A stretch of 64,000 nucleotides of DNA from Methanosarcina sp. MTP4 (GTDB lineage Archaea; Halobacteriota; Methanosarcinia; Methanosarcinales; Methanosarcinaceae), in assembly GCF_000970045.1 (NCBI RefSeq), contig NZ_CP009505.1, forward strand, positions 3,744,808 through 3,808,807, in the 5' to 3' direction. Positions 1 through 64,000 of the stretch are shown here, piece after piece. A program made the translations under genes and the position numbers. Position 1 is the stretch's first letter; each line of letters starts with the position of its first letter. Under the pieces are notes generated by a model. The model ran no database searches, was not told the DNA's origin, and worked only from the letters and a program-made list of their open reading frames with translations.

Positions 1-221
1 TCAGGATGCCCGCCCGTAATAGACGCGATTAAAAAGGGAAACTGCAGGCGTTTCCCGAGAAAATCCACCGAAAGATCGAGAGTATCCATATTGAGTTCGG
101 GGAGAGCTCTGTGGATCAGGGTAACATCCTCAAAGCCCGCACTGACGTTCCGGGCCTCAACGTGGCTTTCAGCACACAGCTTTAAATGTTCGATCTTTCG
201 CTTCGAGGTAGTGTTGATCAT
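1..221 (-). CDS. fni: Isopentenyl-diphosphate delta-isomerase type 2, partial (cut by window edge)
   Basis: This is the first 73 codons of an FMN-dependent type 2 IPP isomerase, which interconverts IPP and DMAPP to start isoprenoid (archaeal lipid) synthesis. The translated start shows the family N-terminus: RKIEHL, then FEDVTLIHRALPELN, the flavin-binding loop LGKRLQFPFLIASITGGHP. The start ATG lies 2 nt after the stop of the kinase gene upstream in transcription, so the two are co-transcribed and probably translationally coupled. The rest of the gene is outside the window. The family call is firm because the IHRALPELN and SITGGH signatures are specific. Confidence 0.9.
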   Translation of the reverse strand, partial: MINTTSKRKIEHLKLCAESHVEARNVSAGFEDVTLIHRALPELNMDTLDLSVDFLGKRLQFPFLIASITGGHP

Positions 222-223
222 GA

Positions 224-1006
224 TTAATTCCCTTTATCCGGACTGATCCTGGTCCCTATTGGATCCCCATGTAAGAACCGATGCACATTATCCGCTTTTC
301 CTGCATTGAATATATAGGAAGTAATACATGACGTTTTGCTAAGCTCCAGGAGTTCCCGGACCTTCCCGAGCATCCCGCCGGTAACGTCGGTACTCCCCGA
401 CGCCCCTATGCAGCCCCGGAATTCCTCAAAATTCCCGGGAGTGATTACGGGTACGGGTTTTCCGTCCCTGTCCAGCACACCGTCTTCAGCCGAACCCAGA
501 CCCAGCCGGGTAACCCCGAGTTCTTTTGCAAGATAGGGCACGATCTGGTCCCCTGAAAGGATACAGGTCCCAAGCTCGCGGTCCATCACAACGTCCCCGT
601 GCAGGACCGGAACAAACCCTTTCTCAAGCATGAGTTTGATGTTTTCCATATACATGCTCTCGATCCGTCCGTTTTTGCACACTGTGCAGCCCATGGGATG
701 CACCGCAACTGCCCTGACCCCGAAACGATTAAGGGCACCCACCACCATAGCGGCGAGTTTTTTGACAGATTCATGAGTCACTACCGACCCTTCAAGGTCA
801 AACTGCCGGTCAAGCCCGTATTTTTTGGCGTAGGTATGCCCGAAAGAACCGGCACCGTGAACTACGATCATTTTTCCCCCGTACCCGGAAACTTCCCGGG
901 CAATCCTGAGGAGTTCCGCCTCCCGGATGACTCCGTCATCCGCGCCCTTGTCGGTAATTACGCTGCCCCCCAGTTTCAGGATAACAGGTTCTTCTGAAGC
1001 CTTCAT
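224..1006 (-). CDS. ipk: Isopentenyl phosphate kinase
   Basis: 260 aa, amino-acid-kinase fold. It phosphorylates isopentenyl phosphate to IPP, the last step of the archaeal modified mevalonate pathway. The N-terminal VILKLGGSVITDK contains the nucleotide-binding Lys and glycine loop, and VVHGAGSFGHTYAKKYG contains the His typical of IPK that contacts the substrate phosphate. The length matches the family. The start ATG is preceded by GTGAT, which fits the archaeal anti-Shine-Dalgarno. It sits between mevalonate kinase and fni, the usual archaeal order, which supports the assignment over a generic acetylglutamate or UMP kinase. Confidence 0.93.
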   Translation of the reverse strand: MKASEEPVILKLGGSVITDKGADDGVIREAELLRIAREVSGYGGKMIVVHGAGSFGHTYAKKYGLDRQFDLEGSVVTHESVKKLAAMVVGALNRFGVRAVAVHPMGCTVCKNGRIESMYMENIKLMLEKGFVPVLHGDVVMDRELGTCILSGDQIVPYLAKELGVTRLGLGSAEDGVLDRDGKPVPVITPGNFEEFRGCIGASGSTDVTGGMLGKVRELLELSKTSCITSYIFNAGKADNVHRFLHGDPIGTRISPDKGN

Positions 1007-1176
1007 GCAAGATCACTCAATACCTTTTTTGTAAATTTTTGTAATTTCCATAGTGAGAAAATATATCATAGTGAGAAAATAATCCAGAAAAATATAAGTC
1101 CGAATAAAACAGGTCCGAATCAAACAGTCAAGGCACCCTAGGAGCCGAAAAATTGCCCCGGGCCCGCCCATATAGG

Positions 1177-2082
1177 TCACTCCACCCTCAGGCCCTGTTC
1201 CGTGGGTCCCGTGATTATCGCTTCGCCGCCTGCCGCTGAAATGGCTTCCGCTACAGCCGTGCATTTTTCGGGTGCCGTAAGTGCAACCATGCACCCCCCA
1301 CCTCCGGCACCCGTAATCTTTGCCCCGAAAGCCCCTGCCGCCCGGGCAGAGTATATTAGGTCCGAAAGTTCCAGACTGTTAACGCCGAGGGCATCCAGCA
1401 GGCCCTGGTTCACATTCATCAGCCTGCCTACTGAAGAATAATCCCCGGCAAAGACCAGGGACTCCCCGAGCTTTGAGATCCGTCCGATTGAAGCCATAAG
1501 AGGTCCGATCAGTTCGGGATAGGTTTCACGGAGCTGCCGGACGTTTGCCACCAGTTCTTTCGTAGAGGAAAAGACCCCCGTGTCCCCGACCACTATACCA
1601 CAGTCCGGAGTCTTCAGTTTCCTTCTTTCCGGGATGGTAACAACCCCTCCGAAGGTGGATACGTAGGTGTCCGTCGGGCTTGCCGCACCCTGTACCCGAA
1701 TTTCGATTTCATGCCCTACAGTGGCAATTTCTTCAAGGGAAAGTCCGCACTCGAAAAGTTCATTGAGAGCACCAATGCTTGCAATTGTTACAGCGGCGGA
1801 AGACCCAAGCCCCGAACCCACAGGAATCTCGGAATCAACGGTTATGGAGACACCCTCAAAGGGGACAAATTCTCTCATTTTCTCAATAACTGCAGAAACA
1901 TAAGGGTGCTTTTCAAAATCAAGCCCTGTCCTGGAGATCTGGGACTGGATGATTACGGAATCGGTAACTTCCACCCGAACCCGGGTCCTGAGTTCAACCG
2001 CACAGGCTACGGCGGTTTCTCCATAAACGACTGCATGCTCTCCAAAAAGGTAAATTTTCCCGGGTGCGGAACATGAGACCAT
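1177..2082 (-). CDS. mvk: Mevalonate kinase
   Basis: 301 aa GHMP kinase that phosphorylates mevalonate. Motif 1 is near the N-terminus (APGKIYLFGEHAVVYG), the GHMP phosphate loop is PVGSGLGSSAAVTIA at about residues 87-101, and the C-terminal motif KITGAGGGGCMVAL is intact. GGAG lies 5 nt before the start ATG, supporting this start. It precedes ipk by 170 bp of non-coding DNA that contains a short repeat (ATAGTGAGAAAATA twice). No phosphomevalonate kinase is seen, consistent with the archaeal pathway that goes through isopentenyl phosphate. Confidence 0.95.
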   Translation of the reverse strand: MVSCSAPGKIYLFGEHAVVYGETAVACAVELRTRVRVEVTDSVIIQSQISRTGLDFEKHPYVSAVIEKMREFVPFEGVSITVDSEIPVGSGLGSSAAVTIASIGALNELFECGLSLEEIATVGHEIEIRVQGAASPTDTYVSTFGGVVTIPERRKLKTPDCGIVVGDTGVFSSTKELVANVRQLRETYPELIGPLMASIGRISKLGESLVFAGDYSSVGRLMNVNQGLLDALGVNSLELSDLIYSARAAGAFGAKITGAGGGGCMVALTAPEKCTAVAEAISAAGGEAIITGPTEQGLRVE

Positions 2083-2411
2083 CGTATCTCCTCGAATTCC
2101 TCTAATACATTAATTTAGTGAGTATGATTCATAAATAGAACGAGACATATAAAAAATATTACCTCAAGAAGGTTCCATTTTTAGTCAGAGTTTATTTTTA
2201 GTCAGATCCCATTTTTAATAAGAATCTACATTTCCTCAAAGATGTTATCCCGGACATTTATCATTAATTAAAAAATGTTAACCTGACATTTCCCGGGAAA
2301 ACCTCTCAGTTCACAATAGCAAAACCACTCATTCCAATGTAAACGCTCTCAGCCTACAATAGTAAACGTTCTCAGTCCAATGCAAGCGCCTTCAGTCCAA
2401 AAACAAACTAT
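2083..2411. repeat. Intergenic region with degenerate ~21-bp repeats
   Basis: No gene is apparent. From about 2300 to 2410 the sequence carries imperfect units of 20-23 bp built on CTCAGtyCAATAgtAAACG, and around 2180-2215 there are two copies of TTTTTAGTCAGA. No hairpin with a T-run stands out. It separates the MEMO gene from mvk in the same direction, so it could hold an internal promoter for mvk, but no single TATA box can be chosen. Confidence 0.45.
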
Positions 2412-3209
2412 TCATTCCACAATGATAGCCGCGTACCCGACAACCGCATCCGTATCCCCGGAAACGTCTCCGCTGTTTGCATATTTAAGCAGCTTCGCGT
2501 GGGTGCCTCCGAGTTTTCCGGAAGCAGTGAGCATCGCCGCGATTGGGCCGTACCCGCATACCGAGGCATTTCTCCTGTAAAGGCCGTCATACATTCCGGG
2601 AACGTCAAAGTCCAGGATGGAACCGATAATTTCCCGGTCGACTTCCTCTGCAAGCCCCGCAGGCTGGTAATGAGTAAAATCGCTGGAAGCAATGATAACA
2701 ACTTTCTTCCCGCTTTTTGAAACGAGGTCGGCAACAAGGTTTCCCACCTCAACAGCTGTTTCTTCGTCCTGCATGCCCATGCAAATAGGAAGAATCTTGA
2801 AATCCCCGCCGAAACGATACTGAAGGAAAGGAAGCTGAACTTCCAGGGAATGTTCATATATGTGTCCCGTCTCGTCCGCGTCTACAATGCTTCCGAGAAA
2901 ACCTTCGGCAAGCTCGGAATCAGCCCCAATAGCCCCAAGGGGAGTTTCCCAGGTATCCCGGGAGACCGCCACAGGGGAGCCGTACCCTGTATGGTTGGGT
3001 CCGAGCAGGACATAAGTATCGGCTTTCGGGAGGGCCGCATAAACATGCGCTGCCACCTTCCCGGAATAAACGTACCCCGCGTGGGGGCATACGGCTCCGA
3101 GAACATTGCGCTCCCGAACCTCCAGACCTTCGAAACACCGTTTCAGTTCTTTTTCCAGATATTCAGGACTTGAAGGATAGAACTGCCCTGCAACTGCTGG
3201 TTGTCTCAT
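2412..3209 (-). CDS. MEMO1 family protein (AmmeMemoRadiSam component B type)
   Basis: 265 aa. Starts MRQPAVAGQFYPSSPEYL, the diagnostic MEMO start, with conserved APHAGY-like VCPHAGYVYSG, GPNHTGYG and the C-terminal SSDFTHYQP histidine motif. MEMO proteins resemble class III extradiol dioxygenases and bind metal in some members, but the biochemical role in archaea is unsettled. GGTGA is placed 8 nt before the ATG. Location between rps2 and mvk is a conserved archaeal arrangement, suggesting a housekeeping role linked to isoprenoid or translation genes rather than a stand-alone enzyme. Confidence 0.9.
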   Translation of the reverse strand: MRQPAVAGQFYPSSPEYLEKELKRCFEGLEVRERNVLGAVCPHAGYVYSGKVAAHVYAALPKADTYVLLGPNHTGYGSPVAVSRDTWETPLGAIGADSELAEGFLGSIVDADETGHIYEHSLEVQLPFLQYRFGGDFKILPICMGMQDEETAVEVGNLVADLVSKSGKKVVIIASSDFTHYQPAGLAEEVDREIIGSILDFDVPGMYDGLYRRNASVCGYGPIAAMLTASGKLGGTHAKLLKYANSGDVSGDTDAVVGYAAIIVE

Positions 3210-3283
3210 TAATAATCACCCCATATAAGGAATATGGGCCTCTTAATTAAAGCCTTGCAGTATGCAGGACTGGTGTTCCAGGA

Positions 3284-4039
3284 TCAAAGAGGGGTTTCGA
3301 AAGAGCCCAGTTCGTGAGCGAAAGGAATGTTGTTGAAGTTTGCTACTTCCCTTGCAAGCAGCCAGTAGACCATGGAAAGGGCTTTTCGACCTTTATTGTT
3401 AGTGGGTATCACAAGGTCCACATTGGAAATCAGGTTGTTGGTGTCACAGAGTGCTACCACGGGAACTCCGATGCTGGAAGCTTCCTTAAGAACCTGTGCG
3501 TCTCCGGCAGGGTCGGTTACGATCACGACGTCGGGTTCGAAGAACCCTTCCATCTTGGGGTTTGTAAGGGAACCCGGAACAAACCTTCCGAGCACGGACT
3601 TTGTGCCAAGAGCCCTGGAAAACATCCGTGCAGGGTGCTGTCCGTACTGCCTTGAAGATACGACAAGTATCCTTGAAGGATCGTAACGGGAAAGCATCTT
3701 TGATGCGACCTTGATTCTCTCATCTGTAGACTGGATGTCAAGTACGTATAACCCATCGGTCCTGACCCTGTACACGAAACGCATCATGTCCTGAGTCTTT
3801 TGCTGGGTACCGATGTGGATCCCTGCGGCCAGATATTCATCAATGGACACAAGGGACGTGGATTCTTCCTTGACAGGTGCTGCAGCTTCCTTTGCAACCT
3901 CTTCTGCAGGTGCTTCTGCAGGTGCTTCTTCAGGCACAGATTCGACTTCTTCTGCGGCTTCCACTTCAGGCGCAGGCTGTGATTCGGGTACAGGCTGTGA
4001 TTCGGCATCCTCCTGCCCTGTCTGCTCAATTTCCTCCAT
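3284..4039 (-). CDS. rps2: 30S ribosomal protein S2 with acidic N-terminal extension
   Basis: 251 aa. The S2 core begins near residue 65 ([20 protein letters not shown]) and includes FVPGSLTNP and the C-terminal [20 protein letters not shown], all typical of archaeal S2. Residues 1-60 form a low-complexity tail of Glu, Pro and Ala repeats, absent from most archaeal S2 proteins. AGGTGA lies 4 nt upstream of the ATG, so the extension is translated rather than a misplaced start. Downstream of rpoK in the ribosomal operon. The tail may make extra contacts on the small subunit; that is inference. Confidence 0.95.
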
Positions 4040-4129
4040 TAAGTCACCTCATAATATAGATCAACATTAAAACATTCAACATATCAGCGTTAAAACATTC
4101 AGAATCTGAAAATAAATCCCATGACGTTT

Positions 4130-4312
4130 TCAACTGACTTTTCGTTTAACAGTGATAGGGATAATTCCGGCATCCAACTCTGCCAAAGCGACGTTCAAAG
4201 CATCCATACGCCCGTCGTCCTCAATCAGGACAGGGGCCCCCATAGCAATTTGCAATGATCTGGCACCTATTATGCGTGCACTTTCGAACCGGGTATACTT
4301 TTCCTTGCCCAA
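4130..4312 (-). CDS. rpoK: DNA-directed RNA polymerase subunit K (omega/Rpb6 homologue)
   Basis: 60 aa. The sequence [26 protein letters not shown] is the Rpb6/omega signature that clamps the largest RNA polymerase subunits. The reading frame opens with TTG, preceded by AGGTGAT at 4 nt, so TTG is the likely start. Position between rpoN/tRNA-Pro and rps2 is the standard archaeal order. Confidence 0.93.
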
Positions 4313-4425
4313 CTGATCACCTTAAGACTTAAAAACGCTCCGATGAATTTCAATAATTTAGAATCATGATGAGTTTGAAGATTTCAGCACAAGCTTGTAA
4401 ACCAGCACCCTAAAAAATAGGGAAA

Positions 4426-4500
4426 TGGGACCGCTGAGATTTGAACTCAGGTACCGGCGTCCCGAACGCCGAAGGATGGACCAGGCTACCCTACGGTCCC
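4426..4500 (-). tRNA. tRNA-Pro (anticodon CGG)
   Basis: 75 nt. A 7-bp acceptor stem (GGGACCG with CGGTCCC), D arm GGGTAGCCTGGTCCATCC, anticodon stem CGGCG/CGCCG with loop TTCGGGA giving anticodon CGG, T arm with GTTCAAATC, and discriminator A at 4426. CCA is not encoded. The 5' end (4500) abuts the stop codon of rpoN at 4501-4503 with no spacer, so the tRNA must be cut from the operon transcript by RNase P. Confidence 0.95.
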
Positions 4501-4689
4501 TTACTGGTATGGTGAAAGTACGTCAACAAGTTCAACGTGACTGAGGAACATTCTACGGCAGCAGTAGCGGGTGATCCCAAGATCATCCAGTACTGCGGCC
4601 TTGTCCTCTCCGCCGTCGACGCGCCTCTTGTACTCGTCCCAATAGTTTGAGATTACTTTACCACATGAGAAACATCGGACTGGGATCAT
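4501..4689 (-). CDS. rpoN: DNA-directed RNA polymerase subunit N (Rpb10 homologue)
   Basis: 62 aa zinc-binding subunit. The start [13 protein letters not shown] supplies CxxC and the later YCCRRM supplies the paired cysteines, together the atypical CX2C...CC zinc site of Rpb10. Length matches the family exactly. It starts 8 nt after the rps9 stop and its TAA touches the following tRNA gene, so it is firmly inside the ribosomal operon. Confidence 0.96.
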
Positions 4690-4697
4690 AATAGTCC

Positions 4698-5102
4698 TTA
4701 CCTGTAAGACTTCTGATATTTAGACCTTGCTCCAGGCCCACCGTAGTTCTTGGATTCCTTCTGCCTGGAATCGCTTACAAGCAAATTGCGATCATAGGCT
4801 GCGAAGTTGTCTCTGATAGTAGTATCATTGGTCCATTCGACGATGCCCCTTGCAACTGCGGTCCTGACCGCGTTTGCCTGGCCAATGATTCCACCGCCCT
4901 GGACATACACATTGATGTCAATCCCGGAGATTACATCTTCCCCTGCAATCATCAGAGGCTCCGAGACTTTCACTTTTGAAAGCTCAGGGGTATAAAGCTC
5001 GACGGGGACCTTATTGATCCTGATCTTACCTGTACCTTTCTTGACTGTTGCACGTGCTGTTGCAGTTTTGTGCTTTCCAGATGAATTAACTACTTTAACC
5101 AT
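4698..5102 (-). CDS. rps9: 30S ribosomal protein S9
   Basis: 134 aa. Conserved start [29 protein letters not shown] and the C-terminal tail [11 protein letters not shown], whose basic end reaches the ribosomal P-site tRNA in S9 structures. Sits 13 bp downstream of rpl13, the universal rpl13-rps9 pairing. Length is normal for archaeal S9. Confidence 0.97.
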
Positions 5103-5115
5103 GAAGACTCACCCT

Positions 5116-5538
5116 TTAGAATTTTGCACCCAGCTTCAGGCTCACGTCACCAAGTTCTACATACTTGTTAGAACTCAGACGGTTCATATTAGCATTCTCG
5201 AGGGTTATCGTTTCAGCACCCGCAAGTTCTGCGGGGACACCCACATAGACCTTGAGCCTGGACATTGCGTCCCTGCCTCTTGCCCTCTTGTAGGGCAGCA
5301 TGCCGCGGATCGTCCGCTTCATAATGCGGTCTGGGCGCTTCGGGAAGTAAGGCCCGAATTCACGGGTACCTCTATCCCGGGATTCCCGGTATTCCTTAAG
5401 AGTTGTTGCCTTTGAACCCGAGACCACGGCTTTTTCGGCATTCACAATATATACGTTCTCGTCTCCAGAAAGCAGTTGTTTTGCAACCGTACTTGCAAGA
5501 CGCCCCAGAATAAGCCCTTTTGCATCGATAATCGTCAT
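5116..5538 (-). CDS. rpl13: 50S ribosomal protein L13
   Basis: 140 aa from the chosen ATG. Family signatures: [21 protein letters not shown] at the N-terminus, [13 protein letters not shown] in the middle, and [21 protein letters not shown]. The frame is open three codons further (GTG TTG AAG), but GAGGTG is 6 nt before the ATG at 5538, which decides the start. First of the rpl13-rps9-rpoN block. Confidence 0.95.
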
Positions 5539-5548
5539 CTTCAACACC

Positions 5549-5929
5549 TCAGCGGAAAATCCGGATCCCGGACCCTCTCGGATTTGCTTCTACGATCTCT
5601 TCGATACTAAGGCACCTGCCGCCGGCTTCGGTAATTTTATCTTCGGCCGCAACACTGAAGTTCAGTGCAGCAACAGTTACCGGATGGTCCAGAAGCCCTG
5701 CAGCCAGGACTTTCCCGGGGATAAGCAGGACGTCATCCGCAGCCGAATGCCTGTTGATCTTGCTCACGTTCACAGCCGCATAGTTCCTGGACGGCGTTTC
5801 AAGGCGTTTCGCAATATCTTTCCAGATAGGAGCGCCCTCTATGTTGGCAATCTCCTTCAGAGTAAGAATCAGGGAAACGATTCTTGGATTTGTTTTTCTT
5901 GTAACTTTTACCAGTGAATTTTTACCCAA
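5549..5929 (-). CDS. rpl18e: 50S ribosomal protein L18e
   Basis: 126 aa. Matches archaeal L18e (eukaryotic L18 family; bacterial L15-like fold): [32 protein letters not shown], and the C-terminal GSGIRIFR. Start is TTG with GGAGG 8 nt upstream, the second non-ATG start in this operon. In archaea this gene often follows rpoD; here the next 189 bp upstream are non-coding, so the operon probably starts here. Confidence 0.95.
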
Positions 5930-6118
5930 TGTATGTTCCTCCGCAAGATTAATACCAAATCTTACTTACGCGGGAAAAACCCTCTACGCGTTCGAACACA
6001 TCAATAACTACAGCCCAAAAAGCAAAAGCCCCGGACCAGTAGATTAAAGATCAAACGATTAATTGGAATTGGTATGGTGTGAATAACATTCCTAGTACAT
6101 AAAGATTATGCGTAATCC

Positions 6119-6661
6119 TCATACGCAATCAGGAAGGCCGAGAACTTCCACCGCAACCTTTTCGAAAATCGATTCGATGTCGCACCCAAACTTCCGGGCA
6201 ACAATCAGGGCTACGACCCGGATGTCCACCATATAGGAAAGCCGATCCTGCATGGAATTGACTTCCGAAGCCAGAGTCTGTTTATTCAAGCAAGTGTTGG
6301 CGGAGACAAATTCGAGGATATGTTCGAAGTCGAGACCTTCCGATGTATTAGAAGAACATTCGGAAGAGAGCTTTTCGGAGTTGCAGGAACTTGCCAGGCA
6401 CTCAAGCCTCTGCAAGAAATCCTCCGCAGGTTTGAACGAGTGAGGGAGCCTGACAGTGTCCACATCAAACCCGGGGGAAAGCTTGCCGTCTTTCAGGGAA
6501 AGAAGTCCCATATCAAGAGCCAACTCTTTTACCTTGGAAGCTGTCTTCGGGGAAAACCACTTCAGGTCAAAAGCAAGGGAAAACTCAAAATCCTTCACCG
6601 GAAGAAAAGGTGCCAGGTTTTTCTTAAAAGGAGCCGAAACCGCACGTTTGAGGTCTTCCAT
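6119..6661 (-). CDS. DUF2240 family protein
   Basis: 180 aa. Resembles the archaeal DUF2240 family, recognised by the start MEDLKRAVSAPFKKN and the segment VKELALDMGLLSLKDGKLSPGFDVDTV, which looks like a winged-helix with a C-terminal helical region. Function unknown; the family is widespread in Euryarchaeota. The stop lies next to an inverted repeat (TGCGTA...TACGCA, about 6109-6127). No enzyme motif is visible. The central segment is Ser- and Glu-rich (residues about 95-110). Confidence 0.75.
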   Translation of the reverse strand: MEDLKRAVSAPFKKNLAPFLPVKDFEFSLAFDLKWFSPKTASKVKELALDMGLLSLKDGKLSPGFDVDTVRLPHSFKPAEDFLQRLECLASSCNSEKLSSECSSNTSEGLDFEHILEFVSANTCLNKQTLASEVNSMQDRLSYMVDIRVVALIVARKFGCDIESIFEKVAVEVLGLPDCV

Positions 6662-6962
6662 TCACTGACCCCCCTGATTCGGACAGGAAATTTTTTGATA
6701 GGGGAATATTACGGGAAAGGATGTTCCGGTCGAGAAATTATCATAAGGGAAGTGTTCAGAGGGAAATTTTTTCGAGGGGAAATGTTCCGAATGGAAATGT
6801 TCCGAATGGAAATGTTCTGACTGGAAGTGTTCCGGAAGGCTCCGCCTGAAAGGAGCACCCGGATAAAGTAAAGGTGCCCCTGGCACAGGCCCCCCACAGT
6901 ATTGAGCCCGTGCCGGAACAAATCGTTTTTTGGGACACATAATTTACTCAGGACTGAAAGAC
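6662..6962. repeat. Intergenic region with 15-bp tandem repeats
   Basis: No gene is supported. From 6752 to 6841 the DNA is built of six 15-bp units. Two at 6782-6796 and 6797-6811 are identical (ATGTTCCGAATGGAA); flanking units are degenerate. An open frame on the minus strand through the repeats codes SEHFHSEHF-type repeats but has no conserved domain, and I treat it as a by-product of the period being divisible by 3. Confidence 0.6.
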
Positions 6963-8534
6963 TCAGAGCACGACAAGTTTAGCGTCGATGATTCCGGAGA
7001 CCTGCCTGAGCTCATCCAGAATGTCGTCAGGCACGTCGCCGTCAACATTGAGAGCCATCAGGGTGGTGCCTCCGACTTCTACCCTTCCGACCTGCATGCC
7101 AGAAATGTTGATATTATTCTTGCCGAGCACGATGCAGCAGGGACCGATCACGTTAGGCCTGTTGATGTGCTTGGCAAATATCATGCGCCCTGCCGGGAAG
7201 ATGTCGACCCTATCCCCGTCCACAGCAACGATCTTCGGCTCGTCCCCGACAACGGTTCCTGCGACCAGCTTGACGTCTTCTCCCCTGATCACACGGATGC
7301 TGATGGTGGAAGAGTATTCTTCTGCGGATTCGGACTTGCTTTCGACCACCGCAATCTTCCTGGACTTGGCAAGAGCGGGAGCGTTAACGTAGTTGACCCC
7401 TGCGCCAAGTGCCATTTCAAGCAGACCTTTCAGGGCAGAGACGGTAAGGGGCCTGGTATCTTTCCCGGAGATTTCCCCATTATACCCGATTTCCACCTTT
7501 TCGTAGCTGCCGTCCATAAGCTGCCCTGCGATCTTTCCCATGATCTCAGCAAGCCGGATGTAGGGAGCAAGGACCGCCATAGCCTCGGGCTTGACGGAAG
7601 GAATATTGATAGCGTTTCTGGCGGGCCCGCCCTGCAGGACCGAAATAACTTCGTGAGCAATATCCACTGCTACATTGACCTGAGCTTCCTCGGTGGAGGC
7701 TCCAAGGTGCGGGGTTAAGATCACGTTTTCAAAGTTCATGAGAGGGCTGTCAAAAGGCGGTTCGTTGATAAAAACGTCAAAAGCTGCCCCTGCGACCTTT
7801 CCGCATCCCAGGGCTCTTGCAAGAGCCTCTTCGCTGATGATTCCGCCCCTGGCACAGTTGATGATCCGGACTCCTTCCTTCATCAGGGCAAACTGCTCAT
7901 CGTCAAGGATGTTCCGGGTTTCCTTGATGAGGGGAGTGTGTACGGTGATATAGTCAGCTTCTTCTGCGATCTCATTTACGGTGCACAGCCTGACGCCGAG
8001 TTCTTCGGCACGCTTCTCGGAAATGAAGGGATCATACCCGAGCAGGGTCATTTCCATACCAGAAGCCCTTTTCGCGACCTCGGACCCTATCCTGCCAAGC
8101 CCGATAACGCCCAGGATCTTGCCTTTGACCTCAACGCCCATGAACTTCTTCCTGTTCCATTCCCTGGCTTTCAGGGAAGCGTTGGCCTGAGGGATGTTCC
8201 GGGACATTGACATCATCATGGCGATGGTGTGTTCTGCGGCAGAGATCATGTTTCCTTCAGGGGCGTTTGCCACAATGATCCCTTTTTTGGTAGCCGCATC
8301 CACATCGACGTTGTCGACTCCGACCCCGGCCCTTCCGACAATCTTCAGGTTGTCAGCAGCCTCGATCACACGCTGGGTGACCTGAGTACCACTGCGTATG
8401 ACAAGGGCATCGAAATCTTTGATCTTTTCCACCAGTTCGTCCTCGGAAAGCCCGGTGGATACGTCAACCGTGAAATGCTCCTTCAGAATATCCAGACCTT
8501 CGGAAGATAATGAGTCACTGACCAATACTTTCAT
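6963..8534 (-). CDS. serA: D-3-phosphoglycerate dehydrogenase
   Basis: 523 aa, the long four-domain form. N-terminal substrate domain, then a Rossmann NAD site [18 protein letters not shown] (about 142-159), catalytic Arg in [14 protein letters not shown], Glu in FDVFINEPP and His in ILTPHLGAS. An allosteric substrate-binding domain (about 320-445) and a C-terminal ACT domain ([22 protein letters not shown]...) follow, which implies serine feedback as in related enzymes. First step of serine synthesis. GGAG lies 8 nt before the ATG. It is a single gene, not in an obvious operon. Confidence 0.96.
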
Positions 8535-8698
8535 AATAATTTTCTCCAGATGAATACAGTAAAATACAGTAAGAATGAATAGTCAAATTTTGACAATGAA
8601 TATCATCAACCTAATCACACTTAAGCATTATCAAGCTTATGCAGCTTTAATCCTCAGACAGATTTTTGTCCCTTATGCGGGTTTTCGCGCATATAAGG

Positions 8699-9577
8699 TT
8701 AACCCACCAGCCTGATAATCCCAATCCTGGGTTCGTAACACTGCCCGCCTGCAAAGAGAGAACGAATCACATCTTCAACGAGCTCTTCAGGAACCCCCCG
8801 GGACACCGCAACTTCCAGAAAAGCGGCGTAATCAACGCCCTTACCCTCGTCCATTTCCCGCAGGAGTTCAAGCACAAATTCCTTCCGGTCCCCGTCGGCC
8901 CCTGAAGAGTTCTCCGAATCAAATTCAAGAGCCTGAAGGGCTTCTTTTACGAATACCCCGAGCAGTTTCGCAAATTCTTCAGGGGCATGCGCCCTTTCAA
9001 GGGCTAGGGAAATTCCTTCTGCAAGTTCCCCGGACACTCCTTTTTCCAGCAGGTATCCCCGGAGTTCTTCATCCCGGTATCCGCTTACCACGGCGTCCGA
9101 AAAAGCTTCAAGCCTCTCAACGGTCTGTTCTGCGGTATCCACAACCCACCTGTTGCGGATTTCCTCGTCTACAACGTTCACTTCCTCAGCCCGGACCGAG
9201 ACAAATACAGAGCCCGGTTCGGGCTCATAGATGCGGGCTTTTCCCGTCAGAGCAATGAATGCCGGGATTTCTACCGTCGAAAAGAAAATGGAAGCCTCGG
9301 GCTGATACTGCCCGGCGTATACGGTAAAAGCCCCTGTAGGATCGACAATCCGCGCCTTCCACATCTCGTTTTGTGCCCCGACACAGTCAAGCTCGGTTAT
9401 CACGCCAACCACAAAGACCCGGTTGAGGACAAGGCCCGAGGGGCTGAGGAGTAAATTGGGGGTTTTCAAATCCCCTGAGGAAGCTTTTCCCCCCCCTGCA
9501 CGGACAGGCATTTCGAGAGCCCTGCACGCCTCAAACTCCCTTGCAAAAACCCTTTTTGCAACTTCCCGCTTAAGCAA
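8699..9577 (-). CDS. RPA-associated OB-fold protein (COG3390 type)
   Basis: About 292 aa. Core residues REVAKRVFAREFEACRAL then NRVFVVGVITELD, ARIVDPTGAFTVYAGQYQPEA and VEIPAFIALTGKARIYEP, an OB-fold typical of the small protein encoded with archaeal replication protein A. The frame is open upstream through the end of the RPA gene, with ATGs at 9664 and 9628. I prefer a TTG at 9577: AGGAGG stands 8 nt before it, the frame-overlap with the RPA stop is only 8 nt, and the product then begins right at the conserved LLKREVAKRVF. The C-terminal part is helical and acidic. It likely binds RPA or single-stranded DNA; that role is inferred from family and operon. Confidence 0.85.
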   Translation of the reverse strand: MLKREVAKRVFAREFEACRALEMPVRAGGGKASSGDLKTPNLLLSPSGLVLNRVFVVGVITELDCVGAQNEMWKARIVDPTGAFTVYAGQYQPEASIFFSTVEIPAFIALTGKARIYEPEPGSVFVSVRAEEVNVVDEEIRNRWVVDTAEQTVERLEAFSDAVVSGYRDEELRGYLLEKGVSGELAEGISLALERAHAPEEFAKLLGVFVKEALQALEFDSENSSGADGDRKEFVLELLREMDEGKGVDYAAFLEVAVSRGVPEELVEDVIRSLFAGGQCYEPRIGIIRLVG

Positions 9578-11129
9578 AGCTCCGGCCTCCTGTGGAATCC
9601 GCGGTTTTAGAATCAGGGTCCTGCCCATGGTCCTGCCCGCAGTCCTCTGGACCAGGTCCCTCATTACCAGGATACTGTCCGCGGTCCTCCGGGATTTGGG
9701 CTTCCAAACCTTGAGCTTTTTCGGTCCCAAGTAAGTCGAGCCTGTGAAGCAGTTCCACGACCCGGACCGCAAGGTCGGCTTCCGGCACCCAGACACTCTC
9801 GGCAACAAAAGAGACGCCGTACTCGTTTTTCGAGGCATTTCCACGGACTGCGAGGTAACGGCCCGTAAGGATCCTTCGCAGGTCTTCGTAAACAGCGTCT
9901 TTTGAGATGTCAGAGAACATGAGTGCCTCTGCCTCTTCAAGGGTTTTTCCGTAAATCATTTCCGCAAGTTCCCTGGAAAACATAACTGATACTGCCTCCG
10001 TCCCGTCGTCCAACACTGCTTTGATTCGCATATCCCGGACTCCATCCACCTTACCGTGTACCCGGCAGCTCCCTTTCTGAACCACTCTCCCGCATTCGGG
10101 ACAACGGGAAATTATCCCTGAACCCGGCTTGACAGAGATCACATTTCCCACTATGGCCACATCAAACATGCCGTCCCTTGAAGCGACCTCTTCCATTTTC
10201 AGGGGGATAGGAGCCGTCTTCACGGACTCAAAAGTAAAAGCCAGTTTTTCAGCACCTTCAGGCCCTGGTTTTGAAACTCCGGTCCCCTTCAGGATATTGA
10301 CCGAAGGCACCCCTTTGAACATTCGGACCTGAGCTTCTTCCAGGCGGATGATGCCCCCGATATCAATCCCCGGAAGTTCCACCCAGGCCGTGAACGGGAG
10401 CCTTGCGGTCTCGTCTGCCAGAACCCCGGAAATCACACGGCACTGCCTGCCCCTGACCATCACCTCCCTATGGGAAAGCTGGAGGACGCAGGCAACGGTG
10501 CTTACCGAAAAGTCCACAGCCCCGATCTCACCCAGTTTTTTCTCAGGGGTCCGAGCAAGTTCGGAAAGGGAGGGGAGAATGGAATCCGGCAGTTTTGATA
10601 CTGAGGAATGGTCCCCGATATTTAGCCTGATCCTGTTCTGCCAGAGCCGGGTATAGGCATTTCGGACCCGGATTACATCCCCTGCAGGAGGGAGTTCCTT
10701 CCAGGAAGAAAAGAGAATTGACCCGGTCTCGTCCGCAAAGACCCCTGTATAGAGCTTTGAAGAACCTTTCCGGCCCTTTTCCGGGGGCACTCCGGCCCCT
10801 TCCCCGGAACTGCTCCCTTTCTCGCCCCGGGACTCCTCCTGGACTACCCCCCGAACCTCTTCACCCCCTCTTTCCTGCGGGCGGAGAATCTTTTCATTAA
10901 GCTCGAGGATCCTGCCCGTAATTTCAAAACTCTTAAGATTAGCAGAGAGGTCCTTTACCTTCAATGCTCTTTGCATTCCCCCGAACTTGCGGAGGATGCT
11001 CTCTTTTGCAACTTCAGGCGGTACACGAAAAGCCAGCAGTTTTTCAAACTCTGCCCGGATTCGATTCTTATTAACTTCTCCAAGCGCCCGGGTTAGTTCT
11101 TCAAGATGGGGCGCATTTTTTTCATCCAT
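9570..11129 (-). CDS. Replication protein A, multi-OB-fold with zinc finger
   Basis: 519 aa single-stranded DNA-binding protein. Several OB folds are visible, for example VYTGVFADETGSILFSSWKELP and VISGVLADETARLPFTAWVELP, followed by a zinc finger CPECGRVVQKGSCRVH at about 345-360 that marks the RPA70-like C-terminal domain. The frame is open 23 codons further into the repeat array, but GGAGG is 6 nt before the ATG at 11129, which fixes the start. The C-terminal 60 residues are low-complexity. Followed directly by the RPA-associated protein; Methanosarcina is known to encode several different RPAs. Confidence 0.9.
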   Translation of the reverse strand: MDEKNAPHLEELTRALGEVNKNRIRAEFEKLLAFRVPPEVAKESILRKFGGMQRALKVKDLSANLKSFEITGRILELNEKILRPQERGGEEVRGVVQEESRGEKGSSSGEGAGVPPEKGRKGSSKLYTGVFADETGSILFSSWKELPPAGDVIRVRNAYTRLWQNRIRLNIGDHSSVSKLPDSILPSLSELARTPEKKLGEIGAVDFSVSTVACVLQLSHREVMVRGRQCRVISGVLADETARLPFTAWVELPGIDIGGIIRLEEAQVRMFKGVPSVNILKGTGVSKPGPEGAEKLAFTFESVKTAPIPLKMEEVASRDGMFDVAIVGNVISVKPGSGIISRCPECGRVVQKGSCRVHGKVDGVRDMRIKAVLDDGTEAVSVMFSRELAEMIYGKTLEEAEALMFSDISKDAVYEDLRRILTGRYLAVRGNASKNEYGVSFVAESVWVPEADLAVRVVELLHRLDLLGTEKAQGLEAQIPEDRGQYPGNEGPGPEDCGQDHGQDPDSKTADSTGGRSFA

Positions 11130-11149
11130 ATTAAGCCTCCTTATGAGAC

Positions 11150-11268
11150 AAACGTAACAGGTAACTAAACGTAGCAAGCAATCAAACGTAGCAAGCAATC
11201 AAACGTAACAGGCAATTAAACGTGGCAAGCAATTAAACGTGACAAGCAATTAAACTTAGCAAGCAATT
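11150..11268. repeat. 17-bp tandem repeat, 7 copies
   Basis: Seven consecutive units start at 11150, 11167, 11184, 11201, 11218, 11235 and 11252, exactly 17 bp apart. Consensus AAACGTAGCAAGCAATY. It lies just upstream of the RPA gene start, in its 5' leader or promoter. The period is not a multiple of 3 and no protein is coded. Confidence 0.9.
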
Positions 11269-11577
11269 CATTTCTTGAACTGAAATTTCATCTTTTTCAG
11301 CGAAGAGACGCATCCTCCATAAAGCCTGCAAACCAATTACGAACTAATATGCAGAAGATATTAAAAATTAATTCTTACTCCCCCAACCAGTTTCTACCCT
11401 ATATCTCTGCCCTATGTCCAAAACATACTGGATATTTTTTGCAAAATAATCGAAATTTTGAGAAAATCTGTTAAGGAATTTTGATTCCAAATGCATATAA
11501 TTTCCCAGAACAATAAGAAAATACAACTTATTCTTAAAGTTGGAGAATAACTTAAAAGGGAAGTTAATAGGGGGAAT
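11269..11577. promoter_or_regulatory. Divergent intergenic region between RPA and surface-protein genes
   Basis: AT-rich, no gene seen. The divergent genes imply promoters on both strands. For the plus-strand gene GGGGG lies at 11571-11575, just before the ATGs at 11578 and 11584. Several A/T-rich boxes exist (for example around 11355-11370 and 11440-11450), but none can be singled out as the TATA element. Confidence 0.4.
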
Positions 11578-12729
11578 ATGGAAATGGGCACAATAAAGAA
11601 TAGGCCAACGTTTTGGATAATACTATTGTTAACACTTACAATCGGCGCAAGCTTTCCGGGTGCTGCTGAAACGTTAATGGTAGATCCCTCAGGTGGAGGA
11701 GACTACACTGAAGTTCAGGCAGCCATAGATGCTGCAAACCCGGGGGATACGATACTGGTAAAGAGCGGAACATACGAAGAAAACCTGAAGGTAGACAAGG
11801 AACTGAAAATCTGGTCCGACTCAAGGAACCCGGGAGACACCATAATCCAGGCTGCAGACCCGGCTAAAAATGTCGTTGAAATAAATACGGACAGAGTGAC
11901 ATTCAGCGGGTTCGGTATTAGCGGCTCTGAAAATTCAGGGGTATATTTTGAAGGAGCAGGAAACTGCCTGATCAACAACAATGAAATCTCAAACACAGGG
12001 CAGGGCATTTTCCTGAAAGACTCGGACAGGAACGTCGTGAGCAACAACGTCCTATCCTTAAACGAACTGGGAATAAGGCTTGAGGCCTCCGGCAAAAATA
12101 CCATACAGACCAATGTCATCGCCTACAACTACAGGCACGGAATCTCCCTGGAAGAGAGCAGCGAAAACCAGATCTACGACAATTATTTCAAGAACAGTGA
12201 AAACGTCGAAGAAAACTCAGTAAACCAGGACAACTTCTGGGACATAGCCCTCACAAGCAAAAAGAACATTGTCCGGGGCCCTTACATTGCCGGGAACTTC
12301 TGGGCAGACCTGGAGGGTGCGGGTTACAGCGAGACATGTACCGATGAAAACAGCAATGGGATTTGCGACTCCCCATATTCCGTAAACGGGGGAGGAACCG
12401 ATGGGTCCCCACTTTATCCGAAAGTCCCTGAAGCAATTCCGGTCCTCGAAGACAGGATGGACACCGAAGCTTACGAAGAAGGCCTTGCCGAAAAGGGAGA
12501 AGCAGTACCCGAAACAGAACCAGGGGCAGAAATAAGCGAAGAAGGAATGGCTGAAGAGGGAATGGTCGAGGAAGAAGTAGATGTTGAAGAGGGAGTTGAA
12601 GGGGCAGAACCCAAAGCAGAAGATGAGGAAGCTGCCGGAGAAGAGGAAGAAAATGGAGCTCCGGGATTTGGTTTCGGAGTAGCGGGTCTGGCTACGGGAA
12701 CGGCTTACCTGCTGAAAAGGAGAAGGTAA
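11578..12729 (+). CDS. Secreted parallel beta-helix (NosD/CASH-type) protein with PGF-CTERM anchor
   Basis: 383 aa. Residues 9-31 form a hydrophobic signal segment (FWIILLLTLTIGASFPGAA). Residues 33-260 are a right-handed beta-helix of the NosD/CASH kind: YTEVQAAIDAANPGDTILVKSGTYEEN and repeated turns such as NCLINNNEISNTGQGIFL and YNYRHGISLEESSENQIYDN. Then a long Glu-rich linker (about 290-358), and a tail PGFGFGVAGLATGTAYLLKRRR that fits the PGF-CTERM sorting signal processed by archaeosortase A in Euryarchaeota. It should be exported and lipid-anchored at the surface. Start could be the ATG at 11578 or at 11584. The ligand is unknown. Confidence 0.85.
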   Translation: MEMGTIKNRPTFWIILLLTLTIGASFPGAAETLMVDPSGGGDYTEVQAAIDAANPGDTILVKSGTYEENLKVDKELKIWSDSRNPGDTIIQAADPAKNVVEINTDRVTFSGFGISGSENSGVYFEGAGNCLINNNEISNTGQGIFLKDSDRNVVSNNVLSLNELGIRLEASGKNTIQTNVIAYNYRHGISLEESSENQIYDNYFKNSENVEENSVNQDNFWDIALTSKKNIVRGPYIAGNFWADLEGAGYSETCTDENSNGICDSPYSVNGGGTDGSPLYPKVPEAIPVLEDRMDTEAYEEGLAEKGEAVPETEPGAEISEEGMAEEGMVEEEVDVEEGVEGAEPKAEDEEAAGEEEENGAPGFGFGVAGLATGTAYLLKRRR

Positions 12730-12877
12730 AGCGGAAATCCGGAAAATTATGAAAAGTTGCCAGAAAATGGGAAAATAAAAGAAAAGAAGAGAAGAAGAGA
12801 AAAAACAAAAGAGGGGAAGAGGAAAAAAAGAGGGGAAGAGGAAAAAAAGATTTGGGGCATTTTGCCCCGAATTTAAC
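12730..12877. terminator. Convergent intergenic region with hairpin and polypurine tandem repeat
   Basis: Between two convergent genes. A perfect hairpin GGGGCA-TTT-TGCCCC lies at 12854-12868 and on the minus strand is followed by AAATCTTTTTTT, a good candidate terminator for gltX. On the plus strand 12765-12852 is almost pure purine and includes a 19-bp duplicated unit (AGAGGGGAAGAGGAAAAAA). Confidence 0.6.
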
Positions 12878-14593
12878 TCACTTATGGGAGAAGTATGCCA
12901 CAATCGCCTCTTCACTTACGGCATCAATCCTGCAGAAGCCGAAACGCTCGAACTGGACAATTTTATCCAGCTCTTTTGCAATCCCGCGTTCTCCTATTCC
13001 TTTGAAGTCACCGTCGGGACCGCGGACTTTTACGGGGATACCGTCCACAGGTGCCCAGTGGATGATCCTGCCCTTTACTTTTTTGAGGGCTTCGAGGGAT
13101 TCTCCGGCGAACTTACCCTGCAGCGGCTCAAGGGACGTGACCTCGACGTTGTAGAGGTCTTTTAAGCGGAGCATTGAACCAACTTCCATTTTCTCAACGT
13201 CGTCCCCGGCAAGCAGGACCTTGTTTTCGACATTTATATCCCTTGCACCCCTTTCGGAATCGGTGGGGTGAAGTGGGGGCTTTGCAACTGTTGCTTCGGC
13301 ACCTTCGATCTCCAGTTCCACGGGGTCCCGGACGAAGAAGTAGCGGTTGGCTTCAGGGTCCACTATTTTGCGGTTTTCGGCGTATAGGGACTCCATGCTG
13401 ATGCTGACATCGGTTGTCCCGATCCCCATCTCGACCATGAACTTTCTGAGGGCTTCAGCCCTGATCCCGCGGCGGCGGATGGCGCGGATGGTGGGCAGGC
13501 GGGGGTCGTCCCAGCCGGAGTATATCCCGGCTTCGATGTCCTTTCGAAGGGTGCTGGTACTGAACTTCCCGAACTCATGGATTTTGACGCGGCCCCAGTG
13601 CAGGGTTTTCGGGTACTCCCAGCCCAGGTACCCATAGATGTAGCCCTGGCGTTTCTCGCTGTCCATGAGGTCCTTGCCCCGGATGATGTGGGTCATGCCA
13701 AGTTCGTGGTCCTCGATTGCGCCTGCAAAGTCCAGAAGGGGCCAAACAATGTATTTTTCCCCGATTTCAGCACGGGGATGAGACATCTTCCGGATCCTGA
13801 AAGCTCCCCAGTCCCGTAACGCCGGGTCCTTGTGCTCGATATCGGTCTTGATACGGAGCACGGCCTGCTGGTCCTCATATCCCCCGGCAAGCATCTTTTC
13901 CCAGTACGCCAGGTTCACTTCGGGGGACTGGTCACGGTGCGGGCAGGGCTGCTTTGAGTCCTTGAACTTCTTGAAATCTCCTCCTTCACAGAAGCAGACA
14001 TAAGCCTTGCCCATCTCGATGAGCTTCTTTGCATAATCGTAATAGACAGGGAAACGGTCCGAAGCGTAGACCACCCGGTCAGGTACTACCCCGAGCCACT
14101 TGAAGTCGTCAAGGTACCAGTCGTAGGCCTCAAGCATGGGACGTTTCTTGTCAGGGTCGGTGTCGTCAAAGCGCAGGATGAATTTTCCCTTATACATCTT
14201 CACGTACTCGGAATTAACGACCATGCCCCGGGAACTTCCAAGGGTTGCAGGCCCGTTCGGGTTAGGGGCAAAGCGCATGACCACCTTGCCTTCCACAGCA
14301 CCTTCCAGGGGCTTCAGGCCTTTTACGGGTTCCTTTTTCACACTCAGGGCTTCGATAAGCTCGGGAGCGATTTCCGACAACCGGGTTTCCCAGGCTTCGG
14401 CATCCCCTTTTGCAATTTCCCCCACAATTTCCGCAAGAGCGGAAGAAATGGCTTTAGAGTCATTCCGGAGGTGAGGGCATTCCCCCATCACCTTCCCCAT
14501 TACGGCTTTGGGTTGGGGGGCTTTTCCGTATTTCACGGCATTCTGAAGGGCGTATTTTTCTATAGTATTCAGATCTTCAGGACTTAAGGTCAT
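12878..14593 (-). CDS. gltX: Glutamyl-tRNA synthetase (archaeal, GluRS)
   Basis: 571 aa class I synthetase. HIGH-like motif is PNPNGPATLGSSRGM (about 109-123), with FILRFDDTDPDKKRPM following, and the KMSKS-equivalent is in KFSTSTLRKDI. C-terminal domain is the archaeal/eukaryal GlnRS-like beta barrel. Archaeal GluRS charges tRNA-Glu and, in organisms lacking GlnRS, also tRNA-Gln for amidation. The frame stays open 22 codons upstream, but the conserved start MTLSPEDLNTIEKYALQ is at 14593. Its Glu-tRNA product also feeds the hemA-initiated tetrapyrrole branch encoded 8 kb away. Confidence 0.95.
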   Translation of the reverse strand: MTLSPEDLNTIEKYALQNAVKYGKAPQPKAVMGKVMGECPHLRNDSKAISSALAEIVGEIAKGDAEAWETRLSEIAPELIEALSVKKEPVKGLKPLEGAVEGKVVMRFAPNPNGPATLGSSRGMVVNSEYVKMYKGKFILRFDDTDPDKKRPMLEAYDWYLDDFKWLGVVPDRVVYASDRFPVYYDYAKKLIEMGKAYVCFCEGGDFKKFKDSKQPCPHRDQSPEVNLAYWEKMLAGGYEDQQAVLRIKTDIEHKDPALRDWGAFRIRKMSHPRAEIGEKYIVWPLLDFAGAIEDHELGMTHIIRGKDLMDSEKRQGYIYGYLGWEYPKTLHWGRVKIHEFGKFSTSTLRKDIEAGIYSGWDDPRLPTIRAIRRRGIRAEALRKFMVEMGIGTTDVSISMESLYAENRKIVDPEANRYFFVRDPVELEIEGAEATVAKPPLHPTDSERGARDINVENKVLLAGDDVEKMEVGSMLRLKDLYNVEVTSLEPLQGKFAGESLEALKKVKGRIIHWAPVDGIPVKVRGPDGDFKGIGERGIAKELDKIVQFERFGFCRIDAVSEEAIVAYFSHK

Positions 14594-14943
14594 AAAGGAT
14601 TCTCCAAAAATAAACATGGATTGATGAGGATGAAAGTTCCAGCAGAGAGAAATACTCACCGGACTTTAACGGGCCCGCTAAGTTCGGTAAAACATGGAAA
14701 TAGGATTATAAAAAGTCACCGAACCCGGGAAAATGCGCACAGGGTAAAAACCGGAGAAAAGAGAAAACAGCCAGTAAGTCAGAAATATCAGCCCAAGCAT
14801 CAGCAAGAGTATGTGAGATATCAGCAATAGTGCAAGCAACATCAGCAATAGTGTAAGCGATATCAATAAGGTTGGCAGTGATGTCAACAAGAATGGCAAC
14901 AGTGAGATCAGCAAGAATGACAGCAATATCGCCGGGATGAAGC
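14594..14943. repeat. Intergenic region with 21-bp imperfect tandem repeats
   Basis: Units start at 14820, 14841, 14862, 14883, 14907 and 14928, mostly 21 bp (one of 24), consensus ATCAGCAAtARTGnMAGCRAT. Because the period is a multiple of 3, the minus strand reads as an 82-aa Leu/Ile/Ser-rich frame (14678-14926), which I regard as spurious: it is made of the repeat, with no independent sign of a gene. Confidence 0.65.
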
Positions 14944-15249
14944 TTATTTCGGGATGGAAGTCTCGATATCCCGGATTCTGCTTAGTTTTTCATTGATCCT
15001 GCCAAGCTCCCCTTCAAATTCTTCTAGGAATTTCGGGACCGCGTCCCCGGGCACGGCCCCCTGGGCTGAGGGCTTGATAAGGCTCGCCTGTTCGAGAACC
15101 CGGAGGGAGTAGCGGACCTTGTGGTTCTGCATCCCGGTAACTTCTGCGAGTTTCAAGATCCCGATTGGGCCTTCTTCAATAACTTTCTTCAGCACGATCA
15201 GGTGGCGCTCGGCAAGTTCGAGTTCCGTTTCAATATGGTCAAGAAGCAT
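14944..15249 (-). CDS. Small winged-helix transcriptional regulator-like protein
   Basis: 101 aa. Residues 1-60 (HIETELELAERHLIVLKKVIEEGPIGILKLAEVTGMQNHKVRYSLRVLEQASLIKPS) have the pattern of a winged helix: helix, turn, recognition helix, then a short basic loop. The remainder is charged and helical, perhaps a dimerisation helix. Its ATG shares one base with the FAH gene's stop (TGATG), so translation is coupled. The frame extends 18 codons upstream inside the neighbour, but the conserved-looking start is MLLDHIETELELAER. Target genes unknown. Confidence 0.7.
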   Translation of the reverse strand: MLLDHIETELELAERHLIVLKKVIEEGPIGILKLAEVTGMQNHKVRYSLRVLEQASLIKPSAQGAVPGDAVPKFLEEFEGELGRINEKLSRIRDIETSIPK

Positions 15250-15989
15250 CAGATAACCTCGTTTCTCAGGGTTCCTATCCCCTGGATTTCCACTTCCACA
15301 CAATCTCCCCTTTGCATTTCCCCTACCCCCGGGGGTGTTCCCGTGGCAATCACATCCCCCACTTCGAGGGTCATGATCTCGGAGATGAACTCAATAAGGT
15401 ACGGGATGTCAAAGATAAGATTAGAGGTACTTGACTCCTGCCGGGTTTCCCCGTTTACCCTGCAGGAAATTTTTAAATCCGAAACATCGAGTTCGTCGCT
15501 GCAGGCGATAAAAGGCCCGAAAGCCGCAAAGGTGTCAAAACTCTTTGCCCGGGTCCACTGCCCATCTTTTTGCTGGAGATCCCGGGCGGTTACGTCGTTG
15601 AAACAGGTATAACCGGCAATCACGTCCTCAGCCCGGTCAGCCTTGATGTTCTTGAAGCGCTTCCCGATCACAACAGCAAGTTCGGCTTCATAGTCGACTC
15701 TTGAACTGCAGGCAGGATAGAGGATCTTGTCTTCATGCCCGACAACGGCAGAAGGAGGTTTTAAAAAAAGGATAGGGGCTTCCGGGACTTCCATGGACAG
15801 TTCTTCGGCATGGTCCCGGTAATTCAGGCCGACACAGATAATCTTGGAAGGGCATGCAGGAGGAAGGATACGAAGTTCCGAGAGCTCATATATACCGGAA
15901 CTTCCCTTCGGATACACGCGATTGTCATCGATTTCCCCGTAGAAGACCTCATCTCCTGCCCTGAACCTGCCTATCATATCTCTTGCCAT
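15249..15989 (-). CDS. Fumarylacetoacetate hydrolase family protein
   Basis: 246 aa. FAH fold with IICVGLNYRDHAEE, the metal-binding DYEAELAVVIGKR (Glu and Asp ligands), YTCFNDVTARDLQ, WTRAKSFDTFAAFGP and GDVIATGTPPGVG. Typical of a small prokaryotic acylpyruvase or oxaloacetate decarboxylase-like enzyme; the substrate cannot be told from sequence. GGAG stands 6 nt before the ATG at 15989, so I prefer it to the upstream TTG at 16007. Couples to the small winged-helix gene downstream. Confidence 0.88.
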   Translation of the reverse strand: MARDMIGRFRAGDEVFYGEIDDNRVYPKGSSGIYELSELRILPPACPSKIICVGLNYRDHAEELSMEVPEAPILFLKPPSAVVGHEDKILYPACSSRVDYEAELAVVIGKRFKNIKADRAEDVIAGYTCFNDVTARDLQQKDGQWTRAKSFDTFAAFGPFIACSDELDVSDLKISCRVNGETRQESSTSNLIFDIPYLIEFISEIMTLEVGDVIATGTPPGVGEMQRGDCVEVEIQGIGTLRNEVI

Positions 15990-16038
15990 CCTTTTCTCCG
16001 ATCTCAATACTTTGCCTTTCAGTCCTTTTTTCAGAGTT

Positions 16039-16113
16039 CAGTTCATTAACATTCAGTTCTTTGCCCTTCAGTTCATTAACATTCAGTTCATTAACATTCA
16101 GTTCTTTGCCCTT
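16039..16113. repeat. 15-bp tandem repeat, 5 copies of two alternating types
   Basis: Five contiguous 15-bp units, type a (CAGTTCATTAACATT) and type b (CAGTTCTTTGCCCTT) in the order a-b-a-a-b. It sits between the pyrK stop and the FAH gene start. No protein evidence. Confidence 0.85.
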
Positions 16114-16183
16114 CAGCCCTTCTCTTCCGACCCCTACTTCTTCCTGCTTTCAGTTCCATTTTTTTAAAAACATATATCGAAAC

Positions 16184-16963
16184 TTAAATTTTAACTCTTC
16201 GCCCACTGGCATCCCGTGCATATTTCCCGAGTTCCGAATCCACGAGCTGCACGCCGGAAAAAACAGGCCCGTCCTTGCAGACCCTGAGCCCGGACCGATC
16301 AATGCAACAAGCACCGCAGACCCCGATCCCACACTTGAAATAGCGGTGAAGGCTGAACTCCGATTTATCAAGCACCTCTTTTTCCTGCAGGATTTTAAAG
16401 ATAAAACCCATCATGACCTCCGGGCCGCAGACAGCGATATTGTCATAGGAGGAAACGTCGATCTTTTTGAGGACATCGGTTACAAACCCTTTCGTCCCCT
16501 TTGAGCCGTCATCAGTAGTGATGTCAAGAACCCCGGCTGCCGCAAAACGTTCTTCAAAAAGCAGGTCTCCACCGCTCCGGGCTCCGAGAATCGTATGCAC
16601 TTTTGCCCCGGCGGTACTGGCTGCTTCAGCATAGGGAGCCAGGGGGGCAGCCCCGACTCCTCCGGCAATGACCAGAATCTTTTCCCCTGCTGCGGGAGAG
16701 GAAAAACCTTTTCCGAGAGGCCCACGGAGCCCAAAAGAATCTCCTTCCTTCAACTCAAAGAGCTTCGCTGTCGCTTCCCCGACATTCTGGACAGTAATAG
16801 AATTTTTCCGGGAAAGCCCCATCGGTACTTCGTCCACGCCCCGGACCCAGACCATCACGAACTGGCCGGGTTCCATTTCCTCAAACCGGTGATCGAAAAC
16901 AAAAGTCCTGATAAAAGGGGACTCTTCCATTATTTTTTCTATAGTAGCATTAAGAGGAATCAT
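16184..16963 (-). CDS. pyrK: Dihydroorotate dehydrogenase electron-transfer subunit
   Basis: 259 aa. Ferredoxin-reductase-like flavoprotein that passes electrons from PyrD to NAD+. FAD-binding region near [24 protein letters not shown]-binding [20 protein letters not shown], and a C-terminal [2Fe-2S] site [22 protein letters not shown] with four cysteines. Length is normal. Start ATG is preceded by AAGGTGG. The partner pyrD is 118 bp upstream in the same direction, supporting a class 1B PyrDK enzyme for UMP synthesis. Confidence 0.93.
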
Positions 16964-17081
16964 CAGACCACCTTAGCATAACATTGCCAATCATCAGCAC
17001 ATTGACCTTCCGGCATAATCAGCACATCACCCGTCAACATATCGCCCGATAGCGTGTCGTTCGCCAACATATTGCAGTTCA

Positions 17082-17987
17082 TCATACTGCCTCGTGGGCA
17101 AGACCTACAAAGTCCCTTGCATCCGAATACCCTTTCCGCTGAAGGAACACCTCAATCCCCGAACTGATTTCGGAAAAGACATCCGTACGGTCGTACACTG
17201 CAGACCCGACCTGAACAGCTGCCGCGCCTGCCATCATCATTTCCACGGCGTCTTCCCAGGAAGCAACCCCTCCGACCCCCACCACCGGGATCTCAAGGGC
17301 AGCATAGAGGTCATATACACATTTTACTGCAACGGGTTTGACCGCAGCCCCGGAAAGGCCGCCAGACCTGTTCCCGAGCACGGGGTACCCGGACTCGATA
17401 TCGATAGCCATCCCTTTCACGGTATTGATAGCAACGACAGCATCCGCACCCCCGGCTTCAGCAGCTTTTCCGATGGCTGTGATATCAGCGACATTGGGGG
17501 TAAGCTTGACCCAGACAGGCAAGTCAGTCACTTCTTTTACGGCTGCAGTGACCGCTTCTACCAGGCAGGGGTTTGAGCCGATAGCAGCCCCGTACCCTTC
17601 GGCATGGGGACAGCTCACGTTGAGCTCGAAAGCATCGGGCTGGCCCGGGAGAAGCCCTTGTGCAACTTCCGCAAACTCTTCGGGGTTCCCACCAAAGATA
17701 CTTGCGATTACCGGAACCCCGGAATCCTTCTTTGCGATCTCGAGTTCCTGCACGAATTCGGCGTAAGAGGGATTTGGAAGCCCCATGGCGTTTAAAAAAC
17801 CGCAGTCCAGCTTGACCATGCTCGGATTCGAATGCCCGTATTTGGGCTCCGGGCCGATTGACTTGGTCACAACTGCTCCTGCCCCACCTTCCCGGGCAAC
17901 CCTGCAGAGCGATGCCCCGGTGGTCCCCAGCACGCCAGCTGCAAGGATTGTGGGATTTTTCATTTCAAGGCCTGTGAGGGTATACAT
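17082..17987 (-). CDS. pyrD: Dihydroorotate dehydrogenase, class 1B catalytic subunit
   Basis: 301 aa FMN-binding TIM barrel oxidising dihydroorotate to orotate. Visible: LNAMGLPNPSYAEFVQE, ELNVSCPHAEGYG with the class 1 catalytic cysteine, VKLTPNVADITAIG, INTVKGMAIDIESG and VGVGGVASWEDAVEMMMAGAAAVQVGSA at the phosphate site. Paired with pyrK, which distinguishes it from class 1A. Transcribed on the same strand 39 bp after hemC's stop is not the case; instead hemC starts just upstream in coordinates, so pyrD and hemC may share a transcript (38-bp gap). Confidence 0.94.
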   Translation of the reverse strand: MYTLTGLEMKNPTILAAGVLGTTGASLCRVAREGGAGAVVTKSIGPEPKYGHSNPSMVKLDCGFLNAMGLPNPSYAEFVQELEIAKKDSGVPVIASIFGGNPEEFAEVAQGLLPGQPDAFELNVSCPHAEGYGAAIGSNPCLVEAVTAAVKEVTDLPVWVKLTPNVADITAIGKAAEAGGADAVVAINTVKGMAIDIESGYPVLGNRSGGLSGAAVKPVAVKCVYDLYAALEIPVVGVGGVASWEDAVEMMMAGAAAVQVGSAVYDRTDVFSEISSGIEVFLQRKGYSDARDFVGLAHEAV

Positions 17988-18026
17988 TTCAGGAAAACTC
18001 CATGTAATTTTTGAACAACTTAATTT

Positions 18027-18959
18027 TTAACAGTTACACGAATCCCCGGACAACTGGGAAAGCGCCTGTTCAGCCAGCCTTTTCCCGCCCATATCCACGA
18101 ACTTGTGCCCGAGTTCCTGAGCCTTTTCTATGCAACCTACCAGGGGCAAGAACTCATCTATCCGGACTACTTCCTTCCCGTCAAGGGAAAGGACCTCAGC
18201 CCGCACATGGATCTCCTGCCCGTTGGAAGTAAACTCGGCATAGGAACCAACAGGAGTCGTACAGCCGCCTCCGAGTTCGGTGATCAGGATGCGTTCGATT
18301 TCTGTGAGAATCCGGCTCTGCGGGTGATCAAGTTTGGAAACCGCTTTTTCAGCTTCCGTGCCTGCCCGGGTGACCACCGCAATGGTCCCCTGGTTCGGGG
18401 AGGGACAGAAAAAGTCAGGATTCAGGATTTCCCCTTCAAGTTCCCAGCCCATGCGTTCAAGCCCGGCCTTAGCGAGCAGGATGCCGTCATATTGACCTTC
18501 CCTGAGTTTCCTCAGCCTCGTGTCAATGTTGCCCCTGAGTTCCTGGACCACCAGGTCAGGCCTGTAACGGCGAACCTGGGCAGCTCTTCGGAGGGAACTG
18601 GTCCCTATAATTGCCTGCTCTGGCAGTTCGTCCAGGGGGGTCCCGTCATAGGTGAGCAGGATATCGAAGGGGGTGTCCCTTTCCAGGACAGCCACGGTTG
18701 GAAGTTCTTCCGGGCGGATAGTGGGCATGTCTTTCATGGAATGAACTGCAATGTCAACTTCCCCTGCAAGCATCACATCGTCCAGTTCCCGGACAAAAGC
18801 CCCAACCCCGGCAACGGCATGCAGGGGGCGGTCCGTAAACCGGTCTCCACTGGTTTTTATGATTTTCTGGTTTGTTTCGACCCCGTTCTCTTTCAGGAGA
18901 CGGGAAACGAGTATAGTCTGGGCAAGCGCAAGGTTGCTGCCCCGGGTCCCTATGATCAT
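18027..18959 (-). CDS. hemC: Hydroxymethylbilane synthase (porphobilinogen deaminase)
   Basis: 310 aa. Condenses four porphobilinogens. Start IIGTRGSNLALAQT, substrate-binding SLRRAAQVRRYRPDL and LRGNIDTRLRKL, and the dipyrromethane-cofactor cysteine in ELGGGCTTPVG. The frame is open eight codons upstream, but GAGG at 8 nt before ATG 18959 selects that start. It ends a long minus-strand run of tetrapyrrole genes. Confidence 0.95.
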   Translation of the reverse strand: MIIGTRGSNLALAQTILVSRLLKENGVETNQKIIKTSGDRFTDRPLHAVAGVGAFVRELDDVMLAGEVDIAVHSMKDMPTIRPEELPTVAVLERDTPFDILLTYDGTPLDELPEQAIIGTSSLRRAAQVRRYRPDLVVQELRGNIDTRLRKLREGQYDGILLAKAGLERMGWELEGEILNPDFFCPSPNQGTIAVVTRAGTEAEKAVSKLDHPQSRILTEIERILITELGGGCTTPVGSYAEFTSNGQEIHVRAEVLSLDGKEVVRIDEFLPLVGCIEKAQELGHKFVDMGGKRLAEQALSQLSGDSCNC

Positions 18960-19025
18960 GATGAAATCCTCAAACGTTATCAACTTTTTTCAGGGCTTTT
19001 TGAGATTTGTTTTAGAACTGGCCTT

Positions 19026-20288
19026 TTAGAGATTGTTCTTATAGGCCTCGAGGGTCTTTTCGATATCCTCTTCGGTATGGGCTTCCGAGAGGAAGTTTGT
19101 CTCGAACTGAGAGGGAGGCAGGAAAATCCCGCCGGAAAGCATCCTGTGGAAGAAGGCAAAGTAACCTTCCTTGTCACATTTCAGGACGTCCTGGTAGTTT
19201 GAAGGTTCTGCCCCGAAGAAGATCTTGAACATGGAGGCAATTCCGCAGACGCTGTAGTCAAGCCCTTCGTCAGCTACGATTTCGGAAAGTGCGGTCCTGA
19301 AGGCGTCTCCCTTTGCATTCAGTTTTGCGTGCAGGTTCTCCTGCTTGAAGTAGTCAAGCACTGCAATGCCCGCTGCCATGGAACAGGGGCTTCCGCTAAA
19401 GGTTCCAGCCTGGTAGACCGGCCCGGAGGGAGAAACCTTCTCCATGATCTCTTTTCGTCCACCGAATACCCCGACCGGAAGCCCCCCACCCACGATTTTT
19501 CCGAGGGTGGTCATGTCGGGCACGACCCCGTAATACTCCTGGGCCCCGCCCATGGCGAGCCTGAATCCGGTGATGACTTCGTCGAAAATCAGGAGGACGT
19601 CGTTTTCCTCTGTGAGCTTGCGGACTTCTTTCAGGTAGCCCGGTTTCGGAAGGATCGGGCCTACATTTCCCTGCACGGGTTCGAGGATGACAGCCGCAAG
19701 GTCGTCTTTGTTTTTCTCCACAAGCTCGGTCATACCCTCGATATCGTTAAACTGGGCCTGCAGGGTATACTTCGTGAAATCGGCAGGGATACCAAGAGAA
19801 TCGGGTTCCCCGTGGGTGCTTGCCCCGGAACCGGCCTTAACCAGCACCGCGTCATGAGCCCCGTGGAAACCACCTTCGATCTTGACGAATTTCTTCCTGC
19901 CCGTAAACCCGCGGGCCAGGCGGATTGCGCTCATTGTAGCTTCGGTCCCGGTCGACACGAAACGGAGCATATCAATGCTCGGGTAATACCCCGCAATTTT
20001 CTCTGCCAGGGTTACCTCGAGTTCCGAGGGGGTACCGTAAAGCCAGCCCTTGTCGAGCTGAGCCCTGATCGCTTCCTTGATTACAGGGTGGTTGTGCCCC
20101 AGAATTTCCGGGCCATAGGCCAGGCAGTAGTCGATATACTCGTTTCCATCAAGGTCCCTGATCTTCGAGCCGTCGGCTGATGCCGTGTAGAAGGGGTATG
20201 GTTTGATTGCACGCACCGGGCTGCTTACCCCGCCCGGGAGCAGGGTCTTTGCCTTTTCGAACATTTCTCTGGACTTTTCAAGCGTCAT
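19026..20288 (-). CDS. hemL: Glutamate-1-semialdehyde 2,1-aminomutase
   Basis: 420 aa PLP enzyme converting glutamate-1-semialdehyde to 5-aminolevulinate. [15 protein letters not shown] at the N-terminus, [20 protein letters not shown], and the PLP-lysine in [18 protein letters not shown]. Length normal. GGTGA lies upstream of the ATG. Between hemB and hemC, as expected for the C5 pathway that begins with Glu-tRNA. Confidence 0.96.
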
Positions 20289-20335
20289 GGGAATTTCACC
20301 GATTAGACTGAAAACGAATCGAATTATAACCCAGG

Positions 20336-20446
20336 TTGTAATCGATATTATAATGACTTGTAATCGATATTATAATGACTTGTAATCGATATTATAATGG
20401 CTTGTAATCGATATTGTAATGACTTGCAATCGATATTATAACCAGG
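20336..20446. repeat. 22-bp tandem repeat, 5 copies, in the hemL 5' leader
   Basis: Units begin at 20336, 20358, 20380, 20402 and 20424, exactly 22 bp apart (TTGTAATCGATATTATAATG plus two bases), with a degenerate sixth at 20447. On the transcribed (minus) strand every unit contains TTATAATATCGATTAC, which includes a TATA-like box and a palindromic ATCGAT. The array starts 48 bp before hemL. The rest of the gap to hemB (20447-20696) shows nothing definite. Confidence 0.88.
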
Positions 20447-20696
20447 TTGTAATTGATTTGCAGATATTCCTTAAACTTTTGTTAAATTCTGTTTCTTATC
20501 TGTATTACAGCCTCTCCCCCTATTAAGCAGTTATTGCTGATTTTTGGAATAGACATTAAGGATAACCGAAAAAAGAGAAGAGACATAACAAAATGAAAAA
20601 GTTAAAAACGGAAGTTCAAGTCCGAAAATAGAGCCTGAAAGATTAGAGAGCTTAAAATAAAAACATTTAAAATAAAAAAAAGGAAGCGCCTGAAGA

Positions 20697-21680
20697 TCAG
20701 GGCGCTGACTTCAGCATACGGGCGATGTCCTTTGCGGAATAAGTAATAATGATGTCCGCACCTGCCCTCTTGATAGAAAGGAGGGCTTCGTATACTACCT
20801 TTTTCTCATCAAGCCAGCCGTTTGCTGCCGCTGCCTTGAGCATGGAGTACTCCCCACTCACGTTATAGGCGGCGGTGGGCATCCCGAACTCGGTCTTTAC
20901 CCGGTACACGATGTCCAGGTAGGGGAGAGCAGGCTTTACCATGAGGATATCCGCACCTTCGGCAACGTCGAGGGTGACTTCCCGTAGGGCCTCGTCGCTG
21001 TTGGCAGGGTCCATCTGGTAGCTTGAGCGGTCCCCGAAAGAGTAGCCGGATTCGGCAGCCTCCCTGAAGGGCCCGTAAAAGGCAGAGTGGAACTTTGCGG
21101 CATAGGACATGATAGGGATATTTTCGAAACCATGCTCATCAAGTGCCCTCCGGATAGCTACCACCATCCCGTCCATCATCCCGGAAGGAGCAACCATGTC
21201 GGCCCCGGCTTTTGCGTGGCTGACCGCAATTTTCCCGAGGATTTCAAGGGTAGGGTCGTTCAGGACCTCCTCTTTCTTGAAGTCCACGATCCCGCAGTGC
21301 CCGTGATCGGTGTACTCACACATGCAGATGTCCGTGATCACCACCAGATCGTCCCCGACTTCGGCCTTGATCCTCCGGACAGCTTCCTGGATAACGTCCT
21401 TTTCCCCGTAGGAAGAACTGCCCTCGGCATCCTTATGCCCCGGTACGCCGAAAAGGATCACTGCCGGAATCCCTAGTTCGGCGATCTCTTTTGCCTCTTT
21501 TGCAACCTCTGAGAGGGGAAAGCCGAAAACCCCTGGCATGGAAGAAAATTCGACAGGGGAGTCAATAGTCTCATTCACAAAGATTGGTTGGACCAGGTCG
21601 TCAACCGTGAGGACGGTCTCCCTCACAAGATTCTTTATCTTTCCTTTTCTCAATCTTCTCAACCTGATATCTGGAAACAT
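20697..21680 (-). CDS. hemB: Porphobilinogen synthase (delta-aminolevulinic acid dehydratase)
   Basis: 327 aa. Two lysines form the active site: [20 protein letters not shown] region and [18 protein letters not shown] (first Lys), and [16 protein letters not shown] (second, Schiff-base Lys). A Cys-rich metal loop is seen at [13 protein letters not shown], suggesting a zinc-dependent enzyme. The start at [12 protein letters not shown] is set by GGAGTGAT before ATG 21680; the frame is open 16 codons further. Confidence 0.95.
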
Positions 21681-21904
21681 GGGATCACTCCTGTAACTTA
21701 AACTGTAACTTAAAAATTGAGCCTGCAAATAGAAAATATTAACTATGCGAATTATATTCGCATGAGTTGAATGTAAATAATCCGAATTGAAGATTGGCCG
21801 TACAAATTAATTAATCCTGTAAGCCGGGGTATTGCTGACATTAGGTATTACCAGCAGTAGGTATTGCCAGCAACAAGTATTGCCAGCAACAAGTATTGTG
21901 GGTA

Positions 21905-23191
21905 TTAGTCCTTCCCACAGCCGGGTTTTGCTCTTTCGACCCTCACCTTATCTTTATCCAGACAGAAAACCCTGGAAACCACATCAAGGAACTCCTCGTT
22001 TCCGAGTTCTGCAGCCTGCCTGAGGACTTTCGTAGGTTCACCCAGAATCTTGTTGACAATGGAATGGGTAAGATCGTCAAGGACCTGGGTTTCGATTTCC
22101 CCGATCGTATGATAGGCCTTGAGGCGGTTTACAGCTTTTTCCCGCTCCTGCATCCGGACATCATAAACCTGCTTATAAAGTTCGGTGATCAGGCGGTCGG
22201 CTTTCTGGCGCTTGTACTGGATATTCAGGAGCCGGAGTTCTTCCTGGATCATCTCTTCGGCTTTCCTGGCCTCTTCCTTTCGCATCTTCAGGGTCTTTTC
22301 ACTGATGACCCGGAGGTTGTCAATGTTGCAGAGTTCAACGTTCTCAAGTTCCGCTACGGACTCCTCAATATCCCGGGGGTTTGCGATATCGACCATAAGG
22401 AGTTTGCTGCCCCGGTCCCTGACGGCATCCTCAACCATCTCCCGGGTAAGTATATAGTGGGGAGCCCCGGTCCCGCTGATAACCACATCGGCATCCTGGA
22501 GGTAATTCATAACATCGTCAAGTTTTACTGCATGCCCACCGAGCTCGTAGGCAAGTTCCTCAGCCCGCTGATAGGTCCGGTTTGCGATGTAGATACCTTC
22601 GATATCCTTTTCTGCCAGAGCTTTTGCGACCAGGACCCCTATTTCCCCTGCCCCTATCACAAGCACGTTCTTGCCTTCCAGGCCCCCGAAAATATCTTCG
22701 GCAAGGTCCACAGCAGCCGAACCGATTGAAACCGAGCCCTTATTGATACGGGTTTCATTCCGGATTCTCTTACCGACCTGGATTGCCTTGTCAAAAGCCG
22801 TATCCAGGATTTTTCCCGTGGTCCCGGACTTTTTGGAATAGGCATAAAGCTCCTTGATCTGCCCCAGGATCTGGTCTTCTCCCACAATCATGGACTCCAG
22901 GCCGCCGGAGAGACGGAGCAGGTGTTCCAGGGACTCGTCATGCCCGAAAAATTCAATAATATGTGTGGAAGCCCCCATTTCCTTTGCAAAAGAGAAAAGA
23001 ACACTGCTGCTTTTTGGGGAAACGACATAGATTTCAACCCTGTTGCAGGTTTTTAAAACAACGCATTCATACACGTATTCATGGTTGTAAAGGTTATGGA
23101 GCAAACCGTCAAGGTCCCCGTGCCAGGCGGACTCCATTTCATCGATCTTTGCTTTTTTGTGGGATATAACCATACTTGAAATTTCTGTCAC
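21905..23191 (-). CDS. hemA: Glutamyl-tRNA reductase
   Basis: 428 aa. NADPH-dependent reductase releasing glutamate-1-semialdehyde from Glu-tRNA. The catalytic cysteine is in VVLKTCNRVEIYVV (about residue 48), followed by GGLESMIVGEDQILGQIK, and the Rossmann site NVLVIGAGEIGVLVAKAL. C-terminal dimerisation helices follow. It opens with GTG, 6 nt after GGAGG, so GTG is the start. First gene of the porphyrin block. Confidence 0.96.
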   Translation of the reverse strand: MTEISSMVISHKKAKIDEMESAWHGDLDGLLHNLYNHEYVYECVVLKTCNRVEIYVVSPKSSSVLFSFAKEMGASTHIIEFFGHDESLEHLLRLSGGLESMIVGEDQILGQIKELYAYSKKSGTTGKILDTAFDKAIQVGKRIRNETRINKGSVSIGSAAVDLAEDIFGGLEGKNVLVIGAGEIGVLVAKALAEKDIEGIYIANRTYQRAEELAYELGGHAVKLDDVMNYLQDADVVISGTGAPHYILTREMVEDAVRDRGSKLLMVDIANPRDIEESVAELENVELCNIDNLRVISEKTLKMRKEEARKAEEMIQEELRLLNIQYKRQKADRLITELYKQVYDVRMQEREKAVNRLKAYHTIGEIETQVLDDLTHSIVNKILGEPTKVLRQAAELGNEEFLDVVSRVFCLDKDKVRVERAKPGCGKD

Positions 23192-23330
23192 AGAGAGCCT
23201 CCGGAGAGATTATAGGGATTGTACATTGAATTGCACTAAAGGGTTGGTGCATTGAATTGCCCATAAGATGGTACATGAAATTATAGAGTATTAGTGTGTA
23301 GAGATAAGTGTGTAGATAATTTGTCGTATA

Positions 23331-24008
23331 TTACTTCTTATCGCTTTCATCGATGTGAGCCGAAACCAGGGAATATGCAAGTTCTGCCGCTTTTTCATAA
23401 GAATCGGAGAAACTTTCCCAGACACTTTCGCTTTCAAGGACCTTCCAGAGGAGTTCTTTCCTCTTTTTCTGCTCGCCTACATGTTCTTTCAGGTAGCACC
23501 GGAGCTCGTCCTGGAGCCGGATCATATCGGAATACTGTGGAGTGATCAGGCTTTCGATTTTCCTGCGGGAATATTTTGAAACCGCCGGGCTTCGGCCCAG
23601 AGTGGAAATCCCAATTACAAGGTCCCCTCTTTTTATGACTGACGGGATAACAACACTACCTAAAACATCCACCTGATTAATCAAAATATCGCTTTCCCCG
23701 GCAATGGACGTGATTTTCCTGTTAAGCGAGGAATCGCTGGTTGCGGGGATAACGAGAAAAGCCCCATTGATAAACTCCCGGAGTTCGGAGTCCGTTACCC
23801 CCGAAAGGTCCAGCCGGACCAGCCGGAGCTTTCCGCAAGCTTCAAGTTCTTGCAGCCTTTGGGAAAAGCCAAGGCTCACAACAGTGGTCTTTGCACAACT
23901 GCAGAAGAGTTCGGCTTTTCGCTCGCCTACGGAGCCTCCACCAAAAATCACAACCTTCCGGTTCGAAAGGTCAAGCATCAAAGGCAGGTAATTATTTGTC
24001 CCGGTCAT
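23331..24008 (-). CDS. Precorrin-2 dehydrogenase / sirohydrochlorin ferrochelatase (Met8/CysG-N type)
   Basis: 225 aa. N-terminal NAD domain: LMLDLSNRKVVIFGGGSVGERKAELF, then VIPATSDSSLNRKI and the dimer region VIPSVIKRGDLVIGISTLGRSPAVSKYSRRKIE, typical of Met8p/CysG-B. It oxidises precorrin-2 to sirohydrochlorin and may insert iron to give siroheme, which feeds AhbA/AhbB. Start ATG 24008 is preceded by GAGGTG; a GTG four codons upstream is part of that element. Whether it chelates iron is inferred from similarity. Confidence 0.88.
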   Translation of the reverse strand: MTGTNNYLPLMLDLSNRKVVIFGGGSVGERKAELFCSCAKTTVVSLGFSQRLQELEACGKLRLVRLDLSGVTDSELREFINGAFLVIPATSDSSLNRKITSIAGESDILINQVDVLGSVVIPSVIKRGDLVIGISTLGRSPAVSKYSRRKIESLITPQYSDMIRLQDELRCYLKEHVGEQKKRKELLWKVLESESVWESFSDSYEKAAELAYSLVSAHIDESDKK

Positions 24009-24094
24009 CTTTCGGAGCACCTCGCAATGTAGAAAAAATAATCACTGAGATAATCACGAAAAAATTATTAAAACCTGACCCGTAAAAAGGCCCT

Positions 24095-24553
24095 TTAAAG
24101 CCGGACTCCGGTTTTCTTGAATTCCCGGTCGCTGAAGAAAAGGGTATAGTCCTTAATTCCGGTAGCTTCCGAAATTTTCTCAGCCACTTTTACACAGTCA
24201 TTGGGGTTATAGGAATGAACCATTGTAAACAGGTTATACTGCCAGTCAGGATAGCGGGGGCGTTCATAACAGTGCGTAACTTCGGGAAATTCAGCCATGA
24301 TATTCCCTACCGTTTCGATCTGCTCATCAGGAACATTCCAGACACACATTGCATTGGCTTTTATGCCTATGGCTCTGTGCCCGATTGAAGCCGCAAAGCG
24401 ACGGATCTTCCCGGCTTTCTGGAGGTTTTTAAGCCTGTCAACAACCTCCTGTTCACTGATTCCAAGTTCGGAAGCAAACCCTTTGAAAGGAGAATGCGTG
24501 ATTGGAATTCCGTCCTGCACGAGTTTTAGCAGTTTTACATCCGTTTTATCCAT
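24095..24553 (-). CDS. ahbB: Siroheme decarboxylase subunit (AhbB-like)
   Basis: 152 aa Lrp/AsnC-type protein. An N-terminal HTH-like region (DVKLLKLVQDGIPITHSPFKGFASELGISEQEVVDRLKNLQ) is followed by a RAM-like domain with RYPDWQYNLFTMVHSY, the YNLF motif shared by siroheme decarboxylases. With its neighbour it removes two acetate carboxyls from siroheme to give 12,18-didecarboxysiroheme. AGGTGA is 4 nt before ATG 24553 and 4 nt separate it from the upstream stop. Which of the two paralogues is A and which B is tentative, based on size and order. Confidence 0.85.
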   Translation of the reverse strand: MDKTDVKLLKLVQDGIPITHSPFKGFASELGISEQEVVDRLKNLQKAGKIRRFAASIGHRAIGIKANAMCVWNVPDEQIETVGNIMAEFPEVTHCYERPRYPDWQYNLFTMVHSYNPNDCVKVAEKISEATGIKDYTLFFSDREFKKTGVRL

Positions 24554-24557
24554 AATT

Positions 24558-26167
<1,610 letters not shown>

Positions 26168-26518
26168 AAGTTTTAGAAACTGGAACTTTGGATCTGAATC
26201 TAATTTAGGATAATTGAGAGGTATACCTGAGAGGTCATATTAATATCCTGCCATTTCAGGTGAAAACCAGCAAAAAATCATTAGAATATTTACCTTTAGA
26301 TAATACAGAAACAGGTCCTATTAATATTCTTTCATTTCATATAATTTATGAACCGGGAATTCCCGGGAAAACAGAAGAAAGACAAATGGGCAAAAGAGGG
26401 GGAAGAAGAAAGGGAAGAAAAAGGGATACAAAAATATAAAAAATCCGCAGGAAAATAAAAAATCCAGAGGACCCGGGAAAGAACCCGGGTAAAAACACGA
26501 ACCAGACAAGGGAAAAAA
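26168..26518. promoter_or_regulatory. Upstream region of ahbD with paired 18-bp elements and a 14-bp palindrome
   Basis: No gene. Two direct copies of an 18-bp element, AGGTCATATTAATATCCT at 26232-26249 and AGGTCCTATTAATATTCT at 26313-26330 (16 of 18 identical), are 81 bp apart, each with the palindromic core TATTAATA and each followed by a CATTTCA box. A perfect palindrome CCGGGAATTCCCGG lies at 26353-26366. The rest is A/G-rich (26370-26500), and ACCCGGGAAAGAACCCGGGT near 26480 may end aroC transcripts. Confidence 0.55.
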
Positions 26519-27616
26519 TTACTCAAGCAACGTCCTTGCATTGATAAAGCCGCTCCGGAGCATGTGGTCGGCAAGCACCAGGGCAACCATGGCTTCTCCC
26601 ACAGGCACCATGCGCGGGGGGATGGTGGGATCGTGCCGTCCTTTGATTACGATTTCCGTATCTTCTCCGGTTTCGAGGTCCACTGTCTGCTGGGACTTCC
26701 CGATGGAGGGGGTTGGCTTTACGGCAGCCCGGCAGACTATGTCCAGGCCCGTGGAAATTCCCCCAAGTGTCCCGCCTGCGTTATTGCTCCTGCAGGTAAC
26801 TTTTCCTTCCTGCATGCAGAAGGAGTCATTCATCTCACTACCCCGCAAACGCGCAGCTTCAAACCCGGCTCCGAGTTCAAAGCCCTTGACTGCGGGGATA
26901 CTCATAAGCGCTTTTGCAAGGTCGGCATCAAGCCTGTCAAAGACCGGTTCTCCCAGACCTGCAGGCACGCCCCTTACGACAAGCTCGACAATTCCCCCGA
27001 TGCTGTCGTTTTCCTCCTTTGCGCTTTTGGCGGTTTCAAGCATACTTTCTGCGGCTTCAAGGTCGGCACAGCGTACAGGCGTCTTTTCTACGTTTTCGAC
27101 GATTTCTTCAAAGGAAAGAGCTTTTGCCCGGACTCCCCCGAGTTCCAGCACATGCCCGGCAACCCGGATTCCGAAACGGGCAAGGAGGAGTTTGGCAATG
27201 GCTCCGCCTGCAACCCTGCCGATGGTCTCCCGGGCAGAAGACCTGCCTCCACCACGGTAGTCCCGGATTCCGTAGCGAGCCATGTAAGAAAAATCGGCAT
27301 GGCCGGGGCGGGGGGTATTTTTGATAGCATCGTAAGCCGAAGAGCGGGCGTCCGCATTCCAGACCAGCATGGAAATAGGAGTACCGGTACTCATACCTTC
27401 GAAAATCCCGGAAAGGACCTCCACTTTATCCTGTTCTTTGCGCGGGGTAGAAAGTGCGCTCTGTCCCGGGCGCCTCCGGTCCAGTTCCTTCTGGATATCA
27501 GCCTCAGAGAAGGAAAGCCCTGCAGGCACCCCGTCCACCACAACGCCCACTGCCCGGCCGTGGGACTCACCCCAGGTAGTAATTCGAAACATCTGCCCGA
27601 AAACGTTTCCTGCCAT
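26519..27616 (-). CDS. aroC: Chorismate synthase
   Basis: 365 aa, FMN-dependent. Signature blocks: [18 protein letters not shown] at the start, [52 protein letters not shown] and the C-terminal [18 protein letters not shown]. It makes chorismate for aromatic amino acids. Starts 5 nt after the stop of the cation transporter gene, so they form a two-gene unit. Confidence 0.96.
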
Positions 27617-27621
27617 GCATC

Positions 27622-28518
27622 TTAACTGGTTTTTTTGCTATTTGATTCTTGGGGTAAGGGGATAGCAGGCTCTATATGCACAACCACATCGGAAACCCCT
27701 TCGTATTCAGCCTTCAAAAGCTTGCTTACGCTGTGGGAGATCAGGTGAGCTTCCTCGATAGGCATGTCGGGCCGGACAAGCAGGTGCATGTCAATCCGGA
27801 TGTCCCCCATGCCCCCGCGAGTACGAATCTTATGGCAATCGAGCACCCCTTCAACCCCCATTACAACATCACAGATCTCGTCCTCATCGAGCTGGGACAT
27901 ATCAAGGAGAGTCGCCGAACTCTGTTTGATAATTCTAAACCCTGCGCGGAGGATGAGGAAAGATATTACGAGGGCTATAAACGGGTCGAGAAGAGGGTAG
28001 CCGAACTTTACGGCGACAAGGCCCACAATCACCGAAAGAGAGACGTAGATATCACTTTTCGTATGCATGGAGTCTGCGATAAGGACCTGGCTTTGCAGGG
28101 AAACCCCCTCCCTGTGCTCGTAGCGCGTGACCAGGAAATTTATGCCCATGGTCCCCAGCATCACAAGGAAACTGACTGCAGTGACTTCAGGCAGATCCCG
28201 GGTAAAAAACCGGCCCAGCGCGTCCTGAAAAATCTCAAACGCCACAAAAATCAGGAGAAGGGCGATAAAAACCGAAGCAAGGGTCTCGTACTTCTGATGC
28301 CCGTAAGGATGGTCCTTATCCGGAGGACGGGACGCGATATAGATTCCAGCCAATCCCACAATATTGGAGATCCCATCAAAAAGCGAATGGTAGCCGTCCG
28401 CAGTCATGCTCAGAGTGCTGGAAAAAGTCCCGTAGGCGATTTTAGCAAAAGCTACTGCAAGGTTCAGGAAGAGGACGTAAAGAAGGACCTTTCGGATTTT
28501 TTTAAACCTGAGCGTCAT
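27622..28518 (-). CDS. Cation diffusion facilitator family transporter
   Basis: 298 aa. Six membrane helices; helix II contains [13 protein letters not shown] (Asp/His metal site), helix V contains [14 protein letters not shown], i.e. the HxxxD sites of CDF proteins. A cytoplasmic C-terminal domain (about 205-290) has the ferredoxin-like fold pattern [30 protein letters not shown]. It exports Zn, Co, Ni, Mn or Fe against protons; the metal cannot be told. Adjacent to aroC with no known functional link. Confidence 0.9.
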
Positions 28519-28687
28519 AACTGAAAATCCCCTGAGTACGAAACTACCTTGAGCCCGGAAAAAGAGCTGGAAAAGAGCCGATAAATTTCACGGCAATCCT
28601 TTACTAAACAATAATACCTGCAATTATAAAAAGAAAAAGTAGAACAAAAAGATTTGAAAAGAGATTTGAGGAAAGGAGTTTAAAAGT

Positions 28688-29431
28688 TTAACACTCCTTA
28701 CCTGCCCACAGCATGTAGGCATCTACTATTTCCTGTCCTTCCAGAAAAACAAGCCCGTGTTTTTGCCCGTACTCTTTTGCGTCCTCTTTTGAAAGGGCCT
28801 TTCCGTTAAAATCATCCAGCATTTCGCAAACGACCATGACGGGGTTAATCCCTGCAATCCGGGCAAGGGCAACGGAAAGTTCGGTCTGGCCCCTTCTTTC
28901 TTCCAGCAGCCCTTCGGCAGCCCTGAGGAGCGCAACATGTCCGGGAGTTCGGAATTCGTTTCCGAAACGCACTTCATTTCCCGAAAGGGCACTTTCAGCA
29001 ACTTCCCCGATCATCCGAATGGTGTGAGCCCGTTCATTATCAGGAATTCCTGTCCTGGTTTCCCTGTGATTAACCCAGATGGAAAAAGATGAGTGGGAAT
29101 CGTACTGGAGGTCTCCTTCCTTTTCCACGACTTCTCCGAGTTCCCCGTTGAATTTTCCTGCGTCCCGGACAAGGTCTGCCATGAAGGGAAGCCTCAACTG
29201 CCTTGAAGCCACAGGATCCACAGCCACACATATCAGGCCCCCGGCATCTTTACGCATCCACTGGACGTCCCTGTAGCTAACTGCCCCTGCGGGAATTACG
29301 AAATCTGTCTCCCCTTCCCGGGAATCCGAGTCATAGATCAAAAACATTTTTCCGGCTCTGATAGCTTCCAGAGCCCTGTTAATATTATCATTCTCATATT
29401 GCAGGCAGTCGTAGATTGCAGTTTCAGTCAT
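28688..29431 (-). CDS. ribB: 3,4-dihydroxy-2-butanone-4-phosphate synthase
   Basis: 247 aa, single-domain RibB. Motifs: FLIYDSDSREGETDFVIPAG (acidic loop binding Mg and substrate), SIWVNHRETRTGIPDNERAHTI, FRTPGHVALLRAAEGLLEERRGQTE and the glutamate-bearing VVCEMLDD. It supplies the four-carbon unit for riboflavin. The start overlaps the rbkR stop by 4 nt (ATGA), coupling synthesis with the flavin kinase/regulator. Confidence 0.95.
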   Translation of the reverse strand: MTETAIYDCLQYENDNINRALEAIRAGKMFLIYDSDSREGETDFVIPAGAVSYRDVQWMRKDAGGLICVAVDPVASRQLRLPFMADLVRDAGKFNGELGEVVEKEGDLQYDSHSSFSIWVNHRETRTGIPDNERAHTIRMIGEVAESALSGNEVRFGNEFRTPGHVALLRAAEGLLEERRGQTELSVALARIAGINPVMVVCEMLDDFNGKALSKEDAKEYGQKHGLVFLEGQEIVDAYMLWAGKEC

Positions 29432-30105
29432 TTTCGGCCCTCCATACCCTGTTTTTCAATTTTGATCTTAACGTGGTCTCCGTCTTTCAAGGCCAGGGCG
29501 TCCCTGAGTTTTACCGGAGCAATGACTTCAATTAAATCATTCGGATAGTGAGTCCTCTCCGGGACGACCACTACAGCCTCTTCCCCGTCGATCTTCACAG
29601 GATAACATTTTCCTCCTCCGTAAGTCCGCTCCCCATCACTGAAACCGTGGATGTGAAGAGCAGGCAACTCGCCAAGCCGGTCCCTGTCCCCCGAACTGTC
29701 CTCGGAAAGCTGCACATTCAGGGTTCCAGGGAAAGGCACAAAATGCAACTGTTCCTCGAACTGTTTCCTGTATCCGGGGATATTGATATAATATTGTCCT
29801 TCACCCAGGCCCGTGAGCACGTTACCCTCAAGTTCGAAAGCGTTATTTTCAGGGGAAAAGATCTGCCTGTATTCAGAGTATTCATTTTTAAGGATTTCAA
29901 GCCCTTTTTCTGTCATTTTTATCAACTGACCACCGGGAACAATCGTTCTTTCGATCAGCCGCTCTTCTTCCAGTTGTTTTAATTTCCTTGCCGCTGTCTT
30001 GGAGCTGGTCCCCACATATCTTTGGAACTCACTTGAAGAGATCTTTATAGTTTTATTCGTTGCCCCCATGAGGGCAAGCTTCTTCAGGTATTCGATGTCC
30101 GGCAC
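29428..30105 (-). CDS. rbkR: Bifunctional riboflavin regulator and CTP-dependent riboflavin kinase (RbkR type)
   Basis: 225 aa. Residues 1-90 are a winged helix (ISSSEFQRYVGTSSKTAARKLKQLEEERLIERTIVPGGQLIKMTEKG). The rest is the archaeal CTP-dependent kinase barrel: GLGEGQYYINIPGYRKQFEEQLHFVPFPGTLNVQL, and THYPNDLIEVIAPVKLRDALALKDGDHV. Archaeal RbkR proteins of this architecture are known to be both kinase and repressor/activator of riboflavin genes. A longer frame opens at 30204, but GGGTG lies 6 nt before the GTG at 30105 and family members start at xDIEYLKKLA, so I choose the GTG. A TATA box (CTTTTTATAT) lies near 30240 on this strand. Confidence 0.87.
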   Translation of the reverse strand: MPDIEYLKKLALMGATNKTIKISSSEFQRYVGTSSKTAARKLKQLEEERLIERTIVPGGQLIKMTEKGLEILKNEYSEYRQIFSPENNAFELEGNVLTGLGEGQYYINIPGYRKQFEEQLHFVPFPGTLNVQLSEDSSGDRDRLGELPALHIHGFSDGERTYGGGKCYPVKIDGEEAVVVVPERTHYPNDLIEVIAPVKLRDALALKDGDHVKIKIEKQGMEGRK

Positions 30106-30298
30106 TATCGGCACCCTTTTTACCTTAATTTTGAGATGCGTCTCAATAATGAGATGTGGAACTACGCACTCCCCTATAATAAAACTTTTGATAATACCCA
30201 CCAATAGAAGGTAAAAGGATAATTGTTTCCGAGTAGCATATAAAAAGTTTTACGGTGTTTTTAAATAGTTGTATATTCGTTAGAAGTATTAATTTGAC

Positions 30299-30470
30299 AT
30301 GACACAGGAAACCATAATTGAATGCCCTTCGTGCTCCCCCGAAGAAAAGGTTCCGCACGAGATCCTGAAATTAGGAAAAAAAACCTAGTCCTCTGCCGGA
30401 AATGCGGGTTGGTGTATGTCTCACAGAAAATAGAAACCCCGGAAAAAACCATTATACAAATTATTTTCCC
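30299..30470 (+). pseudogene. Truncated, frameshifted duplicate of the downstream zinc-ribbon gene
   Basis: An ATG at 30299 opens a frame reading TIIECPSCSPEEKVPHEILKL, closely matching residues of the intact gene at 30603 ([21 protein letters not shown]). It stops at TAG 30386-30388 just after a run of eight A. In the -1 frame similarity continues: LCRKCGLVYVSQKIE against [14 protein letters not shown], so the second zinc knuckle is in another frame. Similarity fades near 30470. The DNA before the ATG also resembles the promoter of the intact gene. This indicates a tandem duplication that decayed; a sequencing slip or programmed shift in the A-run is possible but the rest of the protein is missing anyway. 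Confidence 0.8.
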
Positions 30471-30602
30471 CGAAATCTCTATTCCCTGGTCCTTTTTTTT
30501 GGAATCCCTGTCACCCAAATTCCTGTTGCCGAAAACCTCCCAAAAAAACGCCACCAGAGGAGTTAAATATTTAGCGTTTTGAATGCAAGTACTGATTTGA
30601 AC

Positions 30603-31238
30603 ATGACAAGAGAAATAGTAGTTGAATGTCCCTCATGCTCCCCTAAAGAAGAGGTCTCGCATGAGGTTTTGAAAGAGGGCCAGAGCCCGGTTGTACGCTG
30701 TCTGGAATGCGGGCAGGTACATTCAGCAAAGCTTGAAAAACGAAAAACAGCAAACATAAAGGCCATCGTCAGCAGGAAAGACGAATCCGTCACCTGCAGA
30801 ACAGAGTTGGACTCCGAAACCGTCCTCTACGTGGATGACGAAATAGTTGTCGATGACGAGGAAACAGGCATGGTATGCCCGATCCTTATAACCTCCATAG
30901 AGGTAGGGGAAAAGCGCGTGGACTCAGCCCTGGCAGAAGAGATCAATACGATCTGGGGAAGAGCCATCGATGAAATAACAATTAAGTTTTCCGTGCAGTC
31001 AGGAGTCGAAAAGACCGAAGCCCTGGAAAAAGTCGTTCAGGGAGATAAAGAATTCACTGTAGGGGAAGAAGAAAAGGTAGGAGATACCTGGGTCACCATC
31101 ACCAAGATCAAGATAAGGGACGGGGCTTTCAGGTCCAGAAAAGGAGATGTCATGGCCGCAAAATACGTAAAGCGCATTTTTGCAAGAAAGAGAGGAAACA
31201 GGGCATGGAAACGTGATAGCGGAAGAGGACCTTGGTAA
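30603..31238 (+). CDS. HVO_0476 family zinc-ribbon protein
   Basis: 211 aa. N-terminal zinc ribbon CPSC...CLEC (residues about 8-38), followed by a beta-rich part (residues 60-195) ending in a basic [18 protein letters not shown] tail. Similar to the archaeal HVO_0476 zinc-finger family of unknown function; a nucleic-acid-binding role is inferred from the ribbon and basic tail. Start ATG 30603 is chosen by comparison with the upstream remnant ([12 protein letters not shown]). The end overlaps the pcm frame. Confidence 0.8.
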
Positions 31239-31941
31239 AGAAAAAACTGAAGAAGAAAAGAAAGGGGAAGAGAAAACCGACGAAAAAGAGGAAGAAAAAC
31301 TTGAAGCCAGACGTCGGACTCTCCTGGATGGGCTTGAAACCCTGGGAGTGGGAAAAGATGTCCTTGAAGCCATGCTTCGCGTTCCCAGGCACAGGTTTGT
31401 CCGGAAGGACATGATAAAAGTAGCCTATATTGACACGCCTCTTGACATCGGCCTGGACCAGACAATCTCCGCCCCCCATATGGTGGCGGTCATGTGCGAA
31501 CTCCTGGAACTTTCAGAAGGGCAGAAAGTCCTGGAAGTGGGTGCTGGGTCCGGGTACAACGCAGCAGTTATGGCTGAACTGGTGGGGAAAAACGGCCATG
31601 TGTACACCCTGGAGCGCCTGGAGGCGCTCGTTAATTATGCAAGGGAGAACCTCATGGATACAGGTTACGAAAACGTTACGGTCCTCCATGAAGACGGGTC
31701 CACGGGCTGCCTCAAATACGCCCCTTACGACAGGATCTCCGTAACCTGCGCAGCCCCGGAAGTCCCAAAACCCCTTATCGAACAGTTAAAACCCGGAGGG
31801 ATAATGGTAATTCCCGTAGGGGATTACTTCCAGGAACTTATTCTGGTAAAAAAAGACAATAGAGGGAGAGTAACGAAAAAAACGAAAGGGGGAGTCGTTT
31901 TTGTGCCCCTTATAGGAAAATACGGATTCAGGCATCGGTAA
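31180..31941 (+). CDS. pcm: Protein-L-isoaspartate O-methyltransferase
   Basis: Up to 253 aa. Family blocks: [42 protein letters not shown] motif [32 protein letters not shown] and [25 protein letters not shown]. Repairs isoaspartyl residues in aged proteins. The first 45 residues are a Glu/Lys-rich tail. The start is uncertain: TTG 31180 (59-nt overlap with the previous gene) or GTG 31213; neither has a good ribosome site. Co-transcribed with the zinc-ribbon gene. Confidence 0.9.
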
Positions 31942-32110
31942 AAAGTAATCTGTAAAAGGCATATATCCGGAAAAACAATCTCAAAAATTAGCCTGGTAAA
32001 ATCGAATAACATAAAAAGTTCGAAATACTATTGTAAAAATTACATCATATTTAATAAATTTCTAAAAGATTTTAATAAGCTATTAATATGATCGAATCTA
32101 TTTGACTAAT

Positions 32111-32569
32111 ATGGACATGTACGAGGATTTTGAAGAAATTCGCGTAAAAGATGTCTATGTTATCGACGCATATTCAGACCCTACACCGGTCGTGCTCCTT
32201 GAAAACGAAAAGGGGAACATGCTCCCTATATACATCGGGCACCTTGAGGCGCTTTCCATCGGTAACGTCCTTAAAAGCGTTTCTCCGCCTCGGCCCATGG
32301 CCCATGACCTAATGGTGAATGTTTTCGACCGTCTTGGAATTAAGATAGAAGGAGTAATGATTGACGATAAGGTCGATAAGGTCTACTATGCCCGCCTCCT
32401 GGTGAGAGAAGGGCACAACCTTATGCAATTTGATGCAAGGCCAAGCGACTGCATCGCCCTGGCGCTCCGGGTAGGAGCCCCTATAAGGATAAGGAGAAAA
32501 GTGCTGGAGAATTCCGAGATTGAAATGTCAAGGCTCGAAGGGGCTCGCGTAATGAACATATTCGTCTGA
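32111..32569 (+). CDS. DUF151 (bifunctional nuclease-like) protein
   Basis: About 152 aa. VVLLENEKGNMLPIYIGHLEALSIGNVLKSV and FDARPSDCIALALRVGAPI are the DUF151 signatures; some plant and bacterial members have DNase/RNase activity, but no catalytic mechanism is established. Possible starts are TTG 32102, ATG 32111 and ATG 32117; I use the first ATG. Stand-alone gene with an AT-rich upstream region (TTTTAATAAGC near 32070). Confidence 0.87.
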   Translation: MDMYEDFEEIRVKDVYVIDAYSDPTPVVLLENEKGNMLPIYIGHLEALSIGNVLKSVSPPRPMAHDLMVNVFDRLGIKIEGVMIDDKVDKVYYARLLVREGHNLMQFDARPSDCIALALRVGAPIRIRRKVLENSEIEMSRLEGARVMNIFV

Positions 32570-32816
32570 ACTTGCCTGAATATTTTTATTCGGAGATTTT
32601 TTTTCAGGAAATTTCCTGTCCCGGAATTTTATATTCCGAAAATCGGGGAAGGACCGTTTTTTGGAATAGGAGAGAGACCGCTTTTTGGGGACCGGACCAG
32701 AATTCATCATACAGGGTTTCTGCCGGAAAACTTTTTTAGTCCTTTTTACAGGCGGAAGTAAGGTTCCGTCGATTTCAATAAGCTTTTAATAACAGTTGAA
32801 TTCATTATCCCTTTAG

Positions 32817-33638
32817 ATGCTCACCAAAAGAATCATACCATGCCTTGATGTGACCCTTGACAAAGCCGGCGGCTCGGTTGTCAAGGGCGTTGAATTCGTA
32901 GACCTGAAAGAGGCAGGTGACCCCGTGGAACTTGCAAAGCGCTATAACGAAGAGGGCGCTGACGAACTTGTATTTCTGGACATCACAGCTTCTGCCCACG
33001 GCAGAGGAACCATGCTCGATGTGATAGAACGGACCGCAGACGAAGTCTTCATCCCCCTCACCGTTGGAGGAGGGATTGGGTCCATCGACGCCATCCGGCA
33101 GATCCTCCGGGCAGGGGCTGACAAGGTTTCGGTCAACACTTCCGCGGTCAAGAACCCGGAATTTATCAAAGAAGGTTCCGAGATATTCGGGGCCCAGTGT
33201 ATTGTCACGGCCATTGACTGCAGGCGAAACACCGATGTGAAAAACAACCCTGGAAAAACCGTCCTGGAACTGGAAGACGGGACTCCTGCCTGGTACGAGG
33301 TTGTCATTTACGGCGGCAGGGAAGGCACCAAAATCGATGCGGTCCAGTGGGCAAAGCAGGCAGAAAAACTCGGCTCAGGAGAGATCCTGCTTACCAGCAT
33401 GGACCGGGACGGGACCTACGCAGGGTACGACATCCCCATTACCCGCAAACTTTCCGAAGAACTTGACATCCCAATCATCGCCTCCGGCGGAGTAGGCAAC
33501 CCCCAGCACATCTACGACGGTTTTGCGGAAGGTAAAGCCGACGCCGCACTCGCAGCCAGTATCTTCCACTTCAGGGAACACTCGATTGGGGAAGTGAAAG
33601 AGTACCTTAAAGAAAGAAACGTCCCGGTCAGGCTCTAA
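32817..33638 (+). CDS. hisF: Imidazole glycerol phosphate synthase cyclase subunit
   Basis: 273 aa TIM barrel. Catalytic Asp in [15 protein letters not shown] (Asp11) and the second in VTAIDCRRN; phosphate sites VGGGIGS and [12 protein letters not shown]. With HisH it forms ImGP and AICAR in histidine synthesis. No ribosome-binding site precedes the ATG, which lies about 30 bp after an AT-rich box (CTTTTAATAAC), so a leaderless transcript is plausible. HisH is not adjacent. Confidence 0.95.
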
Positions 33639-33851
33639 GAATTAGCTCCCCCCTGAGAATTAGCACCTTGACCTTTCGGGCTCCTGAAGCCGGGCATTTA
33701 GACATCTCAAGCTCCGGGCCTTCCGGGCAGCACCGTAAAGATATGAGCCTGAGAGAAAATATAACCCTCAGAGCTTCGCTCTAGTTTCAGGGTTTCACTT
33801 CCCTTTTTCAGGGTTTCGAGGACAAGATAGTCAGGAAAAGAGGGAAAAAGA

Positions 33852-34139
33852 ATGGAAATTGCCGAGTTTCAAAAACTGATGTACGAACTCTATGCCCATA
33901 ACGACAGAAAGCGGGGAAACGCGGCCACTATGCTCTGGCTTGTAGAAGAAGTGGGGGAACTTGCCGAAGCAATCCACCGTGAAGAGCCGGAGAACATAAA
34001 AGAAGAGCTAGCCGACTGTTTTGCCTGGATAGGGGCACTTGCCAACCTCTACGGGGTGGACCTGGAAGAAGCGTTTAAGGCAAAATACCCGGGCGTCTGT
34101 CCCACCTGCGGGCAAAAGCCCTGCATCTGCCCCGACTGA
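33852..34139 (+). CDS. MazG-like nucleotide pyrophosphohydrolase with C-terminal zinc knuckle
   Basis: 95 aa. The EExxE..ExxD metal site of all-alpha NTP pyrophosphatases is present (WLVEEVGELAEAIHREEPENIKEELADCFAWIGALANL). The end CPTCGQKPCIC adds four cysteines, probably a small zinc site. It may clear non-canonical NTPs. Preceded by AAGAGGGAAAAAG, a possible ribosome site. Alone between hisF and an unknown gene. Confidence 0.87.
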   Translation: MEIAEFQKLMYELYAHNDRKRGNAATMLWLVEEVGELAEAIHREEPENIKEELADCFAWIGALANLYGVDLEEAFKAKYPGVCPTCGQKPCICPD

Positions 34140-34317
34140 GTTAAAACTTTGTAGTTATAAGCAGAAACTTTTTTAAGCCGAAACTTTTTTTGAGAGAATT
34201 TTAATTCTTTTTTTATATACGCCACCTTATATTTTCAGATACTTTTTTATTTCTTAGATTCAAATTACTATATGGGATTCTTAATTAGGAGTGATTCATA
34301 CTCAGGGGATATTGAAG

Positions 34318-34719
34318 ATGTCGCAATCAGAGACTACGGAATATTTTGAAGGCTTGCGCCTTAAAATCCTGAACAATACTGATGAAGAGATGGTCCTTCA
34401 AGCTCAAAAAATTGAGAAAGGTAAATATAAAAAAGGACACAAATCCCCGGAACAGATCGGGTCTTACGAGGAAAAGAGCTGTGAGCTGGTCGCTTGCGAC
34501 GGAAGCTGTACTGGAGGAGCGGATATAGAAGGCTGGCTCCAATATAAAATAGGATGCTCCGAGGGGCAATGCAAACTCCACTTCAAATACCTCGGGAAGA
34601 TGGATAAGGTCAGCTACTCCTGCGAATGCCAGATGCATGAAGGCAAGATGCTCTGCGAAACAATGAAAGACAAGAAAAGTGATAGAACCGTCACCTGGAT
34701 TATCGGGCCGAAAGAATAA
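34318..34719 (+). CDS. Cys-rich small protein of unknown function (possible aegerolysin-like fold)
   Basis: 133 aa from ATG 34318; the frame also opens at GTG 34291. Beta-rich pattern, with cysteines in ELVACDGSCTGGADIEG, YKIGCSEGQCKL and SYSCECQMHEGKMLC, nine in all, unusual for a cytoplasmic methanogen protein. There is no signal peptide. The layout (LKILNNTDEEMVLQ..., GKYKKGH, ..CxGxCxGGxxIEGWLQYKI) reminds me of aegerolysins, but the similarity is by eye and weak. GGGG lies 8-9 nt before the ATG. I do not assign a function. Confidence 0.6.
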   Translation: MSQSETTEYFEGLRLKILNNTDEEMVLQAQKIEKGKYKKGHKSPEQIGSYEEKSCELVACDGSCTGGADIEGWLQYKIGCSEGQCKLHFKYLGKMDKVSYSCECQMHEGKMLCETMKDKKSDRTVTWIIGPKE

Positions 34720-35115
34720 GCGATAGAATTTAAGTTATCCAGGCAGAATGATAGCTGGGCCCTTGATCGGAAGGGGTTGAGTTTAACAACCTTCGTTAAT
34801 TATTTTTTAGAATCATGGGACTTCTCCTTGCAGGAGCAGGTCCCTACCCGGATTTTTACCATTCCTGATTTATCTCCATCCAACTCTTCCTGAGTTACTC
34901 TCATCCAACAGTCCTACTTTTTCTCCATCCAACCTTCCTGAGCTACAGATCATATTCGGGCAAAGAAGGACCCTATCATCCCTTCCTGAGCTACCCCTAT
35001 CCAACCTTCCTGAGCTACCCCTATCCAACCTTCCTGAGCTATCCCTATCCAACCCAAGAACATCCCGGGTTTTTGCCCCAAAGCTTAATAAAGAGCAGGT
35101 CCCGTTATCCAGCTA
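34720..35115. repeat. Intergenic region: two hairpins and a 24-bp phased repeat
   Basis: A hairpin GGTTG/CAACC near 34777-34793 followed by T-rich DNA may terminate the preceding gene. A bulged stem-loop pairs GGGAC (34817-34821) and CTCC with GGAG and GTCCC (34840-34844). From 34887 to 35055 sequence TTCCTGAGCTAC plus CCCTATCCAACC recurs with a 24-bp period: good copies at 34887, 34935, 34983, 35007 and 35031, with diverged units between. The minus strand reads SSGRLDRG repeats but has no start with a ribosome site; I do not call it a gene. Confidence 0.7.
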
Positions 35116-37659
35116 ATGAAGCCTGCAAGACCGGAACTGCTGGCTCCGGCCGGCAGCATGGAAGCTCTCAGGGCAGCCGTGGAGAACGGAGCAGATGCGG
35201 TTTACCTTGGAGCCCACGCCTTCAGTGCAAGAGGGTATGCAGCTAATTTTTCGGATAAAGAGCTTGAGGAGGCAATAGACTACGCCCACCTCAGGGGAGT
35301 GAAGGTCTATGTTACGGTAAACACCCTGCTAAGGGACGGGGAAATGGAAGCCGCCCTGAACCTGCTCTGCCGCCTGAAAGAAATGGGTTCTGATGCCATC
35401 CTTGTACAGGACATCGGCCTGCTCTCCCTTGGAAGGCAGTACGTGCCCGACCTTCCTCTGCATGCGAGCACTCAAATGACCCTTCATAATAGCGAAGGGG
35501 CCCTTTTTACAAAGGAGCTTGGAATCGAAAGGATTGTGTTATCCAGGGAATGTTCCCTTGAAGAAATCAAACGGATCGGCGAAACCAGCGGACTCGAAAC
35601 CGAAGCCTTCATACACGGGGCTCTTTGCATCTCCTACTCCGGCCAGTGTCTCCTGAGCAGCATTATAGGGGGCAGGAGTGGAAACCGGGGCTACTGTGCC
35701 CAGCCCTGCCGGAAAGGGTACAGGCTTAAAAAAGACGGAAAAACAGTGAAAACCGAAGGCACGTATCTTCTAAGCCCGAAAGACCTTAACAGTTCTCCCT
35801 GTATCCCCGCCCTTCTTAAAACAGGGATTTCTTCCTTAAAAATCGAAGGCAGGATGAAAAGGCCCGAGTACGTGGCGGGCGTTGTCGGGACTTACAGCCG
35901 CCTGCTTGACCGCTGTCTTGAGGACAGAAAAAAGTGCTCCGTAAGCCGGGAGGAAGCAGAAAGCCTGGAACAGCTTTTCAACAGGGGTTTTACGGAAGGA
36001 TATTTCGTCAAAAACCCACGTGGAGAACTGATGAGCAGGCTCAGGCCCTATAACCGGGGAGTTTTTGCGGGCACGGTAAAAAGCTACGACAGGAAATCGA
36101 GGCGGGTAACAGTAGAGCTTAAAGCTTCCCTTTCTGCCGGAGACGGGATCCTCTTTGCAGGAACCGATAGAGAAGGAAGGGAAGAAAAGGAGGAAGGCTG
36201 GGTCATCCGCCAGATGTACAGAGGGAATAAACCTGTAAAGCAAGCAAACTCGGGAGATACCGTTGAAATTCCCTTCAATGTGGAAGTCCGGCCAGGAAGC
36301 CCCGTGTACCGAACCCTTGACAAAGGGCTGATGGACACCCTTGAAAAAAGCTATACTTCGGAAACCTCCCTCCGAAAGATCCCTGTGCTCATGAAAGCCG
36401 GAGTTTGGGAGGGAAAGCCCCTCGAACTCACGCTTTGGGATTATGACTCGAACAGCGTGACCGTGAAATCGGAGTACGTGGTGGAAAAAGCCCTCCGGCA
36501 GCCCGGGAAAAAAGAACAGCTTGCCCGGCAGTTTTCCAAACTCGGGAACACCGGGTTCGAACCGGAAACCATTGATGTCGATGTACATGGAGAGGTCTTT
36601 GTCCCCGTAAAAGAGATTAACCAGCTCCGGAACCATGCAGTCACCGAACTCGAAAAACTCAGGATTGTCAGGGGAAAACGAAAACCCTGCCCCGAACCTG
36701 GAATAACGCTCCCAGAACTTGTAGCCTGTCCCCGGCCGGAATGGGAACATCCGGAACAGCCACTGCTTGCCGTATCCGTCTATTCCCCCGGAGAACTTGA
36801 AGAAGCAATTGACGGTGGGGCAGACCTGCTGTACTACGGGGAAGGGCTCTTTTGTTCAGGAAAAGGCAGGGACAGGGACAAAGCCATCCATTTTGAAGCC
36901 GATTATGAAAGAGCTGTCAGGATGGTCCGGGCTGCGGGCAGGAAGGTCTATTTCAAAACCCCGAGGATCGTGAAAGATCCCGAGATGCCGGCAGTAAGTG
37001 AAATTCTGGAGGCTGCAAAAGCCCTTGCTGCCGACGGCGTGCTCGTGTCAAACCTCGGGGTATTCAGGCTCGCAAAAGCGAGAGGGGTCCCCGTTATCCT
37101 GGACAGCCCCCTGAACGTGTTCAACAGCTATACCCTGGACTTCTTCTGCAAAAGGGGAGCGGAAAAGGTTACCCTTTCCCCGGAACTCACCCTGGAAGAA
37201 ATCAAACCGCTGGCAGCTGCAGGGCCTTCCGAGGCAATAGTCCACGGCCGCCTGGAACTGATGGAATCGGAACACTGTGTGGTGGGCGGGCTGCTCGGAG
37301 GAAAGAAGGAGAGGTGCACAGCCCCCTGCAGAAACGGAAACTATTCCCTTGTTGACGAGAAGAACTACGAGTTCCCCCTGGTCATGGATCCGGCCTGTCG
37401 GATGCACCTCCTGAATTCAAAAGCCCTCTGCATGCTCGAACATGTCCCGAAACTCCTTGAAACGAGGGTCGCAAGCATCAGGATCGAGACCCTGGGAATG
37501 AGTGGGGAGGAAAAAGAAGAGCAGGGAATCAGGAAGCTTACCCGGATGTACAGGGCAGCAATTGACAATTACCTGAAGAAAGGAAAGGCCGGGACAGGGA
37601 CCTGTGATAAGCTGGGGAAAGGGTTTACCACGGGACACTATTTCAGGGGAGTTAAATAA
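35116..37659 (+). CDS. U32 family peptidase-like protein with C-terminal DUF3656 region
   Basis: 847 aa, the long form. N-terminal U32 domain: RPELLAPAGSMEALRAAVENGADAVYLG, HASTQMTLHNS, and the U32 signature EAFIHGALCISYSGQCLLSS with further cysteines GYCAQPCRKGY for an iron-sulfur site. Middle beta domain (350-500), then a second degenerate U32-like barrel (550-800) with EAIVHGRLELMESEHCVVGG and CTAPCRN. Bacterial members RlhA and TrhP hydroxylate rRNA or tRNA rather than cut proteins, so an RNA-modifying role is likely. In-frame neighbour downstream is 57 bp away. Confidence 0.9.
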   Translation: MKPARPELLAPAGSMEALRAAVENGADAVYLGAHAFSARGYAANFSDKELEEAIDYAHLRGVKVYVTVNTLLRDGEMEAALNLLCRLKEMGSDAILVQDIGLLSLGRQYVPDLPLHASTQMTLHNSEGALFTKELGIERIVLSRECSLEEIKRIGETSGLETEAFIHGALCISYSGQCLLSSIIGGRSGNRGYCAQPCRKGYRLKKDGKTVKTEGTYLLSPKDLNSSPCIPALLKTGISSLKIEGRMKRPEYVAGVVGTYSRLLDRCLEDRKKCSVSREEAESLEQLFNRGFTEGYFVKNPRGELMSRLRPYNRGVFAGTVKSYDRKSRRVTVELKASLSAGDGILFAGTDREGREEKEEGWVIRQMYRGNKPVKQANSGDTVEIPFNVEVRPGSPVYRTLDKGLMDTLEKSYTSETSLRKIPVLMKAGVWEGKPLELTLWDYDSNSVTVKSEYVVEKALRQPGKKEQLARQFSKLGNTGFEPETIDVDVHGEVFVPVKEINQLRNHAVTELEKLRIVRGKRKPCPEPGITLPELVACPRPEWEHPEQPLLAVSVYSPGELEEAIDGGADLLYYGEGLFCSGKGRDRDKAIHFEADYERAVRMVRAAGRKVYFKTPRIVKDPEMPAVSEILEAAKALAADGVLVSNLGVFRLAKARGVPVILDSPLNVFNSYTLDFFCKRGAEKVTLSPELTLEEIKPLAAAGPSEAIVHGRLELMESEHCVVGGLLGGKKERCTAPCRNGNYSLVDEKNYEFPLVMDPACRMHLLNSKALCMLEHVPKLLETRVASIRIETLGMSGEEKEEQGIRKLTRMYRAAIDNYLKKGKAGTGTCDKLGKGFTTGHYFRGVK

Positions 37660-37716
37660 ATAAGGGGAGTTAAGTGAGTGGCAGGGAAATTAAGTGAGAA
37701 CAAATTGGTGACGGAC

Positions 37717-38214
37717 ATGTCGGTTCGGGAAAAAGAAAAACAGGAAACCTTAGAAAGGGGAGCAAAGACAGAGCAGGAAAGTCAAGAGAAGGGAACCCCG
37801 AAAATATTCCTCTCGGGTTCGATCCGGGGAGGAAGGCAGCTCCTACCGGTGTACCGCCTGATCTACGAGACCCTTGAGGGAGCGGGAGCTGAGGTCGTAA
37901 GCTGGCACGTCGTTGACCCTGAGCTTGAAAAAGTAGAGTCGGCAATGACCGAAGAGGAGATTTATGCGCGGGACCTCGGGCTGCTTGCAAAAAGTGATGC
38001 AATGCTTGCTGAAGTCACGGTCCCTTCCCTGGGAGTAGGCTACGAGGTCTGCCGGGCGCTTGTCCTTGGAATTCCGGTGCTCTGCCTGCACCGGCCTGAT
38101 GCAGCAGTCTCTGCGATGCTGCTCGGAAACCCGGAACCTGGAATCAGGGTAAGGGTATATTCGGATGAGGGAGAACTGAGGAAAATTCTTATGGAATTTC
38201 TAAGCTCTTTTTGA
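37717..38214 (+). CDS. 2'-deoxynucleoside 5'-phosphate N-hydrolase (DNPH1/Rcl-like)
   Basis: About 165 aa. [37 protein letters not shown] matches the SGSIRGGR start of DNPH1/Rcl; the catalytic Glu region is [18 protein letters not shown]. These enzymes split dNMPs into base and deoxyribose 5-phosphate. Around 30 charged N-terminal residues precede the core. Start could be GTG 37678 or ATG 37717. It probably shares a transcript with the U32 gene. Confidence 0.82.
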
Positions 38215-38344
38215 ACTGGAGTTTCCCCGTATCCAGCGAAAAAAAATGGGTAGGGCAACCTTTAAGAGACTCCGGAAAAATACATTTCAAAAAAACCCGA
38301 ACTCATTGATAATTATAAATAATTGAATACCCTAACTATAGCAT

Positions 38345-38602
38345 ATGGTAGTAGGAATTGCCGAAATATCAACTCTGATTATTGCAATTATAGCCGCCTA
38401 CGTGCTTTATAAAATCCTTAAGACCTCCACCAAGCTGGCAATAAACGCCGTCCTTGGTATTCTTATCCTGATTATAGCAAAGGCTGTCCTTGGACTTGAA
38501 ATCGCAATTACCTGGATAGTAATCCTGATCTGCGCAATCGGAGGCGTTTTTGGGGCGTTTCTCGTAATCCTGCTTAATTATCTGGACATAGCCTTTTTAT
38601 GA
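38345..38602 (+). CDS. BofA-family small membrane protein
   Basis: 85 aa, three hydrophobic helices (residues 5-22, 31-50, 55-80). The KLAINAVLGILILIIAKAVLG segment matches pro-sigma-K processing inhibitor BofA family proteins, whose archaeal members have unknown roles. A TATA box ATTATAAAT at about 38313-38320 places the transcription start within a few bases of the ATG, and there is no ribosome site, so the mRNA is probably leaderless. Confidence 0.8.
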   Translation: MVVGIAEISTLIIAIIAAYVLYKILKTSTKLAINAVLGILILIIAKAVLGLEIAITWIVILICAIGGVFGAFLVILLNYLDIAFL

Positions 38603-38723
38603 AAATTTTTGCATTTGAACAGAAGTCAGGAAGAGCTTAAGCAACAGAATTAAGTCAAAAAAGCGCTTAAGCAGCAAAATAAAAACCAGGAAACGGCTTA
38701 AACCGCAAGAACCAGATCGGGGG

Positions 38724-39401
38724 TCAAGTTTTCCTGAAAATACCCCGGACCATGTGCCGCCGGTAGACTTCTCCCCTGAAAACTTTCTCTTTTATCACAT
38801 CTTTAAGTTCGAGGATTTCAAATCCTTCGAAAAGCGGAACTAACTCTTCCTTCGTAAAGTAATGGTAGATGATCCCGTTCTGGCGGAAGAAGGTATTTTC
38901 CTCAGGGCTTCCTTCAGAATTCCCCTCCCCATATTTTGCAGGCTCTCCCCCACAGCGCATGTCTTCAGTTCCGAAGGCTTCGAAAAAGACGGTCCCACCG
39001 TCCACAAGCACCCGCCGGAACTCCAGGACGGCAGTTTCCCTTTCTTCCTGGAAAAGGTGCTGGAGTACGCCGTAACAGAGGATACCTTCAAAAGAAGCTT
39101 TTTTGAAAGGCAGGAGGTGGACACTTGCCCCGAGGTGACCGGCACTTTTTCCGCATCTGGCAAGCTGCTCCCGGGACTTACCGAGAGCTATGAGGGAGAC
39201 GTCGACACCTACGGCTGCATAGTGTCCGGCAAGTTCACCAAGATACCTGCCACCACCCGACCCGGCATCAAGGACCCGGGCCCCTACCGGGATGCAAGCC
39301 AGCACATCCCTGATAGGAGCGGGCCCTCCCCATTTCAGGTGGGCATACTCCTTATCCCAGGCAAGAAAATGCTCTTTTGCAGGGTTTTTTGATTCCGGCA
39401 T
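38724..39401 (-). CDS. Class I SAM-dependent methyltransferase
   Basis: 225 aa. SAM motif I VLDAGSGGGRYLGEL, motif II region AVGVDVSLIAL, then ILCYGVLQHL and LEFRRVLVDGGTVFFEAFG, a methyltransferase type 11 pattern. N-terminal WDKEYAHLKWGGPAP resembles archaeal small-molecule methyltransferases. Substrate unknown. It lies 12 bp after the lysS stop on the same strand, so it is likely co-transcribed with it. Confidence 0.88.
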   Translation of the reverse strand: MPESKNPAKEHFLAWDKEYAHLKWGGPAPIRDVLACIPVGARVLDAGSGGGRYLGELAGHYAAVGVDVSLIALGKSREQLARCGKSAGHLGASVHLLPFKKASFEGILCYGVLQHLFQEERETAVLEFRRVLVDGGTVFFEAFGTEDMRCGGEPAKYGEGNSEGSPEENTFFRQNGIIYHYFTKEELVPLFEGFEILELKDVIKEKVFRGEVYRRHMVRGIFRKT

Positions 39402-39413
39402 ACTCTCAAGGAA

Positions 39414-41021
39414 TTAAGGCTGGTAGACGGCAGATTCCCTGAGCCTTTCCACAAGGAAGTCCTTTTCAAAGGAGGATAGGAACCAACCCGCCTTCGGGCC
39501 CGAGCCCTGCCCCAGAATGGCGGTGTAGATGGCTTTGAAAAGGTCTTTCGGGTTTACTTCGAGAGTTTCGGGCTCTGTGCCCAGGCTGGCTGCGATCCTG
39601 CCGTTGAGCTCGGACCCTGCGTCTTTTGCCGAGTAGACCAGCAAATGGTAGTCTTCCCCTGTAAGTTCCCCACTGGCTTCGATGATGTCTGCGAGGGCTC
39701 CGAGGAAGTTTTTCTGGAGCTCCGAGAGGGTGGCCACCTGCAAGGGCACATTCTCTTTTACGCTGAACTTTGCAAAGGGAGGGGCATAGAGTTCAAGCCA
39801 TTTCGAGACGTTCTCGGCAAGTTCCCTGATACACTTTTCGTTTTCCGTGTCAAAGCCCGAACGTTTCACGATTTTCAGGATCTGCTCGAAATCGCCCCTT
39901 GCCACCTGGAAGATGGTCACCATCTGCTTGAAGGGGATCTCGGACTGGCAAATGCCGGTTGCCCTGGAAAGTTCGTAGATTCTCTTATCAAAGTCCCCGA
40001 GAGAGGGGTCCTCATCCTGGAACTTTGTCCTGAGGCGCTCGTACTCGTCCACCAGGGTAAGGAGAGGCTGCCCCGGGTCGAACTGTATGTGCTTTTCAGG
40101 CTTTGTACGGATGATCAGGTAGCGCAGGACTTCCGGGGGCACAACCTCAAGCATGTCGGAGATAGAGACCACAACCCCGGTGGAAGAGGACATGGCACCC
40201 TTTTTCCCGAGCATGATCCACTCATAGACAATGGGACTTGGCGGCTGGTGTTCGTAAATCTCCTCTACGATCCGCGTCCCGGTAGCATAGGAACCTCCAC
40301 TGGAAGCATGGTCTTTCCCGAAAGGTTCGATGGAAACACCGAGAATTCCCCAGCGGGCCGGCCAGTCCACACGCCAGGTAAGCTTGCCTCCTCCTTTCAT
40401 GGAAACGGTCCCGGTGTGGCCGCAGGAACAGGTATAGTCCACGGTCTCCGCGGTCACATCAAACCCGGTAACCTTTGTCATGGTAAGCTTGCCGCACTCA
40501 TTGCAGATCGGGTTAAAGGGGCTCCAGTCTTCGGCCACGGTCTTCCCCGAAACTTCCTCGAGGATCTTTGCAATCTCGTCCCGCTTCAAAAGCGCGGTCT
40601 TGATGGCTTCTATGTACAGCCCTTCCTTGTACATCTCGTCAGCCTTGTAGACCTTCGGGGTGATGCCCAGGCGCTGCAGGGCTGCGAGGAAGGGTTTCAA
40701 GAAATGCTCGGCATAGTTTGCACAGTCCCCGCAGGGGCAGGGGACCTCAGAAAGGGGTTTACCCACATGCTCAGCGTAGCTCTCAGGAAGGAAAGGATAG
40801 ACTTTCCTCAGAGGGTCGTAAGTGTCGGCAATGTAGATCAGTTCGGCTTCTGCACCCTTATCCAGGAGAGACCTGTAAGCGGCATCTGCCGTCACCACTT
40901 CCCTCATGTTCCCGATATGGATGTGTCCCGAGGGAGTGATCCCTGTGGCAACAAGGTGCTTGCTGCTCTTTTGTAACGTGTCTTCAGCTATGACGTCTGC
41001 CCAGTGAATGATGTCAGCCAT
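39414..41021 (-). CDS. lysS: Lysyl-tRNA synthetase, class I
   Basis: 535 aa. HIGH motif [16 protein letters not shown]-like [13 protein letters not shown], and zinc cysteines [13 protein letters not shown] and [32 protein letters not shown]. This is LysRS1, unrelated to class II LysRS. Methanosarcina is known to carry both classes, and together they were reported able to charge tRNA-Pyl with lysine in vitro; its closeness to the pyrrolysine methyltransferase genes is noted but may be chance. GGTGA precedes the ATG. Confidence 0.95.
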
Positions 41022-42029
41022 TTTTTCACCAAAATTTCCGATACGATTGTTAGATACAGTGATTTTAGATGTGATTTTAGATACAGTGATATGATGATAA
41101 TGAAGCAGGAAACCCGAATGAGAATGAAAAAAACCATTCCGTCCCTCAGGTTTCCAGCATCAGGATTACCATAAAGGGGAAGAGTATTCCAGTATTCCGT
41201 TATTCAGTATTCCATAAGGAATTCAAACTTTAAACATCCGGGTTCGGATTTGCTTTTATCGGCATGAAGGTCACCGGAATTCGTTTCACCATATTCCGGG
41301 TTAAACTCCGGAAGCCACTTTTCGTGAATCTTATTGCGCATATCCCATTATAAACTTTGGGCTATACGCCTGGAATTGTAAGCCCTGCAGCCGGTTCACA
41401 AGAACAGGAAACACCGGGAAAGAAGCTTTGATACCGAAAAAATAGCAACCTGGGAGGAGAGGCAGAGCTGGAAAGAAAAGTTGACTCCAAAAAAGGTGAA
41501 TACAAAAATAAAAAATGGAGGTTTTGAGGCAAAATTGCCCCAGGAATCCGCACACATAGGGAGATTTAAATGGCACTTGAAATGGCAAATCAAGTAAATT
41601 TGTTTTCCCAATAATTACAAGCACCTACAAATATATAAACGTTTCTGATAAAACCGGAAACTGAAGAGATAGAGCTAACAGGAAAACAAGACGGATAAAA
41701 AAGAATGACTTAAAACAAATAAAATGGAGATCAACTAAAAACAAATTGAATTAAAAAATATATTGAATAGAAAAGGAAATAGAATTAGAAAGGAAATCAA
41801 CTAAAAAAACCAAATCAAAAACATAAGGGAATTGTAAGAAAAATTCCAGAAAAAATAAAATGGAAAGGACGGCAGGTTTGATCCCCGGAACCCGGGTCCG
41901 GAAAGAGCTTTCAGGAGCAGTTTCCCGGGGATTTTGAAACATTTTGGTGGTCTGTTCGCTTTTTTTGCTTCCCTGCCGTATTTCCATCGGAGGAGGATTC
42001 AGGCCGGAGCCTGAACCCGGATACTTCAC
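41022..42029. other. 1-kb intergenic region between lysS and mtbB
   Basis: No convincing gene. Near 41045-41095 TAGATaCAGTGAtt recurs three times. A 30-codon frame on the plus strand at 41264-41353 reads MKVTGIRFTIFRVKLRKPL and resembles the N-terminus of enolase-superfamily (MR/MLE) enzymes, perhaps a gene relic. 41640-41870 is A-rich with no features. Palindromic GGAACCCGGGTCC near 41886 and the C/G-rich stretch to 41935 may form the 3' end of the mtbB transcript. Confidence 0.4.
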
Positions 42030-43433
42030 TTATGCGATCTGTTTTCTGAAGAGGTCGCAGGAGTTGATCTTGACGTCGAGCAGCTTCTCGATGTTCATCT
42101 TAGCTGCAAGGCCCTTGGCTGCGCCAGGCACAGAGGTGATAACACCTATGTCGAGTTCTTCACGGAGTTCCCTCATGACGTATTCATCGCTGAGGTCCAT
42201 GGTGTCAACGCCGAGCTTCTTTGCGACGTATTCCTTGGCTTCTCCGATTCTCATGTTCTTTGAGAACTCCATCCTTGCGACAAGGTCCCCGGCTGCTCTG
42301 ATTCCGGTCATACCGGAGGCCATGATGTGGGAAATCGGCATACCCATCGGGTCGCCGACTCCGATCTATATGCCGTCTACGCCGGCAATCTCGACCATTG
42401 CCTTGCTTGCCCGGGTCACAGCGTCGATTGGGGGAGTCTCAAGCATGGGGATTCCGCCTACACCCATTCCCATGTCAACGTGGCAGGGGAGGTTGGAGGC
42501 TTCGACTGCTGCCTTCATGAAGGTGACAGATCTTGCAAGGTTCCAGGCGGAAGTCTTGCTGGTGTTGGTGTTGCAGACCGGCCCGAAGACGTTTGCGCCT
42601 GCCTTTTCAATCAATGGGGCCTGCTGGTGCGGCCAGAGACCTGCAAGGGTTGTGCCGTCGTACTTGAGTTCACCGTGCATCCCGAGCACACATTCCCCGG
42701 CCATACCGGCTTCGATGTACATGTTCGGGAATTCCTTCCTGAGCGCTTCGATTGCGTGGAGGGTCCCGTACATGTCTGCATCCCCGGCTGCTCCGGTGGT
42801 GTCGAAGTTAATACCGTCTGCTCCAGAGGCGAAAAGCCTCTGCATGACCCACACAGTGTCCCTGGTGAGGTGTTCTGCGGCATGTTCCATGGATTCCCAG
42901 GCTTCCTGAATCTTGAAAGCCTTCATCAGGTCTCCGGGGTTTTCGAAGGGACCATCAGGAGTATAATACAGGCCCATGTTCGGCATTGCCCCGTAGAAGA
43001 GCGGCACGACCATGTTCTGCTGGCAGGTTTCCATGGTCTGGCATTCCTGAGAGATGACAGGCTTGACAGGCTTGTAACTGTAGTCGATGTGACCGAGTTC
43101 CATGGTGTCAGCGCCAAATGCCCTCTCGTGCATCATGCAGCCGACAAGGCGGCTGGAAGGGATACCTACACCGCTGTTACCCTGGTCCCCGTCAAGTCTG
43201 AGGGTTCCGATGTCGTGGGTAACCGGGACTTCCATGCCCTGTTCTACACTGACGGTCTTACCCGGCATCATCAGGATTTCTGCGAGCTTGTCGATTTCGT
43301 CACCGGAAAGAGTAGGAATTTCACCAAGGTCTGCGGCGTCAGCCGTACCTGCCTCAATTTCCTCTATGATCGTTTCTTTTGTCAGGAAGAGCTTCTTACC
43401 GTCTCCCATCCTCAAAGCGTATTCAGTAGCCAT
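42030..43433 (-). CDS. mtbB: Dimethylamine methyltransferase with in-frame amber (pyrrolysine)
   Basis: 467 aa when TAG at 42366-42368 is read as pyrrolysine (about residue 356, context VEIAGVDGI[11 protein letters not shown]). Both halves are in one frame and the second half ([13 protein letters not shown]...CDLFRKQIA) is as conserved as the first, so this is readthrough not a broken gene. The start [13 protein letters not shown] and total length match MtbB of known methanosarcinas. It transfers a methyl group from dimethylamine to the corrinoid of MtbC. AGGTGA lies 5 nt before ATG 43433. Pyrrolysine requires pylTSBCD, not in this window. Confidence 0.96.
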
Positions 43434-43492
43434 TATTATCACCTAATATTAAGTATTGTTGGATATGGAAAGCTGTGTTGTGTGCTGAGAAC

Positions 43493-43642
43493 TCAGAACC
43501 GGGACACGAAAGTCCTGGCCTGCCAGAGAGCAAACACTGCAAGAACCAAAATCAGGACCATCCACATGATGTCCCCGGCAGGTATGAAGGAATTTGCCCA
43601 GTATGCGTTGTACGCTTCCATAGCAGCTGCGGTTTGTACCAT
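43493..43642 (-). CDS. 49-aa single-pass membrane protein in the methylamine operon
   Basis: A short open frame, M-V-Q-T-A-A-A-M-E-A-Y..., with one hydrophobic helix (DIMWMVLILVLAVFALWQA) and a basic end (RTFVSRF). A perfect GGAGGTT stands 5 nt before its ATG, and it begins 13 bp after the stop of the preceding winged-helix gene and ends 59 bp before mtbB. Spacing, ribosome site and topology argue for a real gene, probably acting with MttP at the membrane. I have no family name for it. Confidence 0.75.
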   Translation of the reverse strand: MVQTAAAMEAYNAYWANSFIPAGDIMWMVLILVLAVFALWQARTFVSRF

Positions 43643-43655
43643 TTTTGAACCTCCA

Positions 43656-43949
43656 TTACACATATCTCAGACAGGCGTCGGACCCTCTCACTTTCCCGAA
43701 GTCCGTTATTGCGTATTTGTGCAAAAGGAAGTCTTTTTTGTAGATACCTTTATCATCCACCTTCTGCTCCACGTCCTTGAGCATTCCGCCGGACGCCAGT
43801 TCAAGAATGTCGAAGTTGATGCTATCCCTCTGGAAATTTCCCTGCATATTATATTCTTCCTGGATCTTTGAGACAATCTCATAGTTCCAGTGTTCCTTAT
43901 CATCCAGGAAAAGCTCCAGGATCCTGAATTTAATTGGACGGTTTCCCAT
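43656..43949 (-). CDS. Small winged-helix-like protein in the methylamine operon
   Basis: 97 aa. RPIKFRILELFLDDKEHWNYEIVSKIQEEYN, then FDILELASGGMLKDVEQKVDDKGIYKKDFLLHKYAITDFGKVRG, the pattern of a compact winged helix with wing residues near the end. It starts one base after the mttP stop (TGAAATG), using GAGGTGAG inside the mttP end as ribosome site. It may be a regulator or an MttP-associated factor; DNA binding is inferred from fold only. Confidence 0.72.
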   Translation of the reverse strand: MGNRPIKFRILELFLDDKEHWNYEIVSKIQEEYNMQGNFQRDSINFDILELASGGMLKDVEQKVDDKGIYKKDFLLHKYAITDFGKVRGSDACLRYV

Positions 43950-43950
43950 T

Positions 43951-44997
43951 TCACTCACCTCTCAGAGTTTCAAGTTCACTTGTGTCTTCCGTAATCATAG
44001 CGAAACTACCAATAACACAGAGAGTACCTCCGACAAGGATAGTCCACTCCGGGACATCTCCGAAGAAGAGGAAGATGAAGATAATAGCAAACAGTCCATA
44101 GAGGTTTCCGATACCCTGGCCTCTTCCGACGCCAATCAGCGGGAAGGACTTATACCAGCATACATAACAGAAACCAAAGGTAATTCCTGCAAAGATAAGG
44201 ACCAGCAGGGTCAGGGGTTCAAATGCCTGGAATGCAAAGGAATACATCGGAAAGCCGACAAATGCAAGCAGCGGGACGATAATGATCCACCAGATAATGT
44301 TTTCTCCAACGAATCTCAGGGTCAGCCCCACGTCAGGCTCGGAAATGTCGAGACCTTTACCTGCGATTGCGCCTTCAATACCCCAGCCGGCAGCAGCCAT
44401 CAAACCTCCAAGATACCCGATCCACTGGACGTTGCCTGACGAAAGTTCAGTCAAAAGCCCGCCACCGAAGATCGTGATGCCTCCAAGGATGATGATTCCT
44501 ATGCCCAGTGCAGCCCTTTTGGAGATCTTTTCCCCGTACCAGTAGTAAGCAAGAATCGAGCCCACCACAGGGTAGAGAAGAGCCGCAACAGCTGCGAATG
44601 CGCCGCCGATGAAACCCATGGCAATAAATGAACCGAGAATCGCCATTGGTCCACCGAAAATCGAGGCAAGGAAGAACCACTTGGAACACGGATGGAATTC
44701 CTTCATGGTCCGGACCAGTTCCCCGTATTTTCCGAGTACACCGTTCCAGAGCATAAGCGCCAGCATAACAGTAAGCGCATTAAAGGCGGTAATTAACACC
44801 GCAGTTATAATAAGGGAAGTTCCGTCCCCGCTTGTTTCGGCAATAGCCCCGTACATTGAATCGAACGGGTTCAGTACCCACACAACAGTTCCGGGAAGAT
44901 ACCAGATACCCCAGAACACAGCACAGAAAAGGGCCCACATGTACCCTTTACTGATTTTTCTTTTACTTTCCTGTTTTTTTAAAGCTTTCAAATCCAC
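43951..44997 (-). CDS. mttP: Methylamine permease (MttP-type, DMT-like)
   Basis: 348 aa with about ten membrane helices. Two halves of five helices each, as in drug/metabolite transporters (for example YMWALFCAVFWGIWYLPGTV and ITFGFCYVCWYKSFPLIGVGRG). The place between mttC and mtbB is that of MttP, the proposed trimethylamine permease. Start is GTG after GGAGGGAG. No direct substrate evidence in the sequence. Confidence 0.88.
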   Translation of the reverse strand: MDLKALKKQESKRKISKGYMWALFCAVFWGIWYLPGTVVWVLNPFDSMYGAIAETSGDGTSLIITAVLITAFNALTVMLALMLWNGVLGKYGELVRTMKEFHPCSKWFFLASIFGGPMAILGSFIAMGFIGGAFAAVAALLYPVVGSILAYYWYGEKISKRAALGIGIIILGGITIFGGGLLTELSSGNVQWIGYLGGLMAAAGWGIEGAIAGKGLDISEPDVGLTLRFVGENIIWWIIIVPLLAFVGFPMYSFAFQAFEPLTLLVLIFAGITFGFCYVCWYKSFPLIGVGRGQGIGNLYGLFAIIFIFLFFGDVPEWTILVGGTLCVIGSFAMITEDTSELETLRGE

Positions 44998-45162
44998 GAA
45001 AACTCCCTCCAGTTTTCAGAGTGACTGCAGAAATTCCCTCACGGCAGGATTCCGAACCTGCCAAATTCCCACAGCCTATTAATGCAGCCTGCGGACCTTT
45101 CCGATGGGCATTGTATATCCAGGAATTACTCATTATCCGGGAATAATTCATTATTCATCAAG

Positions 45163-45420
45163 TTGCAACTTTCAGTTTACCGTTTTTCAATTGCAATTTT
45201 TAGTTTGCCATTTTTCAATTGCAATTTTTAGTTTGCCATTTTTCAATTGCAATTTTTAGTTTACCGTTTTTCAATTGCAATTTTTAGTTTGCCATTTTTC
45301 AATTGCAATTTTTAGTTTGCCATTTTTCAATTGCAACTTTCAGTTTACCGTTTTTCAATTGCAACTTTCAGTTTACCGTTTTTCAATTGCAACTTTCAGT
45401 TTACCGTTTTTCAATTGCAA
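45163..45420. repeat. 28-bp minisatellite, 9 copies, inside the mttC-mttP gap
   Basis: Nine contiguous 28-bp units run from 45163 to 45414 with a 6-bp tenth start. Each has CAATTG at the unit junction and AGTTTRCCRTTTTTC in the middle. Two variants differ at four positions: type A (CTTTCAGTTTACCG) in units 1, 7-9; type B (TTTTTAGTTTGCCA) in 2, 3, 5, 6; unit 4 is a hybrid. This suggests unequal crossing-over within an array in the operon's 574-bp internal gap (44998-45571), which has no gene. Confidence 0.95.
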
Positions 45421-45571
45421 TTCCGGAAATTCCCGTAGAGCTTTTGGTATGACCTGCAAGAGCGTTTTTTTATAACCACGGCTATAGGCTCCGCAAAGAC
45501 TGCACAAAATAAAAAATTGCACAGAAAAGATGCACCATGGAGATGCATCATCTGTGCTTCGAGACCGTTTT

Positions 45572-46219
45572 TCAGGCTACAAGTGCCTTGATCTTGTTGA
45601 CCACATCTGTGGCGTTTTCGCCGTAGATGTCTGCACCGATCTGGTCTGCCCAGTCCTGGGTGACCGGAGCGCCGCCGACCATGGTTTTGATCTGGTCGCG
45701 GATGCCAGCTTCCTTGAGCTGTTCTTCGATCTGGATCTGGGTGACCATGGTGGTGGTCATAAGGGCGGAGGATGCAACAACGGTAGGTTTGACTTCCTTT
45801 GCTTTTTCGATGAAAGCGGAAACTGCAACGTCTCTGCCGAGGTCCACAACTTTGAAACCTGCAATGTTGAGCATGGAGGCAACGATGTCCTTGCCGATGG
45901 AGTGGATGTCACCTTCGATGGTTCCGATGACAACAGTTCCGAGGCTCTTGGTCTCAGATTTGCGCTTCTCCATTTCGGGCTTGATAACTTCCATGCCTAC
46001 GCTCATTGCTTCTGCGGCTGCAAGCACGTGGGGGAGGAAAAGGGTACCCTGTTCGAACTGTGCACCTACTTCTTCCATCCCTGCGGTAAAGCCCTTCTCG
46101 ATAAGCTCTACAGGGTCCATGTTGGCTGCAAGAGATTCCTTTGCTGCTTCTTCAGCCATTTCTTCATCGAATTCGGTGATTGATTCTTTTGCTTTAGCAA
46201 TAATCGCTTCGTTTGCCAT
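45572..46219 (-). CDS. mttC: Trimethylamine corrinoid protein
   Basis: 215 aa. N-terminal helical cap (about 1-90) and a C-terminal cobalamin-binding domain with the axial-ligand motif EGDIHSIGKDIV (DxHxxG), SALMTTTM and VGGAPVTQDWADQIGAD. It accepts the methyl group from MttB and presents it to MtbA. CAGGAG precedes the ATG. Differs from MtbC mainly in the N-terminal domain, and pairs with mttB just upstream. Confidence 0.94.
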   Translation of the reverse strand: MANEAIIAKAKESITEFDEEMAEEAAKESLAANMDPVELIEKGFTAGMEEVGAQFEQGTLFLPHVLAAAEAMSVGMEVIKPEMEKRKSETKSLGTVVIGTIEGDIHSIGKDIVASMLNIAGFKVVDLGRDVAVSAFIEKAKEVKPTVVASSALMTTTMVTQIQIEEQLKEAGIRDQIKTMVGGAPVTQDWADQIGADIYGENATDVVNKIKALVA

Positions 46220-46251
46220 TTTTAGATCTCCTGAATATCCTGGTATTATGA

Positions 46252-47745
46252 TTACTGGCCTTCTCTGAAGGCTTTGTCAGCCCTGTCCACGACTGCCTGC
46301 ATTGCTGCGAGGACGTCGGCTTCGATTGGTGGAACGACGTGGTTCTTGAGGACGTCTACAACGATTTCGTGTGCGACGGATGCAAGATCCTTGGAACCTG
46401 CGGCTTCCCAGTCTCCGAACATCTGCCTGTCAATGAGCATCGGGTCGGAGGGGTAGTTCACAAGTTTCCTGGTCTGCTTGAGGGCAAGGAAGTTGTTTCC
46501 GATTCCAACTTTCTGGATGGACTCAACTGCCAGGGTTTCGGTGTCGACCGGGATTCCCTGCATTGCCTTCTTGGTCATCTTGATGATGTCGTTGTCAATT
46601 ACCAGCTGTTCCATGGAGAAGGTCATACCAAGCTCAAGCATTCCGGCACCGTAGAGAGTGTTTGCACCAGAGAGGGCAGGAAGAAGACAGGTCATTGTCT
46701 TTTCGTGTCCAGCCTGGTCGTCCGGAACCTTGGCGTCAGACTAAGTTCCTGCAACGAAGGAAGGTAGACCGTAGAACTGTGCGAGTTTTGCAACACCGGC
46801 GCTGATGAGGCCGAGTTCAGGAGATCCGACAGGTGCCGTACCCTTCTTCAGGTCGAAGGTGGTGGTGGAACTGCCGTACATACAGGAAGCGCCTGGGCAA
46901 GCGAGCTGAGCGAGCACGATACCGGAGAGAACTTCGGCGTTGTGGGTCACAAGGGTTCCTGCGAGGTAGACCGGGGAGGATCCGCCGGACATTGCCATAC
47001 TCAGGACGTTGAGAGGTACACCGAGGCGGGCACCCTTCATGATGACCTGACAGGCGTTGACACTGAGCTCGAGAGGGCTGGTTGGGCAGACGAGCATGGA
47101 GAAAATAGGCCTCTTCTTTGCCATTGCTGCGTCGCCACCGTAGTATGCGACTGCAATGTCCCAGTAGTACTCAACGTTTTCACCGACAGGGTCGATGTGG
47201 TGGAAGTGCTTCTGGGTGTTGGTCAGAGAGGTGAAGGTTTCGTGGACGTCCTGTGCGCCCTTGCCTGCCCAGTCCCTTGCGGAAACAGGGAGGGAGAAGT
47301 AGTCAATGTTTTCTGCCCAGTCACAGAGCTTTGCGATTTCTGCGATGTCGTTGTCAACGGAGTCGATGGTGGAGTACTTGCCAGGAGCTTCGTACTTGCA
47401 CATCTTGACACCGGTACCGAAGCAGGTCCAGTGTACCTTTCCGCCGCATTCAATGAGAGTATTGTACTTCTTTTCGCGGCCCCAGAGGGTGAATCTTGAG
47501 GGTGCAAGCTGGAGAGCCTTTCTTACAACATATTCAGGGATCTTTACGATCTGGGACTCTTCGTCGACTTCACAACCGTTTTCCTTGAAGACCTGCCTTG
47601 CTTCAGGGTCAGAAACCTGGATACCAGGGTTCTGCATGACTTCCACGGTGGCGTAGTGGATTGCCTTGAGTTCGTCGTTGGTGAAAAGATTAAGTTCTAC
47701 GCCGTTAAGGGCGTTCATGCCAGCAACTGCATTGTTCTGTGCCAT
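46252..47745 (-). CDS. mttB: Trimethylamine methyltransferase with in-frame amber (pyrrolysine)
   Basis: 497 aa with TAG at 46741-46743 read as pyrrolysine (context [10 protein letters not shown][17 protein letters not shown]). The frame continues without other stops to 46252 and its downstream part keeps the MttB signature ([32 protein letters not shown]). The N-terminus [27 protein letters not shown] is typical. It demethylates TMA to DMA with MttC. GGAGG is 8 nt before the ATG. Two in-frame amber genes in one operon strongly support active pyrrolysine coding. Confidence 0.97.
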
Positions 47746-47790
47746 TTTTTAACCTCCAATAAGAATAGGAAAATACAGAAAAATTCTTAT

Positions 47791-48444
47791 TTACAGTAAC
47801 AGTTCTTTTGCCTTGGCAACAGCTTCGCTTGCGTTTTCAGCATAGCAGTCTGCGCCAATCTTGTCAGCCCATGCCTGGGTTGCAGGTGCACCGCCAATCA
47901 TGACTTTGACACCATCCCTCATGCCTTCTTCCTTCAGGAGTTCAATGACATCCTTCTGGCCCTGCAGGGTGGTGGTCATAAGAGCGGACAGGCCAACCAT
48001 GTTTGCAGAAACTTCCTTTGCCTTGTCGATGAAGTTCTTGACGGGCACGTCTCTTCCGATGTCGTGCACTTCAAAACCGGCAGACTGAAGCATAGTGGAC
48101 ACGATGGATTTACCGATGTCGTGGACATCTCCTTCCACAGTCCCGTTCACAATGACGCCCATCTTGGATTCTGCGCCTTCAGGCATCAGGTCCTTAAGGG
48201 ATTCAACACCGGATGTCATTGCGTCTGCAGCCATCATCACGTGGGGCAGGAAAAGTTTACCTCTCTCAAAAAGAGTACCGACCTCGTTCATACCTGCTGC
48301 AAGTCCCTTTTCGATGATTTCCGAAGGTTCAATGACTCCTTTTGCCTTTTCTACGGCAGCGAGCACTGCATCCTTCTTACAAGAGACAATCGCATCAGAT
48401 AGTTCCTGAAGCAATTCTTCGTTGCTAATAATTGCATCCTCCAT
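47791..48444 (-). CDS. mtbC: Dimethylamine corrinoid protein
   Basis: 217 aa. Cap domain (LLQELSDAIVSCKKDAVLAAVEKAKG, VIEPSEIIEKGLAAGMNEVGTLFERGKLFLPHVMMAADAM), and cobalamin motifs GDVHDIGKSIV, SALMTTTL and IGGAPATQAWADKIGAD. First gene of the operon. The ATG at 48444 has no ribosome site before it; instead GGAGG lies just inside the frame (48442-48438), 8 nt before an ATT codon at 48429-48427 that begins ISNEELLQEL. See findings on the start. Confidence 0.92.
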   Translation of the reverse strand: MEDAIISNEELLQELSDAIVSCKKDAVLAAVEKAKGVIEPSEIIEKGLAAGMNEVGTLFERGKLFLPHVMMAADAMTSGVESLKDLMPEGAESKMGVIVNGTVEGDVHDIGKSIVSTMLQSAGFEVHDIGRDVPVKNFIDKAKEVSANMVGLSALMTTTLQGQKDVIELLKEEGMRDGVKVMIGGAPATQAWADKIGADCYAENASEAVAKAKELLL

Positions 48445-48660
48445 TTTTATTTTTAAGAAGTATTTTCAGAGACGACCCAAAAAACCAAAAAAATCACGAT
48501 TAATCATGATGATTTAGGCGCTTAACTCGTGCTTCATATGGTGGGAAAGGTCCGCACGAGAAAATCTTATGGCCATCACAGGTGGGAGTCCGTGATTACC
48601 ACACGTGGGAAATCATGACAAAAAAGTCATGACCATCACATTTTTGGGGTTCACAAGTTT
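48445..48660 (-). promoter_or_regulatory. Structured 5' leader of the methylamine operon
   Basis: On the transcribed strand: an 18-bp near-perfect palindrome (ATCATGATTAATCGTGAT, plus-strand 48493-48510) followed by a T-tract, about 50 nt before mtbC; upstream of it a 7-bp inverted repeat CTCGTGC/GCACGAG (48526-48532 with 48554-48560); two direct copies of TGTGATGGYCATrA (around 48565-48580 and 48630-48645); and ATGAC-TTTTTT-GTCAT. Not a cobalamin riboswitch by any motif I know. It looks like a regulated leader. Confidence 0.55.
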
Positions 48661-49453
48661 TTAGCTAAGGGAATTTTTTTCAATTGCCATTTTTCGTCCC
48701 GGCTTAGAACTCAGTTTTACAGATGTCTCCAAAGCAGATGTTCTTTTTACTAGTATAAATATTTTTTCAGAACCGAAACCCAGAAATAGCAGTTACATAT
48801 ATAGTTTTTGGTTGAAGGGTTTTTCCGGAAATTACCCAGTCGAAATAACCGGATATAAAACACAAATTATAAATATAAGAATTTAAACGCGGACGTTTCC
48901 CGCGAGACAAACGGTATAGAAGAAATGATATAAAGAAATAAGGATTTAAAATAGTAAGTCAGGTTCAGGGCTGGAAAATCCATCCATCTTAAAATCACCA
49001 TAATGATATGACCTTTCTAGATACTGTTTTTACAAATATTAGTATATTTTCAGGAAGAAAACGGAAAAAAAAGTTTATTTTCGATCGACCTTTCAACCTA
49101 CTGTGTAAAAAAATAATGTGCCCCACCATACTAAGCTCAAAAACAAAAAGATTATATACTAGAAAAAAACCCCAAGAAACCAGTCCTTCAAAAAAAAACA
49201 CCACCCGGCCCATAAAAAAATAGTTCCTGGCGATGAGAATATTAAATAAATGAAAACGGAACCGGGCAAAAAAATATAAAAAAATAGTTATTGCAGAGGA
49301 GAAAGGAGGAGTCTTATAAAAAAAGGACAGGGGAAGAATCACCTTAGACTCCTGTACAAAAACATATAACAATATATAATATAGTTTTTGACTTGAGATC
49401 GAATATATAATTTATGGATGATTGCTTGTGAGTAATTTTACAAGGCAAATCAT
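48661..49453. other. AT-rich upstream region of the methylamine operon
   Basis: No gene supported. Several TATA-like boxes on the minus strand could start the operon transcript: TTTATACT near 48753-48760, ACTATATATGT near 48796-48806 and TTTTATATCC near 48852-48862. This implies a leader of several hundred nucleotides, as is known for methyltransferase operons of this genus. A minus-strand frame at 48995-49372 codes a Phe-rich low-complexity peptide and is rejected. Confidence 0.45.
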
Positions 49454-50611
49454 TTATGGGGAATCATTTTTCCCGTAACCTGAAACACAGAGCCTGTAAG
49501 CCGTGTTAACAACTTCCAGCATTTTCCCATCATCACGTTCGATTTCAATTCCGAAACTAAGAGCCAGGTATTCGGCCAGGTCAAAAACTTCTATTTTCCC
49601 AGACTCCCCATCCAGCCCGGCTTCCACGAGGTTTTGCATGCAGCCAGCGCAGTTGGTTATGATTAGACCACAGCCCAATTCCCCCGCAACCCTGTAGCGG
49701 TCCGAGGCCACAGCCAGGGATTCGGAAGGATAGTTAAGCCTTACACCGCCGCCAAACCCGCAACATGCCGAATTTTCAGGAGTTTTGTTTGCGAGAACCG
49801 TCCCAGGGATGCCTTCCAGCAGTTCCCTGGCTTCCCGGTACACGCCCATTCCCCGGGTAAGGTGGCAGGGATCGTGATAAAATACCCTGTTTTCGAGAAC
49901 CTTTTCTGGCTTGAGTTTGCCTTCCCGGACCAGGCGTTCCAGGTACTGGGAAATCTGCAGGACTTCAAAACCCGGGTCTCCGAACATCCTGGGATACATT
50001 TCTTTGAAGGCTTTGAAGCAGCCGGGACAGGTTGTGACCAGGATTTTCCCTCCCCTCTTCCGGACTTCCTCGATATTCTTCTGCCCATTCCGGCGGATAG
50101 GGCCCGGATTCCCCGCACCTGCAGAAACCGCCCCGCAGCAGTATTCCACCCCGCTAATGACCGTGTAATCAACTCCAGCTTTCTCAAGCAGGGCAACAGC
50201 AGCCTTTGCCATATTGGTGTTAATGTAACCGCTGGCACAGCCGGGGAAATACACCACGGAACCTTTTCCAACCCGGAATTCGGGAACCTCGCTCATTTCA
50301 GCGACTTTTTTTACCAGGTTATTTTCAGCATCAGGATCCATCAAGGTCTGCCGGTCCGTGAGGCCATGTTCGCCCACCCACTTCTGCCGGGCCGGGGAGA
50401 TCAGCATTTTGATCCCCAGACCCTCGGGGCAAGCCTCTCCGCAGAGCCCGCAGGTCAGGCAACTGAGAAAGGAATCAGGGTCAATTTCAGAATTACTTTC
50501 AAGGTATCCGTAAAGGCGCTCGAGCAAATCAATGTCATCATACATCGGGCATACGTCCAGGCACTGCCCGCACTGTGTGCACTTTTCCCTGTGATTGTCT
50601 ACAAGATCCAT
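49454..50611 (-). CDS. HdrD/GlpC-like iron-sulfur oxidoreductase
   Basis: 385 aa. Two [4Fe-4S] ferredoxin motifs (CTQCGQCLDVCP and CLTCGLCGEACP, about 11-70), then two CCG domains: VVYFPGCASGY...YCCGAVSAGAGNPG...TTCPGCFKAF and VFYHDPCHLTRG...ACCGFGGGVRLNY...TNCAGCMQN. Same layout as the catalytic HdrD of heterodisulfide reductase, but shorter and with hydrophobic segments absent. Lies upstream of the methylamine genes in the same orientation. It may move electrons for reductive activation or for disulfide reduction; the partner is unknown. GGTGA precedes the ATG. Confidence 0.87.
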   Translation of the reverse strand: MDLVDNHREKCTQCGQCLDVCPMYDDIDLLERLYGYLESNSEIDPDSFLSCLTCGLCGEACPEGLGIKMLISPARQKWVGEHGLTDRQTLMDPDAENNLVKKVAEMSEVPEFRVGKGSVVYFPGCASGYINTNMAKAAVALLEKAGVDYTVISGVEYCCGAVSAGAGNPGPIRRNGQKNIEEVRKRGGKILVTTCPGCFKAFKEMYPRMFGDPGFEVLQISQYLERLVREGKLKPEKVLENRVFYHDPCHLTRGMGVYREARELLEGIPGTVLANKTPENSACCGFGGGVRLNYPSESLAVASDRYRVAGELGCGLIITNCAGCMQNLVEAGLDGESGKIEVFDLAEYLALSFGIEIERDDGKMLEVVNTAYRLCVSGYGKNDSP

Positions 50612-50824
50612 TTTTATATCACCGCGTATTCAGAAGAAAAATTAAACATCCAGATAAAAACTTTATCGGAATCCCGCCGGCACTATTTAAAAGACCGGCT
50701 GTTTCCTCCATCTTCCCAAAAAAGATAAGACAAATAGCAGGATATTCAATAAAAGACATATTCAATAGCAAGACTTACCATATTCAATAGAAGGTACCAT
50801 ATCATTTCGACGAATCAGAATACC

Positions 50825-51505
50825 ATGGATTCAGAGTACCATGGATTCAGAGTACCATGGCAGAAAATCATTTCAGCCAGGAAGGAGGGGATTGAAATAT
50901 TCAACGATCTGAAAAACAGCGTAAGGGAAAAAATAACACCATTCGCCCGTTTAATTCCCTTTTCCCCGAACACACTAACACTGATGGGGTTTGTGGTGAG
51001 CGTGGCCGCAGGTGCGGTATTTGCCCTGGGAAAGCCCTTCGAAGGGGGGCTTTTGATTCTTTTCAGTGGAGTTTTCGATGCCCTGGACGGGGGAGTTGCA
51101 AGGGCTAAAGGCATTATTACCCCTTTCGGGGGAGTGCTTGATTCGGTCTGCGACCGCTACTCCGACGGGTTGATGTTCCTCGGGATCATAGCAGGGGCTG
51201 TAAATGGAAAACTCGCGCTTCCGCCCATTCTGGAGATTGATAGCTGGCTCTGGGCAGGCTTTGCCCTGATAGGCTCTTTCCTGGTAAGCTACACCCGCGC
51301 CAGGGCAGAATCCGCAGGCTGCCGGAAGCTCAGTGTGGGGGTAGCCGAACGCACGGAAAGGATGCTTATCCTCGCTTTCGGAGCCCTGACAGGACTGCTG
51401 AGCGGGGCAATTATGCTTATAGCCGTGTTTTCCCACATAACCATAATCCAGAGGGTCCTCCGGGCAAAAACTCTCCTGAATGGCCCTTCAGACCCCGGTT
51501 TTTGA
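50825..51505 (+). CDS. CDP-alcohol phosphatidyltransferase (archaetidylinositol-phosphate synthase-like)
   Basis: 226 aa, about six membrane helices. The family signature DALDGGVARAKGIITPFGGVLDSVCDRYSDG gives all the required Asp, Gly and Ala-Arg residues. It makes a polar archaeal lipid head group, probably inositol phosphate. The start is uncertain: three ATGs lie in a 16-bp tandem repeat (AGTACCATGGATTCAG), only the first in frame; a strong AAGGAGGGG inside the frame at about 50880-50888 has no canonical start after it. Divergent from the HdrD-like gene. Confidence 0.88.
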   Translation: MDSEYHGFRVPWQKIISARKEGIEIFNDLKNSVREKITPFARLIPFSPNTLTLMGFVVSVAAGAVFALGKPFEGGLLILFSGVFDALDGGVARAKGIITPFGGVLDSVCDRYSDGLMFLGIIAGAVNGKLALPPILEIDSWLWAGFALIGSFLVSYTRARAESAGCRKLSVGVAERTERMLILAFGALTGLLSGAIMLIAVFSHITIIQRVLRAKTLLNGPSDPGF

Positions 51506-51704
51506 GAATCCGGAGCGAGAAAGAAAGAGCAAATAGAAAAAAAAGGATAGCTTTTCCTCACAACGACAACCAAACAAAAATACTAACAAAGAACCCAAAT
51601 TCCATATTCGTACCGACATACATTTATACCACATATTTGATTACAATAGTTTACGATGGCAAGCAAACCAAGAATTGTCATCTAAGAAGCAAATTCTACT
51701 CTGC

Positions 51705-51779
51705 GGGGCCGTAGGGTAGCCTGGTCCATCCTGCAAGGCTGGGGGTCTTGCGACTTGAGTTCAAATCTCAGCGGCCCCA
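51705..51779 (+). tRNA. tRNA-Pro (anticodon GGG)
   Basis: 75 nt. Acceptor GGGGCCG/CGGCCCC, the same D arm as the CGG isoacceptor at 4.4 kb, anticodon stem CAAGG/TCTTG with loop CTGGGGG giving anticodon GGG, T loop GTTCAAATC, discriminator A. No encoded CCA. An upstream TTTATACC near 51624 may be its TATA box. Confidence 0.95.
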
Positions 51780-52015
51780 TCAAACTCTTATTTTCTAATT
51801 GTTTTTCTCACAGAGAGTTCTGGCTTTCGTATTTCGTTTAAAGAATAGGATTTCAGTTTTTAAGAATAGGATTTCAGTTTTTAAAACAGGATTTCGATTT
51901 TTAAAAATAGGATTTTATTGAATATTTATCAGGAATGCCAGAAACAGCACTATCAAAAAAAGAAAATGAAAGCCGACCAGGATTTCATCGGCCAACATGC
52001 GGTTTTTTAAAAACA

Positions 52016-52411
52016 TCAGATAGACATAATAAAGGTTATAAAGTCAGGGCTGAGTTTTGTTTCTCCCTTAATCTTTTCAACAATATCCTGCTCGGAAAGC
52101 CCTTCGGACTTTAGTTCCGTTATGCGGTCAAAAACATTTGGGGGAACTTCCGAATATTCATTGATGTCTTTCCTGTGGCCCCATACATCACCCTCAAGTA
52201 AGGCAATGCCCTGCATTGAGAGGTACATCTGGGCAGAGCTGGAAATGGTTTTCTTGTATGAAGAAGGGACATGGATCGCTTTTACATTCGGACACCTTAT
52301 AATAAGTTTGAATATATCTTTGTTGGAAGGCCTGAATGCAAAGTGAATGAGTTCTTCACTTTCATTTAATGTATCGATTTCTTCTTTTGAACTTACAACA
52401 CGAAGTTTCAT
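52016..52411 (-). CDS. DUF1699 family protein
   Basis: 131 aa. MKLRVVSSKEEIDTLNESEELIHFAFRPSNKDIFKLIIRCPNVKAIHVPSSYKKTIS fits DUF1699, a family seen mainly in methanosarcinas with no known function. The region DRITELKSEGLSEQDIVEKIK looks like a small helical tail. GTGAT directly before ATG 52411 sets the start; a GTG three codons upstream is part of that site. Confidence 0.78.
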   Translation of the reverse strand: MKLRVVSSKEEIDTLNESEELIHFAFRPSNKDIFKLIIRCPNVKAIHVPSSYKKTISSSAQMYLSMQGIALLEGDVWGHRKDINEYSEVPPNVFDRITELKSEGLSEQDIVEKIKGETKLSPDFITFIMSI

Positions 52412-53021
52412 ATATATCACATTTTAAGGGGTTTTTCAGAAATTACTGTACAGAGGGGGGAATAACTTGCCAATAATTGCAAGTAAGAGAGCCCTCAGTT
52501 AAAAAAGTTGGCTTTTATTACACCACTATTAAATTTTTTAGAGATTGGGATAAAATATTATCAGAAGATGGGACTGCAAATAAAAAATCCCAAATAAGAC
52601 CTGCTACTTAAACATGTGAACTCCCACTTTTTTGAGTTGATATTTAAAGGCCATTCCCAGGATTTTGACATTCGATTTCAGATCCCGGGGCACTCACCGA
52701 CTTCGAAGCAGGCGGCCTTTCCAGAAAAGTTAAAAAAGAAAAAATGGATAAAAATACATGAGCTGTGACATTCCAAATAAGGTAGATTGTATCTTGCCAG
52801 CATGTTTGCTAGACTTGTTTTTCATGGTTCCATATTTCAGGAGTTCATATTCGTACAGTGTACGCTCAGGAATGGCATTTCTTCATTTTCCATGCAATTT
52901 CTCGGAAAAAGCCGCCCGCTGAGGCGGGCGGTGAGAACCCCGTTTATCCACAGGCAAATCCAAAAACCTTGTAGCTTTGGGAGAAGAATTCAAAAAAGAT
53001 TACAGATGTGTTTCGCAAATG
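52412..53021. other. Intergenic region with a strong GC hairpin
   Basis: No gene. A perfect 8-bp stem CCGCCCGC/GCGGGCGG with loop TGAG lies at 52912-52931 and is followed by GTGAGAACCCCG. Such GC hairpins are found at ends of IS200/IS605 elements, but no transposase or TnpB remnant is readable nearby, so origin is uncertain. Three TTAAA- and TTTTT-rich stretches at 52500-52560 show nothing more. Confidence 0.5.
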
Positions 53022-53159
53022 TCACTTTCTCTTTTTCCTGTAAAATAAGTAGAAAATGCAGAATATCAAAATGAGAAAAATTGCAATAAACAATTCCCCC
53101 GGTATGACTTGAGTAGAGGAGCTTGTAACTAAAGTGCTGGAACTATTAATAGTGCTCAT
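53022..53159 (-). CDS. 45-aa small membrane protein (candidate)
   Basis: Short frame with a Ser/Thr-rich outer part (STINSSSTLVTSSSTQVIPG), one strong helix (ELFIAIFLILIFCIFYLFY) and a basic end (RKKRK). The positive-inside rule puts the N-terminus outside. AGGA lies 5 nt before the ATG. It may be co-transcribed with nothing else; a stretch of 850 bp otherwise lacks genes. Without homologues to compare, this remains a candidate. Confidence 0.55.
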   Translation of the reverse strand: MSTINSSSTLVTSSSTQVIPGELFIAIFLILIFCIFYLFYRKKRK

Positions 53160-53263
53160 GATGTCCTAAAAGACAGGAACAGTTAATAATTGTTCTATAA
53201 GCAAATTAGTTCTGAATGGGTCCCTCAAATTAGATTTTTGAAAAATATCTACGGAAAACTCAG

Positions 53264-53761
53264 CTATTTGAATGATTCAAGAAGATTATCTCTTTGATAC
53301 CAAGCCTCTGTGTATTTAGGAGTGATTTCCAGAGCTTTATCATAACAAGCCAATGCATCATTATTCAGACCCAGTTTTTGAAGTACACGACCTTTATTAA
53401 ACCAAGTTTCAGCAAGATTTGGATTTATTTCTAATGCTTTATCATAAGCCTTTAGGGAATCGTCATATTTTTTAAGCTTAGAGAGGATGAAACCCTTATT
53501 CATCCATGCTTCCCCAGAATTTTCATTCAATTTTAATGCCTGATCATAGGCTTTGAGTGATTCTTCATATCTTTCAAGTGAGAGAAGAACAAGACCTATA
53601 TTGATCCACGCCTCGTAAGTTCCGGGTTTAACTCCCAGTGATTTCAAATGCTCATTGAGTGCCCTTTCATGTTCATTTTCTTTGTTCAAAGGCTCATTGA
53701 GGGCACTTTCATGCCCATTTTCTTTGAAAAGCAATGAGATAATTTTTTTAAACAGGTTCAT
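53264..53761 (-). CDS. Tetratricopeptide repeat protein
   Basis: 165 aa. At least three TPR units of 34 residues from about residue 50: EAWINIGLVLLSLERYEESLKAYDQALKLNEN, EAWMNKGFILSKLKKYDDSLKAYDKALEINPN and ETWFNKGRVLQKLGLNNDALACYDKALEITPK. The N-terminal 30 residues contain a 9-residue duplication (NKENEHERALNEHL after ENGHESALNEPL). Protein-protein adaptor; partner unknown. Lies beside a MITE, and may be part of a mobile-gene area. Confidence 0.88.
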   Translation of the reverse strand: MNLFKKIISLLFKENGHESALNEPLNKENEHERALNEHLKSLGVKPGTYEAWINIGLVLLSLERYEESLKAYDQALKLNENSGEAWMNKGFILSKLKKYDDSLKAYDKALEINPNLAETWFNKGRVLQKLGLNNDALACYDKALEITPKYTEAWYQRDNLLESFK

Positions 53762-53833
53762 AAATATGGATATAAGTCAAAAATGTATAAACTTACTTCT
53801 TTCCGATTGTGCCCCTCTAATCATTATGAAATA

Positions 53834-54029
53834 GTAACTATTCAGCCTAAGCAAAACAACATCAATAGCCATCTTTAGTAAGATTCAATGGGCAAATTTC
53901 AGCATATGCCTTTTCTTTAATTGTTGGCGGTTGATTGTGTTTTTTCATTTTATCTCAGTAAGTAATAAGACTTATCTAATTCGTCAAAATCAATGTCAAT
54001 AGCCTGATTTTGGTAGGCTGAATAGTTAC
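53834..54029. mobile_element. 196-bp MITE with IS66-like ends and 8-bp target duplication
   Basis: Terminal inverted repeats of 16 perfect bases, GTAACTATTCAGCCTA at 53834-53849 and its complement at 54014-54029. Directly outside both ends is the same octamer ATGAAATA (53826-53833 and 54030-54037), a clear target-site duplication. IS66-family elements have ends beginning GTAA and make 8-bp duplications, so this is best read as a non-autonomous IS66 derivative. The inside has no gene. Confidence 0.9.
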
Positions 54030-54138
54030 ATGAAATAAACCTATCAAACCCAGTGGAACAGCTTTTGTAAATGTTAAGCCCCGTGACATCAAACGGAAAT
54101 TAAAAGCATGCAAGACCTGGAAAACTCACGTAAATCTA

Positions 54139-54324
54139 TTACTCCTTCCCCTTCTCCTTTTCACGCGTATACTTTTCCCGGATTTTCTCAACCATTTCCT
54201 CATTACCTTCGACAACGAAGGCTCCCATATACCCGCATTCCTTGCAGTGGTAGACCTTGCCGGCATACCCCCCGACCTCGTAGTAGAGATCCGAGTTTCC
54301 GCAGACAGGGCAGACCTCGATCAA
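54139..54324 (-). CDS. Small zinc-ribbon protein
   Basis: 61 aa. IEVCPVCGNSDLYYEVGGYAGKVYHCKECGYMGAFVVEG forms a CxxC...CxxC zinc ribbon; the C-terminal half is a charged helix (EEMVEKIREKYTREKEKGKE). Start is TTG with AAAGGA upstream. Likely a nucleic-acid- or protein-binding ribbon of unknown role. Confidence 0.75.
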   Translation of the reverse strand: MIEVCPVCGNSDLYYEVGGYAGKVYHCKECGYMGAFVVEGNEEMVEKIREKYTREKEKGKE

Positions 54325-54602
54325 TTTTTCCTTTTTCAGAGAAGTTCCCCCCTTTGATCGGCTTACAACGCCGAATTGTTAAATTATATATAAGAAGCAG
54401 GATTCACATAAAGGAATAGCATTCAAAAAGCATAAAATTAAAGCTGAAGCAATCCGGCAATAGTGAGCGCCGGCTGAGCTGCGGCATCATATTTAGGCTA
54501 ATTTACCGGGGATAATTCGACCGGGATGATTTGATCCTACCAACAGCGCTCGACTTTCTATTTTATACCAAATCGACTTAACAGCTTACAGTGGAATAAA
54601 AA

Positions 54603-57320
54603 ATGAATAACCAGATGACCCCTGCAATGCGCCAGTACTATGAAGCAAAGCAAGAATATCCTGATGCCCTCATCTTCTTCCGGATGGGCGATTTCTACGA
54701 GTCTTTCGGGGAAGACGCAAAGACAATCGCAAGGGAACTGGAAATTACCCTTACCGCCCGGGGAAAGGATAAATCCGGGGAAAGGATGCCGCTTGCAGGA
54801 ATTCCTTACCATGCCATTGACACCTATCTCCCGAGGCTAATCAACAAAGGGTACAACGTGGCAATCTGCGAGCAGCTTGAAAACCCGAAACAGGCAAAGG
54901 GAGTCGTAAAAAGGGGTGTTGTCCGGGTAGTGACCCCGGGGACAGCCATAGATTCCTCCATGTTTTCCGACGCCTCGAATAACTACCTGATGGCAGTAGC
55001 AGGCCGGGAAAGAGGGAAAAGCGGCAAAAGCGGCAAAAGCGACAAAAACCCCGGGGAAATGGAACTGGGAGTCTCCTTCCTGGACATCTCAACAGGGGAG
55101 TTTTTGACCACCCAGTTCAGGGACTCGGAAAACTTTGAAAAACTTATGAGTGAACTTGCCCGCATGCACCCGGCAGAGTGCATCCTGCCCCCTTCCCTTT
55201 ACGGAAACCCCGAACTTGCAGGCCGGCTAAGGGACCAGACCATTGTCCACGAATTCGCCCCCAAACTTTCCGAGCCCGGGGAAGCGGGAGAGATGCTTAA
55301 AAAACACTTCGAGGTTGCGACCCTTGAAGGAATGGGCTGTGAAAACCTGGAGTTTGCGGTATATTCGGCCTGGGCAGCCCTTGAATACGCAAAGACCACC
55401 CAGATGCGGGACCTTGCCCACATAAACACTCTGCGGACCTACTCGAACTCCGAGTTCATGGTGCTCGACGCAATAACCCTGCGCAACCTGGAAATCGTGA
55501 AAAATGTGCGGGACGGCGGGAATGAAAACTCGCTTTTCAAGGTGCTGGACAGCACAAAGACCCCCATGGGGAGCCGGACCCTGAAAAAATGGCTCCTGAA
55601 ACCGCTCCTTTCCGTTGAACTTATTAACCGGCGGCTGGACGCCGTGGAAGAACTGGCAGGAGACGCCCTGCTCCGCTATGACATCCGGAACTGGCTCTCC
55701 GAGGTCCGGGACATCGAGCGCCTGGTTGGCCGCATCGTGTACGGAAACTCCAACGCAAGGGACCTTGTAGCCCTGAAAAAGTCCCTGACAGCCGTTGTGC
55801 CCGTAAGGGACTGCCTCCTCGAAAAGACCGACTCGAAACTCCTGGAAGAGATAGGAAAGGAACTCGCAGCATTCTCAGAACTCGAAAACCTGGCAGAACT
55901 GATTGAAAAGGGAATCGCGGACGAAGCGCCTCTAACGGTCCGGGAAGGCGGGATGATCAAAAAGGGCTACAATGAAGAGCTGGACGAACTGAGGGACATT
56001 GCAAGCAACAGCAAGCAATGGATTGCCGCTTTCCAGCAAAAGGAGAGGGAAAAATCCGGGATAAAGTCCCTGAAAGTCGGGTACAATAAGGTCTTTGGCT
56101 ACTACATCGAAGTTACCAACGCTAACCGCGCCCAGGTGCCCGAAGACTACATCAGAAAGCAGACCATGACCAATGCCGAGCGCTTCTTCACGCCGGAACT
56201 GAAGGAAAAAGAAAGCCTGATCCTCTCTGCCAACGAAAAAGCCGTGGCCCTGGAATACGAGATCTTCGCAAAAATCACTAAAACCGCTGCAGGCTACTCA
56301 AGGGAACTGCAGCAGACAGCGGAAAGCACCGGGACCCTGGACGTGCTCGCAAACCTTGCAGAGGCTTCCGAAAATAACAACTACGTCCGCCCCCAGCTGA
56401 CCGAGGACTGCAAGATCCTGATCAGAGACGGAAGACACCCTGTTGTGGAAAATACCGTCCCCGGGGGGTTTGTTCCTAATGATACCGAAATGGACTGCAA
56501 GGAAAAACAGTTTTTACTTGTAACGGGCCCGAACATGGCAGGAAAGTCCACCTACATGCGCCAGAGCGCCCTGATCGCAATCATGGCCCAGGCAGGCTCC
56601 TTTGTCCCGGCGTCCCATGCTTCCATCGGGACCGTGGACCAGGTCTTTACGAGAATAGGGGCCTTTGACGACCTGGCAAGCGGGCAGAGTACTTTCATGG
56701 TAGAGATGGTTGAGCTTGCGAACATCCTGAACAACGCAAGCCCCAAAAGCCTGGTCCTCCTGGACGAGATAGGGAGAGGGACAAGCACCTACGACGGGTA
56801 CAGCATCGCAAAAGCCGTGGTTGAGTACCTGCACAACCGGGGAAAGGTCGGGGTAAGAGCCCTTTTTGCCACGCACTACCACCAGTTGACAGCCCTTGAA
56901 GAAAAATTAAAGCGGGTCAAAAACTACCACATCGCAGTAAAAGAAGAAGGTCATGAACTGGTCTTCCTGAGAAAAATCGTGCCAGGAGCAACGGACCGGA
57001 GTTACGGGATCCAGGTTGCAAGGCTTGCAGGAGTCCCGGAAAAGGTGATAGACAGGGCAAACGAGATCCTGAAGGAACTGGAACGGGAAAACCTGCTTGA
57101 AGAAGCTGAAGAAGGGGAAAACGGGAAAAGGAAAAAAGGCAAGGCAGCCACGCGCTACACCCAGATGCTGCTTTTCGACCCCGGCAGCGGAGGCGGGACC
57201 CAGGCGCAGGCAAACAGGCAAAGCCCCGTGGAAGTCGCCCTGAAAAGGCTGAATGTGGACGATATGACACCCCTCGAAGCCATGAACAAGCTTCACGAAC
57301 TGAAAAAGTTGCTGGGTTAA
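54603..57320 (+). CDS. mutS: DNA mismatch repair protein MutS
   Basis: 905 aa, MutS1 type. Mismatch-binding FYE motif in RMGDFYESFGEDA (residues about 27-39), Walker A in TGPNMAGKSTYMRQ (about 640), Walker B LVLLDEIGRGTSTYDG, and ATHYHQLTAL. C-terminal helix-turn-helix and ...LNVDDMTPLEAMNKLHELKKLL. Recognises mismatches and recruits MutL. MutS1/MutL are rare in archaea outside mesophilic methanogens and haloarchaea, so this pair is thought to be of bacterial origin. A 20-residue Gly/Lys/Ser insert lies at about 137-152. Confidence 0.96.
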   Translation: MNNQMTPAMRQYYEAKQEYPDALIFFRMGDFYESFGEDAKTIARELEITLTARGKDKSGERMPLAGIPYHAIDTYLPRLINKGYNVAICEQLENPKQAKGVVKRGVVRVVTPGTAIDSSMFSDASNNYLMAVAGRERGKSGKSGKSDKNPGEMELGVSFLDISTGEFLTTQFRDSENFEKLMSELARMHPAECILPPSLYGNPELAGRLRDQTIVHEFAPKLSEPGEAGEMLKKHFEVATLEGMGCENLEFAVYSAWAALEYAKTTQMRDLAHINTLRTYSNSEFMVLDAITLRNLEIVKNVRDGGNENSLFKVLDSTKTPMGSRTLKKWLLKPLLSVELINRRLDAVEELAGDALLRYDIRNWLSEVRDIERLVGRIVYGNSNARDLVALKKSLTAVVPVRDCLLEKTDSKLLEEIGKELAAFSELENLAELIEKGIADEAPLTVREGGMIKKGYNEELDELRDIASNSKQWIAAFQQKEREKSGIKSLKVGYNKVFGYYIEVTNANRAQVPEDYIRKQTMTNAERFFTPELKEKESLILSANEKAVALEYEIFAKITKTAAGYSRELQQTAESTGTLDVLANLAEASENNNYVRPQLTEDCKILIRDGRHPVVENTVPGGFVPNDTEMDCKEKQFLLVTGPNMAGKSTYMRQSALIAIMAQAGSFVPASHASIGTVDQVFTRIGAFDDLASGQSTFMVEMVELANILNNASPKSLVLLDEIGRGTSTYDGYSIAKAVVEYLHNRGKVGVRALFATHYHQLTALEEKLKRVKNYHIAVKEEGHELVFLRKIVPGATDRSYGIQVARLAGVPEKVIDRANEILKELERENLLEEAEEGENGKRKKGKAATRYTQMLLFDPGSGGGTQAQANRQSPVEVALKRLNVDDMTPLEAMNKLHELKKLLG

Positions 57321-57403
57321 GTTTCACTAACGGAAAAGCTGCCTTGTTAAGTTTCACTATAGTCAATGACCCAAATTCCTTCACCAATCTCAAGTGAAAG
57401 TTT

Positions 57404-57603
57404 AACCACAGAAAGCACGGAAAACACGGAATAAAAGAAATAGGGGCACAATCCTTCCGTGCTTTCGGTGTCTTCCGTGGTTATAAAGAAAGTGTAAATA
57501 TTTATGTTCGGGACTATAATTGAAAAAGCTGCCAGGTTAAGCATCACGAACTGAAAGAGCTAGCAAATTACATCAAATTACATCAAATTACATCAAATTA
57601 CAT
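57404..57603. repeat. mutS-mutL spacer: 28-bp inverted repeat and 10-bp tandem repeat
   Basis: The arms 57404-57431 (starts AACCACAGAAAGCACGGA) and 57455-57482 (ends TCTTCCGTGGTT) are complementary at 24 of 28 positions and flank 23 bp. Such AACCACagAAAgCACGGA palindromes are dispersed in many prokaryote genomes. Then CAAATTACAT is repeated four times at 57564-57603. Also the end of mutS (GGTTAAGTTTCAC) recurs twice within the next 230 bp. Confidence 0.85.
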
Positions 57604-57611
57604 CTCACGAA

Positions 57612-59702
57612 ATGAAAAAAGGAGAACGAGGCATGGAAGGGCAGGGAAATAAAATCAGGATCCTTGATAAGGATACAATAAATAAGATCGCAGCCGGGGA
57701 GGTGATCGAACGTCCCGCATCCGCCATAAAGGAACTTGTAGACAACGCAATCGATGCCGGAGCCACCGAGGTCCGGATCGAGGTCGAGAAAGGGGGCAAG
57801 AAATCGATTCTGGTAAGGGACAACGGCTGCGGGATGAGCCGGGCAGATGCCCTGCTAGCATATGAAAAACACGCAACAAGCAAGCTTACGAAAATCGAAG
57901 ACTTGGACACCGTAGCCACCATGGGTTTCCGGGGAGAAGCCCTCTCCTCTATTACTGCTATCGCGAAAGTGGAAATCCTGACCCGGCCCCCCGAAGAACT
58001 CGCAGGCACGAAGGTGCTTATCCACGGAGGGCAGGTGCAGGAAAGCTCGAATATCGGCACGGCTCCGGGAACAGCTGTACACGTAAAAGACCTCTTTTAC
58101 AACACCCCGGCAAGGCAAAAGTACCTGAAAAGCGACAAGACCGAACTTGCCCATATCACGGAAGTTGTAATGAAACTCGCCCTGGCAAACCCTGAGATTT
58201 CATTCACACTCCTCAGCGACGGAAAGCCCGTCCTCAGAAACCCCGCCTCAAGCGAGCTTTTGAACAGTGTCGTAAACCTGCTAGGCCCCGAAACTGCCAG
58301 GTCCATGCTCCCCGTGGAATCCCTGACAGGGGACGTTGTTATCCGGGGCTGTGTCTCAAAGCCCGAACTTACGCGGGGGACAGGAGACCAGCTATTCCTC
58401 TTTGTAAACACCCGCCCCGTGAGCTCAAAAGCCGTAAACGCAGCCATACGCCAGGGTTACTATACGAAAATTCCAAAAGGACGCTACCCTGTAGCTGTGC
58501 TCTCCCTCACCCTCGACCCGCAGGAGGTGGACGTAAACGTGCACCCGCGAAAAGCAGAGGTCCGCTTCAGCCGGGAAAAGGAAATCAGCAATGCAGTGAC
58601 TGCAGCCGTGGAAAAGACCCTTTCAGAACACGGGCTTGCTCCCGAGATAAGGGAAAAGGAAGGCAAAACCCACCAGAAAACCCTGGAAGTCCGGGAGCCG
58701 GAGAGCAGGGTGCTGATCCATGAAAAAACGGATGTTTCGGAAAAGCCCGAGAATGGTCCCGGAAAAGACATCGGAAGAGCCGCGGAAGTTCCGGCAGGCG
58801 GAAGCAAACTCTTCAGGGAAAAACCCGAAACCTACAGTTATCCGGTAAAGGATACCGAAAGAAGGCTGAAAAGGTCGGAGCGGCTTCTGGGTATTACCAG
58901 CGAGAATGAGATGAAAGAAGCCGGAAAAGAAAAGGAAGAGGAAAAAGCGACAAGAGAAGAAAGGAAAGAAAAAGGGACAGAAGAGAAGACAGAAGAAGAA
59001 AGGAAAGAAAAAGGGACACAAAAGGGGATAGAAAAAGGGACTGGGGAAGGGAATGGAAAAGGGACTGAAAAAAGGGTAGAAAGGGCATATCCGGAGCAAA
59101 AGCCAAATAAAAAAGCCAACACTGACCCCCTTGAAGACCTCCGGATCATTGGTCAGGTCTCAAAGATCTATATCCTTGCCGAAAAAGGGGAGGACCTTGT
59201 GATCATCGACCAGCACGCCGCCCACGAGCGTGTCCTCTACGAGCAGATCCTGAAGATGAAGAAGAACAGGGTCCAGGAACTGATCACCCCGATTACGATA
59301 GACCTGACCCCGAAAGAAAAGGTGCTCATGGAAGAATACATCCCCTACCTTGAAGAACACGGCTTTGGAATCTCGGAATTCGGGGACAACACCTATGTGG
59401 TGACTTTCGTGCCGGACGTATTCGGGCGCCTGGAAGACCCGGGGATTATCCACGACCTCATCTCGGAGCTTCTTGCGGGCGGAAAGATCAAAAAGGACAC
59501 GGGAGTTTCCGAACAGGTCTGCAAGACCATGGCCTGCAGGGCGGCAATCAAAGGGGGGGCAGCCTGTAGTTTGCGGCAGATGGAAGAACTGGTGGAGCAG
59601 CTGAAACAGGCGGAAAATCCCTACTCCTGTCCCCACGGCAGGCCCACAGTCCTCACCTTCACGAGAGGGGAACTTGACCGGATGTTTGCCAGAATCCAGT
59701 GA
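57612..59702 (+). CDS. mutL: DNA mismatch repair protein MutL (endonuclease type)
   Basis: 696 aa. GHKL ATPase N-terminus: INKIAAGEVIERPASAIKELVDNAIDAGAT, VRDNGCGMSRADA and GFRGEALSSI. The C-terminal domain has the metal-dependent nicking motif DQHAAHERVLYEQI and CPHGRPTV, so this MutL is an endonuclease, as in bacteria without MutH. The linker (about 380-500) is a Lys/Glu-rich low-complexity stretch with KGTEEKT-like repeats. Starts at ATG 57612 or 57633. Pair with mutS. Confidence 0.96.
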   Translation: MKKGERGMEGQGNKIRILDKDTINKIAAGEVIERPASAIKELVDNAIDAGATEVRIEVEKGGKKSILVRDNGCGMSRADALLAYEKHATSKLTKIEDLDTVATMGFRGEALSSITAIAKVEILTRPPEELAGTKVLIHGGQVQESSNIGTAPGTAVHVKDLFYNTPARQKYLKSDKTELAHITEVVMKLALANPEISFTLLSDGKPVLRNPASSELLNSVVNLLGPETARSMLPVESLTGDVVIRGCVSKPELTRGTGDQLFLFVNTRPVSSKAVNAAIRQGYYTKIPKGRYPVAVLSLTLDPQEVDVNVHPRKAEVRFSREKEISNAVTAAVEKTLSEHGLAPEIREKEGKTHQKTLEVREPESRVLIHEKTDVSEKPENGPGKDIGRAAEVPAGGSKLFREKPETYSYPVKDTERRLKRSERLLGITSENEMKEAGKEKEEEKATREERKEKGTEEKTEEERKEKGTQKGIEKGTGEGNGKGTEKRVERAYPEQKPNKKANTDPLEDLRIIGQVSKIYILAEKGEDLVIIDQHAAHERVLYEQILKMKKNRVQELITPITIDLTPKEKVLMEEYIPYLEEHGFGISEFGDNTYVVTFVPDVFGRLEDPGIIHDLISELLAGGKIKKDTGVSEQVCKTMACRAAIKGGAACSLRQMEELVEQLKQAENPYSCPHGRPTVLTFTRGELDRMFARIQ

Positions 59703-59904
59703 ATCCTCAGGGTTCACCCCCCAACATAAAACAAATAATTAAACTCTTCAGGCAAAAGCTTATTTTAGCAGAATTGAAAAACACTACCATGAGGACATAG
59801 ATTAGGTATATAGATTAACAATTACTACCCATGTCAACAATTGTCATTCTTGAAAAAACAAGAAGTATTTGCTAAAAGTATATATAATATAACTGATGAG
59901 TTGG

Positions 59905-60090
59905 GGGCGGGTGTCAGGCATAGAACTGACATCTGAATAGGCACCATTCCGGGCTATTTTTCACACACCAACCCCCCCATAAGAGAATGGAAACCCCCCC
60001 ATTCCCAAAACCTGGATACCCCCCATTTCCAGAAAAAACGAATGAAATACCCCCAACACCCTGGAATGGTGCCACACCTTTTCTTCACAC
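59905..60090 (+). ncRNA. Candidate promoter-driven non-coding RNA with four C-runs
   Basis: A strong TATA box (AAAAG-TATATATAATAT, 59874-59890) predicts a start near 59905-59912. Next come a hairpin TGTCAG/CTGACA (around 59913-59932), then GGCACCATTCC at 59940-59950 that pairs perfectly with GGAATGGTGCC at 60063-60073. Inside are four runs of C: 59972-59978, 59994-60000, 60019-60024 and 60050-60054, each preceded by A and the first three followed by AT. A T-rich tract with CACACCTTTTCTT twice follows. No ORF of note. I infer a structured RNA of about 170-190 nt; the ends are not proven. Confidence 0.55.
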
Positions 60091-60165
60091 CTTTTCTTAA
60101 AACTGTTTTCGGATGTCTTTTTTTGTTCAGGATGTTTTCAGTCAGGATAATTTCCTAATAGGTTC

Positions 60166-60227
60166 AGGCAGGAGAAATCAAGGATATTTTCAAATAAGGC
60201 AGGAGAAATCAAGGATATTTCCAAATT
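60166..60227. repeat. 31-bp direct tandem duplication upstream of cbiD
   Basis: AGGCAGGAGAAATCAAGG begins at 60166 and again at 60197, exactly 31 bp apart, each copy going on as ATATTT. It ends about 45 bp before cbiD and may lie in its promoter. Nothing else is seen between 60090 and 60270. Confidence 0.8.
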
Positions 60228-60270
60228 TCCACATCAATATATTTATACAAAAAACCCCTGAATATCATCC

Positions 60271-61290
60271 ATGATAGATCCCGTTAACAATTTTGACATC
60301 CCGGAAGAATGGATAGCCCGCACCAGGATGCCCAGGGAAGAAGTGGAAGAAAAAGTGGCATCCGGAATGATCGTCGTCCTGAGCGACGGGTCTGTTCTGA
60401 AACGCGGGTACACCACCGGGACCACTGCCGCTGCCGCAGCAAAAGCCGCGGTGCTCTCCCTTAAAAAAACAGTTGACCGCGTTTCCGTCCCGACCCCCGC
60501 AGGGCTCAGGGCATACCTTGAAGTAAGCGAATCGGGTCCAGGGCGTGCCGTTGTGAAAAAGATCCGGAATGACCACGAATCCGACATCACCCGCGGCCTT
60601 GAGTTCGTGGGCGAAGCCAGGGAAGCTGACGGGATCCGCATCCTTGGGGGAAAGGGCATAGGGGTCGTAAAGAGGGACGGGTTACAGGTCCCAAAGGGCC
60701 AGCCTGCAATCAACCCGAACCCCATGGGACAGATCAAAGCCGCGGTGCAGGAAGCCGTGGAAGAACTGGGCCTGCGGGGAGCGGAAGTCACTATTTCGAT
60801 TCCCGAGGGAGAAAGGATAGGTAAAGAAACCCTGAACAGCAGGATAGGAGTCGAAGGAGGGATTTCAGTCCTCGGAAGCACCGGCTTTGTTGAGCCCTGG
60901 AATGACCACCTTGGCGAGATGAAAGGGGACCTGATCCGCGGTACCGAGAAAGTGGTCCTGACCACCGGGCGCATAGGGATGCGCTATTCCCACATGCTTT
61001 TCCCTGAATATACCGTGGTTATGGTCGGGAGCCGGATCTCCGAAGGGCTCGAGTCCGCCTCGGGAGACATCGTGATCTGCGGCCTTCCGGGTCTGGTCCT
61101 GAAATGGGGCAACCCTAAAATGCTCGAAGGAAGCGATTATGCCACAGTCGTGGAGATGCTTAAAAAAGCTCCGGAACACGAGCGCCTGAAAGAAGCCTTC
61201 CGGATGGCAATCGAAAAAGGAAACGGGGCAAGGATCGTTGTCATAGAAAGGGACGGCTCGGTCCTGATGGACAGCAAGAGTGAGAATTGA
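60271..61290 (+). CDS. cbiD: Cobalt-precorrin-5B C1-methyltransferase
   Basis: 339 aa. The CbiD motif [19 protein letters not shown] (about 47-65) and [16 protein letters not shown] are clear. It acts in anaerobic cobalamin ring synthesis, methylating C1 of cobalt-precorrin-5B. Its 3' end is copied as an 11-bp unit (GTGAGAATTGA) three more times downstream. Followed by cbiE after 62 bp. Confidence 0.95.
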
Positions 61291-61352
61291 GTGAGAATTG
61301 AGTGAGAATTGAGTGAGAATTAAAATACAAAAGCGGACAGAGGTAAAAAAGC

Positions 61353-61940
61353 ATGATAGTGATAGGAGTCGGGGTCGGGCCCGGCATGCTCACGGAAGAA
61401 GGGATCGAGGCTATTCAGAATGCATCGATCGTTTACGGCGCAAAACGGGCTCTTGAACTTGCACAGAAATACATCACCTGCAAGACAAACACGATCAAGG
61501 ACTACAAGTCCCTCCACCTCCTGCCCGACGACGCCGTGGTCCTGTCAACGGGAGACCCCATGTTTTCCGGCCTCGGGAAGTTTGCCGGGGAAAAAGATAC
61601 CGTGGTCCCGGGGATCTCATCAATGCAGGTAGCCTGTGCCCGCACAAGAGTGAACCTTACAAACCTCACAGCGATTACCGCCCACGGCAGGGACTTTGAG
61701 CCCGCAAAAGCCGAACTGATCCGGGAACTGAAAAACGGGAGGAATGTCTTTTTGCTTCCCGACTCGAAATTCGGCTCCGAAGAAGTTGCCAGGGTCCTTC
61801 TGGAAATGGGCCTTTCCGCAGAACTCTACACCTGCGAAAACCTCGGCTACCCGGAAGAGAGGATTGCAAAAGGGACCCCTGAAAATCCCCCGATTGCAGA
61901 AACTATCCTTTACGGGCTTATGGTAGTGCAGAAGCGTTGA
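61353..61940 (+). CDS. cbiE: Cobalt-precorrin-7 C5-methyltransferase
   Basis: 195 aa, tetrapyrrole methylase fold. IGVGVGPGMLTEEGIEAIQNASIVYGAKRAL is the SAM-binding loop with GVGPG; VVLSTGDPMFSGLGKF and VPGISSMQVACARTRVNL are conserved. Methylates C5; the CbiT partner that handles C15 and decarboxylation is not fused and not seen here. GAGGT lies before the ATG. With cbiD it serves corrinoid supply for the methylamine corrinoid proteins. Confidence 0.92.
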   Translation: MIVIGVGVGPGMLTEEGIEAIQNASIVYGAKRALELAQKYITCKTNTIKDYKSLHLLPDDAVVLSTGDPMFSGLGKFAGEKDTVVPGISSMQVACARTRVNLTNLTAITAHGRDFEPAKAELIRELKNGRNVFLLPDSKFGSEEVARVLLEMGLSAELYTCENLGYPEERIAKGTPENPPIAETILYGLMVVQKR

Positions 61941-62187
61941 AAACCTTTTTTGATCCATTTTTCAGACACCTGAGCTCTCACTGACTGAGAAACAGGCGAC
62001 CTTTCCCAAAGAAGGACATGTGAAAATTGGATTTAAACACAGCGATATTTAGAATTAAGAGCCGATCATAGAAAGGGCGCCGGAATGCATAAAATGGGCA
62101 TTCTGATGACTATAATGGGCATCCGGAGAAACAAAAAAAGTAGTTGAATAATTAAAAAGGGCATTACCATAATTGATAGGCATTGAC
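61941..62187. other. 3' region after cbiE, no gene
   Basis: Convergent spacer, A/T-rich, with a TTTTTTGATCC tail directly after cbiE that could end its transcript. Degenerate TAATGGGCAT copies near 62093, 62112 and 62155 may be decayed forerunners of the 40-bp array that follows. Confidence 0.4.
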
Positions 62188-62387
62188 GTAACCATAAAGG
62201 TTATTTCCATAATAAAAGGGCATTAAAGTAACCATAAAGGTTATTTCCATAATTAATAAGTAGTGAAGTAACCATAAAGGTTATTTCCGTAATTGATAGG
62301 TAGTGAAGTAACAATAAAGGTTATTTCCATAATGAAAGGGCATTAAAGTAACCATAATAGTTACCCCAATAATTAGAGCTCGTTATA
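62188..62387. repeat. 40-bp tandem repeat, 5 copies
   Basis: The motif GTAACCATAAAGGTTATTTC starts at 62188, 62228, 62268, 62308 and (degenerate) 62348, exactly 40 bp apart. Each has an internal hairpin TAACC-ATAAA-GGTTA. The rest of the unit varies between two kinds (AAAAGGGCATTAAA and TTgATAgGTAGTGAA). It lies in the 3' region shared by the cbiDE operon and the regulator gene that faces it. No spacer sequences, hence not CRISPR. Confidence 0.93.
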
Positions 62388-62388
62388 A

Positions 62389-63180
62389 TCAGAGCTCGGT
62401 AATCTGTTTCGACATATCCCTGTAGTAACCGAAAAGTTCCTGCCCCCAGGCAAAGGCGCTTTCTTCAAAGCTTACCATTTCGTGGTTATAGTACCTCCCG
62501 TCTTTGGAAACCAGGGAGATGGAAGTGAACCGGTCCGTTACAAGACTGGAAGCAAGTTCGATTTTATGCTCGCAGACATAGAGGCTTGCATTTTCCATGC
62601 TTATGAAAGCTTCCATATCAGCCCTGTGTTCCGAAGCCAGTTTTTCAAATATGGGCTGGTCAAGGACAATTGAAACTTCGACGCCTTTCCTGACAAGATC
62701 CAGATAAAGCCCCGGATAGCCGGGGCGGAAAAAGGAAGAAATTTCCATGATTGTTTTTGCCCTGTACAGGTTGTTCATAATCTCAGGAGGATAATCGAAG
62801 ATATGAGTCTTATCAGGCACGATTTCCCGGCATGAACCCAGCTCTCCGAGCCTTTCCCGGAGGTACTGCGGAAGGGTGTACAGGTCCTGGCTTGCCCAGT
62901 ACTCATGGTTCTCATCAAAGACCCGGAAAGTGGAAAGCAGAGGCTGCATCCTGGGGGCAATTAACTTTCCTTTTACCGAAAGTTCGTAAAGGTTCTCTTT
63001 CTGCACCAGAAGCCCGTCCTTTAACAGGACCCGGATCTGGGCCATGATAGGGCTGGAACTGACATCGAGTTCCGTCTTGATCTCATCGATAGTTTTAGGC
63101 CCCTCCATCAGGAACATGAGAAGGTTCTTTCTTTTTTCCGAAAAGAAAATCGTATCAATCAACTGCAGGTCCATGGTCAT
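62389..63180 (-). CDS. Msr-type winged-helix regulator (DUF1724)
   Basis: 263 aa. N-terminal ArsR-like winged helix (residues about 8-75: SEKRKNLLMFLMEGPKTIDEIKTELDVSSSPIMAQIRVLLKDGLLVQKENLYELSVKG), then a DUF1724 domain (RAKTIMEISSFFRPGYPGLYLDLVRKGVEVSIVLDQPIFEKL, and LVSKDGRYYNHEMVSFEESAFAWGQELFGYYRD). Msr proteins of this type control methanol methyltransferase and methylsulfide genes in Methanosarcina; the target of this one is unknown. GGAGG lies 9 nt before the ATG. A paralogue follows upstream. Confidence 0.88.
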   Translation of the reverse strand: MTMDLQLIDTIFFSEKRKNLLMFLMEGPKTIDEIKTELDVSSSPIMAQIRVLLKDGLLVQKENLYELSVKGKLIAPRMQPLLSTFRVFDENHEYWASQDLYTLPQYLRERLGELGSCREIVPDKTHIFDYPPEIMNNLYRAKTIMEISSFFRPGYPGLYLDLVRKGVEVSIVLDQPIFEKLASEHRADMEAFISMENASLYVCEHKIELASSLVTDRFTSISLVSKDGRYYNHEMVSFEESAFAWGQELFGYYRDMSKQITEL

Positions 63181-63286
63181 TCAAATCAACCTCCGGAAAT
63201 AGCATCGTGTATTTTAAAAAACCGGGAGTCAGGAGAGAGAGAGATAAAACTGTCTCCTGAGCCATTTTTTGAAACTTTCGTACCTG

Positions 63287-64000
63287 TTACTGCAAACTGA
63301 AAAGGGGAGATTCGGACAGGAAGTCGGTTCCGGAAGTACAGGAAAAACGTTCCATCCCCCTTGAGTCCTCGATTAACCTGGAACGGGATTTATAGAACTC
63401 AAAAAGTTCCTTTGCCCAGTCGAGAGCCTGGGAATCTGAACAGAAAGCATGATCGTGGTGGAACCTACCGTTGCTAGCAAAGAGGGAGACCAGAGTTCCC
63501 TGGTCAGATACAATAAGTTCGGCAAGCTTAACCCCATCATTACAGACGAAAAGTTCGGTATTGGGCATATCTGTAAATTTCTTAAGCTTCCGTTCATAAT
63601 TGTGCAGGGTTTTTTCAAGTACCGCTTCAGTTAAGATCAGGGAAACTTTTGCACCCTTCCTGCCGAGCTTGGAATAAATAGGCAGGAACTCGGGCCTGAA
63701 AAAAGAAGAGAAAACCATCAAATGACTTGAAGCCGAAATGAAATTTACGATTTCCGTTCGGGGTTCAAAAATCTGGCAAGGGGCGGGTTCGATCAGGCGG
63801 AAATCTTTGAGGTCTCCGAGCCGGTCCTGCAGATATTGGGGAATTCCGCTAAGGTCGTGCTCCAGCCAGTAGTCGTTTCGCTCGAGCAGGGTCAGGACAT
63901 CGACAAGAGGTCGGACCTTCTTGACGACCTCTTCTCCCAGGCCAGTCAATTCATAATACCCTTCCCTCTGAACCACAAGGCTGCTGTCTGTAAGCCTTTT
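63287..64000 (-). CDS. Second Msr-type regulator, partial (N-terminus beyond window)
   Basis: At least 237 codons visible. The C-terminal DUF1724 part is intact (SSHLMVFSSFFRPEFLPIYSKLGRKGAKVSLILTEAVLEKTL, and LFASNGRFHHDHAFCSDSQALDWAKELFEFYKSRSRLIED). The frame stays open to the window edge through the end of the winged helix (KRLTDSSLVVQREGYYELTG), so GTG 63976 is not the true start. It is a paralogue of the previous gene, and the same gene order suggests tandem duplication. Confidence 0.85.
   Translation of the reverse strand, partial: KRLTDSSLVVQREGYYELTGLGEEVVKKVRPLVDVLTLLERNDYWLEHDLSGIPQYLQDRLGDLKDFRLIEPAPCQIFEPRTEIVNFISASSHLMVFSSFFRPEFLPIYSKLGRKGAKVSLILTEAVLEKTLHNYERKLKKFTDMPNTELFVCNDGVKLAELIVSDQGTLVSLFASNGRFHHDHAFCSDSQALDWAKELFEFYKSRSRLIEDSRGMERFSCTSGTDFLSESPLFSLQ

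Follow-up and report, generated by a model that had tools for sequence, protein, structure and literature searches.

The window, that is, the whole 64,000-nt stretch of the Methanosarcina sp. MTP4 genome that was analysed, carries on its plus strand the open reading frames of mutL (57612..59702) and cbiD (60271-61290), and between these two neighbours lies the small gene considered here, whose product we call RNA-A. MutL itself contains a low-complexity linker rich in Lys, Glu and Gly (~58860-59100), at which alignments to relatives break. The predicted transcript, ~170-195 nt long, is placed at 59904..60098 on the plus strand, as are the elements of this gene described next, from the position of the TATA box and of a U-rich tail. 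The TATA box, TATATATAATATAA (59879..59892), can be read directly in the sequence and begins ~30 nt upstream of the first hairpin; the TATA boxes of the orthologs are TTTATATAATATAAC or near variants. Judging from this spacing, the 5' end of the RNA would lie at ~59904-59910, and its 3' end probably falls inside the U-rich tail, TTTTCTTCACACCTTTTCTT (60079..60098), which is a probable archaeal terminator and is represented at the equivalent place in the orthologs by CTCTTTTCTA or similar sequences.

Several structural elements are arranged between these two signals. Hairpin 1, CGGGTGTCAG..CTGACATCTG (59908..59935), forms the 5' end of RNA-A and is identified by both folding and covariation. 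It is followed by the two arms of a closing helix, namely the 5' arm GGCACCATTCCGGG (59940..59953; covariation), with its 11-nt core GGCACCATTCC at 59940-59950, and the 3' arm CCTGGAATGGTGCC (60060..60073; fold and covariation), with its 11-nt core GGAATGGTGCC at 60063-60073. The two cores are separated by 112 nt and the complementarity amounts to 84% across 19 nt; the helix can be extended to 14 pairs, one G-U among them. Within the enclosed loop, the alignment of orthologs marks CUAUUUUUCACACACCAACCCCCCC (59954..59978), a U5 tract leading into the first C-run, as the most conserved single-stranded element. The four C-runs consist of seven (59972-59978), seven (59994-60000), six (60019..60024) and five (60050..60054) residues; the second is displayed in the loop of an inner hairpin, GAATGG..CCATTC (59985..60004), which is supported by covariation, and the third lies within a lineage-specific hairpin, CTGGA..TCCAG (60012..60032), predicted for this genome. 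The original prediction had described a TATA box, a 5' hairpin, complementary arms 112 nt apart, C-runs of 7, 7, 6 and 5 and a T-rich tail, and each of these was recovered where it had been placed; the inner hairpin around the second C-run comes in addition to its list.

Two further features lie between RNA-A and cbiD. One is a pair of adjacent 30-nt direct repeats, AGGCAGGAGAAATCAAGGATATTTTCAAAT, which are 97% identical to each other (60166-60226), and the other is a conserved block comprising a separate cbiD promoter and the gene start (60236..60290), with a TATA element ~29 nt before the ATG at 60271.

Structure and conservation of RNA-A

When 112 genomes of the family were searched with BLASTN, RNA-A was matched significantly in three of the four genomes from the window's genus; a second genus contributed matches in 30 genomes, at E values from 1.8e-31 to 6.2e-6. 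We refer to the 35 genomes of these two genera as Methanosarcina-like. A covariance model built from 28 RNA-A orthologs (R1) finds RNA-A at E<=2.5e-17 in 33 of these 35 genomes, and the same search yielded no convincing RNA-A outside the two genera; matches in a pattern scan of named genomes were mostly Methanosarcina records. The position of the gene is also conserved, as the C-terminus of MutL lies upstream in 28 of 30 orthologous loci and cbiD downstream in 29 of 30, and wherever both flanks are readable RNA-A is found between mutL and cbiD.

The RNA-A region folds at -56.6 kcal/mol, compared with -43.8+-3.9 kcal/mol for dinucleotide-preserving shuffles (z -3.3), and only one of 200 shuffles folds as well. 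Four helices are supported by the ortholog alignment: hairpin 1, the 11-bp closing helix, the 3-bp extension of the latter and the inner hairpin around the second C-run. Standard pairs occupy 98% of cells across these helices, each of which shows compensatory changes, and this value falls to 30-44% in a control in which the partners were slid by one to three columns. In hairpin 1, 99% of cells are paired and one pair occurs as UA, UG or CG, with both sides altered in six orthologs. The closing helix is paired in 99.7% of cells over 11 pairs, and at one of them a double change from U-A to C-G is accompanied by U-G intermediates. Two pairs of the inner hairpin are altered on both sides, GAATGG/CCATTC being replaced by GAACGA/TCGTTC, through changes from UA to CG in 13 sequences and from GC to AU in nine. 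The hairpin at 60012-60032 is not kept in most sequences of the ortholog alignment.

The most conserved stretch of RNA-A is CUAUUUUUCACACACCAACCC (59954-59974), which is near-invariant in the alignment. The C-runs as such are not invariant, and their number varies from three to six (runs of >=4 C in 30 orthologs); they are predicted to be open, with a mean unpaired probability of 0.91. In three orthologs (L030, L032 and L033), the loop contains a tandem duplication of a unit made up of a C-run and ATTTCC, which implies that loop length evolves through small expansions. Some orthologs (e.g. L013, L029 and L031) likewise carry tandem repeats of the motif of the U-rich tail, TTTTTCTATTATTG or TTTTTTCTATA, and this suggests serial terminators.

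Overall, the region at ~59904-60098 almost certainly encodes a conserved structured RNA. The original prediction had proposed such a non-coding RNA and had recommended a comparison of the two arms in other Methanosarcina genomes; the comparison sustains the proposal, as both the arms and the C-richness are kept between species and the two arms of the closing helix covary in the Methanosarcina-like orthologs. The computational evidence shows RNA-A as a predicted stand-alone gene that has a TATA box and a U-rich tail of its own, and shows a fold in which a 5' hairpin is followed by an 11-14 bp helix; this helix holds a G-poor loop that is for the most part single-stranded and contains a U5 tract and several C-runs.

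RNA-B and a multicopy family across the class

Model R1 gives a weak second match in nearly every Methanosarcina-like genome. These second matches represent one orthologous RNA, named RNA-B, whose design is as in RNA-A; when R1 was run on 83 kb of selected loci, RNA-B was found at E 0.0004-0.02. Its gene adjoins that of the H+-pyrophosphatase, hppA (named from its sequence), and is also present in another genus. A TATA box is followed by the arms GUGAGCGGG/CCCGCUCAC, which close the loop AAACUUUUUUCACAUACCAUACCCCCCACUCCCCAUAUGACCCCCCACUCCCCAA, and the whole folds as one helix with an open loop (z -4.3 to -4.9). About 60 nt of RNA-B are invariant in ten aligned sequences, barring single-base length differences in two runs, a level of conservation usual for RNAs under strong constraint. 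The segment CUUUUUUCACAUACCAUACCCCCC of RNA-B corresponds to the conserved U5/C-run element of RNA-A. Just upstream of RNA-B, at contig positions ~784680-786309 (L084:681-2309), a HEARO (OMEGA-type) RNA (E 2.9e-21) is accompanied by an open reading frame resembling an HNH endonuclease.

A covariance model of RNA-B (R2) matches 217 of 238 genomes of the class at E<=0.1, with several copies per genome, 19 in one genome (G181) and some copies in close pairs. In a sample of the phylum, R2 and the family covariance model R3 find all 84 genomes of the class, with one to eight copies among the matches listed; under R3 the best E value in each is 9e-7 or lower, and outside the class it matches 21 of 309 genomes, mostly weakly. 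A sequence pattern, TTTTTN{3,18}CCCCCACTCCCC, gives a similar distribution (75 of 84 class genomes versus two of 309 others), whereas the reversed control pattern occurs in none of the class genomes and in eight of the 309 others. Outside the class, four genomes of family f15 hold a relative (L244-L247) with a TATA box, a helix TGAGCGGGT/ACCCGCTCA, a U5 tract and weaker C-runs (CCAAUCCAUCCCCUACCA), and these relatives look real. The weak matches L243 and L248-L251, also outside the class, look like chance and were set aside. In addition, spread of the family by mobile elements was considered and rejected, since the exact family motif was not found in viral contigs and one tandem pair of copies has no plasmid match.

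Family members were listed by a descriptor scan of the fetched loci. In its simple form, the RNA is a loop of the CUUUUUUAACACACUAACCCCCACUCCCC type, ~30-70 nt long, closed by a stem of 9-13 bp that joins the two ends. Helices in the scan are mostly 9-13 bp long and comprise 50 different sequences, and the loop has a median length of 41 nt. The descriptor includes the U-tract, the C-run and low G, and the finding of a U4-7 tract ahead of the C-runs in 72 of 73 members and of 2% G in the loop is to be read accordingly. The TATA spacing and the ACUCCC motif lie outside the descriptor: a recognisable TATA octamer precedes the helix in 72 of 73 members, the median distance between the two being 30 nt (IQR 30-32), and ACUCCC is present in 58 of 73. 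Furthermore, 51 of the 73 carry CCCCACUCCC, and the short members mostly have two C-runs only.

The closing helix of the family is paired in 98.7% of cells among 80 distinct sequences, all nine modelled pairs are altered on both sides somewhere in a model-fitted alignment of 83 members, and none of 500 shuffles reaches any of the five measures used. The loop motif is near-constant across the class and the helices and neighbours vary; the genes beside the other copies are varied and unrelated, and some are convergent.

The window genome itself contains, in addition to RNA-A, RNA-B (786592+), RNA-C (1375833-) and RNA-C' (1375194-), together with two looser copies at 24609- and 2161751+. RNA-C and RNA-C' (1375194-1375929) lie on one strand, well under 2 kb apart, and have counterparts in several Methanosarcina-like genomes (L141-L143). 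The copy at 24609- and a copy in a distant genome (G128) are each located upstream, on the same strand, of a similar pyridine-nucleotide-disulfide reductase gene and are possibly a deep ortholog pair.

RNA-A very probably belongs to this family as an enlarged, divergent member. The two share a TATA box ~30 nt before the first helix (family median 30) and a GC-rich end helix around a G-poor loop in which a U4-7 tract precedes the C-runs, and the conserved U5/C-run element of RNA-A resembles the class-wide loop motif. A U-rich tail is a further common trait, as are the closing helix as such and the open state of the loop, and with RNA-B in particular RNA-A has the series UUUUUCACA-ACCA-ACCCC in common. 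What RNA-A has beyond the short members is the extra 5' hairpin and the inner hairpins. The exact family core CCCCCACUCCCC is absent from RNA-A, though C-runs are present, and for this reason we speak only of a divergent member. When applied to the window, R3 gives RNA-A as the best match in 64 kb (13.9 bits), yet at E 0.17, and among the RNA-A orthologs it reaches 20.6 bits, with a best E of 0.003; the direct link between RNA-A and the family through the models is weak but consistent.

Possible modes of action

Of the readings considered, the most likely is that RNA-A acts in trans as a small regulatory RNA, its C-rich loop pairing with G-rich ribosome-binding sites and its U-tract perhaps binding Lsm; we assign this reading a probability of roughly 0.45. 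According to this proposal, the end stem would protect the RNA and keep the loop open, the U-tract would receive an Lsm/SmAP protein, and pairing of the C-rich part with ribosome-binding sites would lower translation. Several copies with different promoters could then deliver one loop under different conditions.

The target tests bear on the pairing step. Pairing of the C-rich motif is ~3 kcal/mol stronger with the 22 nt ahead of start codons than with coding sequence. However, composition-matched shuffles equal it for the start regions (11 of 60 against the family motif and 42-44 of 60 against two RNA-A segments), and in the same test the anti-SD control is specific, with 0 of 60 shuffles; SD strength was one of the criteria by which the start codons had been picked, a bias that bears equally on every motif. 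Long antisense targets (GGGGAGTGGGGG, up to one mismatch) are about as frequent as those of a reversed control when RNA genes are set aside. Ribosomal RNA was rejected as a target, 31-38 of 40 shuffled loops pairing as well or better with 16S/23S. Because shuffled motifs pair equally well, a long complement was not found and rRNA is no special partner, pairing with ribosome-binding sites is proposed by analogy with LhrC and with sRNA162 and sRNA41 of M. mazei. The traits of anti-RBS RNAs of the LhrC type are present, namely open C-rich/UCCC sites and several copies per genome. The suggestion in the original prediction that the C-runs pair with ribosome-binding sites stays a plausible proposal: the runs are predicted to be open and C-rich motifs prefer start regions, but shuffles do as well and there is no long dedicated complement. 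The weak C-runs of the distant members in family f15 also speak against it.

The same data would also suit an RNA that binds protein, in which the U-tract and the C-rich motif are recognised by Lsm/SmAP or a C-binding protein, the copies act as scaffolds or sequester their partner, and mRNA pairing is secondary or absent. The most conserved stretch of RNA-A, U5-CACACACCAA or U5-CACACACCAACCC, has no complementarity to ribosome-binding sites and is closer in appearance to a site for a protein. The constancy of the loop against variable helices and neighbours, a copy number that can reach 19 and pairing no better than that of shuffles all fit with protein binding; furthermore, Methanosarcinales is the only order reported to include species encoding three Lsm proteins (PMC10221803). 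This report and the conserved U-tract make an Lsm partner, or a purely protein-binding role, a serious rival. On the other hand, the partner is putative, and C-rich loops of bacterial small RNAs do pair with ribosome-binding sites (PMC4132741). We regard a protein-binding function as the main rival, quite possible if somewhat less likely than pairing.

The remaining alternatives are improbable. Because RNA-A has a promoter of its own and cbiD another, a role for RNA-A as leader or attenuator of cbiD, such as a cobalamin-sensing element, is unlikely, even though RNA-A lies upstream of cbiD on the same strand and ends in a U-rich tail: the block ATTTATA..AAAAAACC..ATG, with its TATA-like element by the cbiD start codon, is present in 29 of 29 loci tested, the distance from RNA-A to cbiD ranges from 102 to 707 nt, other family members are found beside unrelated genes and no riboswitch of Rfam matches. 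Still less probable is a small-protein gene, whether a short mRNA or a dual-function RNA. M. mazei small RNAs, sRNA154 included, can carry small ORFs (PMC11456600), and the original prediction, which held that no frame is coded here, must be amended for this genome, in which a proline-rich ORF of 37 codons (ATG at 59987) is open. It stands for most orthologs, in which the start is lost and the frame broken: GAACGA replaces GAATGG in about half of them, indels disrupt the frame and a coded peptide was rejected after no conserved ORF was found in 30 orthologs. The loops of the short members, at 2% G, are so nearly free of G that they contain almost no start codons. Least probable of all is an element acting at the DNA level, in which the G-runs of the minus strand form a G-quadruplex, as the original prediction had raised, or the locus forms an i-motif. 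The locus does contain four or more C-runs, but the widespread short members, mostly with two C-runs, still have the promoter, helix and tail, and the helix changes are compensatory, as for an RNA; for these reasons, quadruplexes are not supported as the conserved function.

Relation to known small RNAs and significance

The closest parallel to a trans-acting RNA of this kind is LhrC of Listeria monocytogenes, a multicopy, G-poor small RNA whose UCCC sites bind a ribosome-binding site (PMC4132741). Like LhrC and other UCCC-motif RNAs such as RsaE, the archaeal family is multicopy and G-poor, and the C-rich/UCCC sites that recur redundantly in its loops and single-stranded parts are proposed to pair with ribosome-binding sites. 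LhrC is bacterial, however, and no sequence relation to the archaeal family has been shown; the latter is built on one end-to-end helix around a single large loop that includes a conserved U-tract, and its pairing is putative. As a kind, the family resembles the C-rich-loop regulatory RNAs of bacteria.

Repeated, near-identical single-stranded motifs in several copies per genome also recall CsrB/RsmZ RNAs, which scaffold or sequester the CsrA protein. The motif of the family is U/C-rich rather than GGA, and its protein partner is putative.

Among the archaea, the original prediction had pointed to M. mazei sRNA41 as a precedent, and fairly so, since this intergenic RNA reportedly masks the ribosome-binding sites of polycistronic mRNAs, those of the ACDS operons (PMC5867862); it comes from the same genus group and was compared with RNA-A and RNA-B by description only. 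Two other conserved Methanosarcina small RNAs act partly through ribosome-binding sites, namely sRNA162, which is reported to mask such sites (PMC3510493), and sRNA154. They differ from RNA-A in that sRNA162 is located at MM2440/MM2441, a transcription factor operon, and RNA-A at mutL/cbiD, and in that sRNA154 has a conserved leaderless ORF of 20 aa (PMC11456600), whereas the 30 RNA-A orthologs have none that is conserved. In Methanolobus psychrophilus, nine highly conserved cold-induced small RNAs share an upstream 'cold box' (PMC5378194). Here again several conserved small RNAs occur in the genome of one related methanogen, and on a comparison by description only they could be copies of the class-wide family.

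A search of Rfam 15 returned no match to RNA-A or RNA-B at the gathering score and no relevant match to either at a permissive threshold. No earlier description was found in the literature searched for the motif, locus and genus; individual members may already figure under sRNA numbers in the primary M. mazei small-RNA papers. Taken as a whole, the class-wide family seems to be new.

Overall, RNA-A is probably the enlarged Methanosarcina branch of an ancient multicopy archaeal RNA family that is missing from Rfam. This family occurs in all sampled genomes of the class and, as it appears, in a single lineage beyond it, and its members would use an end-to-end helix to present a near-constant, almost G-free U/C loop. 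Such a family would be a general post-transcriptional regulator or the core of an RNP, acting as a paired-termini antisense or protein-titrating RNA. Archaeal regulatory RNAs known from more than one species are few, and almost none form families that can be followed across a class. Because the loop is near-constant throughout the class and the family has members in genetically tractable Methanosarcina species, the way in which archaea use small RNAs, and the help that Lsm proteins may give them, would be directly testable.
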